Part shown: piece by piece, positions 1 through 64,000 of the stretch
Layout of the letters: every line of letters starts with the position of its first letter
Position numbering within the stretch: position 1 is the first letter of the stretch
DNA from: an uncultured Hyphomicrobiales bacterium
GTDB lineage: Bacteria > Pseudomonadota > Alphaproteobacteria > Rhizobiales > Beijerinckiaceae
NCBI GenBank assembly: GCA_903824185.1
Contig: CAIJVU010000036.1
Coordinates: 62,001 to 126,000 of the forward strand
Reading direction: 5' to 3'
Length of the DNA: 64,000 nucleotides
Made by a program: the position numbers and the translations under genes
Notes under the pieces: generated by a model
What the model was told of the DNA's origin: nothing
The model's input: only the letters and a program-made list of their open reading frames with translations
Databases searched by the model: none

Positions 1-865
1 TGATCCCGGCCACCACATCTTCGCCCTGCGCATTGATCAGGAATTCGCCATAGAGTTCTTTTTTGCCGGTCGAGGGATTGCGGGTAAAGGCCACACCGGT
101 GGCCGAAGTTTCCCCCAAATTGCCAAATACCATCGACTGCACATTGACCGCGGTTCCCCAGCTGGCCGGAATATTATGCAATTCACGATATTTGATGGCG
201 CGCGCATTCATCCATGAGCCGAACACCGCACCGACCGCACCCCATAATTGCTCATGCGGATCTTGCGGGAAAGGCTTGCCCGTTTCACGCTCAACCAGCG
301 CTTTATAAGAGCCAATCAAAGCCTTCCATTCATCGGCTTTCAGATCGGTGTCGAGATGGTAACCCTTGCGGTCTTTATATTCTTCGAGAATGTCCTCGAA
401 GTGATGATGATCCACTTCCAGCACGACATTGGAATACATCTGGATGAAACGACGATAGCTGTCATAGGCAAAGCGCGCATCGCCGGAACTCGCCGCAATC
501 GCTTCCACCGTGACATCATTGAGACCGAGATTGAGCACGGTATCCATCATGCCCGGCATCGAGGCACGGGCACCCGAGCGCACCGACAACAAAAGCGGAT
601 TTTTCGCATCGCCAAAAACACGACCCGCAATCTGGCCCACTTTATCGAGCGCTGCCTGAACCTGCGTTTTCAGATCCGGCGGATAGGTCTCTTTGTTTTC
701 GTAATAATAGGTACAAACTTCGGTGCTGATAGTCAGACCGGGAGGAACTGGCAGGCCGAGATTGCTCATCTCCGCCAAATTGGCTCCCTTGCCGCCGAGC
801 AAATTACGCATATCCGACTGCCCTTCGGCACTGCCGTCACCGAAAGAATAAACCCATTTTGTCAT
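1..865 (-). CDS. ppdK: Pyruvate, phosphate dikinase (N-terminal part, cut by window edge)
   Basis: The enzyme interconverts pyruvate, ATP and phosphate with phosphoenolpyruvate, AMP and pyrophosphate in central carbon metabolism. The frame opens at ATG 863-865 with [15 protein letters not shown], followed by [20 protein letters not shown] and [18 protein letters not shown], all typical of the ATP-grasp nucleotide-binding domain of PPDK. About 288 codons are present and the frame stays open through base 1, so the phosphohistidine and PEP-binding domains lie outside the window. An AAAGGA ribosome-binding site sits 8 nt before the ATG. It lies 224 bp downstream of glyS on the same strand and probably has its own promoter. 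Confidence 0.97.
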
Positions 866-1089
866 GCGCCTGATCCTTTTATGTCGCTTTTGCGAACGTG
901 CATCCCTTTGCCGATCTTGCCTGAAAAATCAATCCGCCATTGGGATCAGTCCCGCACCAGAGCCCGAAACTGGCCACTTTTCTAGCCAATTTTACCTGAA
1001 CGCGGCCTGAATAGACCAAAATAGTTGCAGAGCGCGGCCCCTTTTATTGTGCGCCGCAATATCTGATTCGCCGGAAAAGGGGGGCCGGA

Positions 1090-3258
1090 TTACCCCACAA
1101 TCAAGGCAAAATCGGCCACAAGACGCGTGGCGGAGCGCAAACTCGCCAACAAAGCCAAGCGATTGCCGCGCAAAGCCGGCTCATCCGCATTCACGGTGAC
1201 CTGTTCAAAAAAGGCATCAACCGCCGGACGGACCTTGGCAAGCGCTGCCAGCGCCTTGGCAAAATCATGGGCGGCCACCGCCGGTTCCACCGCATGCACA
1301 GCCGCCTCAAGCGCCTGCGCCAAGGCTTTTTCCTCGTCTTGGCGCAACAAGGCGGGATCAACGGGCTTATCGAATGCCGCGTCGCCGTCTTTTTTCTCTT
1401 CGGCGCGCAAAATATTGGCGGCCCGTTTGGTGCCCGCCAACAGATTGGCCCCGTCCTCAGAGGCGAGGAAAGCGGATAAAGCCTCGACCCGCCGCACGAT
1501 CAGCAAGAGATCATCGGTTTGGCCAGACGCCAGCACCGCATCAATCAGATCATGGCGTGATCCGGACTCGCGCAGATAAACTTTCAAACGGTCGTGGAAG
1601 AAGCCCATCAAATCCAAAGCGCGCGCATCAATGCCGTCTTTGGTCAGATTGAAATGCGTGCCGCCACGCATCTTGTCGATCAGAACCAGATGGCGGGACA
1701 ATTCGACACCGAGTGAGATCCCGAGTTTGTTATCCAAAACCAGCCGGATCACACCCAAAGCGGCACGGCGCAAAGCATAGGGGTCTTTCGAGCCGGTCGG
1801 CTTTTCCTCGATGGCCCAAAAGCCTGCCAGCGTATCAAGCTTGTCGGCCAGAGCCACCGCCACAGCGACCTTGTCAGACGGTACGTGATCGGACGGGCCT
1901 TGCGGCTTGTAATGATCCTCAATCGCTTGGGCGACAGACGCATCCTCGCCTTGCAATTCGGCATAGCGCCGCCCCATCAGGCCCTGCACTTCGGGGAATT
2001 CACCGACCATTTCGGTCACAAGATCGGCCTTGGCCAATTCCGCCGCACGCCGTGCTTTGGCGGCATCCGCGCCGATCAGCGGCGCGAGCTCTTGTGCCAA
2101 GGTCATCAGGCGTTCAATACGCGCCCCTTGCGTCCCGAGCTTTTCATGGAACACGATATTAAGCGCCCGCAATTTCGCAAGCCGCTGGTCAAGCAAGGTG
2201 CCTTTGGTGGCTTCAAAGCCGGGCAAAGGCCGCTGGTCGAGTTCCCAGAAATGGCGGGCATCCGACAAGCGCGCCCGCACCACACGTTCATTCCCGGCTA
2301 TGATCTGTTGACCTCCATCCGTCGCTTCGATATTCGCGACCAATAGAAAATGATGCGACAAGGCAGAGGTCTTGGGATCGCGCATCACAAAGCATTTCTG
2401 GTTGGCCCGAATGGTGGCACGCACCACCTCGGCCGGTATTTCCAGAAAGCGCGGATCAAATGATCCCATCAACACCACCGGCCATTCGACAAGACCGGCG
2501 ACCTCTTCCAAAAGCCCCTCGTCTTCCACCAATTCAAGCCCGCGCGCGAAAGCTTGATTGCGCGCCTCATGCAAAATCGTGGCTTTGCGTTGCTCGCTAT
2601 CAAGGATCACATGCGCCTTTTTCAAGGCGGCCACATAATCGTCAAACCGCCGCACATGGAAAGAAGCGGGCTCATGGAACCGATGTCCCCGCGTCTCACC
2701 CCCTGAGGAGATGCCATCAACGTCAAATTTGATGATCTCCGGTGTTTCGGTATCCGACCCGAAACAACACAGAATGGATTGCAAAGGCCGCACCCAGCGC
2801 AAGGCACCGGGCTTGTCAGACGCCTTGCCCCAACGCATGCTTTTGGGCCATGGAAACGCACGCACAATGGAGGGGATCAATTCAGCGATCACATCTTGGG
2901 TGGCGCGTCCGGGCACATGTGACACGGCGATATAAAAATCACCCTTTTTCGGATCCGTCTCGATCTTGGCCTGAGACAAATCCGTCAGACCCGCCCCTTT
3001 CAAAAAGCCGTCAATGGCTTGTTGTGGCGCACCGACGCGCGGTCCCTTCTTCTCCTCGAAGCGATCCGGCTGGCGCGCAGGCAAACCGACCAGATGCAGG
3101 CACAAACGCCGCGGGGTGACAAAGGCTTGCGCGCCTTCATACACGCAGCCTAAATCAACCAAGGCGTTGGTGACGAGCGACTTGAGGTCATCCGCTGCCT
3201 TGCGTTGCATACGGGCGGGAATTTCCTCAGACAGGATTTCGAGAAGAAGATCAGGCAT
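1090..3258 (-). CDS. glyS: Glycyl-tRNA synthetase beta subunit
   Basis: This is the large subunit of the bacterial alpha2beta2 glycyl-tRNA synthetase, which charges tRNA-Gly in the cytoplasm; the beta chain mainly handles tRNA recognition. The 722-residue product starts with the family signature [14 protein letters not shown] and carries TIRANQKCF near residue 280. Length matches the family. The start codon is ATG 3256-3258, four bases after the stop of the upstream CDGSH gene, so the genes are surely co-transcribed in the order glyQ, CDGSH, glyS. There is no clear Shine-Dalgarno sequence before glyS, so translation may depend on coupling to the preceding gene. Confidence 0.98.
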
Positions 3259-3261
3259 GGG

Positions 3262-3501
3262 TCACAATGCTTTATGGGCCCCGTCGCACAAAGGCGACTT
3301 GGCTGTTTGTTTACATGTACAGAAAAAAACGCGCTTGTCGGCATCCGCCGTCCATTCCAATGGCAGGAAAGGCGTGCCCTGATGCGAACCATCACAGAAA
3401 GGCTGGTTCTTCGAATGGCCGCAGGTGCACCACCAATAGGCTTGATTGGCCTGCACCTCGACAGCGATGGGGGATGTTCCGGCTATTTTCGCTTCACTCA
3501 T
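3262..3501 (-). CDS. Double CDGSH-type iron-sulfur protein between glyQ and glyS
   Basis: This small protein of 79 residues carries two copies of the CDGSH signature, CTCGHSKNQPFCDGSH near residues 25-40 and CTCKQTAKSPLCDGAH near residues 61-76. Each has the three Cys and one His that bind a labile [2Fe-2S] cluster in this family. There is no signal peptide or membrane anchor, so it should be cytoplasmic. An AAAGGA ribosome-binding site lies 9 nt upstream of ATG 3499-3501. It sits 43 bp after glyQ and 3 bp before glyS, so its expression is tied to glycyl-tRNA synthetase. Its function is unknown; electron transfer or redox sensing is inference from the family. Confidence 0.93.
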   Translation of the reverse strand: MSEAKIAGTSPIAVEVQANQAYWWCTCGHSKNQPFCDGSHQGTPFLPLEWTADADKRVFFCTCKQTAKSPLCDGAHKAL

Positions 3502-3513
3502 GATCGCTCGTCC

Positions 3514-3555
3514 TTTTTACAAATCAGCCACGACTTTTACAAAATCAGCCACGGC
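3514..3555 (-). repeat. Tandem 21-bp duplication over the glyQ stop codon
   Basis: Two adjacent 21-bp copies (3514-3534 and 3535-3555) differ only by a one-base shift in an A run and one substitution. The glyQ-proximal copy contains the TGA stop of glyQ (3545-3547). The second copy, downstream, supplies the A-rich stretch that becomes the AAAGGA ribosome-binding site of the CDGSH gene. Confidence 0.8.
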
Positions 3556-4477
3556 CTGCATCGGTTTGCAGCCAAGCCTCGCCGCAGGCCTTCGCCAATT
3601 CGCGCACCCGCAAAATATAGCTTTGCCGCTCGGTCACAGAAATGACGCCGCGCGCATCGAGCAGATTGAACACATGGCTCGCTTTGATGCATTGGTCATA
3701 AGCGGGCAAGACCATCAAATGCTTGTCGTCGCGCGCGCCTTTGTCGAGGAGGGCGCGGCACTCCCCCTCCGCATCACGGAAATGGGAGAACAACATATCG
3801 GTGTTGGCATATTCGAAATTATGGCGTGAATATTCTTGCTCGGCCTGCAAGAACACATCGCCATAAGTCACTTTGTCAGCGCCTTCGAGGCCATTGAAAT
3901 TGAGATCATAGACGTTCTCGACGCCTTGCACATACATCGCCAGTCGTTCGAGACCATAGGTCAATTCGCCGGACACAGGCATGCATTCAAAGCCCGCCAC
4001 TTGCTGGAAATAAGTGAATTGCGACACTTCCATGCCGTCACACCAACATTCCCACCCAAGACCCCACGCCCCCAAAGTCGGGCTTTCCCAGTCATCTTCC
4101 ACAAAGCGCACGTCATGCAGCGCTGTATCGATCCCGATGGCATCGAGGGATTGCAGATAAAGCTCCTGCAAATTGGAGGGATTGGGCTTCAGGATCACCT
4201 GATACTGGTAGTAATGCTGCAAGCGATTGGGGTTTTCGCCATAACGGCCATCTTTCGGACGGCGGGAGGGCTGCACATAGGCGGCTTTCCAAGGACGAGG
4301 ACCCAACGAGCGCAAGGTGGTGGCCGGATGAAAAGTCCCCGCCCCCACTTCCATATCATAGGGCTGCAAAATCACGCAGCCATGCTGCGCCCAGAACCTG
4401 TGCAGGGTGAGGATCAGTCCCTGAAAGGACCCTTTAGGATTAAGATCATGCGTCATTTCATCATCCGTCACAGGCAT
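3545..4477 (-). CDS. glyQ: Glycyl-tRNA synthetase alpha subunit
   Basis: This is the catalytic class II subunit of the tetrameric glycyl-tRNA synthetase, which forms glycyl-adenylate and charges tRNA-Gly. The highly conserved opening [18 protein letters not shown] and [19 protein letters not shown] are present. From ATG 4475-4477 the product is 310 residues, normal for the family. The frame also extends to a TTG at 4519 that overlaps the TGA of the upstream methyltransferase, and a second ATG lies at 4454-4456. None has a strong ribosome-binding site. I chose 4477 because homologues carry only a short leader before the SFQGLI motif. The gene heads the glyQ-CDGSH-glyS unit. Confidence 0.96.
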
Positions 4478-4515
4478 TTTGTTGCTGCGCACCGTAGAAG
4501 CGCAGAGGTCAGGAA

Positions 4516-5355
4516 TCAAGAGATCTCGGGCCCCTCTTTTAGTCCTGCCGCCGTTTTTGGTAAAACCGCCATCGGACCATATATATCGATCAGCGCCCGC
4601 CCCCGCGCCACCGCCTCGTCAATCGCCGTCCGTTGGCCGTTTTCATCATGCAAAACAAGGGACTCCAGTAGGGTCAAGGGGGCGCGCGAGCCCTTGATGC
4701 CGCCCATCAGAAGACGGGTCGCCGGACGGCCCGCTTTGCCATGCACCGGCCTGATCCGAATATCGCCAAACCGCCCCGCCATCGCCTGCAGCAGCGTGGG
4801 CAAAGCGTCTGGCCGGTGGATCATCAAAAACTGACCGCGCGGCTTCAACAGGCGGCCCGCTGTCTTGATCCATTGGGCCAGCCCTTCGTCATCCAGCACA
4901 TGGGCCGCGGCCCGCCCCTCATGGGGTGAGACCCTGACGCGGCCAGCGGGATGAAAGGGCGGATTGGTGAGGACATAATCAGCGCTTTCTTCCGCGAGCC
5001 CGCCCGCAGCAAACACGCTCTGCGGCGCCAAGAGATCGCCCTCGTAAACCCGCACCCGCTCAGCCAAACCGTTTTCACGGGCGTTCATCTGGCACAAAGC
5101 CGCCATAAACGGATCATTATCCACCAAAATGGCCTGCAAATCGGCATGACGGGCCACGGCACCCAGACCAACCACACCCGAACCGCATCCCAGATCCACG
5201 ACAAGACCTTTGGCGTCCGGCGGCAGACAGGCAGACAGCAACACCGCATCGGTGCCGGACCGATGCCCGTTTGTCCGCTCCCGCATCTGGATCAAACCAT
5301 CCCAAAAAGCGTGCGGACCACTCAATAAATCCAGATCAATCTGTGTTTGCTGCAT
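4516..5355 (-). CDS. TrmN6-like tRNA1(Val) (adenine37-N6)-methyltransferase family protein
   Basis: A Rossmann-fold SAM-dependent methyltransferase of 279 residues. The SAM-binding motif I reads [14 protein letters not shown] near residue 53, an acidic residue follows in LVDNDPF, and the catalytic NPPF motif of N6-adenine methyltransferases appears as [11 protein letters not shown]. This combination matches the YfiC/TrmN6 family, which modifies A37 of tRNA-Val in E. coli; the substrate here is inferred. It lies directly upstream of glyQ with overlapping or near-overlapping ends, suggesting one transcript for tRNA modification and aminoacylation. A divergent promoter region of about 210 bp separates it from the polyprenyl synthase. 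Confidence 0.87.
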
Positions 5356-5567
5356 AAGCCGTCATAAAACCGCTGCTGTACCGCCCCTGCAAGGGCCCGT
5401 CTTTGCTTTCTTACAGCCACAGGCTGCCACTGCAAAAGCAAAAAAATCGAGGCCGCGCTTGCACATATGTCATTAAAATGGCAGTTTCGCTGCAATGCCG
5501 AAATGGTATTCCCCATCAAGCAAGGGCTCGCTCTTCCAAGCCTTTGCCTTCAAGAAAGGGCCTATGC

Positions 5568-6584
5568 GTGGGTGTTGTCTTACCATTTGAGGAAAAACAT
5601 GGCGCTGCGCCCAGCATCGAACCCTTGATGCGTCTCGTCGCCCCCGGCATGGAGCGGGTGAACCAGCTCATTATCGGCAAGATCGGATCGGATGTTGCGT
5701 TGATTCCGGAAATTGCCAAACATCTGATTGATTCCGGCGGCAAGCGCTTGCGCCCGATGCTGACCCTTGCCTGCGGCCATCTCTGCAATGCCTCGGTGGA
5801 TGAGACCGTCAAACTCGCCATGGCAGTTGAATTCATGCATACCGCGACCCTTTTGCATGACGATGTCGTGGACGAGAGCGAAATGCGCCGCGGCAAATTG
5901 GCGGCCCGCATGTTGTGGGGCAATGAGGCCAGCGTGCTGGTCGGTGATTTTTTATTGGGCCAAGCCTTCCGCATGATGGTGGATGTCGGCTCGCTGCCAG
6001 CCCTTGATGTGCTCTCGACCGCCGCCACCGTGATTGCCGAGGGCGAGGTGATGCAGCTGTCGGCTGCCAAAAATACCGCCACCAGCGAAGATGAATATCT
6101 CGCCGTGGTGCGTGGCAAAACCGCGGCCTTGTTCGCCGCCGCCTGCGAGGTCGGTCCCATTCTGGCCCATAAAAGCAAAACCGAAATTGCCGCCTGCCGC
6201 AGCTATGGCACCAATCTTGGTATCGCCTTCCAGTTGATTGATGACGCCTTGGATTACGGCGGCAGCGCTGCCAAGCTTGGCAAAAATACGGGCGATGATT
6301 TCCGCGAAGGCAAAATCACCTTGCCGGTCGTACTCGCCTTCCGCCGCGGCAATGAAGAGGAGCGCCAGTTCTGGAAAACGGCACTGGAAGAGGGCGACCA
6401 TTCCGACGAGGCGCTGGCCACCGCTTTGGGCTATATGCGCAAGCATCGGTCGATTGAAGACACGATTGAGCGGGCCCGCCATTATGGCAAAATGGCCCAT
6501 GATGCTTTGGAGCTCTTTCCAAGCTCGGACATGAAAGCTGCGATGATCGAAGCCATCGCCTTTTGCATTTCAAGAGCCCATTAA
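5568..6584 (+). CDS. ispB: Long-chain polyprenyl diphosphate synthase (octaprenyl/decaprenyl type)
   Basis: The enzyme condenses isopentenyl diphosphate units onto an allylic primer to make the ubiquinone side chain. The first aspartate-rich motif is HDDVVDE and the second is LIDDALDYGG; the small residue Ala five positions before the first motif fits a long-chain product. The frame extends upstream to 5403, but GTG 5568-5570 has AAAGGG 7 nt before it and gives GVVLPFEEKHG, close to homologues, for 338 residues. It should work with ubiA further along the window. It is divergent from the TrmN6-like gene and convergent with ispE, 16 bp apart. Confidence 0.93.
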   Translation: MGVVLPFEEKHGAAPSIEPLMRLVAPGMERVNQLIIGKIGSDVALIPEIAKHLIDSGGKRLRPMLTLACGHLCNASVDETVKLAMAVEFMHTATLLHDDVVDESEMRRGKLAARMLWGNEASVLVGDFLLGQAFRMMVDVGSLPALDVLSTAATVIAEGEVMQLSAAKNTATSEDEYLAVVRGKTAALFAAACEVGPILAHKSKTEIAACRSYGTNLGIAFQLIDDALDYGGSAAKLGKNTGDDFREGKITLPVVLAFRRGNEEERQFWKTALEEGDHSDEALATALGYMRKHRSIEDTIERARHYGKMAHDALELFPSSDMKAAMIEAIAFCISRAH

Positions 6585-6600
6585 AGGCGGGTTCATCGCA

Positions 6601-7470
6601 TCAATTCAGCAGCGTTTGCCGCACCCACCAATCGGGATGATGGGTGGCGATGCGTTGGGCCGCACTGCGGGCATACTCTGTCGAGCGATACAAGCCGAAA
6701 ACCGTGCTGCCTGATCCGCTCATGCGGGCCACGAGGCAGCCTTGCGTGCCTTTCAGCGCGGACAGACACAAAGCGATGACGGGTGCCAGATGCGTGGCGG
6801 GTGTTTCAAGATCGTTGCGCCCATCCCTGATGGCTCTGATCCATGTCAGGACATCATAGCTATCGGGCCACAGGATCGGCTCCTCGCGCAACATCATGCC
6901 CTTGCCCATGCCAAGCTCTTCAAACACTTTGGGTGTTGCCATGGAGGCTTGCGGCTTGACCAGTACCGCATCAATCGGCGGCATGCCTTTGATCGGCGTC
7001 AGCACATCGCCGATGCCTGTCATACGAAGCGCCTGATGGATCAAACAGGCCGGAACATCCGCCCCTGTTGCTTTGGCGGCCTCCAGCATGCGCGCATCAT
7101 CGGCCTTCAATCCGTTCAGATCAGCCAAGAGACGCAAGGCGCCTGCGGCATCACTCGATCCCCCGCCAAGACCGGCTTGGGCTGGCAAGCGTTTGACCAG
7201 ACTGAAATGACCAACACGCAACCCCTCCACCCGCGCTTGTAAAGCGCGCATGGCCTTCAGAACCAGATTATCGGCATCAGGGCCAGCAAAGGGTGCCATC
7301 GGGCCCGAGACATCGAGGCCTTCGGGCTTTTTGGGATCCAAGGTCAAGAGATCGGCCACACCGGCAAACACCACAAGACTATCGAGTTCGTGATAGCCGT
7401 CCTGACGCCGCCCCGTCACATGCAGGGTCAGATTGACCTTCGCCGGTGCGCGGATCATCAAATCAGACAT
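6601..7470 (-). CDS. ispE: 4-diphosphocytidyl-2-C-methyl-D-erythritol kinase
   Basis: This GHMP-family kinase phosphorylates the 2-hydroxyl of CDP-methylerythritol in the MEP pathway of isoprenoid synthesis. The N-terminus APAKVNLTLHVTGRRQDGYH and the ATP-binding glycine-rich loop LPAQAGLGGGSSDAAGAL (about residues 93-110) are diagnostic. At 289 residues it has the standard length. It follows the TPR gene by 9 bp on the same strand, a pairing common in Hyphomicrobiales, and its 3' end faces the polyprenyl synthase gene that uses its pathway product. Confidence 0.97.
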   Translation of the reverse strand: MSDLMIRAPAKVNLTLHVTGRRQDGYHELDSLVVFAGVADLLTLDPKKPEGLDVSGPMAPFAGPDADNLVLKAMRALQARVEGLRVGHFSLVKRLPAQAGLGGGSSDAAGALRLLADLNGLKADDARMLEAAKATGADVPACLIHQALRMTGIGDVLTPIKGMPPIDAVLVKPQASMATPKVFEELGMGKGMMLREEPILWPDSYDVLTWIRAIRDGRNDLETPATHLAPVIALCLSALKGTQGCLVARMSGSGSTVFGLYRSTEYARSAAQRIATHHPDWWVRQTLLN

Positions 7471-7479
7471 GGGCGCTTC

Positions 7480-9297
7480 TTATCCACCATTGGCAGGTTT
7501 GCTGGCGTCTGGTTTGGGGCCTTCAATTTTTGCCGGCGCATCGGACAGGCCATTTTGAATTTTCTTCAAAATCACTTCAAGATCTTCAGGGTCCGGCTTG
7601 AGATCGCGCGCATGGTTCCACTGAAAACCCGCCTCGATCTTGCGGCCGATGCGCCAATAGGCATCCCCGAGATGGTCGTTGATGACAGGATCAGACGCCC
7701 GCAATTCGACCGCCCGTTCCAGCAATTTCACGGCTTCTTCATATTGCCCCAAACGGTAATAGGCCCAGCCAAGACTATCGACAATGTAACCGTCACGCGG
7801 GCGCTGCTGCACGGCCTTGCGCAACATGCCGAAGGCTTCATCCAGATTCAGACCCTGATCAACCCATGAATAGCCCAGATAATTCAACACAAGCGCCTGT
7901 TCGGGTTGTAATTTCAGCGCCTCCTTGAAATCGGCTTCCGCTTTGGGCCATTGCTTGGTGCGCTCATAGGCAATGCCGCGGAAATAATACAAGGTCCAGG
8001 ACACGGGTTCGCCGGAGCGCGCGGCTGCCTCAAACGCGCGATCATAGGCTTTGGCTGCATTTTGGAAATCTTTGCGCGAGCGATATAAATTACCCAGTGA
8101 GGTCGCCGCTTCGGCATGGTCGGGATGGCTGGCAATCAGTTTTTCCAGCTCGGCAACCGCTGTGTCAGGTTCACCCATCTGCTCGTGATTAAGGGCTGCC
8201 TGCAAGCGTCCGGTGAATGAAAAGGCCGCCTGTTCTGGCAAAGTATCATAAAGCTTGTTGGCCGCTTCCGGCAGTTTGCGCCGCTCATAAATATCGGCCA
8301 GCGAGACCACTGCCAGATCATGCTCGGGATCAAGTGCCAAAGCCAAACGCAGATAGATCAAGGAGGCGGTTTCATCGCCTTCGCGCCCGCCTGCCATCGC
8401 CAGACCGAACATGGATTCAGCCGCGCCTGTTTTCACATTGGTCACCGAGCGCGGTGTTGCAGCCCCCTGCTTCAAGCCCTCCAAAGCCCGCATGATAAAG
8501 GGGTTGCGGCGGCTTTGCCGATCCAGCCCGTCAAACAAAGCGACTGCCTCGTCAACCCGCCCAGTCCGCGCGAGAAACCGCGCCAACGCATCGAGAATGC
8601 GCAAGGTCGCATGATCGGCGGCATAGGCTGCACGATAGCGCTTTTCAGCCTCCTCATTGAGGCCGCCGAGATCCGCAATCAGACCCGCATGCAGATCGCG
8701 GATAATCGCAAAGGTCTCTTCCCCGCTTAAGCGGTCAACCGTCTCGATGGCCTGCCGATACTGGCCGGACCCCGCCTGCGCCCAAGCATAAAGCAGGGTC
8801 GCCGTCACATCGGCCTGACGCCCGCGTCCGCCGCGCTTCAACAGGCTGCGCGCTTTGTCATAGGATTTGTTGCTGAAAGCCCGTACACCCAAGACAAGCT
8901 GTGTCAGAGAATTGGAAGGATCACGCGCCAGCATGGATTCAGCCAGACGTGTGGCCTGCACCATGTCACCATCCGCGAGATAGGCAATAAAGGCCCGCTC
9001 GATGATTTCACTGTTACGCGGATCGAGCTGCAAGAGGCGTTGCGAATATAAAGCAGCTGCTGCTGTGTCATGCAAATTAACCGCCAGCACGCCGGCCAGA
9101 TAAGCCCCAGCAAGCGATCCCTTGTCTTCATTGCTTTGGCGCGCGGCGGATGGCTTTGCAGCGCTTGCGGCAGGACTCCACAGCAAGCCCGCGCATAAAA
9201 GCCCCGCCAGCAAGGATCGGCTGAGTGGAAACAAGCGCTCATTGCCCCGATGAGCAGGGACACAATGACGTTTCGAATTTACTTTTAATACGCTCAC
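7480..9297 (-). CDS. Exported tetratricopeptide repeat protein
   Basis: A 605-residue protein with a signal-peptide-like N-terminus: a basic stretch, a hydrophobic core at about residues 27-40 (SLLAGLLCAGLLWSPAASA), then an Ala/Ser/Lys linker. The rest is helical TPR-type repeats, clearest in the last third (for example AVVLNYLGYSWVDQG-type units and VDSLGWAYYRLGQYEEAVK). TPR proteins are scaffolds; no enzymatic domain is visible. The start is GTG 9295-9297. Its position before ispE matches the order I remember for many Hyphomicrobiales, where its role is not defined. Envelope location is inferred from the signal sequence. Confidence 0.9.
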   Translation of the reverse strand: MSVLKVNSKRHCVPAHRGNERLFPLSRSLLAGLLCAGLLWSPAASAAKPSAARQSNEDKGSLAGAYLAGVLAVNLHDTAAAALYSQRLLQLDPRNSEIIERAFIAYLADGDMVQATRLAESMLARDPSNSLTQLVLGVRAFSNKSYDKARSLLKRGGRGRQADVTATLLYAWAQAGSGQYRQAIETVDRLSGEETFAIIRDLHAGLIADLGGLNEEAEKRYRAAYAADHATLRILDALARFLARTGRVDEAVALFDGLDRQSRRNPFIMRALEGLKQGAATPRSVTNVKTGAAESMFGLAMAGGREGDETASLIYLRLALALDPEHDLAVVSLADIYERRKLPEAANKLYDTLPEQAAFSFTGRLQAALNHEQMGEPDTAVAELEKLIASHPDHAEAATSLGNLYRSRKDFQNAAKAYDRAFEAAARSGEPVSWTLYYFRGIAYERTKQWPKAEADFKEALKLQPEQALVLNYLGYSWVDQGLNLDEAFGMLRKAVQQRPRDGYIVDSLGWAYYRLGQYEEAVKLLERAVELRASDPVINDHLGDAYWRIGRKIEAGFQWNHARDLKPDPEDLEVILKKIQNGLSDAPAKIEGPKPDASKPANGG

Positions 9298-9397
9298 GTT
9301 CAGCCATTCCGGTTAAGGGATTGAAACATCCCTGCGATCATCCACGCTCACCATGCCGTCTTGCCCTCACAAGCGCAAGGCATCGGTCTTCTCTGTC

Positions 9398-11095
9398 TTA
9401 CATATTGGGGTAATTCGGGCCGCCCCCGCCTTCAGGCGTCACCCATGTAATATTTTGTGACGGGTCTTTGATATCGCATGTCTTACAATGCACGCAGTTT
9501 TGCGCATTGATGACAAATCGCGGATCCGTTTTCGCCGCTTCATCCCCATAGACCACTTCATAAACCCCTGCCGGACAATAAAGCCGTGCCGGTTCGCCAT
9601 AGAGTGGCAAATTCTGCTCGATCGGCACTGCCGCATTTTTCAAATGCAAATGCTCGGGCTGATCCTCTTCGTGATTGGTGGCTGACAAGAAGACCGAAGA
9701 CAACTTGTCAAACGACACCATACCATCGGGTTTGGGATAAATAATAGGTGTGACCTCGCTTAACGGCTTGAGGCTTTTGTAATCGGGCCCGCCATGCGAG
9801 AGCGTGCCAAAGGGCGACCAGCCGAACAAGGTGTTGAGCCACATATCGGCACCACCCAGCGCCACCCCCAACACCGTCCCGAACCGGCTCCAAAGCGGCT
9901 TCACATTGCGCACCGGTTCCAGATCGCGACCGATCATCGAGCTGCGCCAGCCCTCTTCATAGTCAGTCAAAATACCGTGCACGCGTCCTTGCTGCAAAGC
10001 CACCGTCACAGCCTCCGCCGCCAGACAGCCAGACGCCATCGCATTATGCGATCCCTTGATGCGCGGCACATTCACAAAGCCCGCGGCGCAACCCAGCAGC
10101 AAACCACCGGGGAAACAGACTTTGGGAACCGATTGCCAACCGCCTTCGGTGATGGCGCGTGCCCCATAAGAGATACGCTTGCCCCCTTCGAAAACAGGCC
10201 GAATGGCGGGATGGGTTTTAAACCGCTGGAACTCGTCGAAAGGCGACAAGGTCGGGTTTTTATAATTCAGATGCACGACGAAGCCGACGGCCACCAGATT
10301 GTCTTCGAGATGATAGAGGAAAGACCCGCCACCCGTCTCGTTATCAAGCGGCCACCCGAAGGAATGTTGCACATGGCCGGGCTTGTGAACCTCGGGACGC
10401 ACCTGCCACAATTCTTTGATGCCGATCCCGAATTTCTGGGGTTCGCGATCATGCGACAAGCGATAGCGGGCGATCAATTCTTTGGAAAGATGTCCGCGAG
10501 CCCCTTCGGAGAACAATGTATATTTCCCCAAAAGCTCCATGCCGCGTGTATAGCCATCTTTATGGCTGCCGTCTTTGGCAATGCCCATATCGCCGGTGGC
10601 GACACCGATGACCTGATTATGCGCACCATACAGCACTTCGCTGGCTGCAAAGCCGGGATAGATTTCAACGCCCAAGGCTTCCGCTTTTTGGGCCAGCCAC
10701 CGACAGACATTTCCAAGCGAGACAATATAATTGCCGTGATTGCCGAGTAATTTCGGCATCAAGAGCGAGGGCAGACGCAAGGCGCCCTGTTCATTCATGT
10801 AATAGAATTCGTCCGAGACCACAGGCGTCTTGAAGGGATGATCGGGATCAGACTGCCAATCGGGCAATAGCGCGTTGAGGGCGCAAGGATCAACCACAGC
10901 CCCCGAGAGAATATGGGCGCCCACTTCAGACCCTTTTTCGACGACCACAACCGACACATCGGGATCAAGCTGCTTCAAACGAATGGCCGCGCTCAGTCCG
11001 GACGGACCCGCGCCGACAATAACCACATCAAATTCCATGCTTTCGCGTGGATTTTCGCTTTCAACCGGATTTTCATGCACGGATGCCTGATCCAT
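9398..11095 (-). CDS. Electron-transfer flavoprotein-ubiquinone oxidoreductase
   Basis: A membrane-peripheral flavoprotein that passes electrons from ETF (fatty-acid and amino-acid oxidation) to ubiquinone. The N-terminal FAD-binding motif is VVIVGAGPSGLSAAIRL. At the C-terminus an isolated Cys (YCPAGVYEV) and the cluster NCVHCKTCDI supply four Cys for the [4Fe-4S] centre. From ATG 11093-11095 the product is 565 residues. This start has AAGGAG 8 nt upstream; the GTG nine bases earlier would overlap that site. ETF itself is not in the window. It is divergent from the glycosylase gene. Confidence 0.97.
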   Translation of the reverse strand: MDQASVHENPVESENPRESMEFDVVIVGAGPSGLSAAIRLKQLDPDVSVVVVEKGSEVGAHILSGAVVDPCALNALLPDWQSDPDHPFKTPVVSDEFYYMNEQGALRLPSLLMPKLLGNHGNYIVSLGNVCRWLAQKAEALGVEIYPGFAASEVLYGAHNQVIGVATGDMGIAKDGSHKDGYTRGMELLGKYTLFSEGARGHLSKELIARYRLSHDREPQKFGIGIKELWQVRPEVHKPGHVQHSFGWPLDNETGGGSFLYHLEDNLVAVGFVVHLNYKNPTLSPFDEFQRFKTHPAIRPVFEGGKRISYGARAITEGGWQSVPKVCFPGGLLLGCAAGFVNVPRIKGSHNAMASGCLAAEAVTVALQQGRVHGILTDYEEGWRSSMIGRDLEPVRNVKPLWSRFGTVLGVALGGADMWLNTLFGWSPFGTLSHGGPDYKSLKPLSEVTPIIYPKPDGMVSFDKLSSVFLSATNHEEDQPEHLHLKNAAVPIEQNLPLYGEPARLYCPAGVYEVVYGDEAAKTDPRFVINAQNCVHCKTCDIKDPSQNITWVTPEGGGGPNYPNM

Positions 11096-11231
11096 CCCCG
11101 ACACTCCTTATAAGGTCGCCTCATTCTCTATGATCTATGACTGTTCCAACGCTGCACTGCAAGATCATCCTTCAACAGAAGCCTTGCAAATCGGACTGGT
11201 CTCGACAGCCTAATGCTTCTAAAGTGAACAG

Positions 11232-12104
11232 ATGGATAATTTGCCACCTTTTCCCGACCGGCCCGTTGAAAACCCTTTGGGGCTTTTGCGTTTCTATGTC
11301 GAAGCGGGGGTGGATTGCGCCTTGCAGGAAACGCCGCGCAACCGCTTGCAAGAAGCCCGCGCTTTGCTCGAACAGCCCAGATCCTCTCCAGCGGGGGGCA
11401 AGGACACGGCAAGGCCCAGTCCCGCAATGCAAGCACAAGGTTCTGGACAGGCCCCCGCCGTCCAAGAGCCGCCGCGCCTTGAACCAAAAATCGCCTCAGC
11501 CATTGCCGAAGCCGAGCAATTGGCAGCCGCTGCCCCCTCGCTCGAAGCGCTGCATGAAGCACTCGCGCGCTATCAAGGCTGCCCATTGAGCCAGACCGCG
11601 AAAAGTCTGATTTTCGGCAGCGGTCCGGCTTTATCCCGCATCATGATCATCGGCGAGGCGCCGGGTGCGGACGAGGATCGCTTGGGGGAGACCTTTGCAG
11701 GCCCCTCCGGCATTTTGCTGGACCATATGCTCAAAGCCATCGGGCTCGATCGCCAAGAGGTGCGGGTCGGCATGTCGATTTTCTGGCGTCCGCCGGGCAA
11801 CAGAGCGCCGACAGACCCCGAAAAAGCCATGTGCGAACCCTTTTTGCGGCGTCATATCGCGTTGGCCAATCCGGATCTTTTACTGCTCTTGGGCACTTTG
11901 CCTGCGCATATGCTGCTGGGGCAGACCCAAAACCTTCTGAAACTCAGAGGCCATTGGTTTGATTATGCGCTGCCAACGCGCACCATCCCCACATTGGTCA
12001 GCTTGCCGCCCGCCAATCTGCTGCGCCAACCCACCCAAAAAGCCCATGCATGGCGGGATTTGAAAAGCCTCAAAGAGGCCTTAAAGACCCTGCCCGCCCA
12101 TTAA
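11232..12104 (+). CDS. Uracil-DNA glycosylase, family 4-like, with two of four cluster cysteines replaced
   Basis: A UDG-superfamily protein expected to excise uracil from DNA in base-excision repair. Motif A appears as IIGEAPGADEDRLGETFAGPSG and the second motif region as LVSLPPANLLRQ. In family 4 enzymes four Cys bind a [4Fe-4S] cluster; here the aligned positions are Tyr114, Cys117, Trp185 (FWRPPGNR) and Cys201, so two ligands are absent. The WRPPGNR form is, as I recall, common in alphaproteobacteria. The first 80 residues are a low-complexity Pro/Gln/Ala linker. The 290-residue gene ends 16 bp before a bidirectional terminator shared with the Fo operon. Confidence 0.88.
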   Translation: MDNLPPFPDRPVENPLGLLRFYVEAGVDCALQETPRNRLQEARALLEQPRSSPAGGKDTARPSPAMQAQGSGQAPAVQEPPRLEPKIASAIAEAEQLAAAAPSLEALHEALARYQGCPLSQTAKSLIFGSGPALSRIMIIGEAPGADEDRLGETFAGPSGILLDHMLKAIGLDRQEVRVGMSIFWRPPGNRAPTDPEKAMCEPFLRRHIALANPDLLLLLGTLPAHMLLGQTQNLLKLRGHWFDYALPTRTIPTLVSLPPANLLRQPTQKAHAWRDLKSLKEALKTLPAH

Positions 12105-12113
12105 AAAACGGCA

Positions 12114-12142
12114 ATAAAAAACCGCCCGAAGGCGGTCTTTTG
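12114..12142. terminator. Bidirectional rho-independent terminator
   Basis: The perfect stem ACCGCC (12121-12126) / GGCGGT (12131-12136) has a CGAA loop and is followed by CTTTT on the plus strand. On the minus strand the stem is followed by TTTTTTATT. It sits between the convergent glycosylase gene and atpF and can stop both transcripts. Confidence 0.9.
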
Positions 12143-12169
12143 CAAGGGGATGTCAAACAGCCCGAACCC

Positions 12170-12652
12170 TCAGTTCAGATGCGTTTTGACTTCCTGCAAG
12201 CCCTTTTGCACAAATTCCGCGCCATGCTGCTGCATGCTGGAACGCAGGATCACTTCTGCTGCTTTCACAGCGGCCTCAGCTGCGGCATTACGCACATCCG
12301 TTGCGGCTTGTTCTTCGGCCTGTTTGATCCGGCTTTCAGCAAGCTCGGTGCGGCGACGTACAAATTCATCCAGCTTTTCTTCAGCCTCAAGGCTGATGCG
12401 CTTGGCTTCGGATTTGGCGGTCTCGACAATCTCGGAGGCTTCTTTTTCGGCCTCAAGACGCTTGCGCTGATAATCTTCCAGAACCTGACGGGCTTCTTCG
12501 CGCAGCACGCGGGCTTCATCAAGCTCACGGGCAATCTGCTCGGAACGATGATCAAGCGCTTGGATCAGGCTGGAAAAAGCCCCGACCTTCCACAAGATCG
12601 CCACGAAGCAAACAAAGGCAGCGGCAACCCAAAATTCGGCATCGAAATGCAT
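12170..12652 (-). CDS. atpF: ATP synthase Fo subunit b
   Basis: One of two peripheral-stalk b-type subunits. The 160-residue product has one N-terminal membrane segment (FWVAAAFVCFVAILWKVGAF) followed by a long charged helix rich in Ala, Glu and Arg that makes the coiled coil of the stator. Start is ATG 12650-12652. It is the last gene of the Fo operon, 10 bp after atpF', and ends 30 bp before the shared terminator. The separate b and b' genes are typical of alphaproteobacteria and phototrophs. Confidence 0.95.
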   Translation of the reverse strand: MHFDAEFWVAAAFVCFVAILWKVGAFSSLIQALDHRSEQIARELDEARVLREEARQVLEDYQRKRLEAEKEASEIVETAKSEAKRISLEAEEKLDEFVRRRTELAESRIKQAEEQAATDVRNAAAEAAVKAAEVILRSSMQQHGAEFVQKGLQEVKTHLN

Positions 12653-12662
12653 GTGAGCCTCC

Positions 12663-13208
12663 TCAGCCTTTCATTGCCTGCGCGACAGCGGCTGTCACAT
12701 CCTGTGCGGACGGCGCGCGTCCGGTCAGGTGATTGACAATGTCACTGGTCGCTGTTGCGGCAATTTCGGATACATGGGCCATCGCCTGTTGGCGTTGCGC
12801 GGTGATTTGCGCTTCAGCCTTGGCCAGACGGGCGGTCAACGCGGCATCCACTTCGCGACGCTTGGCATCGCTCTGGATTTTCAGGTCATCGCTGGTTTTG
12901 GCAGCAATTTGCTGGGCGTTTTTCTTGGCATCATCGAGTGCCTTGGCATAGGCCAAAATGGACGTATCCGTCTCAAGCTTGAAGGCATGGGCGGCATCCA
13001 GATCATCCTGTAAAACCTTGTTGCGTTTTGAAAGAATGCCCTCGACGCGCGGCAAAGCGATGCGCGACATCAGAAGATAGAGCGCACCGAACACAAGCGC
13101 CAGCCAGACAAGCTGATTGGCAAAGGTCGCGTTATCAAAGGGTGGAAATACACCACCGCCATGATTGCCACCATGTGCTTCCGTACCGGTTTGAACAGGC
13201 TGTGCCAT
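12663..13208 (-). CDS. atpF': ATP synthase Fo subunit b'
   Basis: The divergent second stator subunit. From ATG 13206-13208 it has 181 residues: a polar Gly/His-rich N-terminus (HGGNHGGGVFPPFDNATF), one membrane helix (LVWLALVFGALYLLMSRIAL) and a long amphipathic coiled-coil tail. The frame extends 12 codons further upstream to a TTG, but MAQPVQTG matches the usual b' start. It pairs with atpF in the peripheral stalk. Between it and atpE lies a hairpin followed by a T-rich stretch, which could reduce transcription from atpE into the b genes. Confidence 0.95.
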   Translation of the reverse strand: MAQPVQTGTEAHGGNHGGGVFPPFDNATFANQLVWLALVFGALYLLMSRIALPRVEGILSKRNKVLQDDLDAAHAFKLETDTSILAYAKALDDAKKNAQQIAAKTSDDLKIQSDAKRREVDAALTARLAKAEAQITAQRQQAMAHVSEIAATATSDIVNHLTGRAPSAQDVTAAVAQAMKG

Positions 13209-13311
13209 GGTCGTCTCTCGGTTTGATAAAACCTGAACTATCAACTCTGTCCCCGATGAGAACCCGCAAGCATAACCTGCAGGCCTTCATCTCAATCAGG
13301 AAACAGAAAAG

Positions 13312-13336
13312 GATAACAAAAGCGGGTGATCCCGCT
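13312..13336 (-). terminator. Attenuator-like hairpin between atpE and atpF'
   Basis: On the minus strand, 6 bases after the atpE stop, the perfect stem AGCGGG/CCCGCT with loop ATCA is followed by TTTGTTATCC. It looks like a weak intrinsic terminator inside the operon. Partial termination here would give more subunit c mRNA than b/b' mRNA, fitting the many c subunits per Fo; that role is inference. Confidence 0.65.
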
Positions 13337-13341
13337 CCTGC

Positions 13342-13572
13342 TTATTTGATCACGAACAGCAGCAAGATCGCGACAAGAAACGCGAAAATGCCAAGACCTT
13401 CGGCGAGCGCCGCACCGATGAAGGCGCGACCGAACTGGCCGTCAGCAGCTGACGGGTTGCGCAAAGCGCCTGAAAGGAAGTTGCCGAAAATGGCGCCCAC
13501 GCCAACAGCGGCAATGCCCATGCCGATTGCAGCGAGACCAGCGCCAATGTATTTTGCGGAAACGGGATCCAT
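13342..13572 (-). CDS. atpE: ATP synthase Fo subunit c
   Basis: The proteolipid of the rotor ring. The 76-residue product has two membrane helices joined by the polar loop ALRNPSA; the proton-carrying carboxylate is Glu58 in ALAEGLGIF. The frame runs upstream to 13659, but ATG 13570-13572 has AGGAG 6 nt before it and gives the usual [10 protein letters not shown] start. It lies between atpB (47 bp upstream) and atpF' (133 bp downstream), and a hairpin follows its stop codon. Confidence 0.97.
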
Positions 13573-13619
13573 GATGTGCTCCTGTGAGATTTGGGATCGG
13601 TTAAAAAGAACCAGCCACG

Positions 13620-14372
13620 TTAATGGCCTGGATGGAGAGCGTCGTTGAGATAGACGCATGTGAGAATAGCGAAGACATAGGCCTGCAGAACCGCAACCAG
13701 CAATTCAAGAGCGGTCAGAGCCACAGTCATCGCGAAAGGCAGAGGGGCCAACAAAACCCAGCCACCAGCTGCCGCCAGCATGGTGACGAAGCCGCCAAAC
13801 ACTTTCAAGGTGATATGGCCGGCAAGCATATTGGCAAACAAACGAACAGACAGGCTGATCGGACGCGACACGAAGGAGATCACCTCGATCATCACCAACA
13901 GCGGCAACAAGACCGGGGACACACCCGAGGGTACGAACAAGTTCAGGAAATGGAAGCCATGACGGTAAAACCCATAGATCAGAACCGTCGAGATCACCAA
14001 GGCAGCCAAAGCGAAGGTGATGATAATATGGCTGGTGACCGTAAATGTGTATGGGATCAAGCCAACGAGGTTGGAGGCCAGTACAAACATGAACAGGGTG
14101 AAGACCAGCGGGAAGAAGCGCATACCTTCCTGACCGGCAGAACCTTTGACGGTGGAGGCAACAAATTCATAGGCAATTTCGCCCAGAGACTGCAGGCGAC
14201 CGGGCACCAAAGCACGGCTCGAGGTGCCGATAATCATCACAAAGGTCACGACAGCCAGCACGACCAACATAAACAGGGCCGAATTGGTCAAGGTCAGAGG
14301 ACCGACCTGCGCTATCGGGGAGATGATAAACTGATGGATTGGATCAATCCCAGCTTCGCTTTCTGCCGCCAC
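13620..14372 (-). CDS. atpB: ATP synthase Fo subunit a
   Basis: The stator subunit that forms the two proton half-channels against the c ring. The 250-residue protein has about five or six membrane segments. The essential Arg is in the conserved block [12 protein letters not shown], and the N-terminal half carries the usual [23 protein letters not shown]-like region (split here by position 110). The start is GTG 14370-14372 with AAGGAG 8 nt upstream. It follows atpI in the Fo operon; no F1 genes are present, as is normal for the split alphaproteobacterial arrangement. Confidence 0.96.
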
Positions 14373-14553
14373 GCTCTCTGCTCCTTCAGATCCTGAATGG
14401 ATCTACTTTCAAAAATGCTCTGTCTTGCCTGATGATCCCGAATAGAGCGGGTTACACCAGTGTTTGTTCTCAATTCTGGCTCTATCCGCCCCGAACAAAT
14501 GGGCAGACATGCCGTAAAACGCGATTTTCGGGCTCAGGTCAAGCCACCCACGA

Positions 14554-14904
14554 TCAGATGACCGGTGGTTTTTTTGTCCCCATCCCCAGCTTGACCATGT
14601 TCCAGAAGCCGGCAGCGGTGCCAAGCATCAGGAAAATGATGAGGAACAGCGGCTGCATGCCCGTCCACTCGTCAAGCTGCCAACCCAGCAGCGCACCCAC
14701 TATCACACCGGCGGCCAGTTCGGAAATAATCCGGAAACCCAAGGCCATCGCCTTGCTGGTTTGGCCCATCGAGCCCGCTTCCGCCTCATCCCCACGCCGT
14801 CCCGTCTCCGCTTCCGAGCGTTTTTTGTCGAGGGCTTGGGACACTTTGTCCAACCGCTCTCGCAATTCCTGCTCGTTTGCTCCCGACGGATGCTCCTGTG
14901 TCAC
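14554..14904 (-). CDS. atpI: ATP synthase protein I (AtpI/AtpQ-type)
   Basis: A small membrane protein that leads the Fo operon and is thought to help c-ring assembly or Mg2+ handling. From GTG 14902-14904, with GGGAG 6 nt before it, it has 116 residues: an acidic/basic soluble N-terminus, then two hydrophobic helices (ELAAGVIVGALLGWQL and LFLIIFLMLGTAAGFWNMV). The longer upstream frame includes the untranslated leader. A near-consensus promoter and a hairpin precede the gene. Confidence 0.9.
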   Translation of the reverse strand: MTQEHPSGANEQELRERLDKVSQALDKKRSEAETGRRGDEAEAGSMGQTSKAMALGFRIISELAAGVIVGALLGWQLDEWTGMQPLFLIIFLMLGTAAGFWNMVKLGMGTKKPPVI

Positions 14905-14919
14905 ATCGTACTCCCGTCT

Positions 14920-14935
14920 ACAGGCAAAAGCCTGT
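14920..14935 (-). promoter_or_regulatory. Leader hairpin just upstream of the atpI ribosome-binding site
   Basis: The perfect inverted repeat ACAGGC-TTTT-GCCTGT (minus-strand reading) ends a few bases before the GGGAG of atpI, near the end of a leader of about 110 nt. It could affect ribosome access to the first gene of the Fo operon; no regulator is identifiable. Confidence 0.55.
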
Positions 14936-15021
14936 GTGTTCACAGCACATTTGGCAGGCAAAGACGAGCCAGACCTATGACTGATCGGAAAGGACCGATG
15001 CGCCCTTGTAAAAGCGCGCGT

Positions 15022-15050
15022 AACATAGTTTTCGCCCACCCCCCTGTCAA
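15022..15050 (-). promoter_or_regulatory. Near-consensus sigma-70 promoter of the Fo ATP synthase operon
   Basis: On the minus strand TTGACA (15045-15050) and TATGTT (15022-15027) are separated by exactly 17 bp. This is the best housekeeping promoter I could find in the window. Transcription would begin near 15015, giving a leader of about 110 nt before atpI. Confidence 0.8.
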
Positions 15051-15195
15051 GGCAAGGGGGATATTCTTAAGTCTTTGATTTTGAATAAAAATAGAGCCTT
15101 CAATCAAAGGTCTGAGAGAAAAGAGCCCCGCAAACCCCTAAAATGGCCTCTTAACCCGTCAAAGACCGTCCATTCCTGTCCGTTTTAGGCGGCTT

Positions 15196-18100
15196 TTATC
15201 CCGCTTCCGCCAAACTGGCTGCCTCGCCCAGATCAACCGACACCAATTGGCTGACCCCGCGCTCGGCCATGGTGACCCCGTAAAGGCGGTTCATTCGCGC
15301 CATGGTGATCGGATTATGGGTAATCACCACAAAGCGGGTCTCGGTTTGCGAGGCCATATCTGCCAGCAAATCACAATAACGCTCCACATTGGCGTCATCG
15401 AGCGGGGCATCCACTTCGTCCAGCACGCAAATCGGCGAGGGATTGGTCAAAAACACGGCAAAAATCAGCGCAATGGCCGTCAAAGCCTGCTCGCCGCCTG
15501 ACAAAAGCGTCATGGTCTGCGGTTTTTTGCCGGGCGGATGGGCCACGATTTCAAGACCGGCTTCCAAGGGATCATCTGATTCGATCAGCTCCAGACGCGC
15601 CGTGCCACCCCCGAACAACAGGTTGAACAAGCGTTCGAAATGCGCTTTGACCTCTTCAAAGGCCTTGAGAAGACGCTCACGCCCTTCCCGATTGAGGCTG
15701 CCGATAGCGCCACGCAACCGCCGAATCGCTTCGGTCAGATCCTGCTTTTCGGTATCGAGGGCATTTTTCCGCGCCTCGATCTCGGATAATTCATCATCAG
15801 CCCGCAAATTGACGGCCCCGAGACGCTCGCGGTCTTCTTTCAGCTTTTCCAGACGGCTTTCCAGCACATTCAAGGGCTGATCGGCGAGATCCTCGGCAGT
15901 ATCAACCTGAGTTGCCAGCTCTTCCGGCTCGATTTCAAGCCGCTCGACAATGGTTTTGCGGGCAGCCAGCAGCAATTCCCGTGACGCCTCAAGACGCGCT
16001 TCAAGACGGGCGGCATTTTCGCGCAAGGACGATAATTCTGCCAAAGCCTCACGGGCTTTTTTATCGGCCTCGGCCAATTTTGTTTCCGCTTCGGCCAGAC
16101 GATCCGCTGCATCACGGCGGCGCGCTTCTGTCTCGTCGATTTCTTCGCGCAGACGGCGGCGACGTTCCTGAAACAGATCCGGCGCTTCGGCCAATTGGCG
16201 GCGCTCGACGCCGATTTCCTCAAGCCGAAGGCCAATTTCGGAAATTTGCACCACAGAGCGGCTGATGCGCTGCTCCCATGACTGGCGCTCGGTGACGATG
16301 GCTTGCTGGCGTTTCGTGCGGAAGGCGGCCTCCCGCTCCAGATTGCTCAAGCGTGCCGCAGCCTCGGCGGCCGCCTGACGCGCATGGGCCGCCGTTAATT
16401 CAGCCTCGGACAAAGAGGCCTCAAGGGCCGGATCTTGCGCGGCCGCCTGCAATTGTTCTTGCAAATGCTGGTGACGCTCGCGGCTTTCCGCCAATTGGGC
16501 ACTGAGCCGCGCCAAGGCTTCATCGGTGGCGGCTTTGCGCGTTGCATTTTCTGACACGCGCCGCTCGGCGGCCACACGGCGTCCCTGTGCCTGTTCCAAA
16601 GCCAAGCGCTGCTCGCGCAAAGCGGTCATGGCCGCTGTTTCGGCTGCGGCTGACTGCTGCACCTCGGCCTGCAAAGCCGTATAGGCCGCACGCAAAGCGG
16701 CTGCTTTTTCGCGGGCCTCCTGCGCGGATAATTCCACCTGTGCCAGACGGTTTTTTTCAGCCAGACGCAAGGCGGCAGCGGACGGCGCGCCCGCTTCGAT
16801 CACCAGACCATCCCACCGCCAGACATGGCCTTCGGGACTGACAAGACGCTGACCCACTTGAAGTTTTGCAACCAAAGCCGGACCTTCATGGGCCTCGACA
16901 AGACCGATCTGGCGCAAGCGCCGCGCCAAAGCATCGGGGGCTTTGATATGGCTTGCAAAGGACCGAACCCCCTCCGGCAAAGCGGGATCACCCTCCGGCG
17001 TTGTCTGTCCGGTCCAACGCCGCGGTGCCTCTTCATCCAGCGAGGCTTCGAGATCCTCGCCCAAAACAGCGCCCAAAGCGGTTTCAAGGCCAGGTTCGAC
17101 CGTCAAATCAGCGAGGATGGTTCTAAATCCACCCGCCTCACCACCGGCCAGCAATTTCGACAAGGTCCGCGCTTCGGTCTCGTAACGCTGGGCCTGACGC
17201 TCCGCCTCTTCAAGCGGCTTGCGGGCCTCCTGCTCTTTGAGGCGAACCTCTTGCAAGGTCTGCCGCGCGCTTTCGGCTTGCTGTTCGCCAGACCGCATCA
17301 AGTCCTGTGCGGCATCAAAGCGGCTGATCGCCTCGGCCAATTCGTCATCGCTGTTATTTTCAGCCGCCAATTGCTGGGCTGCCGCATCCGCTTTGTTGAA
17401 TTCGGCTGTAATGCGTTCGATCCGGCGGGTTTCATCCGCCAGAGCCTGTTCGGCACTCGAACGACGGGCCAGCAATTCAGCCGCCTGCTTGCGCAAAGCC
17501 TGCACGGCCGCTTCCGCTTCCTGCTTGGCGGCCTCGCGGCTGGCGGATTGAGAGGCCGATTCGCGGGCAAGATCGCGGGCTGCCTCGCCTTCGGCGGTCA
17601 AAGCCTCGTTTTCACTGGCCAAACGGCCAAAGGCCTGTTCCGCATCGATCCGGACAGTTTCCTCGCGTTCGAGATCGCGCTTCAATTCGGTTTCGCGCGC
17701 CTCGAGATCCGCGGCCCGTTCCAAAGCGCGCTTTTCTTCGCTTTCCAAAGTCTGCATGGCCAGCGTCAGACGCTGCAATCCGGCTGCAACAGCCACTTCG
17801 GCCTCGCGCAACGGACCCAATTCGGACGCAAATACAGCCTGATCACGCGCCGTTTGGGTTTGCACCACGGCTTGCGTTTGCACAGCCGCCAAAGAGTCCG
17901 CATGGGCGCGCTCTGCCTCGCCGACCTGCCCCACGGCCTGACGCCAGCCATTGAACAGCAACAAAGATTCGATTTTGCGAATATCGGCGGCGAGATTTTT
18001 ATAGCGGGAGGCCTGACGCGATTGCCGCTTCAACCCATCCACCTGCTGGTCGATCTGGTTGAGCACATCATCGACGCGGCGGATATTCTCCTCCGCCGCT

Positions 18101-18654
18101 TTCAACCGCAATTCGGCCTCGTGGCGACGCGAATGCAGGCCTGCAATACCGGCGGCATCTTCCAAAATACGCCGACGGGCCTGTGGTTTAGCCGAAATAA
18201 TCTCGCCGATCTGCCCCTGCCGGACCATAGCATGCGAGCGCGCGCCGGTGGCCGCATCGGCAAACAATAATTGCACGTCGCGGGCGCGGACTTCGCGGCT
18301 ATTGACCCGATAATGGGAACCGGCCTCGCGCTCGATCCGGCGGCTCACTTCAATCTGGTCGAGATCATTGAAGGCGGCGGGGGCGGTGCGGGCGGTGTTG
18401 TCGAGATGCAGGGCGACCTCGGCCATATTGCGCGAGGGCCTGTGGCCAGAGCCGGAAAAAATCACATCATCCATGCCGGAGGCGCGCAGGGACTTGTAGG
18501 AGCTTTCGCCCATCACCCAGCGCAGGGCCTCGACCAGATTAGATTTGCCGCAGCCATTGGGGCCGACGACACCGGTCAAACCCGGCTCGATCAGAAATTC
18601 TGTAGGTTCTACAAAGGACTTGAAGCCGACAAGCTTCAGACGTGTCAGTTTCAT
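15196..18654 (-). CDS. smc: Chromosome segregation ATPase SMC
   Basis: The structural-maintenance ATPase that compacts and segregates the chromosome. The 1152-residue product begins with MKLTRLKLVGFKSF and the Walker A motif VGPNGCGKSNLVEALRWVMG. Two long Ala/Glu/Arg-rich coiled coils flank a hinge around residues 490-610. The C-terminal head has the ABC signature LLSGGEQALTAIAL and Walker B PICVLDEVDAPLDD. Length is usual. It follows the DsbA-like gene by 39 bp, and the DciA-DsbA-SMC order is typical of Hyphomicrobiales. The ScpA/ScpB partners are not in the window. Confidence 0.98.
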   Translation of the reverse strand: MKLTRLKLVGFKSFVEPTEFLIEPGLTGVVGPNGCGKSNLVEALRWVMGESSYKSLRASGMDDVIFSGSGHRPSRNMAEVALHLDNTARTAPAAFNDLDQIEVSRRIEREAGSHYRVNSREVRARDVQLLFADAATGARSHAMVRQGQIGEIISAKPQARRRILEDAAGIAGLHSRRHEAELRLKAAEENIRRVDDVLNQIDQQVDGLKRQSRQASRYKNLAADIRKIESLLLFNGWRQAVGQVGEAERAHADSLAAVQTQAVVQTQTARDQAVFASELGPLREAEVAVAAGLQRLTLAMQTLESEEKRALERAADLEARETELKRDLEREETVRIDAEQAFGRLASENEALTAEGEAARDLARESASQSASREAAKQEAEAAVQALRKQAAELLARRSSAEQALADETRRIERITAEFNKADAAAQQLAAENNSDDELAEAISRFDAAQDLMRSGEQQAESARQTLQEVRLKEQEARKPLEEAERQAQRYETEARTLSKLLAGGEAGGFRTILADLTVEPGLETALGAVLGEDLEASLDEEAPRRWTGQTTPEGDPALPEGVRSFASHIKAPDALARRLRQIGLVEAHEGPALVAKLQVGQRLVSPEGHVWRWDGLVIEAGAPSAAALRLAEKNRLAQVELSAQEAREKAAALRAAYTALQAEVQQSAAAETAAMTALREQRLALEQAQGRRVAAERRVSENATRKAATDEALARLSAQLAESRERHQHLQEQLQAAAQDPALEASLSEAELTAAHARQAAAEAAARLSNLEREAAFRTKRQQAIVTERQSWEQRISRSVVQISEIGLRLEEIGVERRQLAEAPDLFQERRRRLREEIDETEARRRDAADRLAEAETKLAEADKKAREALAELSSLRENAARLEARLEASRELLLAARKTIVERLEIEPEELATQVDTAEDLADQPLNVLESRLEKLKEDRERLGAVNLRADDELSEIEARKNALDTEKQDLTEAIRRLRGAIGSLNREGRERLLKAFEEVKAHFERLFNLLFGGGTARLELIESDDPLEAGLEIVAHPPGKKPQTMTLLSGGEQALTAIALIFAVFLTNPSPICVLDEVDAPLDDANVERYCDLLADMASQTETRFVVITHNPITMARMNRLYGVTMAERGVSQLVSVDLGEAASLAEAG

Positions 18655-18693
18655 CGCGCACTCCCGCTGAGGGAAATGCCCGCGTTCAACAGA

Positions 18694-19326
18694 TCACAGC
18701 AAAGGATCGATTGCCTTTTCAAGTTCCTCAAGTGACATAGCCCCTTTATACATCTGGCCATTGATAAAGAAGGTCGGGGTGGCATCGATCTGGAAATCTT
18801 TGCCGCCGCGCGTTCTGACCGCCAGCACGGCGTCATAAATCGACTGGTTTTTCAAGCAGGCTTCAAAACTTTCCTGTGTGAAACCGGCCTGCCGCATCAG
18901 GTTTAGCAGGGCTTCGGCGGGCTTATCCACAAAGGCCCATGATTTTTGGGTGTCAAAAAGTAGATCAGAGACCGGATAAAAGCGGTCATTGCCATTGCAG
19001 CGCGCCAGCATGAAACCGGCCACAGCCAGCGGATCGAGCGGAAATTCGCGCAAAATGAAGCGAATTTTGCCGGTTTCGATGTATTTTTCCTTCAATTTCG
19101 GCCAGACATTGGCATGAAACGCCGCACAATGGGAGCAGGTCAGCGAGGCATATTCATAGACCGTGACCTTGGCCTGCTCATTGCCCAGACTGACATCGCC
19201 CAAGGGACCGGCCACCGCCAGCGCCTCGGCGCTGAATTTTGGATCCGCTTTCACCGATGTCCCGCCTAAGGTCATGGAAAGACTGGATAAAGCGGCAGTT
19301 TGAGCAAATTGGCGGCGATTGAGCAT
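18694..19326 (-). CDS. Tat-exported DsbA-like thioredoxin-fold protein
   Basis: A 210-residue periplasmic thiol oxidoreductase of the DsbA/DSBA-like family. From ATG 19324-19326 the N-terminus MLNRRQFAQTAALSSLSM has a twin-arginine-like pair and a hydrophobic core ending near SVKA, suggesting Tat export. The redox centre is CSHC in SLTCSHCAAFH, and the cis-proline loop is DATPTFFING. A GGAG lies 8 nt upstream; the longer frame to 19455 would bury the signal peptide. Its place between dciA-like and smc is conserved order rather than function. Its substrates are unknown. Confidence 0.92.
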   Translation of the reverse strand: MLNRRQFAQTAALSSLSMTLGGTSVKADPKFSAEALAVAGPLGDVSLGNEQAKVTVYEYASLTCSHCAAFHANVWPKLKEKYIETGKIRFILREFPLDPLAVAGFMLARCNGNDRFYPVSDLLFDTQKSWAFVDKPAEALLNLMRQAGFTQESFEACLKNQSIYDAVLAVRTRGGKDFQIDATPTFFINGQMYKGAMSLEELEKAIDPLL

Positions 19327-19534
19327 CAGGGCGACTCCAAAAGAACATGTGAACCTGTTGATGGCAAAGAGATGTGGCAAGAGCAAGGCCCAAGACAAAG
19401 GCGCGGGCGAAAAACCACTTGCGAACCAAAAAAACAAAGGGTCGAAACCGCTCAAAAACCACCGAAACAGGTCAAAAAAACGGGATGAACCAGTCTATCC
19501 AGCCCCAAAATTGCGTTTTTCTTGTCTATCCCGA

Positions 19535-20035
19535 TCAGGTTTTTTTCGACTGTTCGGCGGTCAGCACACCCGCCCCCCATCTGACCAAAGCCTCGCGCAA
19601 ACCAGAATCAGCCACCGCCCCGACCCGCAGTTCCGCCGCCTGAATCGTTTCATCCGTGGGACGAGCCGGTGGCTTGGCGCGCGGCTTATGCTCGACCGGC
19701 CCCTGCTTCAAAACGATCTTGTCGATACAGCGCCAGCCATAGCGGGCATTGATCCGCTCGATCAGAACCGGCACCATATGTTGGACATCGAGCGCGAAGG
19801 CGCTTTCGACCCGCAGCACCAACGTGGCCCCCCCGCCCTCAAGGCCCGCCTCATTGGCGCGCTGCCGCCGCGGCCATTCAAGTTTGACAGGCTGGGTATG
19901 GGCATCCAGAGGCGCACCGATGATCTCCGGCCAACCGGTGACCAGATCAACCGATGCAAAGCCCTGCGCCGCCATAATGGGCTGCAAAAAGGGCTCGACC
20001 AATTCGGCCAGCGGTTTGGCACCGGTTTTTTTCAT
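19535..20035 (-). CDS. DciA-like DUF721 protein
   Basis: A 166-residue protein with the DUF721 core, including the pattern WPEIIGAPLDAHTQPVKLEW, then VLRVESAFALDVQHMVPVLI and a short helix INARYGW. The family includes DciA, which assists loading of the DnaB helicase in bacteria that lack DnaC; that role here comes from family knowledge. The C-terminal 60 residues are Pro/Lys/Arg-rich and probably disordered. It is divergent from mutY (about 50-110 bp) and upstream of the DsbA-like gene. Confidence 0.85.
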   Translation of the reverse strand: MKKTGAKPLAELVEPFLQPIMAAQGFASVDLVTGWPEIIGAPLDAHTQPVKLEWPRRQRANEAGLEGGGATLVLRVESAFALDVQHMVPVLIERINARYGWRCIDKIVLKQGPVEHKPRAKPPARPTDETIQAAELRVGAVADSGLREALVRWGAGVLTAEQSKKT

Positions 20036-20145
20036 GAAAACAGTCTCGATCCATCACATCACGCCCAAGGAGACCCATTCAATCATAAATGAGCGGCAGT
20101 GAACAGGCTTTGAACCGCATGGGGAAAGCGCTATGTCTTGCCGTC

Positions 20146-21324
20146 ATGACAACAAAGCCTCAGCGATCACTCCCGCCAAGCGCCCCAAAAACAACCGCAC
20201 TCCCCCCGCATCCGATCGCGGTGCGCTTGCTTGCTTTCTATGATGCACATCAACGCGCGCTGCCATGGCGTGCGACAGATGACAGGCCCGCCAATCCCTA
20301 TCATGTCTGGCTATCGGAAATCATGCTGCAACAAACAACCGTTGCAGCGGTGAAACCCTATTATGAAAAATTCTTGTTGCTGTTCCCGACCGTCGGGGCT
20401 TTGGCACAAGCGGATCCACAAGAGGTCATGCGGGCATGGGCGGGGCTTGGTTATTATTCACGCGCCCGCAATCTGCATGCCTGTGCGCAACAGGTGGTGC
20501 GCGCTTATCAAGGCCAGTTTCCCGATCACTATGAGGGGTTGAAAGCCTTGCCCGGCATTGGTGATTACACGGCGGCGGCTATTCTTTCCATCGCCTTTGG
20601 CAAACGCGCGCTTGTGATTGATGGCAATGTCGAACGCGTGGTCACCAGGCTCTACAGAGTGGAGACGGAATTGCCCCGCGCGAAGGGAGAAATTCGCGCG
20701 CATCTTGATGTCATCACACCGGAAAAACGCTGCGGTGATTTCGCGCAAAGCATGATGGATCTGGGCGCAACCTTATGTACGCCGCGCAAGCCCGCTTGTT
20801 CTTTATGCCCGCTTCATCAGGACTGTCTTTCGGCCCATCAAGCGGATGCGGAAACTTTTCCGCGCAAGGCACCAAAAAAAGAAAGACCGCGCCGTCTGGG
20901 GCAAGCCATTGTGGTGTTGCGCGATGATGGCTCTTTGTTGATGCGCACACGGCCGCCGAAGGGGCTGTTGGGCGGCATGAGTGAAGTACCCAACAGCGAT
21001 TGGACGCCCGAGCCAGCCGCTTTCGTAGCCCAAGATTTGTTGCCCTTCAAAGCGACGTGGCAACGCTGTCCCGACCCTGTACGGCATGTGTTCACGCATT
21101 TTGAATTGCATCTGGAGATCTATGTCGCGAAGATCCCCGCGCGCCACAAAGCGCCGGATGGCATGCGCTTTGTCGCCCTTGAGGCGCTTGCAGAGGAAGC
21201 CTTGCCAAGTGTGATGCAAAAAGTGGTGAACGCGGGATTGGTGGCTTTGGGAGTGCGTGTTCAAACGCCTATCAAGGATACAAAGACAAAGTCGGCATCG
21301 ATCAAAAAATCGGCTGGGCAATAA
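20146..21324 (+). CDS. mutY: A/G-specific adenine DNA glycosylase
   Basis: Removes adenine mispaired with 8-oxoguanine in base-excision repair. The helix-hairpin-helix is LPGIGDYTAAAILSIAFG, followed by the catalytic Asp in VIDGNVERVV; the general-acid Glu is in LSEIMLQQT. The [4Fe-4S] cluster ligands are seen as C-x6-C-x2-C-x5-C (CTPRKPACSLCPLHQDC). The C-terminal NUDIX-like domain follows. ATG 20146 gives 392 residues; the frame extends upstream to 20089 with two more ATGs, none with a clear ribosome-binding site, so the start is uncertain. It is followed by the repeat island. Confidence 0.96.
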   Translation: MTTKPQRSLPPSAPKTTALPPHPIAVRLLAFYDAHQRALPWRATDDRPANPYHVWLSEIMLQQTTVAAVKPYYEKFLLLFPTVGALAQADPQEVMRAWAGLGYYSRARNLHACAQQVVRAYQGQFPDHYEGLKALPGIGDYTAAAILSIAFGKRALVIDGNVERVVTRLYRVETELPRAKGEIRAHLDVITPEKRCGDFAQSMMDLGATLCTPRKPACSLCPLHQDCLSAHQADAETFPRKAPKKERPRRLGQAIVVLRDDGSLLMRTRPPKGLLGGMSEVPNSDWTPEPAAFVAQDLLPFKATWQRCPDPVRHVFTHFELHLEIYVAKIPARHKAPDGMRFVALEALAEEALPSVMQKVVNAGLVALGVRVQTPIKDTKTKSASIKKSAGQ

Positions 21325-21335
21325 GCATCAAAAAA

Positions 21336-21782
21336 TGGATTGCCGCGCGGCGTCCCGCCGCTCGCAATGACGAGGGCGGAATGAATGGCTCAGCAGAGAT
21401 TCGTAACGATGCAAGACGAAAGAGCCGAATCAACTACTCCCGTCATTGCGAGCGTAGCGAAGCAATCCAGTTTTAATAATCACCCATCCATCGCACTGGC
21501 AAAAATGGATTGCCGCGCGGCGTCCCGCCGCTCGCAATGACGGGGGGGTTGGCAAGAGTGCGCGGGTGGTGCGGCACGATCGCAATGACGCATGGTTTGC
21601 GGCCCCACTCCCGTCATTGCGAGCGTAGCGAAGCAATCCATTATAGCAGTCTCTGAACCGACCCCGTCATTACGACCGCGAGCAAAGCGACGCGGGAAGC
21701 AATCCAGAAAAAACACCGCGGCGTTTGAATACGACACTCAAAGATGGATTGCCACGCGGCTTTCAGCCGCTCGCAATGACGC
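21336..21782. repeat. Array of six alternating palindromic (REP/BIME-like) repeats
   Basis: Copies lie at 21336-21372, 21441-21470, 21506-21542, 21612-21640, 21665-21707 and 21745-21782, in orientations F, R, F, R, R, F, plus a partial end at 21581-21590. One end reads TGGATTGC and the other CGCAATGACG, so each copy can fold on ATTGC/GCAAT. F copies 1 and 3 share 42 identical bases, and R copies 2 and 4 about 33. F-R pairs define two elements of 134 and 135 bp (21336-21469, 21506-21640) with TGGATTGC/GCAATCCA ends. The whole 21325-22043 gap after mutY holds these repeats, an AT-rich stretch, a terminator and a tandem repeat, and no gene that I can support. Confidence 0.9.
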
Positions 21783-21794
21783 GGTGTGAATATG

Positions 21795-21808
21795 ATTTTT
21801 TAAAAAAT
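21795..21808. repeat. AT-only 14-bp palindrome
   Basis: A perfect palindrome of one A, six T, six A and one T inside an AT-rich stretch (about 21783-21850) that separates the palindromic repeats from the terminator. No promoter or protein-binding motif was recognised. Confidence 0.5.
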
Positions 21809-21847
21809 AAATCGTTTTGGTGCACTTATTAAACAATGCGGGAGCTA

Positions 21848-21878
21848 TAAAAAAGGGTGGCGCGGGGCGCTACCCTTT
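21848..21878 (-). terminator. Rho-independent terminator of the Spy/LTXXQ-type gene
   Basis: On the minus strand the 12-bp stem AAAGGGTAGCGC/GCGCCACCCTTT, broken only by one A-C mismatch and closed by a CCC loop, is followed by TTTTAT after the last stem Ts. It lies about 165 bp downstream of the stop at 22044, beyond the 44-bp tandem repeats, so those repeats would form the 3' untranslated region. Confidence 0.8.
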
Positions 21879-21909
21879 CAACAATCACAGCATATAAAAG
21901 CGGCACGAA

Positions 21910-22060
21910 AAATCATCACTCTTCAAAGAGAGAGAGGCAACTTTTCCAAGAAGAAATCATCCCTCTGCAAAGAAATAGCCGCAGCTTCTCCAAGAAGAAC
22001 TCATCCCTCTTCAAACAAACAGCCGCGGCTTCTCAAAGAAAAATCAACGCTCGTCAAACA
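21910..22060 (-). repeat. Tandem repeat, period about 44 bp, reaching the stop codon of the adjacent gene
   Basis: Units start at 21910, 21954, 21998 and 22041 (spacing 44, 44, 43). Each begins with a variant of AATCATCCCTCTTCAAA, and the first three end with a variant of CTTCTCCAAGAAG, which is itself a small inverted repeat. The fourth copy is partial: its first 20 bases contain the TGA (22044-22046) and last codons of the minus-strand gene. The period is not a multiple of three. Confidence 0.8.
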
Positions 22061-22583
22061 GGTGATGAACGCCTTCGCGCATCCGGTTGACCCAACCTTC
22101 GGGATGGCCAGTGTGTTGTGCCCAACGCACGCGGTCGCGTTGTTTGTCATCAAGCTTGGCATAAAGCGCGTCAAAAGGCGGGCGCACCAGCTTCATGGCA
22201 TCAACGGTGGCCTGTGCGGTTTTCTCGATCCGCGCCAAACGACCGACAGGGGTTTGATCAGCCCGCTCGGCCTCAGACGGACAGGCTGCTTTAAACACCT
22301 GATCTGCTTTGGTGACGGCTGCTTTCAAAGCGTCGAAATCGGCTTTTTGTTCCGGTTTGGGTTGTACGGTATTTTCAAAATGCTTGATGAAGCGCAAGGA
22401 CATTTCACTGTTTTCAGCACACAGCATCATGCCCATGCCGCGCCCGCGCATGCCCTCATGCGGCTTGGGACCGCCTTCGGCTTGCGGGGGTTGTTGGGCC
22501 ATGGCCAAGCCTGCCGTGCCCGCAAAACACAGAGCGAGGAAGGCCTGACGGAACATACGGGGTGAACGAGTTGAAGATTGCAT
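22044..22583 (-). CDS. Spy/CpxP-like (LTXXQ) periplasmic protein
   Basis: A 179-residue exported protein. From ATG 22581-22583, with AGGAG 6 nt upstream, it has a signal peptide (RQAFLALCFAGTAGLAMAQ) and a mature, helical, charged chain with a Met/Gly-rich segment GMRGRGMGMM. The repeats KPEQKADFDALK and LDDKQRDRVRWAQ resemble the LTxxQ motif of periplasmic chaperone/metal-sensor proteins of the Spy family. The assignment rests on these weak motifs. A 6-bp-stem hairpin (22610-22627) lies in its leader. It follows ccrM on the same strand with a 124-bp gap. Confidence 0.7.
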   Translation of the reverse strand: MQSSTRSPRMFRQAFLALCFAGTAGLAMAQQPPQAEGGPKPHEGMRGRGMGMMLCAENSEMSLRFIKHFENTVQPKPEQKADFDALKAAVTKADQVFKAACPSEAERADQTPVGRLARIEKTAQATVDAMKLVRPPFDALYAKLDDKQRDRVRWAQHTGHPEGWVNRMREGVHHLFDER

Positions 22584-22707
22584 GGAGGTCTCCTGACATA
22601 CGGTTTTCGCCGTCCTCAAGCGGACGGGGATTGCAAATCCGTTCCCCCAATCTTGCAAGCCAATATGGCCCGATTGAGGCAGAGCGTTGAATTTTAAATT
22701 TGGCTGA

Positions 22708-23940
<1,233 letters not shown>

Positions 23941-24004
23941 GGTAAAGGAAGCCCTAAAAATCAGCTCTTGCGCGGGCATTGGGGGCAAGGCTTCGCGGAC
24001 ATGG

Positions 24005-24019
24005 TAAAGGATGGGTTAA
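24005..24019 (-). promoter_or_regulatory. CtrA-like box upstream of ccrM
   Basis: On the minus strand TTAA-CCCATCC-TTTA matches the CtrA consensus TTAA-N7-TTAA at seven of eight positions. It lies about 107-121 bp before the ccrM start. In Caulobacter ccrM transcription is activated by CtrA, so the location makes sense; binding here is inference. Confidence 0.45.
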
Positions 24020-24037
24020 CAAAAGGGCTCAAAGTCC

Positions 24038-24652
24038 TTATGGGGTCTTTTGTTTCAAGGGGGCAAAAGACAGCCGGTGATGCTTTGTGGGGCCTTGCTG
24101 TGACAAAGCTTGCAGATGTTTTGCGGTGCCATAGCCCGCATGGGCTGCAAAGCCATAGGCGGGATAATGCCGATCAAGGCGTGCCATCATGCGGTCGCGG
24201 GTGACTTTGGCAATGATCGAGGCTGCGGCAATGGACAGTACTTTGCCATCCCCGCCAATCACCGCCTCGCCTTTTGCGGCAAAGGGGGGAAGATCGCGCC
24301 CATCCACCAACATGACATCGGGTTTGACCGACAGGCCCGACAAAGCCAAAGCCATGGCCCGCAAGGTCGCTTGCCTGATATTGATGACATCAATCACGCT
24401 GGCCGGGAGGGAGGCAACAGACACCGCGCGGGCCTGTGCCATGATCAAGGGATAAAGCGCCGCGCGCTTTTTGGCATTCAACGCTTTGGAATCATCAAGC
24501 CCTGCAGGCACCTGCGCGAGATCGAGAATGACGGCCGCTGCCACCACGGGCCCCGCCAAAGGGCCACGCCCGACTTCATCGACACCGGCAATCGCTGAAA
24601 AGCCTTGCGACAGCCAAGCCTGTTCATAGTGATCATGAGGTCCGTTGGTCAT
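24038..24652 (-). CDS. rnhB: Ribonuclease HII
   Basis: Cleaves the RNA strand of RNA-DNA hybrids, including single ribonucleotides in DNA. The 204-residue product has the DEG-like active-site block GVDEVGRGPLAGPVVAAAV and downstream acidic residues in MLVDGRDLP and the conserved IIAKVTRDRMM. Start is ATG 24650-24652. It sits between the radical SAM gene (95 bp upstream) and ccrM (139 bp downstream, same strand), a common alphaproteobacterial neighbourhood. Confidence 0.97.
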   Translation of the reverse strand: MTNGPHDHYEQAWLSQGFSAIAGVDEVGRGPLAGPVVAAAVILDLAQVPAGLDDSKALNAKKRAALYPLIMAQARAVSVASLPASVIDVINIRQATLRAMALALSGLSVKPDVMLVDGRDLPPFAAKGEAVIGGDGKVLSIAAASIIAKVTRDRMMARLDRHYPAYGFAAHAGYGTAKHLQALSQQGPTKHHRLSFAPLKQKTP

Positions 24653-24747
24653 GGGGTCCGTTGGTTATGCGCTTGTCTGTCTTCCCTAGCCCGCGCGCTC
24701 ATCCCTCATCACGCGGGCGGGTGATCAGAGGTAAAGGCAGAAGATAC

Positions 24748-25854
24748 TTAAAACAAGGACATTTGCGCACCCTCGCGGATCGGCGCCTTGAACAAATCCA
24801 CCCGCAAAGAGCGCCGCTTGCGATTGAGCCCCAAGCGCTGGCAGGCGACATGAAAGCGCTTGGCCATTAGTTCCGCATAAGCGCCCTCGCCGGTGTGCCG
24901 GATGCCAAAGCGCGCATCATAATCCTTGCCGTTGCGCGTGGACTGGATGAGCGACAGGATATGACGCAATTTGCCTGGATAATGTTCCAACAGCCATTCG
25001 CGAAACAGATCCCGCAATTCGAGCGGCAGACGCAACAAAATATAGCCCGCTTCGGTTGCACCCGCCTCTGCGGCCTGTTCGAGAATCTGTTCCATTTCAT
25101 GATCGTTCAAAGCAGGGATCATCGGGGCTGTCATGACCATGGCAGGCACGCCCGCTTGCACCAAAGTGCGCAGAGCATCAAGACGCTTGGCGGGCGTGCT
25201 GGCGCGCGGCTCCATCTGACGGGCCAGCTTGGGATCAAGCGTTGTGATCGACAAAGCCACTTTAGCCAGCCCCTGCGCGGCCATGGGCGCCAAAAGATCG
25301 AGATCGCGCAAGACCAAAGCCGATTTGGTGACGATGCCGACGGGATGGCGCGCCTCGGCCAAGACATGCAACAAACGCCGCATGATTTTACGCTCGCGCT
25401 CAATCGGCTGATAGGGATCGGTATTGGTGCCGATGGCGATCATGCGCGGCTGGTAATTGGGCGCGGATAATTCCCGCTCCAGCAATGTCTCAGCGCCCTC
25501 TTTGACGAACAAGCGCGTTTCGAAATCAAGTCCCGGAGACAGGCCCATATAGGCATGGGTCGGGCGGGCAAAACAATAAATGCAGCCATGCTCGCAGCCC
25601 CGATAGGGGTTGATGGAGCGGTCAAATTCGAGATCGGGGGAACTGTTGCGCGAAATGATGCTTTTGGGTTTTTCCACAACCACATCGGTTTTAAAGGGGG
25701 GCAAATCCGCCACACTCTCCCAGCCGTCATCCATCAGGCTGCGCGCCAAAGGCTCGAACCGCCCCGTGGGATTGGAGACAGAGCCGCGCCCGCGCCGTCT
25801 GGCACCATCGACCGCGCTGAGAGCCCCCTCTGCCGCTTGGACCTGACTTTTCAT
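24748..25854 (-). CDS. PA0069-family radical SAM protein
   Basis: A 368-residue radical SAM enzyme resembling the spore photoproduct lyase-like family. The cluster-binding motif CEHGCIYC (C-x3-... with C-x2-C end) is in NPYRGCEHGCIYCFARPTHA near residue 78. The N-terminus has a conserved GRGSVSNPTGRFEP segment before the domain. The substrate of the family is not known to me. Start is ATG 25852-25854. It is upstream of rnhB and divergent from the short GT2-like gene with 142 bp between. Confidence 0.9.
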   Translation of the reverse strand: MKSQVQAAEGALSAVDGARRRGRGSVSNPTGRFEPLARSLMDDGWESVADLPPFKTDVVVEKPKSIISRNSSPDLEFDRSINPYRGCEHGCIYCFARPTHAYMGLSPGLDFETRLFVKEGAETLLERELSAPNYQPRMIAIGTNTDPYQPIERERKIMRRLLHVLAEARHPVGIVTKSALVLRDLDLLAPMAAQGLAKVALSITTLDPKLARQMEPRASTPAKRLDALRTLVQAGVPAMVMTAPMIPALNDHEMEQILEQAAEAGATEAGYILLRLPLELRDLFREWLLEHYPGKLRHILSLIQSTRNGKDYDARFGIRHTGEGAYAELMAKRFHVACQRLGLNRKRRSLRVDLFKAPIREGAQMSLF

Positions 25855-25996
25855 CGCTTATCCTTTTCTCAAAACGAGAACATTTGCAGAACATCGCCTG
25901 AGTCGAACCGCGAAAGCAAGCCAAAAAGCCCGCACCCTGCCCAAACGGTGAGAATTTGGGCAGGCATAACCCGAAAAAAGAGGCTAGAGACTTTTT

Positions 25997-26512
25997 ATGT
26001 CGAGCCTGATTCTGCCTTTGACCGGCCCTGAACCTGCATTGCTGGAAACGCTGGCGGCCTGTGTGCCCGCCGTGGCGGAAGGCTTTGTGCGCGAGGCCAT
26101 TGTGGTGACGCGCGAACGTTCTTCAGATCTCGATGGGGTGATTGATGCGGCGGGCTGCCAGCTGGTGGAGGCCCAAGGCGATGCCTGGTCTTTGCTGCGC
26201 GCCGGTGCCCAAAACGCCCGCAGCCACTGGCTTTTGGTGCTGACGCCGGGCTTGGTGCCGCTGAGCGGCTGGATGCCGCAAATCGGGGATTTTCTGATGG
26301 AAAATGATCCGGCGCTGATCGGTCTCGCGCAGCTCAACCACAAAGGCCCATGGATCGAGCGCCTGTTGGCGCAAGGGCGTGACAGGCTCAGGGGCGTCAG
26401 CCAAAGCCGCCTGCCCTATGGCTGCCTCATCCACAAATCAGGGTTAGACGCCCCCGAACGGCTTTTTCGCCGCACACTTGACTGGCGGCTGGCCGACCGG
26501 CGGTCGCGCTAG
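25997..26512 (+). CDS. Short glycosyltransferase family 2-like protein, probably degenerate
   Basis: A 171-residue protein that resembles the first half of a GT-A fold: AIVVTRERSSDLDGVIDAAGCQLVEAQGD followed by LLRAGAQNARSHWLLVLTPG, with a Rossmann-like rhythm. The usual nucleotide-sugar DxD motif is not visible, and the length is half that of a full GT2. Similar short proteins beside this radical SAM gene are, as I recall, annotated as glycosyltransferases in Hyphomicrobiales. Catalytic activity is doubtful. It ends 5 bp from the convergent lipoprotein gene. Confidence 0.65.
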   Translation: MSSLILPLTGPEPALLETLAACVPAVAEGFVREAIVVTRERSSDLDGVIDAAGCQLVEAQGDAWSLLRAGAQNARSHWLLVLTPGLVPLSGWMPQIGDFLMENDPALIGLAQLNHKGPWIERLLAQGRDRLRGVSQSRLPYGCLIHKSGLDAPERLFRRTLDWRLADRRSR

Positions 26513-26517
26513 GACGC

Positions 26518-27168
26518 TCAGCGCTTCTTTTTGGCCGATGATGCGGAGGCTTCGCCGCCGCCACTGCCTTTGAGGCTGAGCTGGATCACCAGTTCTTCCG
26601 CCCCTTGCGGCACGATGATGTCGCGCTCGACCATGACAATACTGCCCTGCGCCTGACCATTGGCCAAAGTCACCGATCCACGCGTCACGCGGGAGGCGAC
26701 CACCTTGGTGCCGCGCAGCATGGTGATGGACACGGGCGCAGTATAAGTGCCCGATGTTCCCGCCGGTCCCAACAGAACCCGCGCCTCGACGCCCACATGA
26801 ATGCGGATGTTTTTGCCATCCTTGGCGCATTCGCGCGCGGTATTGATGATGCTGATCTGGCTTTTGACGACATCGCCGCCCTGCCGAATCACGCTGTCCT
26901 CGGCGGTGAAGGTCGGGGACGGGCATTCCGGCGGATCCTCGTCATCGGTGATCACGCGGGAAGGCGGCTTGGCGCCCCCATAGAGAATATCTTTGAAGGA
27001 GAACCCCGAACTGTCCTCGCCGCTAGGGCTGGCCGTGGCCGGTTTGGCGGGCGCCGGATCGGATTTCGGGATCAGATTACTCAAACTGACGCTGTTGCAG
27101 CCCGAAAGACCAAGCGCAACGGCCAGAATCAGCCCTTTTCGCATCCCATTTATCGTGAGCTGTGCCAT
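26518..27168 (-). CDS. Putative outer-membrane or periplasmic lipoprotein of unknown function
   Basis: From ATG 27166-27168 the product has 216 residues. It starts with MAQLTINGMRKGLILAVALG and reaches a lipobox LSGC, so it should be lipidated on Cys. A Pro/Ala/Ser linker follows, then a beta-rich domain with two pairs of Cys (ECPSPTF and RECAKDG) and a C-terminal Lys/Arg tail. I do not recognise the family. Alternative starts are GTG 27186 and ATG 27144. It follows the IalB gene by about 90 bp on the same strand and may share its transcript. Confidence 0.75.
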   Translation of the reverse strand: MAQLTINGMRKGLILAVALGLSGCNSVSLSNLIPKSDPAPAKPATASPSGEDSSGFSFKDILYGGAKPPSRVITDDEDPPECPSPTFTAEDSVIRQGGDVVKSQISIINTARECAKDGKNIRIHVGVEARVLLGPAGTSGTYTAPVSITMLRGTKVVASRVTRGSVTLANGQAQGSIVMVERDIIVPQGAEELVIQLSLKGSGGGEASASSAKKKR

Positions 27169-27256
27169 CTGATCTTCTATCCTCACCCCACCGCCCTGTG
27201 TGTGACAGGCGCGTCAAATTCCGCATACCGCCCAAGATAGTAACGCATCTTGGGCT

Positions 27257-27826
27257 TTATTGCATCAAAGCCTGCATGCCCTCGTCAAATCCCGCCAGCG
27301 AGAGCGGGAAGCCTAGACCGTCTTTGACCGGCAGACCATCCTTGCCAGCGACAAAATAGCTGAAAACGGCGGTTTTTCCGGATTTGAACTGATTATACAA
27401 GACATCATCAAAGGGCACCTCCGCCAGACAGCCAAAGCGGTCACAGCGTGAAAACGCCGCCCGTCCGACATCCAAAGCGTCGATTTTCAATCCCAAACGT
27501 CCCACCAGATTGACATTGAGCGGGGTAATCACCCGCAAAAGCAGCGCTTTAGGAACTTCCGAGGTGCGGATCACCAGCACGGACAAGACCATGTCCGGCC
27601 GCTTTTCATCCACAAGGGTCTGCACCAGCGCACAGCTTTCTTTGCCGCCCGCAGCCCCCGCCTCGCAGCGCAAAGACCAATCGGCAAAATTGGCTTTGAC
27701 CGAAACAGCGCCCGCCACCGGCGCTGGCGCCTGCGCGAAACCGGACAGGCTTAGACCAAAAAAAGCCAATAAAAACAATGCAATCATGGAAAAAGGCCGG
27801 AAATCCGAGGGTTTTAAAATCGGCAT
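27257..27826 (-). CDS. Invasion-associated locus B (IalB) family protein
   Basis: A 189-residue exported protein with a signal peptide (MIALFLLAFFGLSLSGFAQA) and the family pattern: FADWSLRCEAG, a conserved Cys in KESCALVQTL, then FSRCDRFGCLAEVPFDD and the C-terminal GFDEGMQAL. IalB in Bartonella contributes to erythrocyte invasion, but members in free-living alphaproteobacteria have no assigned role. It is divergent from ctaC, with a 321-bp spacer, a neighbourhood seen in Hyphomicrobiales. Confidence 0.9.
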   Translation of the reverse strand: MPILKPSDFRPFSMIALFLLAFFGLSLSGFAQAPAPVAGAVSVKANFADWSLRCEAGAAGGKESCALVQTLVDEKRPDMVLSVLVIRTSEVPKALLLRVITPLNVNLVGRLGLKIDALDVGRAAFSRCDRFGCLAEVPFDDVLYNQFKSGKTAVFSYFVAGKDGLPVKDGLGFPLSLAGFDEGMQALMQ

Positions 27827-28147
27827 GAATCAAACCATCATTCTCTGGGGCCAGCCTTTTTGGACCGTAAACAAGAGCTAGGCAGTGCCATTTTCCGACA
27901 ATGAGGGCAAGGGGTCTTGGCCAATTTGTCACAAGTGTCATGAAAATTTGTCACTAATCAGCATGTTTTTCCCTCATTCGCGTTGCCATCCAGCGGCGTT
28001 TGTGGTTTTGACATGGGGAAACAGTCTGTGTGCGGGTCTTGTGGCCGGCAGGCGCAGGCCGTAGGAATTGAGCTCGAGTGGATTTTAACGTCGTTCGCAT
28101 TGAAACACGGCTGCCCACTCCGGGCATTCGTGGAAGGAAGGAAAATC
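27827..28147. promoter_or_regulatory. Divergent control region between the IalB gene and ctaC
   Basis: This 321-bp non-coding stretch must hold the promoters for both directions. It contains a direct repeat AATTTGTCAC at 27923-27932 and 27945-27954, with starts 22 bp apart (two helical turns), which could be a regulator site. The ribosome-binding site of ctaC (GGAAGGAAGGAAAATC before ATG) is at the right end. I could not identify a convincing -35/-10 pair, and the open frame through the region shows no recognisable protein. Confidence 0.5.
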
Positions 28148-28987
28148 ATGATCCGTCTGTGGAAACCAGTGGTTCTGCTGTTATTGACGATGGCAATGCC
28201 TGCTCTGGCTGGAAATGGCCAGCCCAGCATGTGGGAAATGAATATGCAGCCGCCTGTCACCGAAGTGGCAGAAGACATCAACAGCCTGCATAATATCCTT
28301 TTGTGGATCATCACTGCCATTTCACTGTTTGTGTTGGGCCTGCTGGTTTACGTGATGGTGCGTTTCAACGAGAAGGCGCATCCCGTCCCCTCCAAGCTCA
28401 CCCATCACACAGGCCTCGAAATCGCCTGGACCCTGATCCCCGCTTTGATCTTGGTGTTTGTGGCCATTCCCTCCTTCCGCCTGCTGCGGTTTGAAGTGGA
28501 ACTGCCCAAGCCCGACATCACCGTGAAGGCCATCGGCCATCAATGGTATTGGTCCTATGAATATGCGGCTGACCAGAATGGCGGCTTTGCTTTCGACAGC
28601 TACATGTTGTCGCGCGAAGAGGCCGTGAAAGCCAACCAGCCTGCTTTGCTGGCCGTTGACAATGAACTGGTCCTGCCTGCTGGCAAAAACATCCTGGTGC
28701 AGGTTCTGGGCGCGGACGTGATCCACAATTTTGCGGTCTCCTCCTTCGGCGTGCGTATGGATGCGGTGCCGGGCCGTTTGAACCAGACCTGGTTCAAGAC
28801 CGACAAAGAAGGCGTCTATTACGGCCAGTGCTCACGTCTGTGCGGCACCAACCATGCCTTCATGCCGATTGCGATCCGGATTGTCTCGCCTGAGAAATAT
28901 GCCGCATGGCTTGTTGAAGCGAAGAAGAAATTCGCATCAGCAGACAGTGCAACGCAGGTTGCGGCCCTGCCTGTGGCGGCGCAGTAA
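28148..28987 (+). CDS. ctaC: Cytochrome c oxidase subunit II, with Arg at the CuA glutamate position
   Basis: This subunit carries the CuA centre that accepts electrons from cytochrome c. From ATG 28148, after a strong GGAAGGAAGG site, it has 279 residues: a signal-type N-terminus (MIRLWKPVVLLLLTMAMPALA), two membrane helices and a periplasmic cupredoxin domain with QWYWSYEY. CuA ligands are His193, Cys228, Cys232, His236 and Met239 in QCSRLCGTNHAFMPI. The residue between the cysteines that is usually Glu (backbone CuA ligand, side-chain Mg ligand) is Arg230. It heads the oxidase cluster. Confidence 0.97.
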   Translation: MIRLWKPVVLLLLTMAMPALAGNGQPSMWEMNMQPPVTEVAEDINSLHNILLWIITAISLFVLGLLVYVMVRFNEKAHPVPSKLTHHTGLEIAWTLIPALILVFVAIPSFRLLRFEVELPKPDITVKAIGHQWYWSYEYAADQNGGFAFDSYMLSREEAVKANQPALLAVDNELVLPAGKNILVQVLGADVIHNFAVSSFGVRMDAVPGRLNQTWFKTDKEGVYYGQCSRLCGTNHAFMPIAIRIVSPEKYAAWLVEAKKKFASADSATQVAALPVAAQ

Positions 28988-29111
28988 CGCCCGCATCGAT
29001 CCTGTGCGTGGCCGGAACCCGTGTCCGGCCCTGCCGCCTCGCCAAAAAGGCGGTGTCTTAAGTTTAAACGTGACTCGATAGAATTCAGACTTCAAACATC
29101 TTGGGATTTAA

Positions 29112-30731
<1,620 letters not shown>

Positions 30732-30742
30732 AAAGTGGCCGG

Positions 30743-30766
30743 ACGGGTGAGACCTCACCCGTTTGA
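30743..30766 (+). terminator. Hairpin 1 after ctaD
   Basis: Nine-bp perfect stem ACGGGTGAG (30743-30751) / CTCACCCGT (30754-30762), with a two-base AC loop and TTTG after it. It begins 12 bp after the ctaD stop and may stabilise the ctaCD mRNA end or terminate weakly. Confidence 0.65.
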
Positions 30767-30780
30767 CTGTGAGAGTTTCA

Positions 30781-30808
30781 AGCGCCGCGGGCCCAAACCT
30801 GCGGCGCT
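30781..30808 (+). repeat. Hairpin 2 in the ctaD-ctaB spacer
   Basis: Eleven-bp stem AGCGCCGCGGG / CCTGCGGCGCT with one G-U pair and a CCCAAA loop, very GC-rich, without a following T run. It is probably a stable mRNA end structure and not a terminator. Confidence 0.6.
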
Positions 30809-30827
30809 TCTCCCGAAAGACCCTCTC

Positions 30828-30873
30828 AAAAAGACCGCAAGACACAGTGTCTGATGCCAAACGGTCTTTTTAA
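30828..30873 (+). terminator. Rho-independent terminator before ctaB
   Basis: An outer stem AAAAAGACCG (30828-30837) / CGGTCTTTTT (30862-30871) encloses an inner hairpin AGACAC-A-GTGTCT, and the last stem bases form the T tract. This is the best of three tandem structures in the 215-bp ctaD-ctaB spacer. It implies that ctaB and its followers have a separate promoter or are read through at reduced level. Confidence 0.75.
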
Positions 30874-30946
30874 GATGGCCTTCTGAGTTCGGTCCGTCTG
30901 AATTCGTCCCTGTTTTCTCCAGTGTCGGTAACAATACGCCCTCCCC

Positions 30947-31927
30947 ATGATGAATGATCAGGCACAGACTTCGACACCTCTGCAACAGGCTGTGATCAGC
31001 CCCGGCACGGCACGCGACTTTTTTGCGTTGCTGAAGCCGCGCGTGATGTCGCTTGTGATCTTCACAGCGCTGGTCGGCATGTTGCTGGCCCCTGTTCCCG
31101 TTCATCCCGTGATCGGATTTGCCGCCCTTCTGGCCATTGCGGTGGGGGCCGGTGCTTCGGGCTGCCTGAATATGTGGTGGGATTCCGATATTGATCAAAT
31201 CATGACACGCACCGCCCGCAGGCCCATCCCTGCCGGTCGGGTGACCCGCGAGGAGGCCCTGTCGTTCGGCATGGTGTTGTCGTTTATTTCGGTCATGGTT
31301 TTGGGCGTCTTTACCAATTGGTTTGCCGCCGGCTTTCTGGCCTTCACGATCTTTTTCTATGTCGTTGTGTATTCGATGTATCTGAAGCGCTCGACCCCGC
31401 AAAATATCGTCATCGGCGGGGCGGCGGGTGCCTTTCCGCCGATGATCGGCTATGCCGCCGTCACGGGGGAGCTGAATCTCGATACGTTCATTTTGTTCGG
31501 TATCATCTTTTTATGGACCCCGCCGCATTTCTGGGCCTTGGCGCTGGTGAAATCAGACGATTATGCCCGCGTGGGTGTGCCGATGCTGCCGGTTGTCGCG
31601 GGGCCCGATGCCACACGGCTGCAAATCCTGCTCTACACTGTGATTCTTGTTCCCTTTGCCGTGCTGCCGTCTTTGCTCGGCTTCGGCGGCTTGGCCTATG
31701 GGCTGACCGCTTTGATCACCGGCGCTTTGCTTTTGGCCTGTGCGGTGCGGGTTTACAGCATGCGCGAGGGGGCTTTGGCCAATCGTGTGGCGATGCAGAT
31801 GTTCGGATTTTCGATCCTGTATCTGTTCTTGTTGTTTGCCGTGTTGCTGGTGGAACGGTTGATGCAGTTAAACGGCCTGCCTTTTATCGCATGGCCGGAT
31901 ATGCTCAGTCTCAAAGGGATGCTGTGA
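30947..31927 (+). CDS. ctaB: Protoheme IX farnesyltransferase (heme o synthase)
   Basis: A UbiA-superfamily membrane prenyltransferase that farnesylates heme b to heme o, the precursor of heme a in this oxidase. The 326-residue protein has about nine membrane segments and the first Asp-rich motif [19 protein letters not shown], with the second loop [20 protein letters not shown] 30947 is one of two adjacent ATGs and lacks a clear ribosome-binding site. It is separated from ctaD by three hairpins and followed after 1 bp by a small membrane-protein gene. Confidence 0.96.
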
Positions 31928-31928
31928 A

Positions 31929-32096
31929 ATGGATAAGCCCGAGCTGAAACCGGCACCGGTTTTTTCCGAACAAGAGCTGAAAATCCGCCAAAGCCGCGCC
32001 ACTGCTATGGCATGGGTACTGGCCGCGCTGGTTTTGTTGTTTTTCATCGTCACCATCGTCAAACTGGGCCCGAATGTGCTCAACAGGCCTTTGTAA
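31929..32096 (+). CDS. Small single-pass membrane protein of the oxidase cluster (CoxF-like)
   Basis: A 55-residue protein, MDKPELKPAPVFSEQELKI onward, with one hydrophobic helix (AMAWVLAALVLLFFIVTIV) and a short tail ending in NVLNRPL. It starts 1 bp after the ctaB stop, and its TAA overlaps the ATG of ctaG (TAATG), so it is surely translated as part of the operon. Similar tiny proteins between ctaB and ctaG are common in alphaproteobacteria; a role in oxidase assembly is inferred from position. Confidence 0.88.
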   Translation: MDKPELKPAPVFSEQELKIRQSRATAMAWVLAALVLLFFIVTIVKLGPNVLNRPL

Positions 32097-32722
32097 TGCG
32101 TGACCTGCCGCTGAACCCCACCCCTTCCATGCAAGACGGGCTTGACCGCAAGCTCAAACGGACCTTGTTCGGCTGTATCGGCTTGGTGGCGGTGATGGTT
32201 GGCGCAGCCTATGCCGCCGTGCCGCTTTATTCCCTGTTTTGCAAACTGACCGGCTTTGCCGGAACGCCGCTGATTGCCAGCGAAAACGGCTCAGTGGTCG
32301 GCTCAAAACAGTTTCTGGTGCAATTTGACTCCAATGTGGCCCCGGGCCTTGCATGGCGCTTTGCGCCCGAACAGCCCAAATTGGAGGTGCGGGTCGGTGA
32401 AACCATGACGGTTTTTTTCCGAATCACCAATTTGAGCGACCGTGAAACCACCGGCATGGCCACTTATAACGTGCAGCCGGAGCTGATCGCACCCTATTTC
32501 AACAAATTGCAATGTTTTTGCTTCAATGAAATGGTGCTGAAACCCCATGAAAGCGTTGACGTGCCAGTTGTTTTTTTCATCGATCCGGAAGCGGCGAAAA
32601 ACCGCGATCTCGATAAAATAGCGGCCATCAGCCTGTCTTATACGTTTTTTGCCTCGAAACGGACTGAAAAACCGTTGGCTGCGGCTAAAGACATAGTGGC
32701 GCAACCCGCGCCAAAACTGTAA
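32096..32722 (+). CDS. ctaG: Cytochrome c oxidase assembly protein CtaG/Cox11
   Basis: A copper chaperone that delivers CuB to subunit I. From ATG 32096, overlapping the stop of the small upstream gene, it has 208 residues: one N-terminal membrane helix (GCIGLVAVMVGAAYAAVPLY) with a conserved Cys in SLFCKLTGF, then a periplasmic Ig-like domain with the copper-binding pair LQCFCFNEMVLKPHE. The longer frame to 32012 lies inside the upstream gene and is not used. Confidence 0.96.
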   Translation: MRDLPLNPTPSMQDGLDRKLKRTLFGCIGLVAVMVGAAYAAVPLYSLFCKLTGFAGTPLIASENGSVVGSKQFLVQFDSNVAPGLAWRFAPEQPKLEVRVGETMTVFFRITNLSDRETTGMATYNVQPELIAPYFNKLQCFCFNEMVLKPHESVDVPVVFFIDPEAAKNRDLDKIAAISLSYTFFASKRTEKPLAAAKDIVAQPAPKL

Positions 32723-32784
32723 AGAAGAGGATGTGAAGGCGCCCGCAAGGGGGCATTCAGACATATTATGCGGAGAAGGAACCC

Positions 32785-33654
32785 ATGAGCGGCGCACATA
32801 GCAACAACCACGACTACCACCTTGTCGACCCGAGCCCATGGCCCTTGGTCGGCTCGATCAGCGCTTTTGTGACTGCCTTCGGCGGGATCATGTGGATGAA
32901 ATCCATGGCAGTGGGTGGCTTGCACCCCGGTCCTGTGATGTTTGGCGCCGGCTTTATCGGCATTCTCTACACCATGCTGTCTTGGTGGAGCGATGTGGTG
33001 AACGAGGCCGAATATCAAGGCCATCACACCCGCGTGGTGCAGCTGCATCACCGCTACGGCATGATCATGTTCATTGCCTCGGAAGTGATGTTCTTCGTGG
33101 CGTGGTTCTGGGCCTTTTTCGACGCCAGCATCTATTCCGGCGAGATCAAGCAGTTCTTGCGCGTTGAATTTACCGGCGGTCATTGGCCCCCCAAGGGCAT
33201 CGAAGTGTTCGATCCCTGGCATTTGCCGCTCATCAACACTTTGTTGTTGCTGCTGTCGGGCACAACCGTGACCTGGGCGCATCATGCCATGCTTGAAAAC
33301 GACCGCAACGGTTTGAAATGGGGCTTGTTCCTCACCGTTCTGCTCGGCATGTTCTTCACCGGCGTGCAGGCGTATGAATATTCCCATGCCGCTTTTGGTT
33401 TCAAAAGCAGCATTTATGGATCAACCTTCTTCATGGCGACCGGCTTTCACGGCGCGCATGTGTTGATCGGGACGATCTTCCTCATCGTCTGCCTGTTCCG
33501 TGCCCTGAAAGGCCATTTCACCGCCGAGCGTCATCTGGGCTTTGAATTTGCCGCTTGGTACTGGCATTTCGTTGACGTGGTGTGGATGTTCCTGTTCCTC
33601 GCCATCTATGTCTGGGGTTCGCAATGGGGTGCGGCCGCAGCGGCCCATCACTAA
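32785..33654 (+). CDS. ctaE: Cytochrome c oxidase subunit III
   Basis: The seven-helix accessory subunit that stabilises the proton-pumping core. The 289-residue product has the conserved [26 protein letters not shown] and [16 protein letters not shown], and [14 protein letters not shown] near the C-terminus. Start is ATG 32785 after GGAGAAGGAACCC, a good ribosome-binding site. It follows ctaG by 62 bp and ends just before a strong terminator. Confidence 0.97.
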
Positions 33655-33672
33655 ATGTGACGCCATTTCCCT

Positions 33673-33701
33673 TTAAAAAGGCGGCAGATGCCGCCTTTTT
33701 T
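33673..33701 (+). terminator. Rho-independent terminator after ctaE
   Basis: Perfect stem AAAAGGCGGC / GCCGCCTTTT with an AGAT loop and a run of six T. It lies about 20 bp after the ctaE stop and should end the ctaB-ctaE transcript. Confidence 0.92.
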
Positions 33702-33750
33702 CTTTTGTGCCCGCCTGTCTCTCCCGCTCACGCTGCCAAAGGTTTGGACC

Positions 33751-34149
33751 ATGACCGACCCCGCTCCCCGTCACAAGAAACCCCATCCGGTTTGGGCCGG
33801 ATTGATGGGGCGCTGCCCCGAATGCGGCAAGGGCAAATTGTTCAAAGGCTTCATGGCCATCGCGCCCCACTGTTCGGAATGCGGGCAAGATTTTTCGCAA
33901 GCGGATTCGGGCGATGGTCCGGCGATTTTCGTGATGCTGATCGCAGGCTTTATCGTCATCGGCGCCATGCTGGTGATTGATACGCTTTACGAGCCGCCCA
34001 TCTGGTTGATGCTGAGCATTTTCATTCCGCTGGCGATCCTTTTGAATATCGGCATGATCCGCCCCTTCAAAGGCGTTTTGGTGACCTTGCAATTCCATCA
34101 CAAGGCCGGACAGGGACGCCAGCAAGACACCGATCCCCCCAACCACTAA
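33751..34149 (+). CDS. DUF983 membrane protein with two CxxC pairs
   Basis: A 132-residue protein with two CxxC motifs (CPECGKGKLF and CSECGQDF), probably a zinc-ribbon-like fold, followed by two membrane helices (IFVMLIAGFIVIGAMLVI and WLMLSIFIPLAILLNIG). AAAGG lies 8 nt before ATG 33751; an earlier ATG at 33688 lies inside the terminator and is rejected. The family is found beside ctaE and SURF1 in alphaproteobacteria, so a role in oxidase assembly is suspected but unproven. Confidence 0.88.
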   Translation: MTDPAPRHKKPHPVWAGLMGRCPECGKGKLFKGFMAIAPHCSECGQDFSQADSGDGPAIFVMLIAGFIVIGAMLVIDTLYEPPIWLMLSIFIPLAILLNIGMIRPFKGVLVTLQFHHKAGQGRQQDTDPPNH

Positions 34150-34153
34150 ACGG

Positions 34154-34906
34154 ATGTTGCGCATGATACGCTCACGCTTTCTGATCCCGCTTGTCACCAC
34201 TGTGATTGTTGAAATCACCTTGATCACGCTGGGCGTGTGGCAGATCGAACGGCGCGACCTCAAACATGCCCTGATTGCGAAGGTCGAGGCAGGGCTCACA
34301 GCCCCCGCCAATCCGCTGCCCGCCTCTGCCGCATGGCCGCGTCTGCCAGCGCTTGAAATCGATTATCAAAAAGTGTTTGCACGCGGCACTTTCCTGCATG
34401 AACGCGAAGCCTATCTTTATATGCTCTATGTAGCGGAAGCAGGCGGCGAGCCCACCCCCGGCTATGCGGTGATCACGCCGTTGCAACTGGAGGAGGGCGG
34501 GATTGTGCTGGTCAATCGCGGCTATGTGCCCACCAGCAAACTCGACCCCGCAAGCCGTGCGCAAGCCCAGACCACAGGCCCCGTCTTGGTGACCGGTCTG
34601 TTACGCAGCAGCGAAAAACGCAACTGGTTTTCACCAGATGACCAATGGGCGAAAAAATTATTCTACACCCGCGACCTCACCGCAATCACCGAGGCGCTTG
34701 GCCTGACCAAACTCGACAAAGGCCCCGTCGCACCGTTTCTTCTGGAAGCCGATGCCACACAAAATGCCGGCGGCTGGCCGAAAGGCGGGCAGACCATCAT
34801 TCAATTCACCGACAATCATCTGCAATATGCCGTGACATGGTTCAGTCTGGCGCTGGGTGTGCTGGTTTTATTTGCCGTCTGGTACAGACAAAACCGTCAC
34901 GCCTGA
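34154..34906 (+). CDS. SURF1-family cytochrome oxidase assembly protein
   Basis: A 250-residue inner-membrane protein with two membrane helices, one at each end (FLIPLVTTVIVEITLITLGVWQ and LQYAVTWFSLALGVLVLFAV), around a periplasmic domain. Conserved SURF1 patterns include LGVWQIERRDLKHALI, GYAVITPLQL and VLVNRGYVP. It helps insert heme a into subunit I. ATG 34154 lies 5 bp after the DUF983 stop. It is the last oxidase gene here. Confidence 0.95.
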   Translation: MLRMIRSRFLIPLVTTVIVEITLITLGVWQIERRDLKHALIAKVEAGLTAPANPLPASAAWPRLPALEIDYQKVFARGTFLHEREAYLYMLYVAEAGGEPTPGYAVITPLQLEEGGIVLVNRGYVPTSKLDPASRAQAQTTGPVLVTGLLRSSEKRNWFSPDDQWAKKLFYTRDLTAITEALGLTKLDKGPVAPFLLEADATQNAGGWPKGGQTIIQFTDNHLQYAVTWFSLALGVLVLFAVWYRQNRHA

Positions 34907-34990
34907 GTTGAAACCAAGCCCCTGCTTGTTATATGCATCGGGCGGCTTTAGTTTAATGGCGATTTTGCTCTCTCAGAGGACTTTACAACC

Positions 34991-36406
34991 GTGCGCTATG
35001 TTTCTACCCGCGGCTTGGCCCCTGCCCTTGGTTTTTCCGATGCTGTTTTAACCGGTCTTGCCCGGGATGGCGGGCTTTATTGGCCCGAGCATTTTGTCTC
35101 GCTGAAAGAGGCCGAGATCGCAGGCTTTGCGGGACAGTCTTACGAGGCGGTTGCGCGCACTGTCCTCAGCCCCTATGCCACAGACATTGAGGTCGCAGAA
35201 CTCAGTGCCATGATCGATCAGGCCTATGCCAGTTTCCGGCATAATGTGGTCTGCCCGCTGGTGCAAATCGGCGACAATCAATTCGTGCTGGAACTGTTTC
35301 ACGGCCCCACCCTCGCCTTCAAAGATGTGGCGATGCAGCTGTTGGGCCGCTTGATGGATCATATCCTCAAAGCCCGTGGCCAACGCGCCACCATTGTCGG
35401 CGCGACATCGGGGGATACAGGCGGGGCGGCGATTGAAGCCTTTTCGGGCCTTGAACAGGTGGATGTGTTTATCCTCTATCCGCATGGGCGGGTCAGCGAG
35501 GTGCAACGCCGGCAAATGACCACCGTCCATGCCGCCAATATCCATGCGCTTGCCGTCGAGGGCACGTTTGATGATTGCCAAGCCCATGTCAAAGCCATGT
35601 TCAATCATCTCACCTTCCGCGACCATTATGCTTTGTCAGGCGTCAATTCGATCAACTGGGCGCGCATCCTCGCGCAAACCGTTTATTATTTCACCGCTGC
35701 CGCCGCTTTGGGGGCGCCGCATCGCCCCGTGAATTTCAGTGTGCCGACGGGGAATTTCGGCGATATTCTGGCAGGCTATGTTGCCAAATCCATGGGCTTG
35801 CCGATCAAGCAATTGATGATTGCCACCAATAGCAATGACATTCTCGCGCGCACCATGGCCACAGGACGCTATGATGTCACGGGCGTGATGCCGACCTCCT
35901 CCCCCTCCATGGATATTCAGGTCTCATCGAATTTCGAACGGCTGTTGTTTGAGGCTTGCGGACGCGATGCAGAGCGCATTCGCCACATGATGGCAGGCCT
36001 TGCGCAAAGCGGCGCCTTCACCATTCCCGATCAGGCGCTTGCAACCATCCGCCACGATTTTGCAGCACTGCGCGCCGATGAAGAAGCCGTGAGCGGGTGC
36101 ATGCGCTGGGTCTTGGACACAACCGGTTATTTGCTTGATCCGCATACGGCGGTGGGTGTTGTGGCCTCCAATGCGCAATTGGACAACGATCCCTCCACGC
36201 CCTCGATTGTTTTGGCGACCGCCCATCCCGCCAAATTCCCCGATGCCGTGAAACAGGCCACCGGCATTCACCCCGCTTTGCCACCGCATCTCGCGGATCT
36301 GCTTGAGCGCAAAGAACATTTTACGGTCTTGGCCAATGATGTCACAGCCATTGAAAGCTTTATTGCCAAACACAGCCGGATCAGCAACGAGAGGCCAAGC
36401 GTTTGA
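34991..36406 (+). CDS. thrC: Threonine synthase
   Basis: A PLP-dependent lyase that converts O-phosphohomoserine to threonine. The 471-residue product has the cofactor Lys in GPTLAFKDVAMQLLG and the phosphate-binding GATSGDTGGAAIEAF. The start is GTG 34991 (RYVSTRGLAPALGF), with AGAGGA 10 nt upstream. Its TGA overlaps the TTG start of the next gene by a TTGA, so translation of the M16 protease is probably coupled. thrB, the preceding pathway step, is found 7 kb further on the other strand. Confidence 0.97.
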   Translation: MRYVSTRGLAPALGFSDAVLTGLARDGGLYWPEHFVSLKEAEIAGFAGQSYEAVARTVLSPYATDIEVAELSAMIDQAYASFRHNVVCPLVQIGDNQFVLELFHGPTLAFKDVAMQLLGRLMDHILKARGQRATIVGATSGDTGGAAIEAFSGLEQVDVFILYPHGRVSEVQRRQMTTVHAANIHALAVEGTFDDCQAHVKAMFNHLTFRDHYALSGVNSINWARILAQTVYYFTAAAALGAPHRPVNFSVPTGNFGDILAGYVAKSMGLPIKQLMIATNSNDILARTMATGRYDVTGVMPTSSPSMDIQVSSNFERLLFEACGRDAERIRHMMAGLAQSGAFTIPDQALATIRHDFAALRADEEAVSGCMRWVLDTTGYLLDPHTAVGVVASNAQLDNDPSTPSIVLATAHPAKFPDAVKQATGIHPALPPHLADLLERKEHFTVLANDVTAIESFIAKHSRISNERPSV

Positions 36407-37713
36407 CAGAAATCGACAACGCGTCCCCCCATGACAGCGGCGTCAAAATCACCCGCCTGCCGTCGGGCTTGCGGATTGTCAGCGAGAGCATGCCGCATCT
36501 CAAAACCGTTTCAGTGGGTCTTTGGATCAGCTGCGGATCGCGGCATGAACAGGCGCATGAACACGGCCTTGCGCATCTGATCGAACATATGGCGTTCAAG
36601 GGCACCAAAAGCCGCAGCGCCCGACAGATTGCCGAAGAGATCGAAAATGTCGGCGGTGACTTGAATGCCGAAACAACGGCTGAAAGCACGGCCTATTTTG
36701 CCCGCGTGATGGGAGAGGATCTGCCGCTGGCTTTGACCATTCTCAGCGACATTGTGGCCAATCCTTTATTTGATGAAACCGAACTCACCCGCGAGAAAGA
36801 CGTGATCTTGCAAGAGATCGCAAGCTATGAGGATAATCCCGAAGAATTGGTGTTTGATTTGTTCATGCAACAGGCCTTCCCCGATCATGCCATCGGACGC
36901 CCTATTCTCGGCTCATCCGCAAGCCTTGCCGCTTTTACGCCGCAACATCTGCATGCCTTTGTTGCCCGCCATTATACGCCCTCCCAAATCGTTGTTGCGG
37001 CAGCAGGAGCGGTTGATCATGACGGTTTGGTGGCCTTGGCCGCAAAGGCTTTGGCGCATCTGCCCGCACCCACAGTGAACAACGCGCAACAGGCGCTCTA
37101 TCAAGGCGGGGATTTGCGCGAAAAACGGCGGCTGGAACAGGTGCATCTTGTGATGGGGGCGCGCGGGGTGAGTTTCAACGATCCCTTGCATGAAGCGCTG
37201 CATGTGCTGGCGCAAATTCTGGGCGGCGGCATGTCCTCGCGCCTGTTTCAGGAGCTGCGGGAAAAGCGCGGCCTTTGCTATGACGTGCATGCCTTTTTCA
37301 CGCCCTTTTCCGATACGGGTATTTTTGGTGTTTACGGCGGCACGGGGACGGACCAGCTCTCTGATTTCATCGAGGTTTTGTTGCAAGAATGGGATCAGAT
37401 CGAGGGTCAACTCGATGAGGCGGAAATCAACCGTGCCAAGGCGCAAATCAAAGTGGGTCTCTTGGTGTCGAGCGAATCCCCCGGTCGGCGTGCGGACCAG
37501 ATCGCCCGCCAAATGCTGGCCTTAAACAGGATCCCGCCACGCGAAGAGCTGATCAAACGGATCGAGGCTGTGGACAGACCCGCCTTGGTCCGCGCCATTC
37601 AAAGTCTCAAAGAAGCCCCCCCGACCCTCGTCATTTTGGGTCCGCAGGGACGTTTATTGAATAAATCGCAATTTAAAGCGCGTTTCAGCCCCAATCTTGT
37701 CACAAAATCCTGA
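36403..37713 (+). CDS. M16-family zinc protease (processing-peptidase-like)
   Basis: A 436-residue pitrilysin-type metalloprotease related to mitochondrial processing peptidase. The inverted zinc motif is HLIEH in HGLAHLIEHMAFKGT, and a downstream Glu (ETTAESTAYFARVM) completes the site. The GGGMSSRLFQELREKRGLCYDV block is typical of the second domain. The start is the TTG overlapping the thrC stop; no other start lies before the conserved LPSGLRIVSE. Single-chain homologues act as homodimers. Pairing with thrC is usual in Hyphomicrobiales. Confidence 0.95.
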   Translation: MTEIDNASPHDSGVKITRLPSGLRIVSESMPHLKTVSVGLWISCGSRHEQAHEHGLAHLIEHMAFKGTKSRSARQIAEEIENVGGDLNAETTAESTAYFARVMGEDLPLALTILSDIVANPLFDETELTREKDVILQEIASYEDNPEELVFDLFMQQAFPDHAIGRPILGSSASLAAFTPQHLHAFVARHYTPSQIVVAAAGAVDHDGLVALAAKALAHLPAPTVNNAQQALYQGGDLREKRRLEQVHLVMGARGVSFNDPLHEALHVLAQILGGGMSSRLFQELREKRGLCYDVHAFFTPFSDTGIFGVYGGTGTDQLSDFIEVLLQEWDQIEGQLDEAEINRAKAQIKVGLLVSSESPGRRADQIARQMLALNRIPPREELIKRIEAVDRPALVRAIQSLKEAPPTLVILGPQGRLLNKSQFKARFSPNLVTKS

Positions 37714-37751
37714 TTTTTCGATCGTCGGCGCGTTAATCTAAATTTGCAGCA

Positions 37752-40688
37752 ATGCTTGCCCTTCCTGCCGCAGGGCTTTACCTAAAACACTCTTGGCCGA
37801 AACAGGATCACATTTTGCTGCCCCAACACATTCTCCGTGTCCTTTTCAGCATGACCTTCCTGCTTGCCAGCCTCGCCGCGCAAGCTGTCGAGCCCGTGCG
37901 GCTGCTGCCCAGCACCACCGTGATTGACCTGTTGCGCCAAGTCGAATTCCACCGCACCGACGGCGACGCGATCCAGATCTCCACCGCTCCCGGAACCGAC
38001 GGCATTGTCCGCCGCATGGCCATCAGCGCCAAGGACAATGGAACCAATCCGGACTGGATCGTTTTCGCGTTGAAAAACGACTCGGAAGAAACCATCACCC
38101 GCTGGCTGGTGGCCCCGCATTTTCACATGATCGGTTCGGGCATTTTATTGCCTGATCTCGGGGCCACGCGCATCACCGCGGTGACATCAAGCGCCGGTGA
38201 TCCGCCTGAGCGTATCGACAGTCCGGAAGCCGATATTTTTGAAATCACGCTGGAAGCGGGCGCGGTGGTCACCTATGTGGCAGAACGCGCCTCGCCCCTT
38301 TTGCCGCAACTGACCCTCTGGTCGCCTGACAGCTACAAAGACCGGCTGAGCCGTCTCACGCTTTATCACGGCATGGTGATCGGCATTTCGGGATTGCTGG
38401 CGCTGATCCTGACCATTGCCATTGTTATTCGCGGCGCCTTGATTTTTCCGGCGGCCGCAGCACTGGCCTGGTCCGTCTTGGCCTATATCAGCGTTGATTT
38501 CGGTTTTCTCGCGCAATTGCTGAAACTGACCCCTGAAGCCGAACGCATCTATCGGGCGGGGTCGGAAGTTGCGCTGGCAGCCACATTGGTGGTGTTTTTA
38601 TTCGCCTATCTCAACCTCAACCGCTGGCATGTGCGTTACGGACAATTCACGCTGGGTTGGGTCGGCTTGCTGTTGGCGTTGATTTTTCTGGCTTGGTACA
38701 ATCCGGCACTGGTCGCGGGGATTGCGCGCTTTTCAATCGGCGCGATTGCAGTCATCGGTTTTGTGCTGATCGTCTATCTCTCCACCCATGGCTATGACCG
38801 CGCGGTGTTGCTGATCCCCACTTGGTTCTTGCTGCTGATCTGGGTGGCGGGGATCGGCTTTATTTTGATGGGGCGTTTGCAAGACGAATTGGCGCCGGTG
38901 ATCGCGGTCGGTGTGATTGTGATCTTGGTGATGCTGGTGGGCTTCACGGTGATGCAGCATGCCTTTTCGAGCGGCGTGTTGTCGCATGGGCTGGTGAGCG
39001 AAAGCGAGCGCAAAGCACTGGCCTTGAACGGATCGGGCGACTCGGTTTTTGACTGGGATGTGATCTCCGACAAAGTCACGGTGGGTATCGAGATCGAAAC
39101 CGCCTTGTCGATGACCGAAGGGGAATTGTCCGGCCCTGCAGCGCGCTGGGTTGAATTGCTGCATCCCTTCGACCGTGACCGCTTCCGTGCCACGCTGGAT
39201 GCCGCCTTGGAACAGGCGCGCGGACGCATCCAGCTCGATTTCCGCCTGCAAGGCAATGACGGGCATTATCTCTGGTTCCAGTTGAAATCACGCCCCTTGG
39301 TGGCCGAAGACGGCTCCGTGATCCGGATTGTCGGCACGCTGACCGAGACCACCGGCAACAAGCTCGCCGAACAACGCATTTTGAAAGATGCCGTCAGAGA
39401 CCATCTGACGGGCTTGCCCAATGAGCGACTGTTCATTGATCGGGTGACGCATTTGCTGTCGCTGACGCGCGGGGGTGAAAATATCCGTTCCACCGTGATG
39501 ATGGTGGATCTGGATCGCTTCCGCAGTCTGAATGAACGCATGGGCGTTGCGGGCGGCGATACGATTTTGCTGACCATGGCCCGCCGCATCGGCCGCTTGC
39601 TGCGCCCGCAAGACACTTTGGCGCGGTTGGGGGCGGATCGCTTTGCCATTTTGCTGTTGTCGGAACGCGAGCCCGGACCCATTACCGCCTTTTCCGATGC
39701 CGTGCGCAAAACCATTGCCGCCCCTGTCAATTATGGCGACAAGGAAATTTCCCTGACCGCCTCCATCGGCATTGCCCTGCCCGACCCCAATGCCGAAACA
39801 GGACCGGATGATTTATTGCGCAATGCCGAAATTGCCATGACCCATGCCAAGCGCTTGGGTGGTGACCGCATCGACGTGTTCCGCCCCGCCATGCGGGCGC
39901 ATCGGACCGATCGTGCCGCTGTTGAAAGCGACTTCCAACAGGCTGTGGCCACACAGGCCATCCAAGTGCGCTTCGTGCCGATGGTGCGGCTGGAAGACCG
40001 CTCGATTATCGGCTTCGAGGCAGTGCCGCGCTGGGAAGCGCCAAGCTATGACACGCTGGCGCCGGGTGAAATTCTCGACATTGCAGCCGAAAACGGCTTT
40101 GCCAATGAGTTGACGCAAATTGTTCTGGAACAGGCAACGCATGAACTCAGCCTGTGGCAGGAGGCTTTGGAAGTCGAGCCGCCGATTTTCGCGACCGTCA
40201 ATATTTCCGGACGGCAATTGATCGAGCATGATCTCGTGCAAGACATCAAAGCCATTCTGGCGCGCCATTCGGTGCGGCGGGGATCGCTGCGTCTGGAAAT
40301 CACCGAAAACGGCGTGATGGACAATCCCGAATATGCGTCGCGCGTTCTCAACCGCTTGGCGGAAAACGGCATCGGCCTCATTCTCGATGATTTCGGCACC
40401 GGCTATTCCTCTTTGTCTTATTTGCAGCGCTTCCCCTTCGACATCATGAAAATTTCGCGCGTGTTGCTGCGCGAAGATGCCAGCGGCCAACGGCCCGCGA
40501 TTTTGCGCGCCGTGGTGGCCTTGGCGCAGGATCTCAATATGACGGTGGTGGCCGACGGGCTTGATCAGGAAAGCGATGCCAAAGCGCTGCAAGCGGTGGG
40601 TTGCGAATATGGCCAAGGCTATATCATCGGCCCGCCGATGACCGCCGCCCAAACCCGCTCTTTGCTGGGTGTGACCGGCCAAGCCTAA
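37752..40688 (+). CDS. 7TM sensor with degenerate GGDEF and non-canonical EAL domains
   Basis: A 978-residue membrane signalling protein. Order: signal peptide (about 30-48), periplasmic domain, seven membrane helices (about 205-430) of the 7TMR-DISM type, a PAS-like domain (about 435-540), GGDEF (about 550-710) and EAL (about 720-970). The GGDEF signature is replaced by GADRF (627-631), so cyclase activity is unlikely. In EAL, Glu756 (FEAV), VNISGRQL, LEITEN, Asp879-Asp880, Lys900 and QGY are kept, but the AEGVET loop reads ADGLDQ (Asp935) and KID reads KIS. It may bind or slowly hydrolyse c-di-GMP. It follows the M16 gene by 38 bp. Confidence 0.9.
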   Translation: MLALPAAGLYLKHSWPKQDHILLPQHILRVLFSMTFLLASLAAQAVEPVRLLPSTTVIDLLRQVEFHRTDGDAIQISTAPGTDGIVRRMAISAKDNGTNPDWIVFALKNDSEETITRWLVAPHFHMIGSGILLPDLGATRITAVTSSAGDPPERIDSPEADIFEITLEAGAVVTYVAERASPLLPQLTLWSPDSYKDRLSRLTLYHGMVIGISGLLALILTIAIVIRGALIFPAAAALAWSVLAYISVDFGFLAQLLKLTPEAERIYRAGSEVALAATLVVFLFAYLNLNRWHVRYGQFTLGWVGLLLALIFLAWYNPALVAGIARFSIGAIAVIGFVLIVYLSTHGYDRAVLLIPTWFLLLIWVAGIGFILMGRLQDELAPVIAVGVIVILVMLVGFTVMQHAFSSGVLSHGLVSESERKALALNGSGDSVFDWDVISDKVTVGIEIETALSMTEGELSGPAARWVELLHPFDRDRFRATLDAALEQARGRIQLDFRLQGNDGHYLWFQLKSRPLVAEDGSVIRIVGTLTETTGNKLAEQRILKDAVRDHLTGLPNERLFIDRVTHLLSLTRGGENIRSTVMMVDLDRFRSLNERMGVAGGDTILLTMARRIGRLLRPQDTLARLGADRFAILLLSEREPGPITAFSDAVRKTIAAPVNYGDKEISLTASIGIALPDPNAETGPDDLLRNAEIAMTHAKRLGGDRIDVFRPAMRAHRTDRAAVESDFQQAVATQAIQVRFVPMVRLEDRSIIGFEAVPRWEAPSYDTLAPGEILDIAAENGFANELTQIVLEQATHELSLWQEALEVEPPIFATVNISGRQLIEHDLVQDIKAILARHSVRRGSLRLEITENGVMDNPEYASRVLNRLAENGIGLILDDFGTGYSSLSYLQRFPFDIMKISRVLLREDASGQRPAILRAVVALAQDLNMTVVADGLDQESDAKALQAVGCEYGQGYIIGPPMTAAQTRSLLGVTGQA

Positions 40689-40735
40689 CCGGTTTGAGCG
40701 CCTGACGCGTTTGAACGTGAGAGTTTGAAAAGGGC

Positions 40736-41317
40736 CTAGGCGTGGCCTGTGATGGAAGACAGCTGGACGAGATCAATGCCGTTTTGTTGCAAGACGCGCT
40801 CATATTTATTGTCGATGCGCGGATCAAACAATAAAGACGGATCGACCGCACATGTGAGCCAGCCATCGCCTTGCAATTCGGTTTCGAGCTGGCCTGCGGA
40901 CCAGCCTGCATAGCCCAAGGCGAACAAGGTTTTTTCCGGTCCGCGCCCCTCCGCCATCAGGCGTAAAATATCGAGTGTTGAATTGAGATATAATTCATCG
41001 CCCACCAGCAGACTGGTTTCGGCGATTTTGATATCACCCGTATGCAACACGAAGCCGCGCCCCGGCTCGACCGGCCCGCCGCGCAAAACCATGGTGCGGT
41101 CCACAATGTCTTGTTGCCCGCCTTTGATATCAAGCTGGTCCAAGATCGAGGAGAACAAAAGATTGGTGGCGGCATGATTGACCACAATGCCCATCGCCCC
41201 TTCCGATGAATGCGCGCACATATAGATGACGCTGCGGGCAAAACGTTCGTCCTGCATGCCCGGCATCGCCACCAAAAACTGTCCTGCGCAATAATGGCTG
41301 TCGCCAAGCTTCATCAT
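40736..41317 (-). CDS. YqgE/AlgH family protein (UPF0301)
   Basis: A 193-residue member of the AlgH family: GQFLVAMPGMQDERFARSVIYMCAHSSEGAMGIVVNH is split across residues 10-46, followed by VLRGGPVEPGRGFVLH and GYAGWSAGQLETEL. The fold is known but the function is not; in some pseudomonads it affects alginate regulation. ATG 41315-41317 has AAAGG 5 nt upstream and is preferred over the GTG two codons earlier. It is divergent from the DsbD-N-like gene, with the peroxiredoxin further on. Confidence 0.93.
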   Translation of the reverse strand: MMKLGDSHYCAGQFLVAMPGMQDERFARSVIYMCAHSSEGAMGIVVNHAATNLLFSSILDQLDIKGGQQDIVDRTMVLRGGPVEPGRGFVLHTGDIKIAETSLLVGDELYLNSTLDILRLMAEGRGPEKTLFALGYAGWSAGQLETELQGDGWLTCAVDPSLLFDPRIDNKYERVLQQNGIDLVQLSSITGHA

Positions 41318-41425
41318 AATCACCTTTTGATAATGACTTCATGCTAGAATGACAAAGAGTTGGGAACAAGTCCCACTTTCTCATTCTTTTCTGAACCCAT
41401 TGGCCGCAAGGCCCCGAGACCACCC

Positions 41426-42292
41426 ATGCCTGATCCGTCTTTTGCAATGTTTCTAAGGCTTTTTCGAGTTGTTTGCGGGCTCCTCCTGCTCAACCTGCCC
41501 CTTTTGCCCGCCCATGCCCAAAGCCATGGCAACAGCAAATGGGCCAGCCTGCGTCTGTTCCAAGCCGAGCATCAAGCCGATGGAAGCTTTTGGGGCGGGC
41601 TGGAAATAGCCCTCAACCCCCATGTCAAAACCTATTGGCGCACGGTGGGCGAAGCGGGATTGCCGCCGCGTTTTGACTGGAGTGCGTCAGACAACCTCGC
41701 CGATCTGACCCTTGCCTGGCCTCGCCCGATCCGTTTCGAGGATGGTGGCGGTCAATCAATTGGCTATGACAAGACGGTTTTGCTGCCTTTCTTGATCAAA
41801 CCCATCAATCCGCAAAAACCCGTCACGCTTGATCTGACCATTGATTATGCGGTCTGCGAGAAATTATGCCTGCCGCAGCATGACCGCATCAAACTGGTTT
41901 TTGATGCCAACAAATCACCCGCCCCCGAGCTTGTGCAAGCTTTGCATCATGCCTTGGCGCTGGTGCCGCAAAAACGTGACTTGGGCAGTTCCGCGCATCC
42001 GTCCATCGAGCGGGTGATCAATGAAAGCGACATGATCCGGATTGATACCCGCCTTGATCCCGAGAGCCGTATCGAGGATGTCTTTGTTGAAGGGCCGGAT
42101 GGATGGGTCTTTGCAGCCCCTATTCTTCTGCAGGGGCCGGAAAATGGCCGGCAGAGTTTTCTCGTCAGCGTATTGGAACGGCCGCATCGCGACGACCAGC
42201 TGGCCAATCTGACGCTTTCGGTGACCCTCGTCACCAGAAACCTGTCGAGCGAAACCGTTCTCACACTCGACAAGCTAGGGCGCGCGCCCTAG
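41426..42292 (+). CDS. DsbD N-terminal-domain-like periplasmic protein
   Basis: A 288-residue exported protein with a signal peptide (MFLRLFRVVCGLLLLNLPLLPAHAQ) and an immunoglobulin-like domain like the alpha domain of DsbD: WRTVGEAGLPPRFDWSAS and the redox-like pair in IDYAVCEKLCLPQHD (C-x3-C). There are no membrane helices or thioredoxin domain, so it cannot itself carry electrons across the membrane; it may receive them from a separate partner. Starts at 41360 and 41447 are alternatives. It is followed after 97 bp by a peroxiredoxin. Confidence 0.82.
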   Translation: MPDPSFAMFLRLFRVVCGLLLLNLPLLPAHAQSHGNSKWASLRLFQAEHQADGSFWGGLEIALNPHVKTYWRTVGEAGLPPRFDWSASDNLADLTLAWPRPIRFEDGGGQSIGYDKTVLLPFLIKPINPQKPVTLDLTIDYAVCEKLCLPQHDRIKLVFDANKSPAPELVQALHHALALVPQKRDLGSSAHPSIERVINESDMIRIDTRLDPESRIEDVFVEGPDGWVFAAPILLQGPENGRQSFLVSVLERPHRDDQLANLTLSVTLVTRNLSSETVLTLDKLGRAP

Positions 42293-42389
42293 GTTACGCC
42301 TCACGCGCCCGTCATTGGCCGTGCGTTCCATCACGACGATCCTGTCCGTTACAAAATGTGCTTAACACGCTTGAAGGGAGACTGAATTC

Positions 42390-42875
42390 ATGACCATTGC
42401 TGTAGGCGCCCATTTGCCAGAAGCCACATTCCGCATCACCGCCGAAGGCGGGCCCGTGGCCAAAACAACCGCTGAATTGTTCAATGACCGCAAAGTGGTG
42501 CTGGTTGGTGTCCCGGGGGCTTTCACGCCCACCTGCGACCGCAATCATTTGCCCGGCTATATCAAACACGCCGCAGAAATCAAAGCCAAAGGCATTGATG
42601 CGATTTTATGCACCAGCACCAATGATGCTTTCGTGATGAAGGCCTGGGCGGAATCAACAGGCGGCAAAGACATCGTGGAATTTATTGCGGACGGCAACGG
42701 CGATTTCGCCAAGGCCATCGGCCTGTCTTTTGACGGTTCGGGCTTTGGCCTCGGGATCCGCTCGCAGCGTTATGCGATGGTGGTTGATCACGGCGTGGTC
42801 AAAAGCCTGCATATCGAAGACGCCCCCGGCAAAGCCGATATTTCCGGCGCGGAAGCCATGCTCAAATCGCTCTGA
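42390..42875 (+). CDS. Peroxiredoxin, Prx5 type
   Basis: A 161-residue thiol peroxidase that reduces hydrogen peroxide and organic hydroperoxides. The peroxidatic Cys is in VPGAFTPTCDRNHLPGY, and a second Cys occurs in DAILCTSTND. The Prx5/AHP-like pattern continues with DGSGFGLGIRSQRYAMVVD. GAAGGGAG lies about 9 nt upstream of ATG 42390. It ends 24 bp before a strong terminator. Proximity to the DsbD-N-like protein and YqgE suggests redox defence, but the location (no signal peptide) is cytoplasmic. Confidence 0.95.
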   Translation: MTIAVGAHLPEATFRITAEGGPVAKTTAELFNDRKVVLVGVPGAFTPTCDRNHLPGYIKHAAEIKAKGIDAILCTSTNDAFVMKAWAESTGGKDIVEFIADGNGDFAKAIGLSFDGSGFGLGIRSQRYAMVVDHGVVKSLHIEDAPGKADISGAEAMLKSL

Positions 42876-42898
42876 TTGCAGCTTGCTTCAAACCATCA

Positions 42899-42927
42899 AA
42901 CGGTCGCTTGCAAGCGGCCGTTTTTTT
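42899..42927 (+). terminator. Rho-independent terminator after the peroxiredoxin gene
   Basis: A 24-bp near-palindrome (AACGGTCGCTTG / CAAGCGGCCGTT, one G-U pair) is followed by a seven-T run. It overlaps the last codon of the convergent rnhA gene at 42926. Confidence 0.92.
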
Positions 42928-43390
42928 AGGCCGTCTTGATGCGCGGTGTGCCGAGATACGGGCTCATGCCCTCCCGCGCCAGACCATCCACCGCTTCATT
43001 CTCCGGATGGCCTGCATGGCCTTTCACCCAATGCCATGCGACCCGATGACGGGCTTGCGCCTCATCCAGCCTTTTCCAGAGATCATCGTTTTTAACAGGC
43101 TTTTTGGCGGCTGTTTTCCAGCCATTGCGCTTCCAGCCCTCAAGCCATTCGGTAATGCCCTGCCGCACATATTGCGAGTCCGTCCACAGATCGATGGCAC
43201 AGGGACGCGTCAATGTTTCAAGCGCCATGATCGCCGCCATCAATTCCATGCGGTTATTGGTGGTTTCGGCCTCGCCACCAGAAAGCGTGCGCCTTGCCTC
43301 GCCATAGATCAGCAAGACACCCCAACCGCCCGGCCCCGGATTACCCGAACAAGCGCCATCGGTGTATATCGTAACCCGCGCCTCGCTCAT
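42926..43390 (-). CDS. rnhA: Ribonuclease HI
   Basis: Degrades RNA in RNA-DNA hybrids. From ATG 43388-43390 it has 154 residues and the DEDD carboxylates in [34 protein letters not shown] and [12 protein letters not shown], with the substrate-binding [12 protein letters not shown] loop. The ATG overlaps the TGA of thrB by ATGA, and the much longer upstream frame is inside thrB. It is the third gene of ispH-thrB-rnhA. The window therefore carries both RNase H types (rnhB at 24 kb). Confidence 0.97.
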
Positions 43391-44352
43391 CACGACAATC
43401 CGTAATCCCGCGCGCTTTCCCCACGCAAATGGAATCTGAGCTTGCGGAAATATTCCAACGGATCCTTGGGGCGCACCAGAGCACCGGCGGGAACATTCAG
43501 CCAGTCCACCAGCCGCGTCAGCATGAAGCGCAACGCAGCCCCCCGACACAAGAGCGGCAGCGCCTCGATCTCGGCAGGGCCCAACGCACGGATGGACTGG
43601 TATCCGGCCAGCATGGCCTGCCCTTTGGTCATATTGTAAGACCCGTCTTGTTCGAAACACCACGCATTCAAACAGATCGCCAGATCATAGGCCCAGGCAT
43701 CATTGCAGGCGAAATAAAAATCAATCAGCCCCGACAAACGCTCGCCGATGAAAAACACATTATCGGGAAACAAATCCGCATGAATAACACCCGATGGCAG
43801 ATCATCAGGCCATTGCGTTTCAAGCCCTTCGAGCACTTCACGGGTCATGTCATAAAGACCCGGCAAAACCTCGTCCGCACGGTGGCCGGCCTGTTCGAAC
43901 AAAGGACGCCATCCCGCGACAGACAAAGCATTGACGCGATGGCCTTTGAAATCGGCACCGGCAGCATGCAATTGCGCCAAGGCTTCGCCCACCGCTTGAC
44001 AATGGCGCGCGGAGGGTCGTTTCACGCCCATGCCGTCCAGAAAGGTGACAATCGCGGCTTTGCGGCCTGCAAGGGTTGAAAGCATCTCGCCCGAGCGCAA
44101 AGGCACCGGTTGCGGACAGGTCAGGCCTTTTTGCGCCAGATGCTGCATCAGGCCGATAAAGAACGGCAGATCCTCTTCCCGCACCCGCTTTTCATAAAGC
44201 GTTAAAATGTAAAAGCCCTCAGTGGTGTGCAGGAGATAATTGGAATTTTCAACCCCTTCGGCAATGCCTTTGGCCGACAAGACATCGCCGATGGCATAGG
44301 TGTTGATGAAGGCGGTGAGTTCGTCGTCACTGACATCGGTATAAACAGCCAC
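43390..44352 (-). CDS. thrB: Homoserine kinase (APH-fold, ThrB type II)
   Basis: Phosphorylates homoserine for threonine synthesis, upstream of ThrC. It belongs to the aminoglycoside-phosphotransferase fold and not the GHMP kinases: [17 protein letters not shown], the catalytic loop [14 protein letters not shown] and [18 protein letters not shown]. The 320-residue product starts at GTG 44350-44352 with GGGAG 8 nt before it, inside the end of ispH. Ends overlap rnhA by ATGA. Order ispH-thrB-rnhA is typical of alphaproteobacteria. Confidence 0.96.
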
Positions 44353-44355
44353 GTC

Positions 44356-45315
44356 TCACGCTCCCTGTGCATCGCGCAAGGCGCGCGGCAATGGAAAAAA
44401 CACGCTTTCATCGGCGGTGGAAACCGTCTCCACAACAACCTGATAGCGTTCGGCAAAGGCATCGATGATTTCTTCAACCAACACTTCAGGGGCCGAGGCA
44501 CCGGCGGTGATGCCAAGCCGTGACACGCCGCCAAAAAGCGCCCAGTCAATATCCGCCGCGCGCAGAACAAGGCGCGATATTTTGCATCCGGCACGCTCCG
44601 CAACTTCCCGCAAACGCTGCGAATTGGAGGAGTTGGGAGAGCCCACCACAATCATCGCGTCCACATCGGGGGCCACACGTTTGACCGCCTCTTGCCGGTT
44701 GGTGGTGGCGTAGCAGATGTCTTCTTTATGCGGGCCGACAATGTCGGGGAAACGCGCTTGCAAGGCGGCAACGACGGCTTGCGTGTCATCCACCGACAAA
44801 GTGGTTTGTGTGGCATAAGCAAGGCTTGTTTCATCCCGCACCTGAAGCCGGTCCACATCCTCAACCGTTTCCACCAGCAAGACAGCACCATCGGGCAATT
44901 GCCCCATGGTGCCGATCACCTCGGGATGACCGGCATGGCCGATCAAGACCACCGTCCGGCCGCGGCGAAAATGCAGCTCCGCCTCGCGATGCACTTTGGT
45001 GACCAGAGGGCAGGTGGCATCAAGCGCAAACAGATGGCGCGCCTTAGCCTCATCGGGGACGGATTTGGGCACGCCATGCGCCGAAAAAATCACAGGCGCC
45101 GAGCCATCCGGCACCTCGCTCAACTGATCGACAAAGACCGCCCCTTTGCGGCGCAGGCTCTCGACCACATATTTGTTATGGACGATCTCATGGCGCACAT
45201 AGACGGGCGCGCCGTAAAGCGCCAACGCTTGCTCGACCGCATCAATGGCCCGCACAACGCCTGCGCAAAAACCGCGCGGCGCGCACAGAAAAATATTCAA
45301 AACAGGTTTTGACAC
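44356..45315 (-). CDS. ispH: 4-hydroxy-3-methylbut-2-enyl diphosphate reductase
   Basis: The last MEP-pathway enzyme, making IPP and DMAPP with a [4Fe-4S] cluster. Three conserved Cys are seen: [13 protein letters not shown] (first), [12 protein letters not shown] (second) and [11 protein letters not shown] (third). The conserved Glu/Thr and [10 protein letters not shown] diphosphate-binding block is near residue 225. From GTG 45313-45315, with GAGG 5 nt upstream, it has 319 residues; a TTG one codon earlier is possible. It feeds the polyprenyl synthase, ctaB and ubiA in this window. Confidence 0.97.
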
Positions 45316-45406
45316 CAAGACCTCTGGCTCTCCGACCCACCCGCATTCAGTCCGTCTTGCTTGTGAAGCCTGATGGGGCGAGCGTCAAGCCGTCTCGCAG
45401 GGCCGC

Positions 45407-45422
45407 GCCCGCTCTTGCGGGC
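45407..45422. repeat. Strong GC hairpin upstream of ispH
   Basis: Perfect stem GCCCGC/GCGGGC with loop TCTT (plus strand), in the 202-bp divergent gap between ispH and the unassigned gene at 45518. No T run follows on either strand, so it is not a terminator; it would be in the ispH leader if transcription starts upstream of it. Confidence 0.5.
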
Positions 45423-45517
45423 CTGCCACAGAGCCGATGCTCCCAAGAGGCTGCAAAAGAGTTCAATTTTCTCCAAAACGGCCTATAGTCAGCCCAAGTT
45501 GATTCGGTAGAGGTAAC

Positions 45518-46126
45518 ATGGTCAATCCCTTCGATTTCATGGCCCAGACGGTCCCCCTGATGTTCCAGAGCCAAGGCGCACGCTTTGGCTGGGGCCCGCA
45601 AGAAACCATGCGCGCGACCGCTGCCCTGATGCCGGCCTTTTTGTTGGGGCTGCGCCAGCAGGCCCCAAGCCCGAGTGATTGGCTGACTTTTTTCCAGCCC
45701 GAACGGGTGCGGGCCACCGATCCCTTGCAATTGTTTTTCGGCGTAAAGCCCGCCTTAAACCCGATTGCCGAACAAGCAGCCATGATGTCGGGCATCAATG
45801 CCAAGCTGTTGCAAGATTTCATGCCGATGATGGCCGAGGCACTGGCCAAAAATATCAGCCAGAATTTTTCACAATTTTCACCCTTTGGCAAAGCCACGGA
45901 AACACCCGCCGAGCAAAGCGGGCAGGCTTTGGGGGAAATGATTGTGGCCATGATGGGTCTTGCGCCGGAAAAACCCGCTGCGGCCCCTGAGCCAGAGCCG
46001 GTCACCGATCCGATTGCGCAAAGCGTCGATGCCTTCGCACAAATGCTGGCGACCAGCCGCGAGGCGCAGGAAAATCATATCAAAGCGATGCAATCAATTT
46101 TAAGCCATATGATGGGCAAGCACTAA
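45518..46126 (+). CDS. Unrecognised Met/Gln/Ala-rich 202-residue protein
   Basis: I do not recognise this family. The protein has no signal peptide or clear membrane helix. It is rich in Met, Gln, Phe, Pro and Ala, beginning MVNPFDFMAQTVPLMFQSQ. It appears mostly amphipathic-helical with a Pro/Glu linker (PAAAPEPEPVTDP) and a terminal helix AQENHIKAMQSILSHMMGKH. Composition and helix pattern recall phasins, which coat polyhydroxyalkanoate granules, but no phasin motif or PHA gene is nearby, so this is only a suggestion. AGAGG lies 4 nt before ATG 45518. It is divergent from ispH. Confidence 0.75.
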   Translation: MVNPFDFMAQTVPLMFQSQGARFGWGPQETMRATAALMPAFLLGLRQQAPSPSDWLTFFQPERVRATDPLQLFFGVKPALNPIAEQAAMMSGINAKLLQDFMPMMAEALAKNISQNFSQFSPFGKATETPAEQSGQALGEMIVAMMGLAPEKPAAAPEPEPVTDPIAQSVDAFAQMLATSREAQENHIKAMQSILSHMMGKH

Positions 46127-46167
46127 AGAACGGACGGCAGCATCAAGCCTTGGATCAATGCCTTCGG

Positions 46168-46338
46168 TCAATCCAGCAATCCCGCAGGCAGTGTGGTGTG
46201 CCAATAGGTGGCCAAGGCTTCGGCGACCCCGATCAAAGACCAGATAATCCCCATCCCCAGCATCCAGATCAAAAACACATATTGCGCCAAAGGCTGGTTT
46301 TTACCTGACATCATGGAACGTAACGTGCGGCGCGTCAT
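46168..46338 (-). CDS. Small putative single-pass membrane protein
   Basis: A 56-residue reading frame from ATG 46336-46338, with AGG 6 nt upstream: a basic start (MTRRTLRSMMSGKNQ), one clear hydrophobic helix (YVFLIWMLGMGIIWSLIGVAEA) and a short tail. The frame extends upstream to 46473 with another ATG at 46389. I recognise no family. It lies between the convergent 45518 gene and the DMT transporter gene, which is transcribed toward it. Being short, it is a tentative call. Confidence 0.5.
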   Translation of the reverse strand: MTRRTLRSMMSGKNQPLAQYVFLIWMLGMGIIWSLIGVAEALATYWHTTLPAGLLD

Positions 46339-46534
46339 GCGTGACCTATCTTGAATACCCGACCAAGTTTTATCATCTGATGGCTTCATGTGCGCGCATA
46401 GACGCGCAAGAAAGACGAGGCCCGCAAACTGGGCTGGCACGGGTAACGAAAAGGTTAAGATCCGCGTTTTCACGCCAAGCGCCGATGCGCAAAGATCCGC
46501 GCATGGTGAACAGGTGGTAACCAGAAAGACCCTG

Positions 46535-47467
46535 TTAACCCTGTTCGCTTTTCCGACGCCGCATGACCATGAGATTGCCGGCGATCACAAAGCAAAGCCC
46601 CACAAGGCCCAAAGGGGTCCATTCATAATTTTCAAACACCGTTGAAATCAGCAAGGCCAGAACAGGAAACAAAACGGTTGTGTAACTGATACGGGCTGCC
46701 CCGATCCGCCCCAACAAAGTCAGATAGACAAAAAACGCAATCACCGAAGAAAAGACAATCGTCCAGAGCAAAGAGCCCATATAGGTCAGCGTCGGTTCGA
46801 TGATGAAGGGACGCCCACTCACCACAGCCACCAGACCCAAAACAACCGATCCATAGACCATGCCCCATGCATTGGCCGACAGGACAGAAATGCCGCGATA
46901 TTGAATGCGTCCGGAAATCATATTGCCCGACGAGAACAACAAGGTGCCCATCGCCGCCAGCAACAATCCATGCCCCACCCCGTCTTTGTTATTAAGCAAG
47001 GCATCAGGCCCGAACATCAAGGCAACACCGATAATGCCGACCAGCGCTGCCAGCAAAAGGCGCGGCTGCAAAGGCTGTTTGAGCACAACCGCCGCCATCA
47101 AGGGATTGACAATCGCAGCCAGCGAAAAAAACACCGCCAACAGGCCTGAATTCACCGTGAGGCCTGCTGTGTAATACATCAGCAAATTGGTGGAAAACAA
47201 ACAGGTGCCCAAAGCCGCAAACCACACATGCTGCCTGAGCGAAAAGCGCAAGGGCTGCCGCCCGATCCAGGCCAGCACAAGCATCAATAAAGCAGCGCCC
47301 GAAAAGCGCCAAAACAGTGACACGACCGGCGCCACCACGCCGAGCTGAAGATGCATGGCAAACCAGCTGGAGCCCCATGTAAAAATCGTGACGGCATACA
47401 GGATATAATCCTGACGCCCCATCACATAATCAGCATGGGTAGATGACGAAGCGGGCTGTTGCGCCAT
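46535..47467 (-). CDS. EamA/DMT-superfamily transporter
   Basis: A 310-residue inner-membrane protein with ten hydrophobic helices in two EamA repeats (for example AVTIFTWGSSWFAMHLQ at the first and LLFSSGNMISGRIQYRG at the second). The substrate is unknown; family members export amino acids, nucleosides or metabolites. The ATG at 47465-47467 overlaps the TGA of gshA by ATGA, so it is translationally coupled to glutathione synthesis. That may hint at a thiol or peptide substrate, which is inference. A longer frame to 47512 is less likely. Confidence 0.9.
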   Translation of the reverse strand: MAQQPASSSTHADYVMGRQDYILYAVTIFTWGSSWFAMHLQLGVVAPVVSLFWRFSGAALLMLVLAWIGRQPLRFSLRQHVWFAALGTCLFSTNLLMYYTAGLTVNSGLLAVFFSLAAIVNPLMAAVVLKQPLQPRLLLAALVGIIGVALMFGPDALLNNKDGVGHGLLLAAMGTLLFSSGNMISGRIQYRGISVLSANAWGMVYGSVVLGLVAVVSGRPFIIEPTLTYMGSLLWTIVFSSVIAFFVYLTLLGRIGAARISYTTVLFPVLALLISTVFENYEWTPLGLVGLCFVIAGNLMVMRRRKSEQG

Positions 47468-48819
47468 CAGAAGCTTTGCTCGGCAAAGATTGCATCGGCC
47501 TTGGCGCGCCAATCGGTGCCATAGCGTTGCAGCAACAATTCTGCACGCGTCTGGCCGCTTGAGACAATGGCAAGAAGGGGTTCAAGATAGACCTCCTCGC
47601 CCAAGCCACGCGCTTTCAAACCCTCAGCACTCAGCTGCACAACCTCACGCGCCACCTCTTGCAAGGAACGCCCTTGAATCTGTGCCGCCAAGGCTTCAAC
47701 AGGCACTCTATCGCGCAAGGCCTGACGATCCTCTGCCGTCCACGGTCTGACCAAATCCAAAGCCGCTGTCAGGGCCGTTTCATCATAAAGCAATCCCACC
47801 CAAAAGGCTGGTAGCGCTTTCAACATATCCGGCTGTCCGGAATCGGCACCGCGCATTTCGATATAGCGTTTCAACCGCACATCGGGAAACAAAGTGGAGA
47901 GATGATTGGCCCAATCCGACATCGTGGCGCGCTCGTTGGGCAAAGCCGCCAAACGGCCCGCCATCAGATCACGGAAGGAGGAACCCGACACATCGTGATA
48001 GACATCACCGCGTTTGACAAAATACATTGGCACATCCAGCGCCCAATCGACATAGCGCTCAAAGCCCATATTGGCATCAAAGGCAAAGGGAATGAGGCCC
48101 GAACGATCCGCATCCGTATGCCGCCAGATTTCACCGCGCGTGGACACAAAGCCAGTGCTCTTGCCATCCATGGCCGGTGAATTGGCAAATAAAGCGGTTG
48201 CCAGAGACTGCAAGGCCAAAGACACCTGCATCTTGCGCACCATGTCGGCCTCTGACGAAAAATCCAGATTCACCTGCACCGTGGTGGTGCGGTACATCAT
48301 ATCAAGACCCATGCTGCCGACTTTGGGCATATAGGCCGTCATGATGCCATAACGGGCTTTCGGCATGATGGGGGTTTGGGCACGCGACCAAATCGGACTG
48401 ACGCCCAAGGTCAAAAAGGAAATGCCCAAGTCTCCGCCCAGACGCTTCATGGCATCGAGATGCTGGTCAAGCTCGCTGGCCCCTTCATGCAATGTCTTGA
48501 AGGGCGCGCCGGACAGTTCAAACTGGCCACCCGGCTCAAGCGAAATCGCCCCGCCGCCTTTCGGATCAGCCAGACCGATAATCGCGTCACCATCCATAAT
48601 GGCGTCCCAGCCGCTTTCATGTTCGAGCGCGCGCAACAAGGCACCGATCCCGTCCGGCCCTTCATAGGGGACAGGATGGGTGGTGCCGCTGCGATAGGGG
48701 ATTTTTTCGTGCTCGGTCCCGATGCGGAACGCGGAAGCTGGTTTGCAGCCCTCTTCAAACCATGCGACCAATTCGTCACGGCTTTCGATCGGGGTCGGGT
48801 CAAACTGGTCGCGCGCCAT
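47467..48819 (-). CDS. gshA: Glutamate-cysteine ligase (plant/alphaproteobacterial type)
   Basis: Catalyses the first step of glutathione synthesis, joining glutamate and cysteine with ATP. The 450-residue product has the GCS2-like patterns FRIGTEHEKIPYR, ISLEPGGQFELSGAP and MYRTTTVQVNLDFSSE, the plant/alphaproteobacterial class and not the E. coli one. ATG 48817-48819 is preferred; the frame extends 8 codons to a GTG at 48843. It overlaps the transporter gene by 1 bp of ATGA. gshB is not in the window. Confidence 0.95.
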   Translation of the reverse strand: MARDQFDPTPIESRDELVAWFEEGCKPASAFRIGTEHEKIPYRSGTTHPVPYEGPDGIGALLRALEHESGWDAIMDGDAIIGLADPKGGGAISLEPGGQFELSGAPFKTLHEGASELDQHLDAMKRLGGDLGISFLTLGVSPIWSRAQTPIMPKARYGIMTAYMPKVGSMGLDMMYRTTTVQVNLDFSSEADMVRKMQVSLALQSLATALFANSPAMDGKSTGFVSTRGEIWRHTDADRSGLIPFAFDANMGFERYVDWALDVPMYFVKRGDVYHDVSGSSFRDLMAGRLAALPNERATMSDWANHLSTLFPDVRLKRYIEMRGADSGQPDMLKALPAFWVGLLYDETALTAALDLVRPWTAEDRQALRDRVPVEALAAQIQGRSLQEVAREVVQLSAEGLKARGLGEEVYLEPLLAIVSSGQTRAELLLQRYGTDWRAKADAIFAEQSF

Positions 48820-48929
48820 AAAATCTCTTCTTGTTTCAATCACACTGTGTGGGAAGCCACGTGGAGCAAACTGGTTACAGGATTAACCGCTTGCGTCAAC
48901 TGGCCATCAGTTGACCGATGATCAACGCC

Positions 48930-49670
48930 TTATGCCAGATCCCCGCAAACCGCCTGCACCAATGTCAGAGCCGCCACCGCAGCCGTATCCGCTCGCATGA
49001 TGCGCGGGCCAAGCGACAGACGAATGACACCAGCATAGTTGAGAAGACTCTGCCGCTCTTTTTCGGAAAAGCCGCCTTCCGGTCCGATCAACACCGCCAC
49101 CGGCCGATCAGCGGGCACGGCTTTCAAGGCCTCGATAGGCGAGGCGAGATCCGCACCCTCGTCACAAAAAACGAGAATGGTGCCTTGGGGTAATTCCGCC
49201 AGCGCCTTGTCCAATTTCATTTCTGGCAAAATGGCCGGAATCGCCAGCAAATGGCATTGTTCGGCTGCCTCGATGGCATTGGCGCGCATCCTGTCCAGAT
49301 TGAGCCGCTGCACCATGGTGTGTTGTGTCAGCACCGGTTGCAGGCTGGCAACGCCCATTTCAACCGCTTTTTGCACCATATAATCGAGCCGCGCCTGTTT
49401 GAGGGGGGCAAACAACCAAGAAATCCGGCCCAAAGGCACTTGCGGGCGCATCAAACGACGCAGCACAAGATCGGCTTGCTTGCGCGATGTTTCCAAGAGT
49501 TCGGCGGCCCATTCGCCATCCCGTCCGTTAAACAGCCGCACCACAGTCCCCGTCCGGCAGCGCATGACATTGAGAAGATAATGGCTGTGATCCCGCGACA
49601 GCGTGAGCGTGCACTCCGGCTTGAGATCGTCGTCCACATAGAGCCGCGGCGCGCGGTGATCTGCTTCCAT
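48930..49670 (-). CDS. rsmE: 16S rRNA (uracil1498-N3)-methyltransferase
   Basis: A SPOUT-class methyltransferase acting on 16S rRNA. The knotted SAM-binding site is shown by VLIGPEGGFSEKER and LSLGPRIMRADTAA near the C-terminus, and the N-terminal PUA-like domain by HYLLNVMRCRTG. From ATG 49668-49670, with GAGG 9 nt before it, it has 246 residues; an earlier in-frame ATG at 49685 has no ribosome-binding site. It is upstream of gshA with an 110-bp gap, an order seen in Hyphomicrobiales. Confidence 0.95.
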   Translation of the reverse strand: MEADHRAPRLYVDDDLKPECTLTLSRDHSHYLLNVMRCRTGTVVRLFNGRDGEWAAELLETSRKQADLVLRRLMRPQVPLGRISWLFAPLKQARLDYMVQKAVEMGVASLQPVLTQHTMVQRLNLDRMRANAIEAAEQCHLLAIPAILPEMKLDKALAELPQGTILVFCDEGADLASPIEALKAVPADRPVAVLIGPEGGFSEKERQSLLNYAGVIRLSLGPRIMRADTAAVAALTLVQAVCGDLA

Positions 49671-49823
49671 GACACAATTCCTCATCGTCTGGGCGCATTG
49701 TTTAAACCATAATCGGGAGAAAAGTCGTCATAAAAACCAAAAAATTCACCAAAAGCATCTATTTCATCCAGAAATCCGTCCCATGGGCACAGGATGCCTC
49801 CCAAAGGCGGCTTTCGCTGAAAA

Positions 49824-49837
49824 TTCCCCGAGGGGAA
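49824..49837. repeat. Hairpin in the rsmE/secreted-protein divergent gap
   Basis: Perfect stem TTCCCC/GGGGAA with a two-base GA centre, followed by a second short stem GCCC/GGGC at about 49843-49855. Both are in the leader of the gene that starts at 49876. No regulator was recognised. Confidence 0.4.
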
Positions 49838-49875
49838 GACTTGCCCCTTAAGGGCTTGAGAGGTAAAGAGCACAG

Positions 49876-50358
49876 ATGCAGTCTTTGTCCCGCCCCTTCT
49901 TGTTCCGTCTTGCGCGCCCTGCGATTGTGGCGAGCCTCGCCCTCACCGCTTGGGTGGGTCTTGTGAGCCTGACGGGTCCGGCCTTCGCGCAAGCGCAAGA
50001 ATGCGAGGCTTTGGGGAAAATCTTCAGCAAAAGACAAGCGGTGATCGACCAGATCAACGGCTTTCAGAAAAAGCAGGCGACACCCGATGTGGCCTGCTCC
50101 GCCTTCACAAAGCTCGGCCAGCTGAACGCCGAAACCATCAAAGCGCTTGAAAAAGACGGCGCATGGTGTCACGCCCCGACTGAAGTACTGCCGAGTTTGC
50201 AAGCCCAAAGCGAGCAAATCGCCGAAGCCAAGAAAAATGCCTGCGGGGCCGCGGATCAGCAGCGCAAGGCGCAAAGCGATGCCAAAAGCCACAATCCCTT
50301 GGCAGGCAGTGACTCGGTGATTGGCGGGCAGATCAAAATGCCCAAAGGCGCGCTTTGA
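49876..50358 (+). CDS. Secreted protein of unknown function, coupled to ubiA
   Basis: A 160-residue exported protein with a signal peptide ending near GPAFAQA and a mature helical chain with four Cys (ECEALG, DVACSAF, AWCHAP and NACGAAD), possibly two disulfides. I do not recognise the family. The stop TGA overlaps the TTG start of ubiA by TTGA, so its translation probably drives ubiA. Its role is unknown; the link to ubiquinone synthesis is positional only. Confidence 0.8.
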   Translation: MQSLSRPFLFRLARPAIVASLALTAWVGLVSLTGPAFAQAQECEALGKIFSKRQAVIDQINGFQKKQATPDVACSAFTKLGQLNAETIKALEKDGAWCHAPTEVLPSLQAQSEQIAEAKKNACGAADQQRKAQSDAKSHNPLAGSDSVIGGQIKMPKGAL

Positions 50359-51299
50359 CCCAGAACATACCCGAGGCCGGACGCCTGCCCGATGCAGCGC
50401 CTGCCAATTGGGTTGACCTTTATGCCCCCCCAAACTGGCGCCCCTTTTTACGCCTTGCCCGCATTGATCGCCCGATTGGCTGGTGGTTGTTGTTTCTGCC
50501 CTGCTGGTGGTCTGCCGCTTTGGCCGCGATTGCCGTCTATCGCGCTGGCCCCAACCTCTTGCATATCCTGTTGTTTCTGGTGGGTGCCATCAGCATGCGC
50601 GCCGCAGGATGTGTCTATAATGACATCATTGATCGTGATCTCGACAAACAGGTGGCCCGCACCCGCGACCGGCCCTTGGCCAGCGGGATCGTTTCCGTCC
50701 GCGCCGCCCTGATTTTGCTGTGCGGACTGGCGCTGACCGGCCTGCTGGTGCTGTTGAGTTTGAACAGTTTCACCATCTGGCTTGGGCTGGCCTCTTTGGT
50801 GCCGATTGCCATCTATCCCTTTATGAAGCGCATCACCTCTTGGCCACAAGCCGTGTTGGGTCTGGCTTTCGCATGGGGCGGACTTGTCGGTTGGAGCGCC
50901 TTGACCAGTTCGCTCGATCTCGCCCCGATCCTTGTCTATATCGCCGCCGTTTTCTGGACCATCGGCTATGACACGATCTATGCCATTCAGGATTTCGACG
51001 ATGATTCGATTGCCGGCATCCGCTCGACCCCACGGCTGTTCGGGGAAGCCACCAAGAAAATGGTGACATTGTTTTATGTTCTGACCATTTTCTGCCTTAG
51101 CGCGGCTTATCAATTGGTCAATTGCGGCCCCTTGGCCTGGATCGGCCTTTTGGCCTTTTGCCTGCATTTGGGCTGGCAAATCCATCAAATTGACCTTCGC
51201 AAGCCGCAAATTGCCCTCAAATTATTCCGATCCAACCGCGATGCGGGCCTGATCATCGCCTTGAGCCTGAGCCTCGATCCGCTCAGCAGGCTTTTGTAA
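50355..51299 (+). CDS. ubiA: 4-hydroxybenzoate polyprenyltransferase
   Basis: A membrane prenyltransferase that attaches the polyprenyl chain to 4-hydroxybenzoate in ubiquinone synthesis. The 314-residue protein has eight or nine membrane helices and the two Asp motifs, NDIIDRDLDKQVARTRDRP and IQDFDDDSIAGIRSTPRLFG. The start is TTG 50355-50357, overlapping the upstream stop; no other start lies before the conserved RLARIDRPIGWWLLFLPC. It uses the product of the polyprenyl synthase at 5.6 kb and supplies quinone to ETF-QO. Confidence 0.97.
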   Translation: MTQNIPEAGRLPDAAPANWVDLYAPPNWRPFLRLARIDRPIGWWLLFLPCWWSAALAAIAVYRAGPNLLHILLFLVGAISMRAAGCVYNDIIDRDLDKQVARTRDRPLASGIVSVRAALILLCGLALTGLLVLLSLNSFTIWLGLASLVPIAIYPFMKRITSWPQAVLGLAFAWGGLVGWSALTSSLDLAPILVYIAAVFWTIGYDTIYAIQDFDDDSIAGIRSTPRLFGEATKKMVTLFYVLTIFCLSAAYQLVNCGPLAWIGLLAFCLHLGWQIHQIDLRKPQIALKLFRSNRDAGLIIALSLSLDPLSRLL

Positions 51300-51412
51300 A
51301 ACCGCCCTATCGCGCGCCTTCCGGCTGGTGTGGCGGGGAAATGTCCTTGCCGCACTGCAGCAAAATGGGTAAAAAGCTGGGATCGTGACGATAACTGCCA
51401 AGGAGCTTTGCT

Positions 51413-51646
51413 ATGACCGATACCCCCGCCAAACAATTGCCGCATCTCGTGTTTGGTGGTGAATTGATCAGTCTCGACAGCACCGAGTTCCGTGACCTCG
51501 AAAAGCTTGATATGGTTGGCATTTATCCCAATTATGCCAGCGCCCATGCGGCGTGGAAAGCCAAAGCCCAATCAACCGTCGATAATGCGCATATGCGCTA
51601 TTTCATCGTGCATTTGCACCGCCTTCTCGATCCGACCTCCGCGTGA
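51413..51646 (+). CDS. DUF4170 protein
   Basis: A 77-residue soluble protein with the DUF4170 pattern HLVFGGELISLDSTEFRD and MVGIYPNYASAHAAWKAKAQ, ending MRYFIVHLHRLLDP. Function unknown; it is widespread in Hyphomicrobiales just upstream of the lipid A/Kdo genes, as here. GGAG lies about 11 nt before ATG 51413. It is 36 bp before the DUF374 gene. Confidence 0.9.
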   Translation: MTDTPAKQLPHLVFGGELISLDSTEFRDLEKLDMVGIYPNYASAHAAWKAKAQSTVDNAHMRYFIVHLHRLLDPTSA

Positions 51647-51682
51647 TAGAACCTGTCGGATAATCTGGGAAGGAAACCCCAA

Positions 51683-52429
51683 TTGAGTTTGAAATTGGCG
51701 TGGCATCAAGCCATCCTGCTCACAGCATTGGGCAAGCTTCTGGCCGCCTATCTTTGGCTTGTGCGGGCGACGTCGCGCGTCACCTATGACCCGCCCGATC
51801 TCAAGCAACGCTTGCAGGCGCAAGGGCCGGTGATTGTCGCTTTGTGGCATGGCCAACATTTGATGATCCCCTTTGCCAAACCCTCCACCATGCCGTTTTC
51901 CGTGATGATTTCCCGCCACCGCGACGGGGAAATCAATGCTGTGGCCTGCCGCGCCTTCGGTATCGAACCGGTGCGCGCCTCAGGCGGACGGCCCGATCAA
52001 AGTGCGCGCAAAGGCGGGGCGGGCGGCATGCTGGCTTTGCTGCGTCATCTCAAAAACAATCTCAGCGTCAGCATGACGGCCGATGTTCCCAAAGTGGCCC
52101 GCGTGGCGGGCGCGGGCATCATCGCCTTGGGGCGGCTCAGCCAACGCCCGATTATTCCGCTCACAGTGATCTCAAGCCGTGTCCAAGTGTTTGACAGCTG
52201 GGACAAAGCAACCATGGGCCTACCCTTCGGTCATCTCGTGATCACCATGGGAGAACCGATGCTGATTGACCCCGATGCGGACAAAGCCGCTTTGGAAGAA
52301 TATCGGAAAAATCTGCAATCAGCGCTTGATCATCTCCACCATCGCGCTTACGCCATGGTGGGTGCTCAAGACCCCGGCATGGACTTGCGCAAACCGCCCG
52401 TCTCTGCATCCGCATCGGAGGCTTCATGA
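51683..52429 (+). CDS. DUF374 lysophospholipid acyltransferase-like protein
   Basis: A 248-residue membrane-associated protein of the DUF374 class, related to glycerol/lipid acyltransferases. The conserved LWHGQHLM resembles the HxxxxD-type active site region, and FSVMISRHRDGEINA and RGxVRAS-like GGRPDQSARKGGAGGM are characteristic. The start is TTG 51683 with AAGGAA 7 nt upstream. It overlaps waaA by ATGA and likely acts on lipid A or a precursor; the substrate is inferred. Confidence 0.85.
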   Translation: MSLKLAWHQAILLTALGKLLAAYLWLVRATSRVTYDPPDLKQRLQAQGPVIVALWHGQHLMIPFAKPSTMPFSVMISRHRDGEINAVACRAFGIEPVRASGGRPDQSARKGGAGGMLALLRHLKNNLSVSMTADVPKVARVAGAGIIALGRLSQRPIIPLTVISSRVQVFDSWDKATMGLPFGHLVITMGEPMLIDPDADKAALEEYRKNLQSALDHLHHRAYAMVGAQDPGMDLRKPPVSASASEAS

Positions 52430-53709
52430 TCGGCCGCCTCGCCCTCGGGCTTTATCGCAATGTCACCTCGCTTGCGCGTCTGCCTGCCTATACCTTGCTG
52501 CGTTATCGGCTGGGTCAGGGCAAAGAGGATAAAAACCGCTGGACCGAACGCCGCGGCAAGGCCTCGTTGGTCCGTCCCGACGGGCCGCTGATTTGGGTGC
52601 ATGGTGCCAGTGTCGGCGAAACCATTTCCATATTGCCGATTGTGGACCGCATTCTGGCCGAAGGCATCAATGTGCTGATTACCTCGGGCACCGTCACCTC
52701 CGCCCGTCTTCTGGATCGCCGCCTGCCGCCCGGGGCCTGCCATCAATATCTGCCCCTCGACATTCCCCATTATATGGCGCGGTTTCTCAAACATTGGAAA
52801 CCTGATCTGGGGCTGATCGCTGAATCGGAATTATGGCCGAATATGCTGCTTGAGGCCGACAAGCGCGACATCCCGATTGTGCTGATCAATGCCCGCATGT
52901 CCGAACGCAGCTTCAAGCGCTGGCAACGCTTTCCGCGTGTGGCGAAAGCCATTTTGAATTTGATCGATCTGTGTCTGGCCCAATCGGATGAGGATGCCCG
53001 CCGTCTGACGCAGATGGGGGCACCACGGGTGACGCTGACCGGCAATCTGAAATTCGATGTTCCGCCCCCGCCCGCCGATGCCACGCGCGTCGCAGCCCTT
53101 GAAGGCTTGATCGCCGGACGACCGGTCTGGATCGCCGCCTCCACCCATCCGGGCGAGGAAGAGATCATTATTGCTGCGCATGAACGCCTGATCTCCAGCC
53201 ATCCCGGCCTCTTGACTTTGATCGCACCCCGTCATCCACAGCGGGGGGCCGAGATCGAACAGATGGCGCAAGAGCGTGGCATTGTGACGGGTCGACGCAG
53301 CCAGCGTGCGCTGCCGACCGAAGACGTCTCACTTTATGTGATTGATACGATTGGCGAATTGGGATTGTTCTTCCGCGTCGCGCCTTTGGCCTTCATGGGC
53401 GGGTCGCTGATCGAGCATGGCGGCCAAAATCCGATCGAACCCGCCAAGCTCGGTGCTGCAATTTTGCATGGCCCCCATGTGCATAATTTTACTGACACTT
53501 ACGCCAGACTTGACCAAGAAGGGGCGGCCATCACCGTGGCGGAAGAGAATTTTGCCGAGACATTGGACGGTCTTTTGACCCATCCGGCCCGTATGCGTGA
53601 GATGCGGCGACGCGCTCTTGCGATCGTCACCGAACTCTCCGGTGCCGCGGACCGAACGATGAGCGAGATCGCTCCGTTTCTTGTGCGTATGCATCTTGAT
53701 AGCCGTTAA
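52426..53709 (+). CDS. waaA: 3-deoxy-D-manno-octulosonic acid transferase
   Basis: A GT30 glycosyltransferase that adds Kdo to lipid IVA at the inner membrane. The 427-residue product has the N-terminal membrane-associated segment, HGASVGETISILPIV, ESELWPNMLLEADKRDIP, NARMSERSFKRW and the C-terminal GGSLIEHGGQNPIEPAKLG with the donor-binding Glu. ATG 52426 overlaps the DUF374 stop. It precedes lpxK by 54 bp, an order usual in alphaproteobacteria. Confidence 0.97.
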   Translation: MIGRLALGLYRNVTSLARLPAYTLLRYRLGQGKEDKNRWTERRGKASLVRPDGPLIWVHGASVGETISILPIVDRILAEGINVLITSGTVTSARLLDRRLPPGACHQYLPLDIPHYMARFLKHWKPDLGLIAESELWPNMLLEADKRDIPIVLINARMSERSFKRWQRFPRVAKAILNLIDLCLAQSDEDARRLTQMGAPRVTLTGNLKFDVPPPPADATRVAALEGLIAGRPVWIAASTHPGEEEIIIAAHERLISSHPGLLTLIAPRHPQRGAEIEQMAQERGIVTGRRSQRALPTEDVSLYVIDTIGELGLFFRVAPLAFMGGSLIEHGGQNPIEPAKLGAAILHGPHVHNFTDTYARLDQEGAAITVAEENFAETLDGLLTHPARMREMRRRALAIVTELSGAADRTMSEIAPFLVRMHLDSR

Positions 53710-53763
53710 CGCCACCGTAAACTATGGTAGCGTGGCGGTTGAAGAATTAGAGGCCCTGACCCT

Positions 53764-54750
53764 ATGCGTAGCCCAGGATTTTGGTGGAAACCCCGACGGG
53801 GGGGACGTGCGTGCCTGCTTTCGCCTCTTGGCTTTATTTATGGTCAGGTCACCACCCATCGTATGCGCCAGCAAGGGCAAAAGCTCGATTGTCCGGTGAT
53901 TTGTGTCGGCAATTGGACCGCAGGTGGTGCGGGCAAAACGCCCGTCGCGCTCGCTTTATCATCCCTGCTGCGTGAAAAAGACTGGCAACCGGTTTTCCTC
54001 AGTCGCGGCTATGGCGGCGCGGAATGCGGCCCTTTGCAGATCACGCCGAAATCAGACGCCAATCAATGCGGCGACGAACCCCTGCTGCTTGCCCGCGAAG
54101 CCCCCACTTTCATTGCCAAGGACCGACTGGCAGGTGCCTTGGAAGCGTGCCAGCACGGCAATCTGATCATCATGGATGACGGTTTGCAAAATCCGGCTCT
54201 GGAAAAAAACATCCGGCTGGCGGTGGTGGATGCCCGTGTGGGCATCGGCAATGGCCTGTGTGTCCCAGCCGGCCCCATGCGCGCGCCTTTGCGCAATCAA
54301 TGGGCGCATACCGATGCGGTGATTATGGTGGGTGACGGGGAGGCCGGTGAGGCCATTGCAGCGAAAGCGCCCTGCCCTGTCTTCAGAGGCCGCACGGAAC
54401 CCGATCCTGAAATCGCTGCCACGCTGGCAGGAAAAAAGGTCATGGCTGTGGCGGGCATCGGTCGCCCGCAAAAGCTTTATGACAGCCTTGAAAGTGTCGG
54501 TGCCGAGGTGAAAATCGGTCGTGCCTTTGACGACCACCACACCTTTGATCGCCATGAGATCGAGGCTTTGGTGGCTGAAAGCGCCCAAAATGCCCTGACA
54601 CTCGTGACAACTGCCAAAGACCATGTGCGGATTATGGCGGTGGACAGCAAATTAGCGAAAAAATTTAAAGTCTTGCCGATCCGCTTTATCGCGGACGATC
54701 CGCAGGGTCTCACACAGTGGCTACATAGCCGCCTGACAAACACCCCTTAA
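53764..54750 (+). CDS. lpxK: Tetraacyldisaccharide 4'-kinase
   Basis: Phosphorylates the 4'-position of the lipid A disaccharide. The 328-residue protein has an N-terminal membrane-associated segment (PRRGGRACLLSPLGFIYG), the P-loop VGNWTAGGAGKTPVALAL, the conserved SRGYGG and IIMDDGLQN. The P-loop VGNWTAGGAGKTP differs slightly from the common VGNLTVGGTGKTP. AGAGG lies 10 nt before ATG 53764. With waaA and DUF374 it forms the lipid A block. Confidence 0.95.
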   Translation: MRSPGFWWKPRRGGRACLLSPLGFIYGQVTTHRMRQQGQKLDCPVICVGNWTAGGAGKTPVALALSSLLREKDWQPVFLSRGYGGAECGPLQITPKSDANQCGDEPLLLAREAPTFIAKDRLAGALEACQHGNLIIMDDGLQNPALEKNIRLAVVDARVGIGNGLCVPAGPMRAPLRNQWAHTDAVIMVGDGEAGEAIAAKAPCPVFRGRTEPDPEIAATLAGKKVMAVAGIGRPQKLYDSLESVGAEVKIGRAFDDHHTFDRHEIEALVAESAQNALTLVTTAKDHVRIMAVDSKLAKKFKVLPIRFIADDPQGLTQWLHSRLTNTP

Positions 54751-54762
54751 AACGATCTGTGA

Positions 54763-54987
54763 TCAGGCCTTCTGGCTTTCGCGCAGACGCTGCAACACCG
54801 CATCGGTGGACGCATAGGGCTCTTGCAGATCAACGCTCCAATAGCGCAAATCCTCCAGCAAGATTTTTTCCCCCGTCACGCCGCACACCACATAGCTGCC
54901 CGCCCGCACAATGCGGTAATCGCCATCCTGATAGTCCAGAATGGCCTCCTCGGCAGCGGTGGGGGTGCGGTCGCGAAAATTCATCAT
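54763..54987 (-). CDS. DUF2093 protein
   Basis: A 74-residue soluble protein with the conserved pattern EAILDYQDGDYRIVRAGSYVVC and the C-terminal LRYWSVDLQEPYASTDAVL. Function unknown; it is typical of Hyphomicrobiales near lpxK, as here, facing lpxK with 12 bp between stops. It may share a transcript with xseA upstream (61 bp apart). Confidence 0.92.
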   Translation of the reverse strand: MMNFRDRTPTAAEEAILDYQDGDYRIVRAGSYVVCGVTGEKILLEDLRYWSVDLQEPYASTDAVLQRLRESQKA

Positions 54988-55048
54988 GGATCAAGCCATA
55001 ACCGAAGCGCGGGGGGAGCGTCAAATCCCACCCCAACCCTTTTCCAGA

Positions 55049-56497
55049 TTAAAGTCCTTTGACCCGCGCGTCGCCATCGGCAAATCTGAGCCGATAAGGC
55101 GTATCGCCTATCACCGACTGCGCGGATTTGACGGGTTGTCCATCGGTGTCCAGAACCAGAGCAAATCCCCGCGCCAACACGCCCTGATAGGAGAAGCCGA
55201 CCAACAATTGGCTGAGATGATCCAACCGCTCTTTGCGCCGCTTCAGCAAGACCGTGATGGCCTGATCTTGGCGACTCATCAGGGCCGCGATGCGTTGGCG
55301 GCGGTCTTGGATCGCCCGCGCTTCACTGCGCAAGGCGGCTGCCTGCGCCGCCTTTAACCGCTGTCCCAATCCGTCCAGACGGGCGCGGGCCGTGCCAAGG
55401 CGGGCCGTGGGCGCATGGCGCTGCAGGCGTTGCTGCACTTGGTTGAAGCGCTGGCGCTGGCGCTGTGCCAAGCGGCTGAGGCCCGAGCCCAACCGGCTGC
55501 TTGCGAGATCGAGCCGTTGCCGCGCCCCGCCCACAATATCGGCGGCTTGCGGCATAGCCCGCTGCAAGGCTTGGAAATCGCCGCGCCGCCGTGTCACCAA
55601 ACGCAAGGCACTGCCCTGCAGCCGATGCCCGAGATCACGCAAGCGCAACAGCAAATCGGCCCTGACCGGCACCACCATTTCGGCAGCGCCTGTCGGGGTG
55701 GGGGCGCGCTGGTCCGCGGCCAGATCAATCAAGGTCCAGTCTGTCTCATGCCCGACCGCACTCACCAGCGGGATCAGACTGGCGGCGGCGGCCTCGACAA
55801 GCCGCTCATCATTAAAGCCCCACAGATCTTCGATCGAGCCGCCACCGCGCGCCACAATCAACACATCGGGGCGGGGCAAGGGCCCCGCGAGCGGCAAGGC
55901 GTTGAAGCCTTCAATGGCCGCCGTCACCTCCGCAGCGCAGGTCTCCCCCTGCACCCTGACAGGCCATAACAAAACGCGCCGCGGAAACCGATCCGACAGA
56001 CGGTGTAAAATATCGCGGATCACTGCCCCCGTGGGCGAGGTAATCACCCCGATCACCTCCGGCAAAAACGGCAATAATTGTTTGCGCGCCTCGTCAAACA
56101 GGCCTTGCGCTGCCAAGCGGCGCTTGCGGGCCTCCAGCTGCGCCAAAAGCGCCCCTTCGCCCGCAGGCTCCAAGGCCTCGATGATCAGCTGATAGCGCGA
56201 TTGTCCGGCAAAGGTGGTGATTTTGCCCGTGGCGATCACCTCAAGACCCATTTCGGGCTTAAAGCGCAAGCGCGCGGCCTGACCCCGCCAAATCACCGAG
56301 GAGAGCGTGGATTTTTCATCCTTGATGTCGAGATAGACATGGCCGGAGCTGTGAACCGTCACTTTGCCCAATTCACCCCGCACCCTGACATGCGAGAATT
56401 GATCCTCCAAAGTGCGTTTGAGCGCCCCCGAAAGCTCGGAAACGCTCCATTCTGGCAGATTGGGGCTGTCGGGACTGTGTAAATCAATGGGATCCAT
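55049..56497 (-). CDS. xseA: Exodeoxyribonuclease VII large subunit
   Basis: The catalytic subunit of ExoVII, which degrades single-stranded DNA. The 482-residue protein begins with an OB-fold (VRGELGKVTVHSSGHVYLDIKD) and has the catalytic block VITSPTGAVIRDILHRLSDRFP, DVLIVARGGGSIEDLWGFND and SAVGHETDWTLIDLAADQRAPTPTGAAE, then a long coiled-coil Arg/Leu-rich region. ATG 56495-56497 is preferred over TTG 56503. xseB is not in the window. Confidence 0.97.
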   Translation of the reverse strand: MDPIDLHSPDSPNLPEWSVSELSGALKRTLEDQFSHVRVRGELGKVTVHSSGHVYLDIKDEKSTLSSVIWRGQAARLRFKPEMGLEVIATGKITTFAGQSRYQLIIEALEPAGEGALLAQLEARKRRLAAQGLFDEARKQLLPFLPEVIGVITSPTGAVIRDILHRLSDRFPRRVLLWPVRVQGETCAAEVTAAIEGFNALPLAGPLPRPDVLIVARGGGSIEDLWGFNDERLVEAAAASLIPLVSAVGHETDWTLIDLAADQRAPTPTGAAEMVVPVRADLLLRLRDLGHRLQGSALRLVTRRRGDFQALQRAMPQAADIVGGARQRLDLASSRLGSGLSRLAQRQRQRFNQVQQRLQRHAPTARLGTARARLDGLGQRLKAAQAAALRSEARAIQDRRQRIAALMSRQDQAITVLLKRRKERLDHLSQLLVGFSYQGVLARGFALVLDTDGQPVKSAQSVIGDTPYRLRFADGDARVKGL

Positions 56498-56668
56498 GCG
56501 CAAAGCTTAATCGATTCGGGTCAAAATCCCGACCCCTATCAAGACCGAGGCGCGGAAGGATTGGGGATGAACGAGCCTGCCCCCTTGGCAGAACAGGGCA
56601 CAAACGCCTATGCAAGACACAGAGAGAGAGACAGAGGCAGCGTGGTTTCGCAAACAAGGATCGGCTTC

Positions 56669-57952
56669 ATGAATGTTTTGCTTATCGGATCAGGTGGACG
56701 CGAACATGCTTTGTCTTGGGCGCTGGCCAAAAGTCCTCGTCTGGGCCGGTTGTTCATCGCCCCCGGCAATCCCGGAACCGCCCAATGCGGCACCAATATC
56801 GCCTTGAACCCCGATGATCATTCAGCCGTCATTGCCTTTTGCCGCAGCGAGCAAATCGGCCTTGTAATCATCGGTCCCGAAGCGCCTCTGGTGGGGGGTC
56901 TGGCGGATGCGTTGGATGGAGCAGGGATCAAGGTTTTTGGCCCGTCGCAAACCGCCGCCCAACTTGAAGGATCCAAAGCCTTTACCAAAGCGCTGTGTGA
57001 TGAAGCGCATGTGCCCACCGCCGCCTATGCGCGCTTTACCGATGCCGAAAAAGCCAAGGCCTATGTGCGCGCGCGTGGTGCGCCCATCGTTGTCAAAGCC
57101 GATGGCTTGGCCGCAGGCAAAGGCGTGGTCGTTGCCCAAACCATCCAAGAGGCCGAAGAGGCCATTGCCATGATGGCCTCGGGTGGCTTGGGCGATGCGG
57201 GGTCGCAAATTGTTATTGAAGACTGTTTGTTTGGCGAGGAAGTCTCCTATTTCGTCTTGAGCGACGGGGATACGGCTTTGGCCTTCACCTCCGCCCAAGA
57301 TCACAAAGCCGTCGGCGATGGCGATACCGGTCCCAATACAGGCGGCATGGGGGCCTATTCACCCGCCACTGTCTTGACCCCCGCCCTTGAACAACGGGTG
57401 ATGGACGAGATTATTTTACCTTCCATCAAAACCATGAAGGCGCGCGGCACGCCGTTCAAAGGCATATTGTTTGCGGGTCTGATGCTCACAGACACTGGCC
57501 CCAAACTCATCGAATATAATGTGCGCTTCGGTGATCCCGAATGCGAGGTGATGCTGCCACGGTTGAAAACCGATTTGCTGGATGTGCTGGAGGCGGGCGC
57601 TTGCGGACGTTTGTCTGAGGTGTCCTTGGCGTGGGAAAACAAAACGGCGCTGACGGTGATCCATGCCGCCAAGGGTTATCCGGGCACCCCGCTCAAAGGC
57701 ACGGAAATCAAAGGCGTTGAGATAGCCGCCAAGCTGCCCGACACATTGGTCTTTCATGCAGGCACAACGCGCGATCAGGACGGCCGTTTGCTGGCCAATG
57801 GCGGACGGGTCTTGGCGGTGACAGCCATGGCAGACAGTGTGACAGAGGCGCAACAGAAAGCCTATCAGGCTCTGTCGGCGATTGATTGGGCGGGCGGGTT
57901 TTACCGCAGCGATATCGGTTGGCGCGAAGTGGCACGCGAGCAAAAAAAGTAA
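56669..57952 (+). CDS. purD: Phosphoribosylamine-glycine ligase
   Basis: An ATP-grasp ligase of purine synthesis. From ATG 56669, with AAGGA 8 nt upstream, it has 427 residues: MNVLLIGSGGREHALSWAL, then GPEAPLVGGLADAL, FGPSQTAAQLEGSKAF, VKADGLAAGKGVVVAQT and NVRFGDPECEVMLPRL. The frame runs upstream to 56561, but those residues have no family counterpart. It is divergent from xseA. Confidence 0.98.
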   Translation: MNVLLIGSGGREHALSWALAKSPRLGRLFIAPGNPGTAQCGTNIALNPDDHSAVIAFCRSEQIGLVIIGPEAPLVGGLADALDGAGIKVFGPSQTAAQLEGSKAFTKALCDEAHVPTAAYARFTDAEKAKAYVRARGAPIVVKADGLAAGKGVVVAQTIQEAEEAIAMMASGGLGDAGSQIVIEDCLFGEEVSYFVLSDGDTALAFTSAQDHKAVGDGDTGPNTGGMGAYSPATVLTPALEQRVMDEIILPSIKTMKARGTPFKGILFAGLMLTDTGPKLIEYNVRFGDPECEVMLPRLKTDLLDVLEAGACGRLSEVSLAWENKTALTVIHAAKGYPGTPLKGTEIKGVEIAAKLPDTLVFHAGTTRDQDGRLLANGGRVLAVTAMADSVTEAQQKAYQALSAIDWAGGFYRSDIGWREVAREQKK

Positions 57953-58045
57953 CACCACAAACCAAGGGCCAAAGCCCGGTTGTGTATGACAGCCGGCCTG
58001 TGCCACACTTTGCCTGCGGATAAATAGAATTTCTGGAGAGCGTGA

Positions 58046-59131
58046 ATGGATGTGCTGGATCGGCAAAGCAGTTTCAGCGGCACGAAAGCCGCCACCGGCG
58101 CCCTTGCTTTGCCCATCCCACAGCTTGATCAGTGGCTATCAAGCCATATTGCGTCCTTTTCCGGTCTGCGCTCTGCCAATCAATTTAAAGGCGGACAATC
58201 CAACCCGACCTACCATCTGATGGCCGATAGCGGCAGCTATGTCTTGCGGCGCAAACCACCGGGCAAATTGCTGACCTCCGCCCATGCCATCGACCGCGAA
58301 TATAAATTGCTGTCGGCTTTGGCAGGGCAAGACTTTCCGGCGGCGCGTCCGCTGGTCTATTGCGAGGATGAAAGCGTCATCGGCACCGCCTTTTATGTCA
58401 TGACCCATATCGAGGGCCGTGTGATATGGGAGCCGTCGATGCCGGGGGCTGATCCCGTCGAACGCCGCGCCGTTTTCAAAAATATGGCCCAAACACTGGC
58501 GCGTCTGCATAGCTTTGACCCGCAGGCGATTGGTCTTGGCGATTTCGGCAAAGCCGACGGCTACACCATGCGGCAGGTGCGGCGCTGGAGCGAAAATTAC
58601 CGCCTGTCCGCCACCGAAGACATCGAGGACATGAACCGATTGATCGACTGGCTGCCCTCAAACCTGCCGCAAAGCGCGCGCGCGGCGATTGTGCATGGCG
58701 ATTACCGGCTTGATAATCTGATCCTTGCCTCTGACGGGCCCGCTATTCTGGCGGTTCTGGATTGGGAATTGGCGACATTGGGAGACCCGATTGCCGATCT
58801 CGTCTATCATCTCATGACATGGGTGATGCCACGCGCGGAAAATGGCGGGGGAACAGGCAGTCTGCTTGATCTCGATTATGCCGCACTCGGCCTGCCGACC
58901 ATGCAAGAGCATGCCGCTGTTTATGCCGAAGCCGCAGGCCTTGAGACCATCCCCGATCTTGAAGCCTATCTGGCCTATAATTTTTTCCGTCTGGCGGCGA
59001 TCCTGCAAGGCATTGTCGGGCGCGTGCGCGATGGCACCGCCAGCAATGACAATGCGCAGGCTATGGCCAATCAGGTGCGACCCCTTGCCCAAGCGGGATG
59101 GCTCTGGGCACAAAAAGCCCCGTCCCGATGA
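58046..59131 (+). CDS. APH-fold phosphotransferase family protein (ACAD10/11-like)
   Basis: A 361-residue protein with the aminoglycoside-phosphotransferase fold: FKGGQSNPTYHLMADSGSYVLRRKPPG region, catalytic loop IVHGDYRLDNLIL and VLDWELATLGDPIADLVYH. It resembles the kinase domain fused to acyl-CoA dehydrogenases in ACAD10/11, so phosphorylation of a hydroxy-acyl-CoA is possible but unproven. GGAGAG lies about 7 nt before ATG 58046. It overlaps the patatin gene by ATGA. Confidence 0.88.
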   Translation: MDVLDRQSSFSGTKAATGALALPIPQLDQWLSSHIASFSGLRSANQFKGGQSNPTYHLMADSGSYVLRRKPPGKLLTSAHAIDREYKLLSALAGQDFPAARPLVYCEDESVIGTAFYVMTHIEGRVIWEPSMPGADPVERRAVFKNMAQTLARLHSFDPQAIGLGDFGKADGYTMRQVRRWSENYRLSATEDIEDMNRLIDWLPSNLPQSARAAIVHGDYRLDNLILASDGPAILAVLDWELATLGDPIADLVYHLMTWVMPRAENGGGTGSLLDLDYAALGLPTMQEHAAVYAEAAGLETIPDLEAYLAYNFFRLAAILQGIVGRVRDGTASNDNAQAMANQVRPLAQAGWLWAQKAPSR

Positions 59132-59976
59132 CCGGCCCGCGCCCCACCTCCCCGCCCATCGGCCTCGTGCTCGGCAGCGGCGGTGCGCGCGGACTGGCGC
59201 ATCTGATTGTTTTGGAGACATTGGAAGAATTGGGTCTGCCACCCGCAGCCATTGCGGGATCGTCCATCGGCGCGATTATCGGCGCCGCCAGTGCATCGGG
59301 GATCAGCGCCCGCGCCTTGCGGGAGCATTTTGAAACCCTGTTTCTCAATCGCACCCATGTGATGGCCCGCCTTTGGAAAGCACGGGTGGGGCGCGTCAAA
59401 GATTTGTTCACGCGCTCCCCCGGCAATCCGGTTCTGGTGGATGGCGAAGCCTTGCTTGATCTGTTTTGGCCCGACAGCGTGCCTGATACATTCGAGGCCT
59501 TAGAAATCCCCCTGACGGTGGTGGCCACTGATTTTTACCATCACCGCGAAATCCGTTTCGACAGTGGCTCGCTTGTCAGTGGTGTGGCCGCCTCCATGGC
59601 CATGCCCGCCCTTGTCAAACCTGTTCAAATCGAGGGCCATGTCTTGATTGATGGCGGGGCGATCAATCCGCTGCCCTTCGAGACCTTTCTTGATCAAGGC
59701 ATGGTTGTGATTGCGGTGGATGTGTCAGGCGGCCCAAAAGTCAGCACCGCATTACCGGGCCCCTTTGCCACGATGATCGGTGCCGCGCAGATTATGCAAG
59801 CGGCGCTGGTTCAACAAAAACTGCAATTCAGACAGCCGGATATTTTGTTGAAACCCGATGTCGCCGGATTTCAGGCGCTCGACTTTTTCAAGATCGAGGC
59901 CATTCTCACCGCCTCAGCGCCTTTGAAAGATCAGCTGAAATATGCCTTGTCCGACCATCTCGACCAAAGGCTTTAA
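59128..59976 (+). CDS. Patatin-like phospholipase
   Basis: A 282-residue serine-dependent lipid hydrolase. The oxyanion block GLVLGSGGARGLAHL, the nucleophile motif GSSIGAIIGA (GxSxG) and the DGGAINPLPF with the catalytic Asp are all present. No signal peptide; RssA-like. ATG 59128 overlaps the upstream stop by ATGA. The TAA stop at 59974-59976 shares bases with the stop of the convergent tadA (59973-59975). Confidence 0.95.
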   Translation: MTGPRPTSPPIGLVLGSGGARGLAHLIVLETLEELGLPPAAIAGSSIGAIIGAASASGISARALREHFETLFLNRTHVMARLWKARVGRVKDLFTRSPGNPVLVDGEALLDLFWPDSVPDTFEALEIPLTVVATDFYHHREIRFDSGSLVSGVAASMAMPALVKPVQIEGHVLIDGGAINPLPFETFLDQGMVVIAVDVSGGPKVSTALPGPFATMIGAAQIMQAALVQQKLQFRQPDILLKPDVAGFQALDFFKIEAILTASAPLKDQLKYALSDHLDQRL

Positions 59977-60422
59977 CGCCTGCTGCTGAAAAAACTGCGC
60001 AACAGCTCAGCGGATTCACGGGCTCTGATCCCGCCATAGACCTCTGGCGCATGATGGCAGGTGGGTTGTGCGAAAAAGCGCGGCCCGTGCTCAACCGCAC
60101 CGCCTTTGCTGTCATCGGCGGCAAAATACAAACGCCGGATGCGTGCCAAGGACAAAGCGCCCGCGCACATGGCGCAGGGCTCCAAGGTGACATAGAGATC
60201 ACAGCCGATCAGCCGCTCGCTGCCCAAGATTTTGGCTGCGGCGCGGACCACCACCATTTCGGCATGGGCGGTTGGATCATGATCGCGCAAAACCCGATTA
60301 CCCGCACTGGCTATCACCCCACCATCGCGCATCAAAACAGCGCCGACCGGCACTTCTCCGGCCTCAGCCGCCTGTTTTGCCTCAAAAAAAGCCAAATCCA
60401 TTCCTGAAAGAGCTTGGTCCAT
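59973..60422 (-). CDS. tadA: tRNA(adenine34) deaminase
   Basis: Converts A34 to inosine in tRNA-Arg. The zinc site is HAEMVVVRAAAK and TLEPCAMCAGALSLARI. From ATG 60420-60422 the product has 149 residues, usual for the family; the frame runs to 60488 with several upstream ATGs, and none has a strong ribosome-binding site, so the start is uncertain. It is divergent from the pseudouridine synthase gene, with about 70 bp between, and ends overlapping the patatin gene. Confidence 0.95.
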   Translation of the reverse strand: MDQALSGMDLAFFEAKQAAEAGEVPVGAVLMRDGGVIASAGNRVLRDHDPTAHAEMVVVRAAAKILGSERLIGCDLYVTLEPCAMCAGALSLARIRRLYFAADDSKGGAVEHGPRFFAQPTCHHAPEVYGGIRARESAELLRSFFSSRR

Positions 60423-60492
60423 CGTCGCTTTTTCCAAAAAATCGGTCCAGTTTTCCTCGTCAAGCGGCATTGTGTCTGCTATCAGCACTGCT

Positions 60493-63165
60493 ATGACCTA
60501 TGACAGCAAAAAAGACGGTGGTCGAGGGGGCAAGCGCCCAACCGATCGCCGCACGGACCGCCCCGCATCCGACAGACCCTATAAAAGCCGCAGCGACGAG
60601 CGCGGCGATGCATCCGCGCGTCCGAAAGGCGACAGACCCTTCGGCGACAAAAAATTCGGCCCCAAAAAGTTTGGTGACAAACCATCGGGCGGCCGCGGTT
60701 TTGGCGACAAGAAATTCGGTGACAAAAAATTCGGCGGGCGCGATGACCGTCCCGCGCGTCCCTATGGCGACAGGCCAGACCGCAACCGTGATGACCGTCC
60801 CGCTCGCTCGTTTGGTGATCGTCCGGCGCGTCCCTATGGCGACAGGCCAGACCGTAACCGTGATGACCGCCCCGCCCGCTCGTTTGGTGATCGTCCAGCC
60901 CGTCCCTATGGCGACAGGCCCGAGCGTAACCGTGATGACCGTCCCGCCCGTTCGTTTGGTGATCGTCCAGCGCGTTCCTATGGCGACAGGCCAGACCGTA
61001 ACCGTGATGACCGTCCCGCCCGCTCGTTTGGGGATCGTCAAGCACGTCCCTATGGCGACAGGCCAGACCGCAACCGCGATGACCGTCCCGCCCGCTCGTT
61101 TGGGGATCGTCCGGCGCGTCCCTATGGCGACAGGCCAGACCGTAACCGTGATGACCGCCCCGCCCGCTCGTTTGGCGATCGTCCAGCCCGTCCCTATGGC
61201 GACAGGCCGGAACGCGGTGAACGCTCCGAGCGTCCGCCAAGTGCGGGTTTTCGTCCCCGCTACGAGGACAAAGGCCGCTCCAACAGTTCCGACAGGGGCG
61301 ACAGGCCGCAACGCTTCGGCGACAAGCATCGTTTTGGTGATAAGCCACGCTTTGGTGATAAGCCGCGCGCAGGCGGCGGCAAGCGTGAATTTATCGCGCG
61401 CGACCGCTCGGGGGATGAAGCACCGGCACCGCGCAGGGGCTTTCGTGACCGCATTGCCAAAGTCATGGCACGGGCCGGTCTTTGCTCCCGCCGCGAGGCC
61501 GAGGAATGGATTGAAGCCGGGCGCGTCAGCGTCAATGACGAGGTTCTGACCAGTCCGGCGCTCGATGTCACCGAACGCGATAAAATTCTGGTGGACGGCA
61601 CCCCCTTGCCGATGCGCGAGCGTACCCGTTTGTTCCTTTACCACAAGCCCTCAGGGCTTGTGACAACGGCATGGGATCCCGAAGGCCGACCCACGGTCTT
61701 TGCGGCCTTGCCCGCAGGCCTGCCACGGGTTGTGACCATCGGGCGGCTTGATATCAACACCGAAGGCTTGTTGCTGCTGACCAATGACGGCGGGCTGTCG
61801 CGGGTGATTGCTTTGCCGGAAACCGGCTGGCTGCGCCGCTATCGCGTCCGCGCCTATGGCTCGATCACCCAAGCCGATCTCGATACGTTGCAAGACGGGA
61901 TCACGATTGAAGGCATTCATTACGGGCCGATTGAGGCGCATCTGCAACGCGAGCAAGGCGACAATGTCTGGCTGACTTTGGGCTTGCGCGAAGGCAAAAA
62001 CCGCGAGGTCAAAAAAATCCTCGACCATTTCGGACTGCAGGTGAACCGTTTGATCCGTTTGTCATTCGGCCCCTTCCAGTTGAACGACTTGCCGGAAGGC
62101 GCGGTCGAAGAAGTCCGCACTGCCATTCTCAAAGACCAGTTGGGCGAAACGCTGGCGCAAGAAGCGGAAGTGGATTTCGACGCGCCGGTCTTTGTCTATG
62201 AGGACGAGGATTTCCATCCGCGCAAACGCGAAACCAGCTATCGGGAAAGCATCCCCGGCAAGCCGGACCGCAAAGACCGCTTTGCCGGTCGTGACGCGCC
62301 AGAGGAGCAGGCCGAAGAAGAAGCCCCGCGTCCGAAACGCCGCGCCCCGACCGAACCCTTGCGGTCCGTTTGGCGCGCCAGTGATGAAGAGGCGGAAGGT
62401 GCGGCCAAGCAGCGCAGCCACAAACCGCGTCGGGGTGACAATCCGCAAGAAGCGCGACTGGAAAGTGGAGCCCGCGCGCATGAACGCGCCGGTCGCATCA
62501 AAACCCCCAAAGGGGGCGATGTGCTGGTTGAAAAAGTCGTCCGCGAAAAGACAGAAGATCTGCCCGTCCGCGCCCCACGCAAACCCCGCAGTGAAGAGGG
62601 TGAAGCCCCGCGTCGGGAATTCGGGGATCGGCCACGTCCACCACGCGATGGCAGTGACCGCCCACCACGTCGGGATTTCGGGGATCGTCCGCGTCCACCA
62701 CGCGATGGCGATAATCGTCCACCGCGTCGGGATTTTGGAGATCGTCCACGTCCACCACGCGATGGCGGTGACCGTCCACCGCGTCGGGAGTTCGGGGATC
62801 GTCCACGTCCACCACGCGATGGCGATGATCGCCCGCCGCGTCGGGATTTCGGGGATCGTCCACGTCCACCAAGGGATGGCGGAGACCGTCCACCGCGTCG
62901 GGAGTTCGGGGATCGTCCGCGCCCACCAAGGGATGGTGATGATCGCCCACCGCGTCGGGATTTCGGGGATCGTCCGCGTCCACCAAGGGATGGCGGAGAC
63001 CGTCCACCGCGTCGGGATTTCGGGGATCGGCCGCGCCCACCAAGGGATGGCGGTGATCGCCCGTCCCGTCCAGCGCGTGACGGTGCGCCCAACAATGGCG
63101 TCGGACCACGCAGCGGGCCACGCGGTGGCTCTGGCGGGCCACGCCCACCCAGACGCAATGGCTAA
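60493..63165 (+). CDS. RluB-type pseudouridine synthase with two repetitive disordered arms
   Basis: An 890-residue protein whose core is an RluB/RsuA pseudouridine synthase of 23S or 16S rRNA: S4 domain (about 316-365, FRDRIAKVMARAGLCSRREA) and catalytic Asp420 in IGRLDINTEGLLLLTNDGG. The core is only about 260 residues; the rest is Arg/Asp/Pro-rich repeats. Array 1 (60742-61209) has units of 24 residues, array 2 (62611-63066) units of 19. ATG 60493 is preferred over GTG 60472. Such long basic arms may bind RNA; that is inference. It precedes rsmD by 11 bp. Confidence 0.95.
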   Translation: MTYDSKKDGGRGGKRPTDRRTDRPASDRPYKSRSDERGDASARPKGDRPFGDKKFGPKKFGDKPSGGRGFGDKKFGDKKFGGRDDRPARPYGDRPDRNRDDRPARSFGDRPARPYGDRPDRNRDDRPARSFGDRPARPYGDRPERNRDDRPARSFGDRPARSYGDRPDRNRDDRPARSFGDRQARPYGDRPDRNRDDRPARSFGDRPARPYGDRPDRNRDDRPARSFGDRPARPYGDRPERGERSERPPSAGFRPRYEDKGRSNSSDRGDRPQRFGDKHRFGDKPRFGDKPRAGGGKREFIARDRSGDEAPAPRRGFRDRIAKVMARAGLCSRREAEEWIEAGRVSVNDEVLTSPALDVTERDKILVDGTPLPMRERTRLFLYHKPSGLVTTAWDPEGRPTVFAALPAGLPRVVTIGRLDINTEGLLLLTNDGGLSRVIALPETGWLRRYRVRAYGSITQADLDTLQDGITIEGIHYGPIEAHLQREQGDNVWLTLGLREGKNREVKKILDHFGLQVNRLIRLSFGPFQLNDLPEGAVEEVRTAILKDQLGETLAQEAEVDFDAPVFVYEDEDFHPRKRETSYRESIPGKPDRKDRFAGRDAPEEQAEEEAPRPKRRAPTEPLRSVWRASDEEAEGAAKQRSHKPRRGDNPQEARLESGARAHERAGRIKTPKGGDVLVEKVVREKTEDLPVRAPRKPRSEEGEAPRREFGDRPRPPRDGSDRPPRRDFGDRPRPPRDGDNRPPRRDFGDRPRPPRDGGDRPPRREFGDRPRPPRDGDDRPPRRDFGDRPRPPRDGGDRPPRREFGDRPRPPRDGDDRPPRRDFGDRPRPPRDGGDRPPRRDFGDRPRPPRDGGDRPSRPARDGAPNNGVGPRSGPRGGSGGPRPPRRNG
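60742..61209 (+). repeat. 72-bp (24-residue) tandem array in the pseudouridine synthase N-terminal arm
   Basis: Six complete or nearly complete copies of a 24-residue unit beginning DDRPARSFGDRPARPYGDRP then D/E-RNR, plus a partial first copy and a degenerate last copy. Units are highly similar at DNA level, with few substitutions (for example RPE for RPD, RQA for RPA), suggesting recent amplification or frequent recombination. Confidence 0.95.
62611..63066 (+). repeat. 57-bp (19-residue) tandem array in the pseudouridine synthase C-terminal arm
   Basis: Eight copies of a 19-residue unit RRDFGDRPRPPRDGGDRPP, with alternation between RRDF and RREF and between GGD, GDD, GSD and GDN. The final copy ends in RPS. 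The array lies directly before a Gly/Arg/Pro-rich tail, and its DNA period differs from that of the N-terminal array. Confidence 0.95.
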
Positions 63166-63176
63166 ACGGGGCGGAT

Positions 63177-63737
63177 ATGCGGATCATCGGCGGTCGCTTT
63201 AAAGGACGGGGACTGAAAACCCCGTCCGATCACACCGTCAGACCGACATCGGATCGGCTGCGCGAGACCTTGTTCAATATTCTCGCGCATGCCTATGACG
63301 ACCCGATGCCTGACGCCCGTGTGCTTGATTTATTCGCAGGCACCGGCGCCTTGGGGCTTGAAGCCCTGTCGCGTGGCGCAAGCTTTGCCCAATTCGTCGA
63401 TGACTCGGCACAAGGGCGCGGGCTTTTACGCGCCAATATCGAAAATTTGGGCGTCGCCGCCCAAACAAAGGTTTTTCGCCGTGATGCCACCCGCATGGGA
63501 CAGGTGCATCCGCACGCCCCTTTTCATCTGATTTTTTGTGATCCGCCTTACAATCAAGGCCTGGGCGACAAGGCCCTGACATCGGCCTTTGAAGGGGGAT
63601 GGTTCGCTCCCAAAGCCCTCATTGTTTTTGAAGAAAGCAGCAAGGCCGAGCATCAGCTGCCATCGGCGTTGACGCTTTTGGAAACACGCGATTTCGGCGA
63701 AACCCATGTGATGTTTTTACAAGCACCGGACGCCTGA
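63177..63737 (+). CDS. rsmD: 16S rRNA (guanine966-N2)-methyltransferase
   Basis: A Rossmann-fold methyltransferase of 16S rRNA. The 186-residue product has RIIGGRFKGRGLKTP at the start, the SAM motif VLDLFAGTGALGLEALSRGA and the catalytic LIFCDPPYNQGLGD. It starts 11 bp after the pseudouridine synthase stop, so both ribosomal RNA modification genes form one operon. It is convergent with mutL, 9 bp apart. Confidence 0.97.
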   Translation: MRIIGGRFKGRGLKTPSDHTVRPTSDRLRETLFNILAHAYDDPMPDARVLDLFAGTGALGLEALSRGASFAQFVDDSAQGRGLLRANIENLGVAAQTKVFRRDATRMGQVHPHAPFHLIFCDPPYNQGLGDKALTSAFEGGWFAPKALIVFEESSKAEHQLPSALTLLETRDFGETHVMFLQAPDA

Positions 63738-63746
63738 CACGAAGCC

Positions 63747-64000
63747 CTAACGCCTGCCGAAAAGGCGCTCGATATCTTTCAGTTTTAATTCCACATAAGT
63801 GGGGCGGCCATGATTGCACTGGCCCGAAAAAGGCGTTTCTTCCATTTCGCGCAACAAGGCATTCATCTCTTCGGGGCGCAAGCGGCGTCCGGCCCTGACA
63901 GAATGGTGGCAGGCAAAGGTTGCCAAGACATGATCCAGCCGGTTTTCCAGCGCTTGGGTTGATCCCCACTCCTCCAACGTATCGCAGAGATCACGGATCA
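63747..64000 (-). CDS. mutL: DNA mismatch repair protein MutL (C-terminal part, cut by window edge)
   Basis: The last 84 codons of MutL, the mismatch-repair ATPase-endonuclease matchmaker. The frame stays open at base 64000. It has the C-terminal signatures [15 protein letters not shown] and [14 protein letters not shown], ending [10 protein letters not shown], as in alphaproteobacterial MutL. The gene is transcribed leftward and converges on rsmD. Confidence 0.95.

Follow-up and report, generated by a model that had tools for sequence, protein, structure and literature searches.

Tandem arrays on both sides of the core of an RluB-type pseudouridine synthase from an uncultured Hyphomicrobiales bacterium

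Introduction

E. coli RluB makes pseudouridine at U2605 of 23S rRNA, in the peptidyl-transferase region. The best-known variable intragenic tandem repeats are those of surface proteins. According to the sections of PMC3919597 cited here, which also describe the roles of Asp110, Tyr140 and Arg194, E. coli RluB has 291 residues, the 40 C-terminal residues past the crystallised part are predicted to be disordered, and these 40 residues are judged from the RluF complex not to aid stem-loop binding. RluB expression is reported, in the part of PMC11194073 cited, not to change growth and gradient profiles significantly in E. coli without ten modification enzymes. Bacterial RNA-binding and RNA-processing proteins show an enrichment of Arg-rich low-complexity regions, according to the passages cited from PMC6821194; the word 'pseudouridine' is absent from the main text of that paper, and two-sided arrays are not described in these passages. 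A two-armed or arrayed RluB is not named in the titles and abstract beginnings of the open-licence papers listed.

The gene described here lies in a window of 64,000 nucleotides, which is the whole stretch of DNA analysed. Its product resembles E. coli RluB (4lgt, 4lab, 9cl9) in that it has an S4 domain and an RsuA/RluB-type core with the active-site Asp, Tyr and Arg aligned. However, E. coli RluB has no N-terminal arm (the match starts at its residue 3 in 9cl9 and 7 in 4lab), whereas 317 residues precede the core and 318 residues follow it here. The arms resemble bacterial Arg-rich low-complexity proteins in that Arg-rich regions occur in an RNA-processing protein. The arrays resemble variable intragenic tandem repeats in that the units are in frame, homogenised within the gene and different in number in relatives, but this protein is an rRNA enzyme. 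RluB orthologues of its own family and of other Hyphomicrobiales have the same core, and their repeat units and periods differ by species and genus.

Results

Gene and core enzyme

The features are listed in Table 1. Both arrays, the S4 domain and the PseudoU_synth_2 core are encoded in a single open frame, with one array on each side of the core. The program-made open reading frame starts at GTG 60472 (897 aa). ATG 60493 is preferred as the start, because the MTxDxKK..GGRGG-like head at this codon is also present in sister genes and because the 11-mer CTGCTATCAGC is located at 60476-60486, 5-6 bases upstream; this 11-mer is also found at the matching distance from ATG in the loci L002, L003, L004, L005 and L131. 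Long minus-strand and off-frame open reading frames through the arrays are not taken as genes, and are probably open because a repeat period divisible by three lets an open frame stay open. The best model for the divergent neighbour, NF008113, scores 130.2 and thus below its cut-off of 150.

Table 1. Positions in the window of the RluB-type gene, its parts and its neighbours
Feature	Position	Strand	Basis
TadA-like tRNA adenosine deaminase, divergent neighbour	59973..60488	-	PF00383/PF14437; NF008113 best
RluB-type 23S rRNA pseudouridine synthase gene	60493..63165	+	890 aa from ATG 60493; ORF, Pfam, NCBIfam
N-arm head, ending with short FGDKK-type repeats at 60640-60736	60493..60741	+	TRF, sister comparison
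N array, six 72-bp units and partial seventh	60742..61206	+	TRF, in-frame units
N-arm linker to S4 domain, with short RFGDKP repeat 61311-61368	61207..61443	+	TRF, sisters
S4 RNA-binding domain	61450..61587	+	PF01479, E 2.8e-12
Pseudouridine synthase catalytic domain	61630..62025	+	PF00849, E 1.8e-9
Catalytic Asp420	61750-61752	+	E. coli RluB Asp110 (alignment to 4lab)
Tyr450 of active site	61840-61842	+	E. coli RluB Tyr140 (alignment to 4lab)
Arg504 of active site	62002-62004	+	E. coli RluB Arg194 (alignment to 4lab)
C-arm linker, core to C array	62209..62607	+	Sister comparison
Conserved helix and beta-hairpin element in C-arm linker	62443..62538	+	Conservation, predicted structure
C array, eight 57-bp units, partly paired as 114 bp	62608..63063	+	TRF, in-frame units
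C-terminal tail, Arg/Gly/Pro rich, past C array	63064..63165	+	ORF translation
RsmD, 16S rRNA m2G966 methyltransferase, neighbour	63177..63737	+	PF03602; TIGR00095 above cut-off

The S4 domain is followed by a PseudoU_synth_2 domain with the GRLD motif and the catalytic Asp, Tyr and Arg, and the three active-site residues, with codons confirmed in the DNA, are invariant across an alignment of 32 sequences. The protein scores 127.6 bits with TIGR00093 (RsuA/RluB-type family), above the curated cut-off of 109.3. NF007976 (RluB equivalog) scores best among the RluB, RsuA, RluF and RluE models, but with 152.5 bits against a cut-off of 290. The enzyme is therefore called RluB-type, and U2605 of 23S rRNA is its presumed target. 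The closest PDB relatives by sequence are RluB structures 4lab and 9cl9, and 4lgt is the best match in a fold search, in which 9cl9 ('B-b3 with RluB bound') ranks third. Pfam, NCBIfam, PDB sequence and fold matches thus concur with the preliminary description of this protein as an RluB-type enzyme. The genome holds four PF00849 matches, including this gene, which is the sole match when the genome is searched with the whole protein at E <= 1e-3.

Two arrays of separate origin

The N array is detected by TRF at 60744-61208 with a period of 72, 6.5 copies, 92% matches, no indels and a score of 783. Counted in frame, six full units of 24 residues, (G/D)DRPARPYGDRPDRNRDDRPARSF, extend from 60742 to 61173 and are followed by the partial seventh. 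The mean identity between these units is 0.92 for DNA and 0.94 for protein, and the unit itself consists of approximately three 8-residue steps (TRF period 24, 57% matches). Two weaker arrays, of the FGDKK and RFGDKP types, flank the N array. The RPR(Y/F)(E/Q)D(K/R)GR stretch of the N-arm linker is also found in sisters. The C array is detected at 62608-63062 with a period of 57, 8.0 copies, 87% matches and a score of 637; the alternative solution, with a period of 114, 4.0 copies, 91% matches and a score of 707, reflects a two-unit higher order. Its 19-residue unit is PRR(D/E)FGDRPRPPRDG(G/D)DRP, and the mean identity between units is 0.87 for DNA and 0.92 for protein.

The codon identity at same-residue sites is 0.81 between N units and 0.74 between C units, compared with 0.41 and 0.39 expected from the codon usage of the neighbouring genes and the core. 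This result indicates that the arrays arose by DNA duplication and do not reflect protein bias alone. FGDRP/GDRP peptide words are common to both arrays. In contrast, the longest DNA word common to them is 12 bp, no 15-mer is common to the N and C arms, and the codon identity between the N and C arrays (0.39) is near the expected background (0.34). This comparison shows that the two arrays arose separately at the DNA level. The preliminary description had placed a 72-bp array before the S4 domain and a 57-bp array after the catalytic domain, with a common GDRP core and separate amplification; TRF and in-frame units agree on the arrays, the core word is present in each, and the DNA comparison bears out the separate amplification. 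When the genome is searched with the arrays, matches beyond this locus span only 15-46 query bases (best E 0.025), and the N-arm protein gives no second match up to E 10.

Composition and predicted structure of the arms

The arms contain 23-24% Arg, 13-16% Asp, 13-19% Pro, 12-13% Gly and few aliphatic residues, and Phe, Tyr and Trp account for 9% of the N arm and 4% of the C arm. The net charge is +33 for the N arm and +25 for the C arm. Because acidic residues nearly offset Arg and Lys in both arms, the arms are polyampholytes rather than simple polycations, and their RNA affinity may be modest. In the full-length model, which is weak (mean pLDDT 48.7, pTM 0.33, 32 sequences aligned), pLDDT is below 50 over residues 2-290, 292-315, 569-645 and 685-885, an indirect sign that both arms are probably disordered and flexible. 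The net positive charges and the low pLDDT agree with the basic disordered tails proposed earlier. Neither arm matches a Pfam domain up to E 1, and the arms are not taken as Pfam domains.

The first 130 residues of the C-arm linker are 0.55-0.61 identical in amino acids to those of L002-L005. The conserved element in this linker has the family pattern RRGADPK..R.ESG..R.R.G....GRxVxVER, here PQEARLESGARAHERAGRIKTPKGGDVLVEKV, and is predicted in the full-length model to form a helix at 651-659 and strands at 663-670 and 676-682; it recurs in a second predicted model, of the core and linker. It matches no Pfam family up to E 1, and its best PDB matches (E 0.35-0.49) are not convincing and are not accepted as relatives.

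Occurrence of arms and arrays in relatives

Of 140 sequences in which the core was matched, 127 are closed at both ends and 118 of these are distinct by core DNA. The named loci comprise the best 80 out of 535 confirmed matches, and the 118-gene set therefore leans to close relatives. The family figures are based on 51 complete genes from a 60-genome set, in which 54 genomes matched and G001, G006 and G024 are incomplete. The N-arm length is counted from the most upstream ATG and is too long in some genes, by approximately 34 aa in L002 and L003.

Both arms have at least 60 aa in 28 of the 31 complete genes of the own family, as compared with 3 of the 20 that belong to other families within the order. 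Two long arms are, as far as these genomes indicate, a habit of the family. A double array is found in 13 of the 118 genes, a set drawn in part from the best 80 of the 535 matches. Of these 118 genes, the one described here has the highest summed array score, and 39 carry at least two GDRP-like words in each arm. The N arm falls below 60 aa in 33 genes, and both arms do so in eight, of which seven have both arms below 30 aa. Long arms are therefore not an obligatory feature of the enzyme. A double array, with units of 72/57 or 135/63 bp, is present in each of the four complete genes from the genus. The earlier view of the form as uncommon therefore holds for the double array across the 118 genes, but neither for two long arms, which are the rule in the family, nor within the genus. 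The 56 best arrays with a score of at least 100 in the arms of the 118 genes always have a period divisible by three, whereas two weak arrays (scores of 52 and 55) do not.

The arms were compared further for the 83 genes with both arms of at least 60 aa. These arms stay Arg-rich, aliphatic-poor and mostly net positive; the C arm is net positive in 83/83 and the N arm in 72/83.

Turnover between species

The periods of the N and C arrays are 72/57 bp here, 135/63 bp in sisters and 63/96 bp in a related genus (G008). No 18-mer is common to the arms of this gene and those of L002-L005, as compared with 17-25 for the core. The sister species represented by L002, L003 and L004 have core proteins that are 99-100% identical (core DNA 0.92-0.93), and their copy numbers, determined from draft assemblies, are 4.0, 3.3 and 2.9 for the N array and 3.5, 7.6 and 5.6 for the C array. 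The unit comparison covers those units of these genes that fit set patterns, 7 from N arrays and 15 from C arrays; variants that depart from the patterns are not counted. All 22 have their nearest unit in the same gene, with a unit identity of 0.90-0.91 within genes and 0.77-0.80 between genes. Because the copy numbers differ and all of these units are nearest to their own gene, the arrays are, as judged between species, concertedly evolving intragenic tandem repeats.

The mean dS between units here is 0.31 (N) and 0.43 (C), similar to the dS of 0.34-0.39 measured for the core among sister species. Most units are, on this measure, not very recent. The longest exact repeat is 71 bp in the N array, between units 2 and 6, and 41 bp in the C array. 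The recent or ongoing recombination suggested previously is thus seen as unit turnover between sister species, while 'recent' suits only single unit pairs such as N units 2 and 6; the suggested change in arm length is seen between sister species, from their copy numbers. Between units, pS and pN are 0.25 and 0.027 (N) and 0.32 and 0.055 (C). Together with the periods divisible by three, these values favour arms that are translated and under constraint at the protein level.

Discussion

Sequence comparison shows that the arms are long in most of the family, with an in-frame array in each arm within the genus, and that the units are alike within a gene, while units and copy numbers shift between sister species with 99-100% identical cores. 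These results are best accounted for by an RluB-type enzyme with disordered arms, array turnover and an RNA-tether role, a reading to which a probability of roughly 0.6 is given as a whole. Whole units would be gained and lost by unequal recombination or slipped replication, and strong arrays would persist only at periods divisible by three. Selection would retain the composition (Arg, Asp, Pro, Gly, net positive charge), not the exact sequence. The arms would serve as low-specificity multivalent tethers that grip RNA, such that these flexible net-positive arms likely hold the enzyme on rRNA near its target or on immature 50S particles, and the array would be the part of the arm with adjustable length. 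The Arg-rich regions of bacterial RNA-processing proteins speak for this role. The near balance of charges, the E. coli results on RluB expression and on the 40 C-terminal residues, and the orthologues with short arms speak against it.

A GC-rich, repeat-prone stretch may instead slip and recombine neutrally, with any in-frame, soluble and non-toxic arm being tolerated and having little function. Such drift would be expected to alter the number and the sequence of units between sister species whose cores are almost the same, as is seen, and would also fit the eight orthologues that are short on both sides. However, pN between units amounts to roughly one tenth of pS in the N array and one sixth in the C array, the arm composition is kept over 83 genes, and the FGDRP vocabulary is common to arrays with unrelated DNA. 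The low pN/pS is not decisive, because homogenisation alone can lower this ratio if the founder unit was selected, and neutral drift is regarded as somewhat unlikely. Arms that act as a condensate scaffold or client, with Arg and aromatic stickers, Gly, Pro and Asp spacers and an array length that sets putative phase separation, are unlikely: the C arm has few aromatic residues, although the arrayed FGDRP units, the Arg content, the aromatic residues of the N arm and the probable disorder would suit this role.

Gene conversion across the core, by which the arms would exchange repeats and evolve together, is very unlikely as a general explanation. DNA sharing between the N and C arms, expressed as z against codon-shuffled controls, was positive in a first scan (row top 10/83, column top 9/83, z>6 in 20/83), and the nearest-relative control and codon test then did not support it. 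With new shuffles, z exceeds 6 in 18/83 same-gene pairs as compared with 13/332 GC-matched different-gene pairs, and 10 N arms find their best partner among all 83 C arms within their own gene. Pairing each N arm with the C arm of its nearest relative gives a similar frequency, however (17/83; p 0.18 in a paired test), and in the top 24 genes the codons at same-residue sites agree in 0.48 of comparisons, with 0.45 expected. The gene here shows no sign of exchange (z 0.8, longest common array word 12 bp). Exchange is at most an occasional or rare event, as in L064, in which 78 identities are aligned over 85 columns. An origin of the arrays or of their unit counts as artefacts of the draft genome is slightly less probable still: the units differ from one another, with exact repeats of at most 71 bp (N) and 41 bp (C), the frame is open, and like double arrays are found in other assemblies, such as a single-contig 4.5-Mb genome (L016 from G054). 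The draft nevertheless comprises 82 contigs, the relevant contig from sister genome G001 breaks off within that genome's own N array, at an exact repeat of 90 bp, and repeats are known to cause assembly errors, as stated in the part of PMC6868369 cited.

If the tether reading is extended, the arms may form a matched, self-renewing pair, in which turnover outpaces speciation, one chemical grammar (FGDRP-like, rich in Arg, Asp, Pro and Gly, net positive) is kept, and the helix-hairpin is a fixed docking point. With the sequence renewed and the grammar held by selection, arm length would become a rapidly tunable parameter of ribosome assembly. This extension is tentative and, taken whole, rather doubtful. 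The gene is a clean case in which the folded core is 99-100% identical between species and both arms are rewritten unit by unit, so that it can be asked what selection sees: charge, sticker count or length. The enzyme, whose product can be mapped on rRNA, lends itself to the study of how a disordered arm may preserve its composition as the sequence turns over, and the conserved helix-hairpin of the C arm offers a second, sequence-specific element to test.

Organization of the rluB gene and its arrays

A single plus-strand frame, which runs from ATG 60493 to the stop at 63165 and encodes 890 residues, contains all the parts noted in the preliminary description; the mechanical ORF of this frame starts at GTG 60472. 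TRF and a domain search bear out that two arrays flank one pseudouridine synthase, both being in this frame with the S4 and PseudoU_synth_2 domains between them. The C array can alternatively be read as 4 copies of 114 bp (TRF). rluB is flanked by a TadA-like gene in divergent orientation and by RsmD. The contig is 147,713 bases long, in a draft assembly of 2.8 Mb and 82 contigs. The three nearest named records, among the matches listed, are Hyphomicrobiales/Rhizobiales metagenome-assembled genomes, two of the three bearing a lake or pond name.

Features of the rluB gene (window positions)
Feature	Position	Strand	Basis
N array	60744-61208	+	TRF, 72 bp; in frame six full 24-residue units and one partial
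C array	62608-63062	+	TRF, 57 bp; in frame eight 19-residue units
Predicted helix-hairpin element in the C arm	62443-62538 (62335-62577 around)	+	Conservation in part of the orthologues, two models

Long ORFs of 306-394 aa cross the arrays antisense or off-frame (60460-61644, minus; 62238-63158, minus; 62192-63202, plus), probably because the repeat periods are divisible by three. The 11-mer CTGCTATCAGC lies at 60476-60486, 5-6 bases upstream of the ATG. It precedes the start codon at this distance of 5-6 bases in the rluB loci L002, L003, L004, L005 and L131 of relatives too, and 7 of 118 loci contain it at any position. In 40 of 118 genes, the 9-mer CTGCTATCA lies no more than 1.6 kb ahead of the core. 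A promoter or a start-site element is a possible reading of these words.

Elsewhere in the window, a 44-bp tandem repeat at 21910-22058 (3.4 copies, 82% matches by TRF), with a period not divisible by three, looks to sit in an intergenic stretch or gene end. Short ORFs at about 21430-21789 read ..LRYARNDG.. and ..CFATLAMTG.., a look that we take to be that of alphaproteobacterial dispersed palindromic repeats.

Identity of the enzyme

The protein passes the TIGR00093 cut-off (127.6 bits vs 109.3). Its top equivalog match is RluB, yet below the cut-off (152.5 vs 290), and it is therefore termed RluB-type. The top matches of a PDB sequence search are the RluB entries 4lab (E 4.5e-41) and 9cl9 (E 5.4e-41), with RluF, RluE and RsuA far lower. 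In Foldseek, with the weak full-length model, the best-ranked structure is 4lgt, a complex of RluB and RNA (E 2.6e-19, target TM-score 0.58). Asp420, Tyr450 and Arg504, which do not vary across 32 aligned sequences, align with Asp110, Tyr140 and Arg194, named for E. coli RluB in an excerpt of PMC3919597. PF00849 matches four times in this genome, and the whole-protein query recovers rluB alone at E 1e-3.

Composition and predicted structure of the arms

The N and C arms contain 23% and 24% Arg, 16% and 13% Asp, 13% and 19% Pro, and 1% and 4% aliphatics, respectively. Their net charges are +33 and +25, against -10 for the core; among 83 two-armed genes, all 83 C arms and 72 of the N arms carry a net positive charge. 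The full-length AlphaFold model (mean pLDDT 48.7, pTM 0.33) has pLDDT below 50 at residues 2-290, 292-315, 569-645 and 685-885.

Within the otherwise low-confidence C arm, two models, built from different alignments with sequences in common, place a helix and hairpin between the core and the C array (block pLDDT about 61-67 and 67-76). Its motifs [ST]xWR, RRGxD and a VxVER-like end are found in 42, 52 and 62 of 118 orthologues, respectively, and all three in 29. A Pfam search of the element gives nothing up to E 1, and a PDB search no convincing match. It might, as a guess, be a docking element.

Arms and arrays across orthologues

The 118 orthologues are distinct and complete, and lean to close relatives, the named loci being the best 80 of 535 matches. 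An array was counted at a TRF score of 100 or more, and an arm as long from 60 aa. In the 60-genome set, both arms are long in 28 of 31 complete genes of the own family and 3 of 20 of other families of the order; 7 of the 31 and 1 of the 20, respectively, carry an array in each arm. Among the 118 orthologues, 23 have an N array, 33 a C array and 13 both; both arms are shorter than 60 aa in 8, and the N arm in 33. A period divisible by three is common to all 56 counted arrays; with the threshold lowered to a score of 50, two weak exceptions appear among 123 best arrays. The summed array score is highest in the window.

Origin and age of the two arrays

Same-residue codon identity between units is 0.81 (N) and 0.74 (C), far above the 0.41 and 0.39 that codon use in neighbouring genes and the core predicts, indicating that the units of each array descend from one another. 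Between the arms it is 0.39, near the 0.34 expected from their own codon use; the arms have no 15-mer in common, and the longest word common to the arrays is 12 bp. The FGDRP likeness is thus at the protein level, and the arrays were made independently, in agreement with the separate amplification proposed earlier.

Units of the N array differ by a mean dS of 0.31, with a pN of 0.027, and those of the C array by 0.43, with 0.055, all rough values from short units. Core dS is 1.05-1.11 between the window and L002-L004, the rluB loci of the sister species G004, G003 and G002, and 0.34-0.39 among these. Judging from sequence divergence, the window arrays therefore seem to postdate the separation from the sister species, but most of their units are not brand new. 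The recent recombination suggested in the preliminary description thus holds for single pairs, not for most units: N units 2 and 6, with 71 identical bases in common, and C units 5 and 7, with 98% identity, look like recent pairs.

The N and C arms resemble each other in some relatives (L005, L064, L048), and own-gene arm pairs are more alike than random pairs. In L064, an 85-column N-C alignment has 78 identities (arm DNA: N 241-324, C 304-388), possibly left by copying between the arms. General exchange between the arms was rejected, because the nearest relative's C arm matches equally often and the codons are barely above expected likeness.

Turnover and concerted evolution

Four of the five genomes covered for the genus have the core and both arrays; the fifth, G001, is incomplete, its contig (L131) breaking off at an exact repeat of 90 bp within the N array. 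The window combines N/C periods of 72/57; G002, G003 and G004 all have 135/63, and G008, from a related genus, has 63/96. The window arms have no 18-mer in common with the arms of these four genomes, whereas the cores have 17-25. L002, L003 and L004 have cores with 99-100% protein identity and 92-93% DNA identity, and their copy numbers are 4.0, 3.3 and 2.9 (N) and 3.5, 7.6 and 5.6 (C), respectively, in draft assemblies. The change in arm length anticipated between strains is thus seen at the species level.

For all 22 units of L002-L004 that fit the unit patterns, the nearest unit belongs to the same gene. Within a gene, N units have a mean identity of 0.90 and C units of 0.91; between species, the means are 0.80 and 0.77. 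Because units are closer within a gene than between species, these arrays show concerted evolution.

Possible mechanism and function

The rluB arrays are in frame and homogenized within the gene; from species to species the units are replaced and their number changes, and few amino acids differ among units. Unequal recombination or slippage may drive these changes. The arms may tether the enzyme to RNA or pre-50S particles, as their composition and the title of PDB entry 9cl9 suggest. An excerpt of PMC11194073, in which precursor particles of cells without RlmE contain RluB, and one of PMC6821194, in which low-complexity regions of RNA-processing proteins are enriched in arginine, also count for tethering. 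The short-armed orthologues count against it, as does the statement in the former excerpt that RluB expression in a ten-deletion E. coli strain has no significant effect. The gene in the window thus encodes a known enzyme, in a form with two arms that is common in its family, and its arrays are unusually regular, with measurable concerted evolution.
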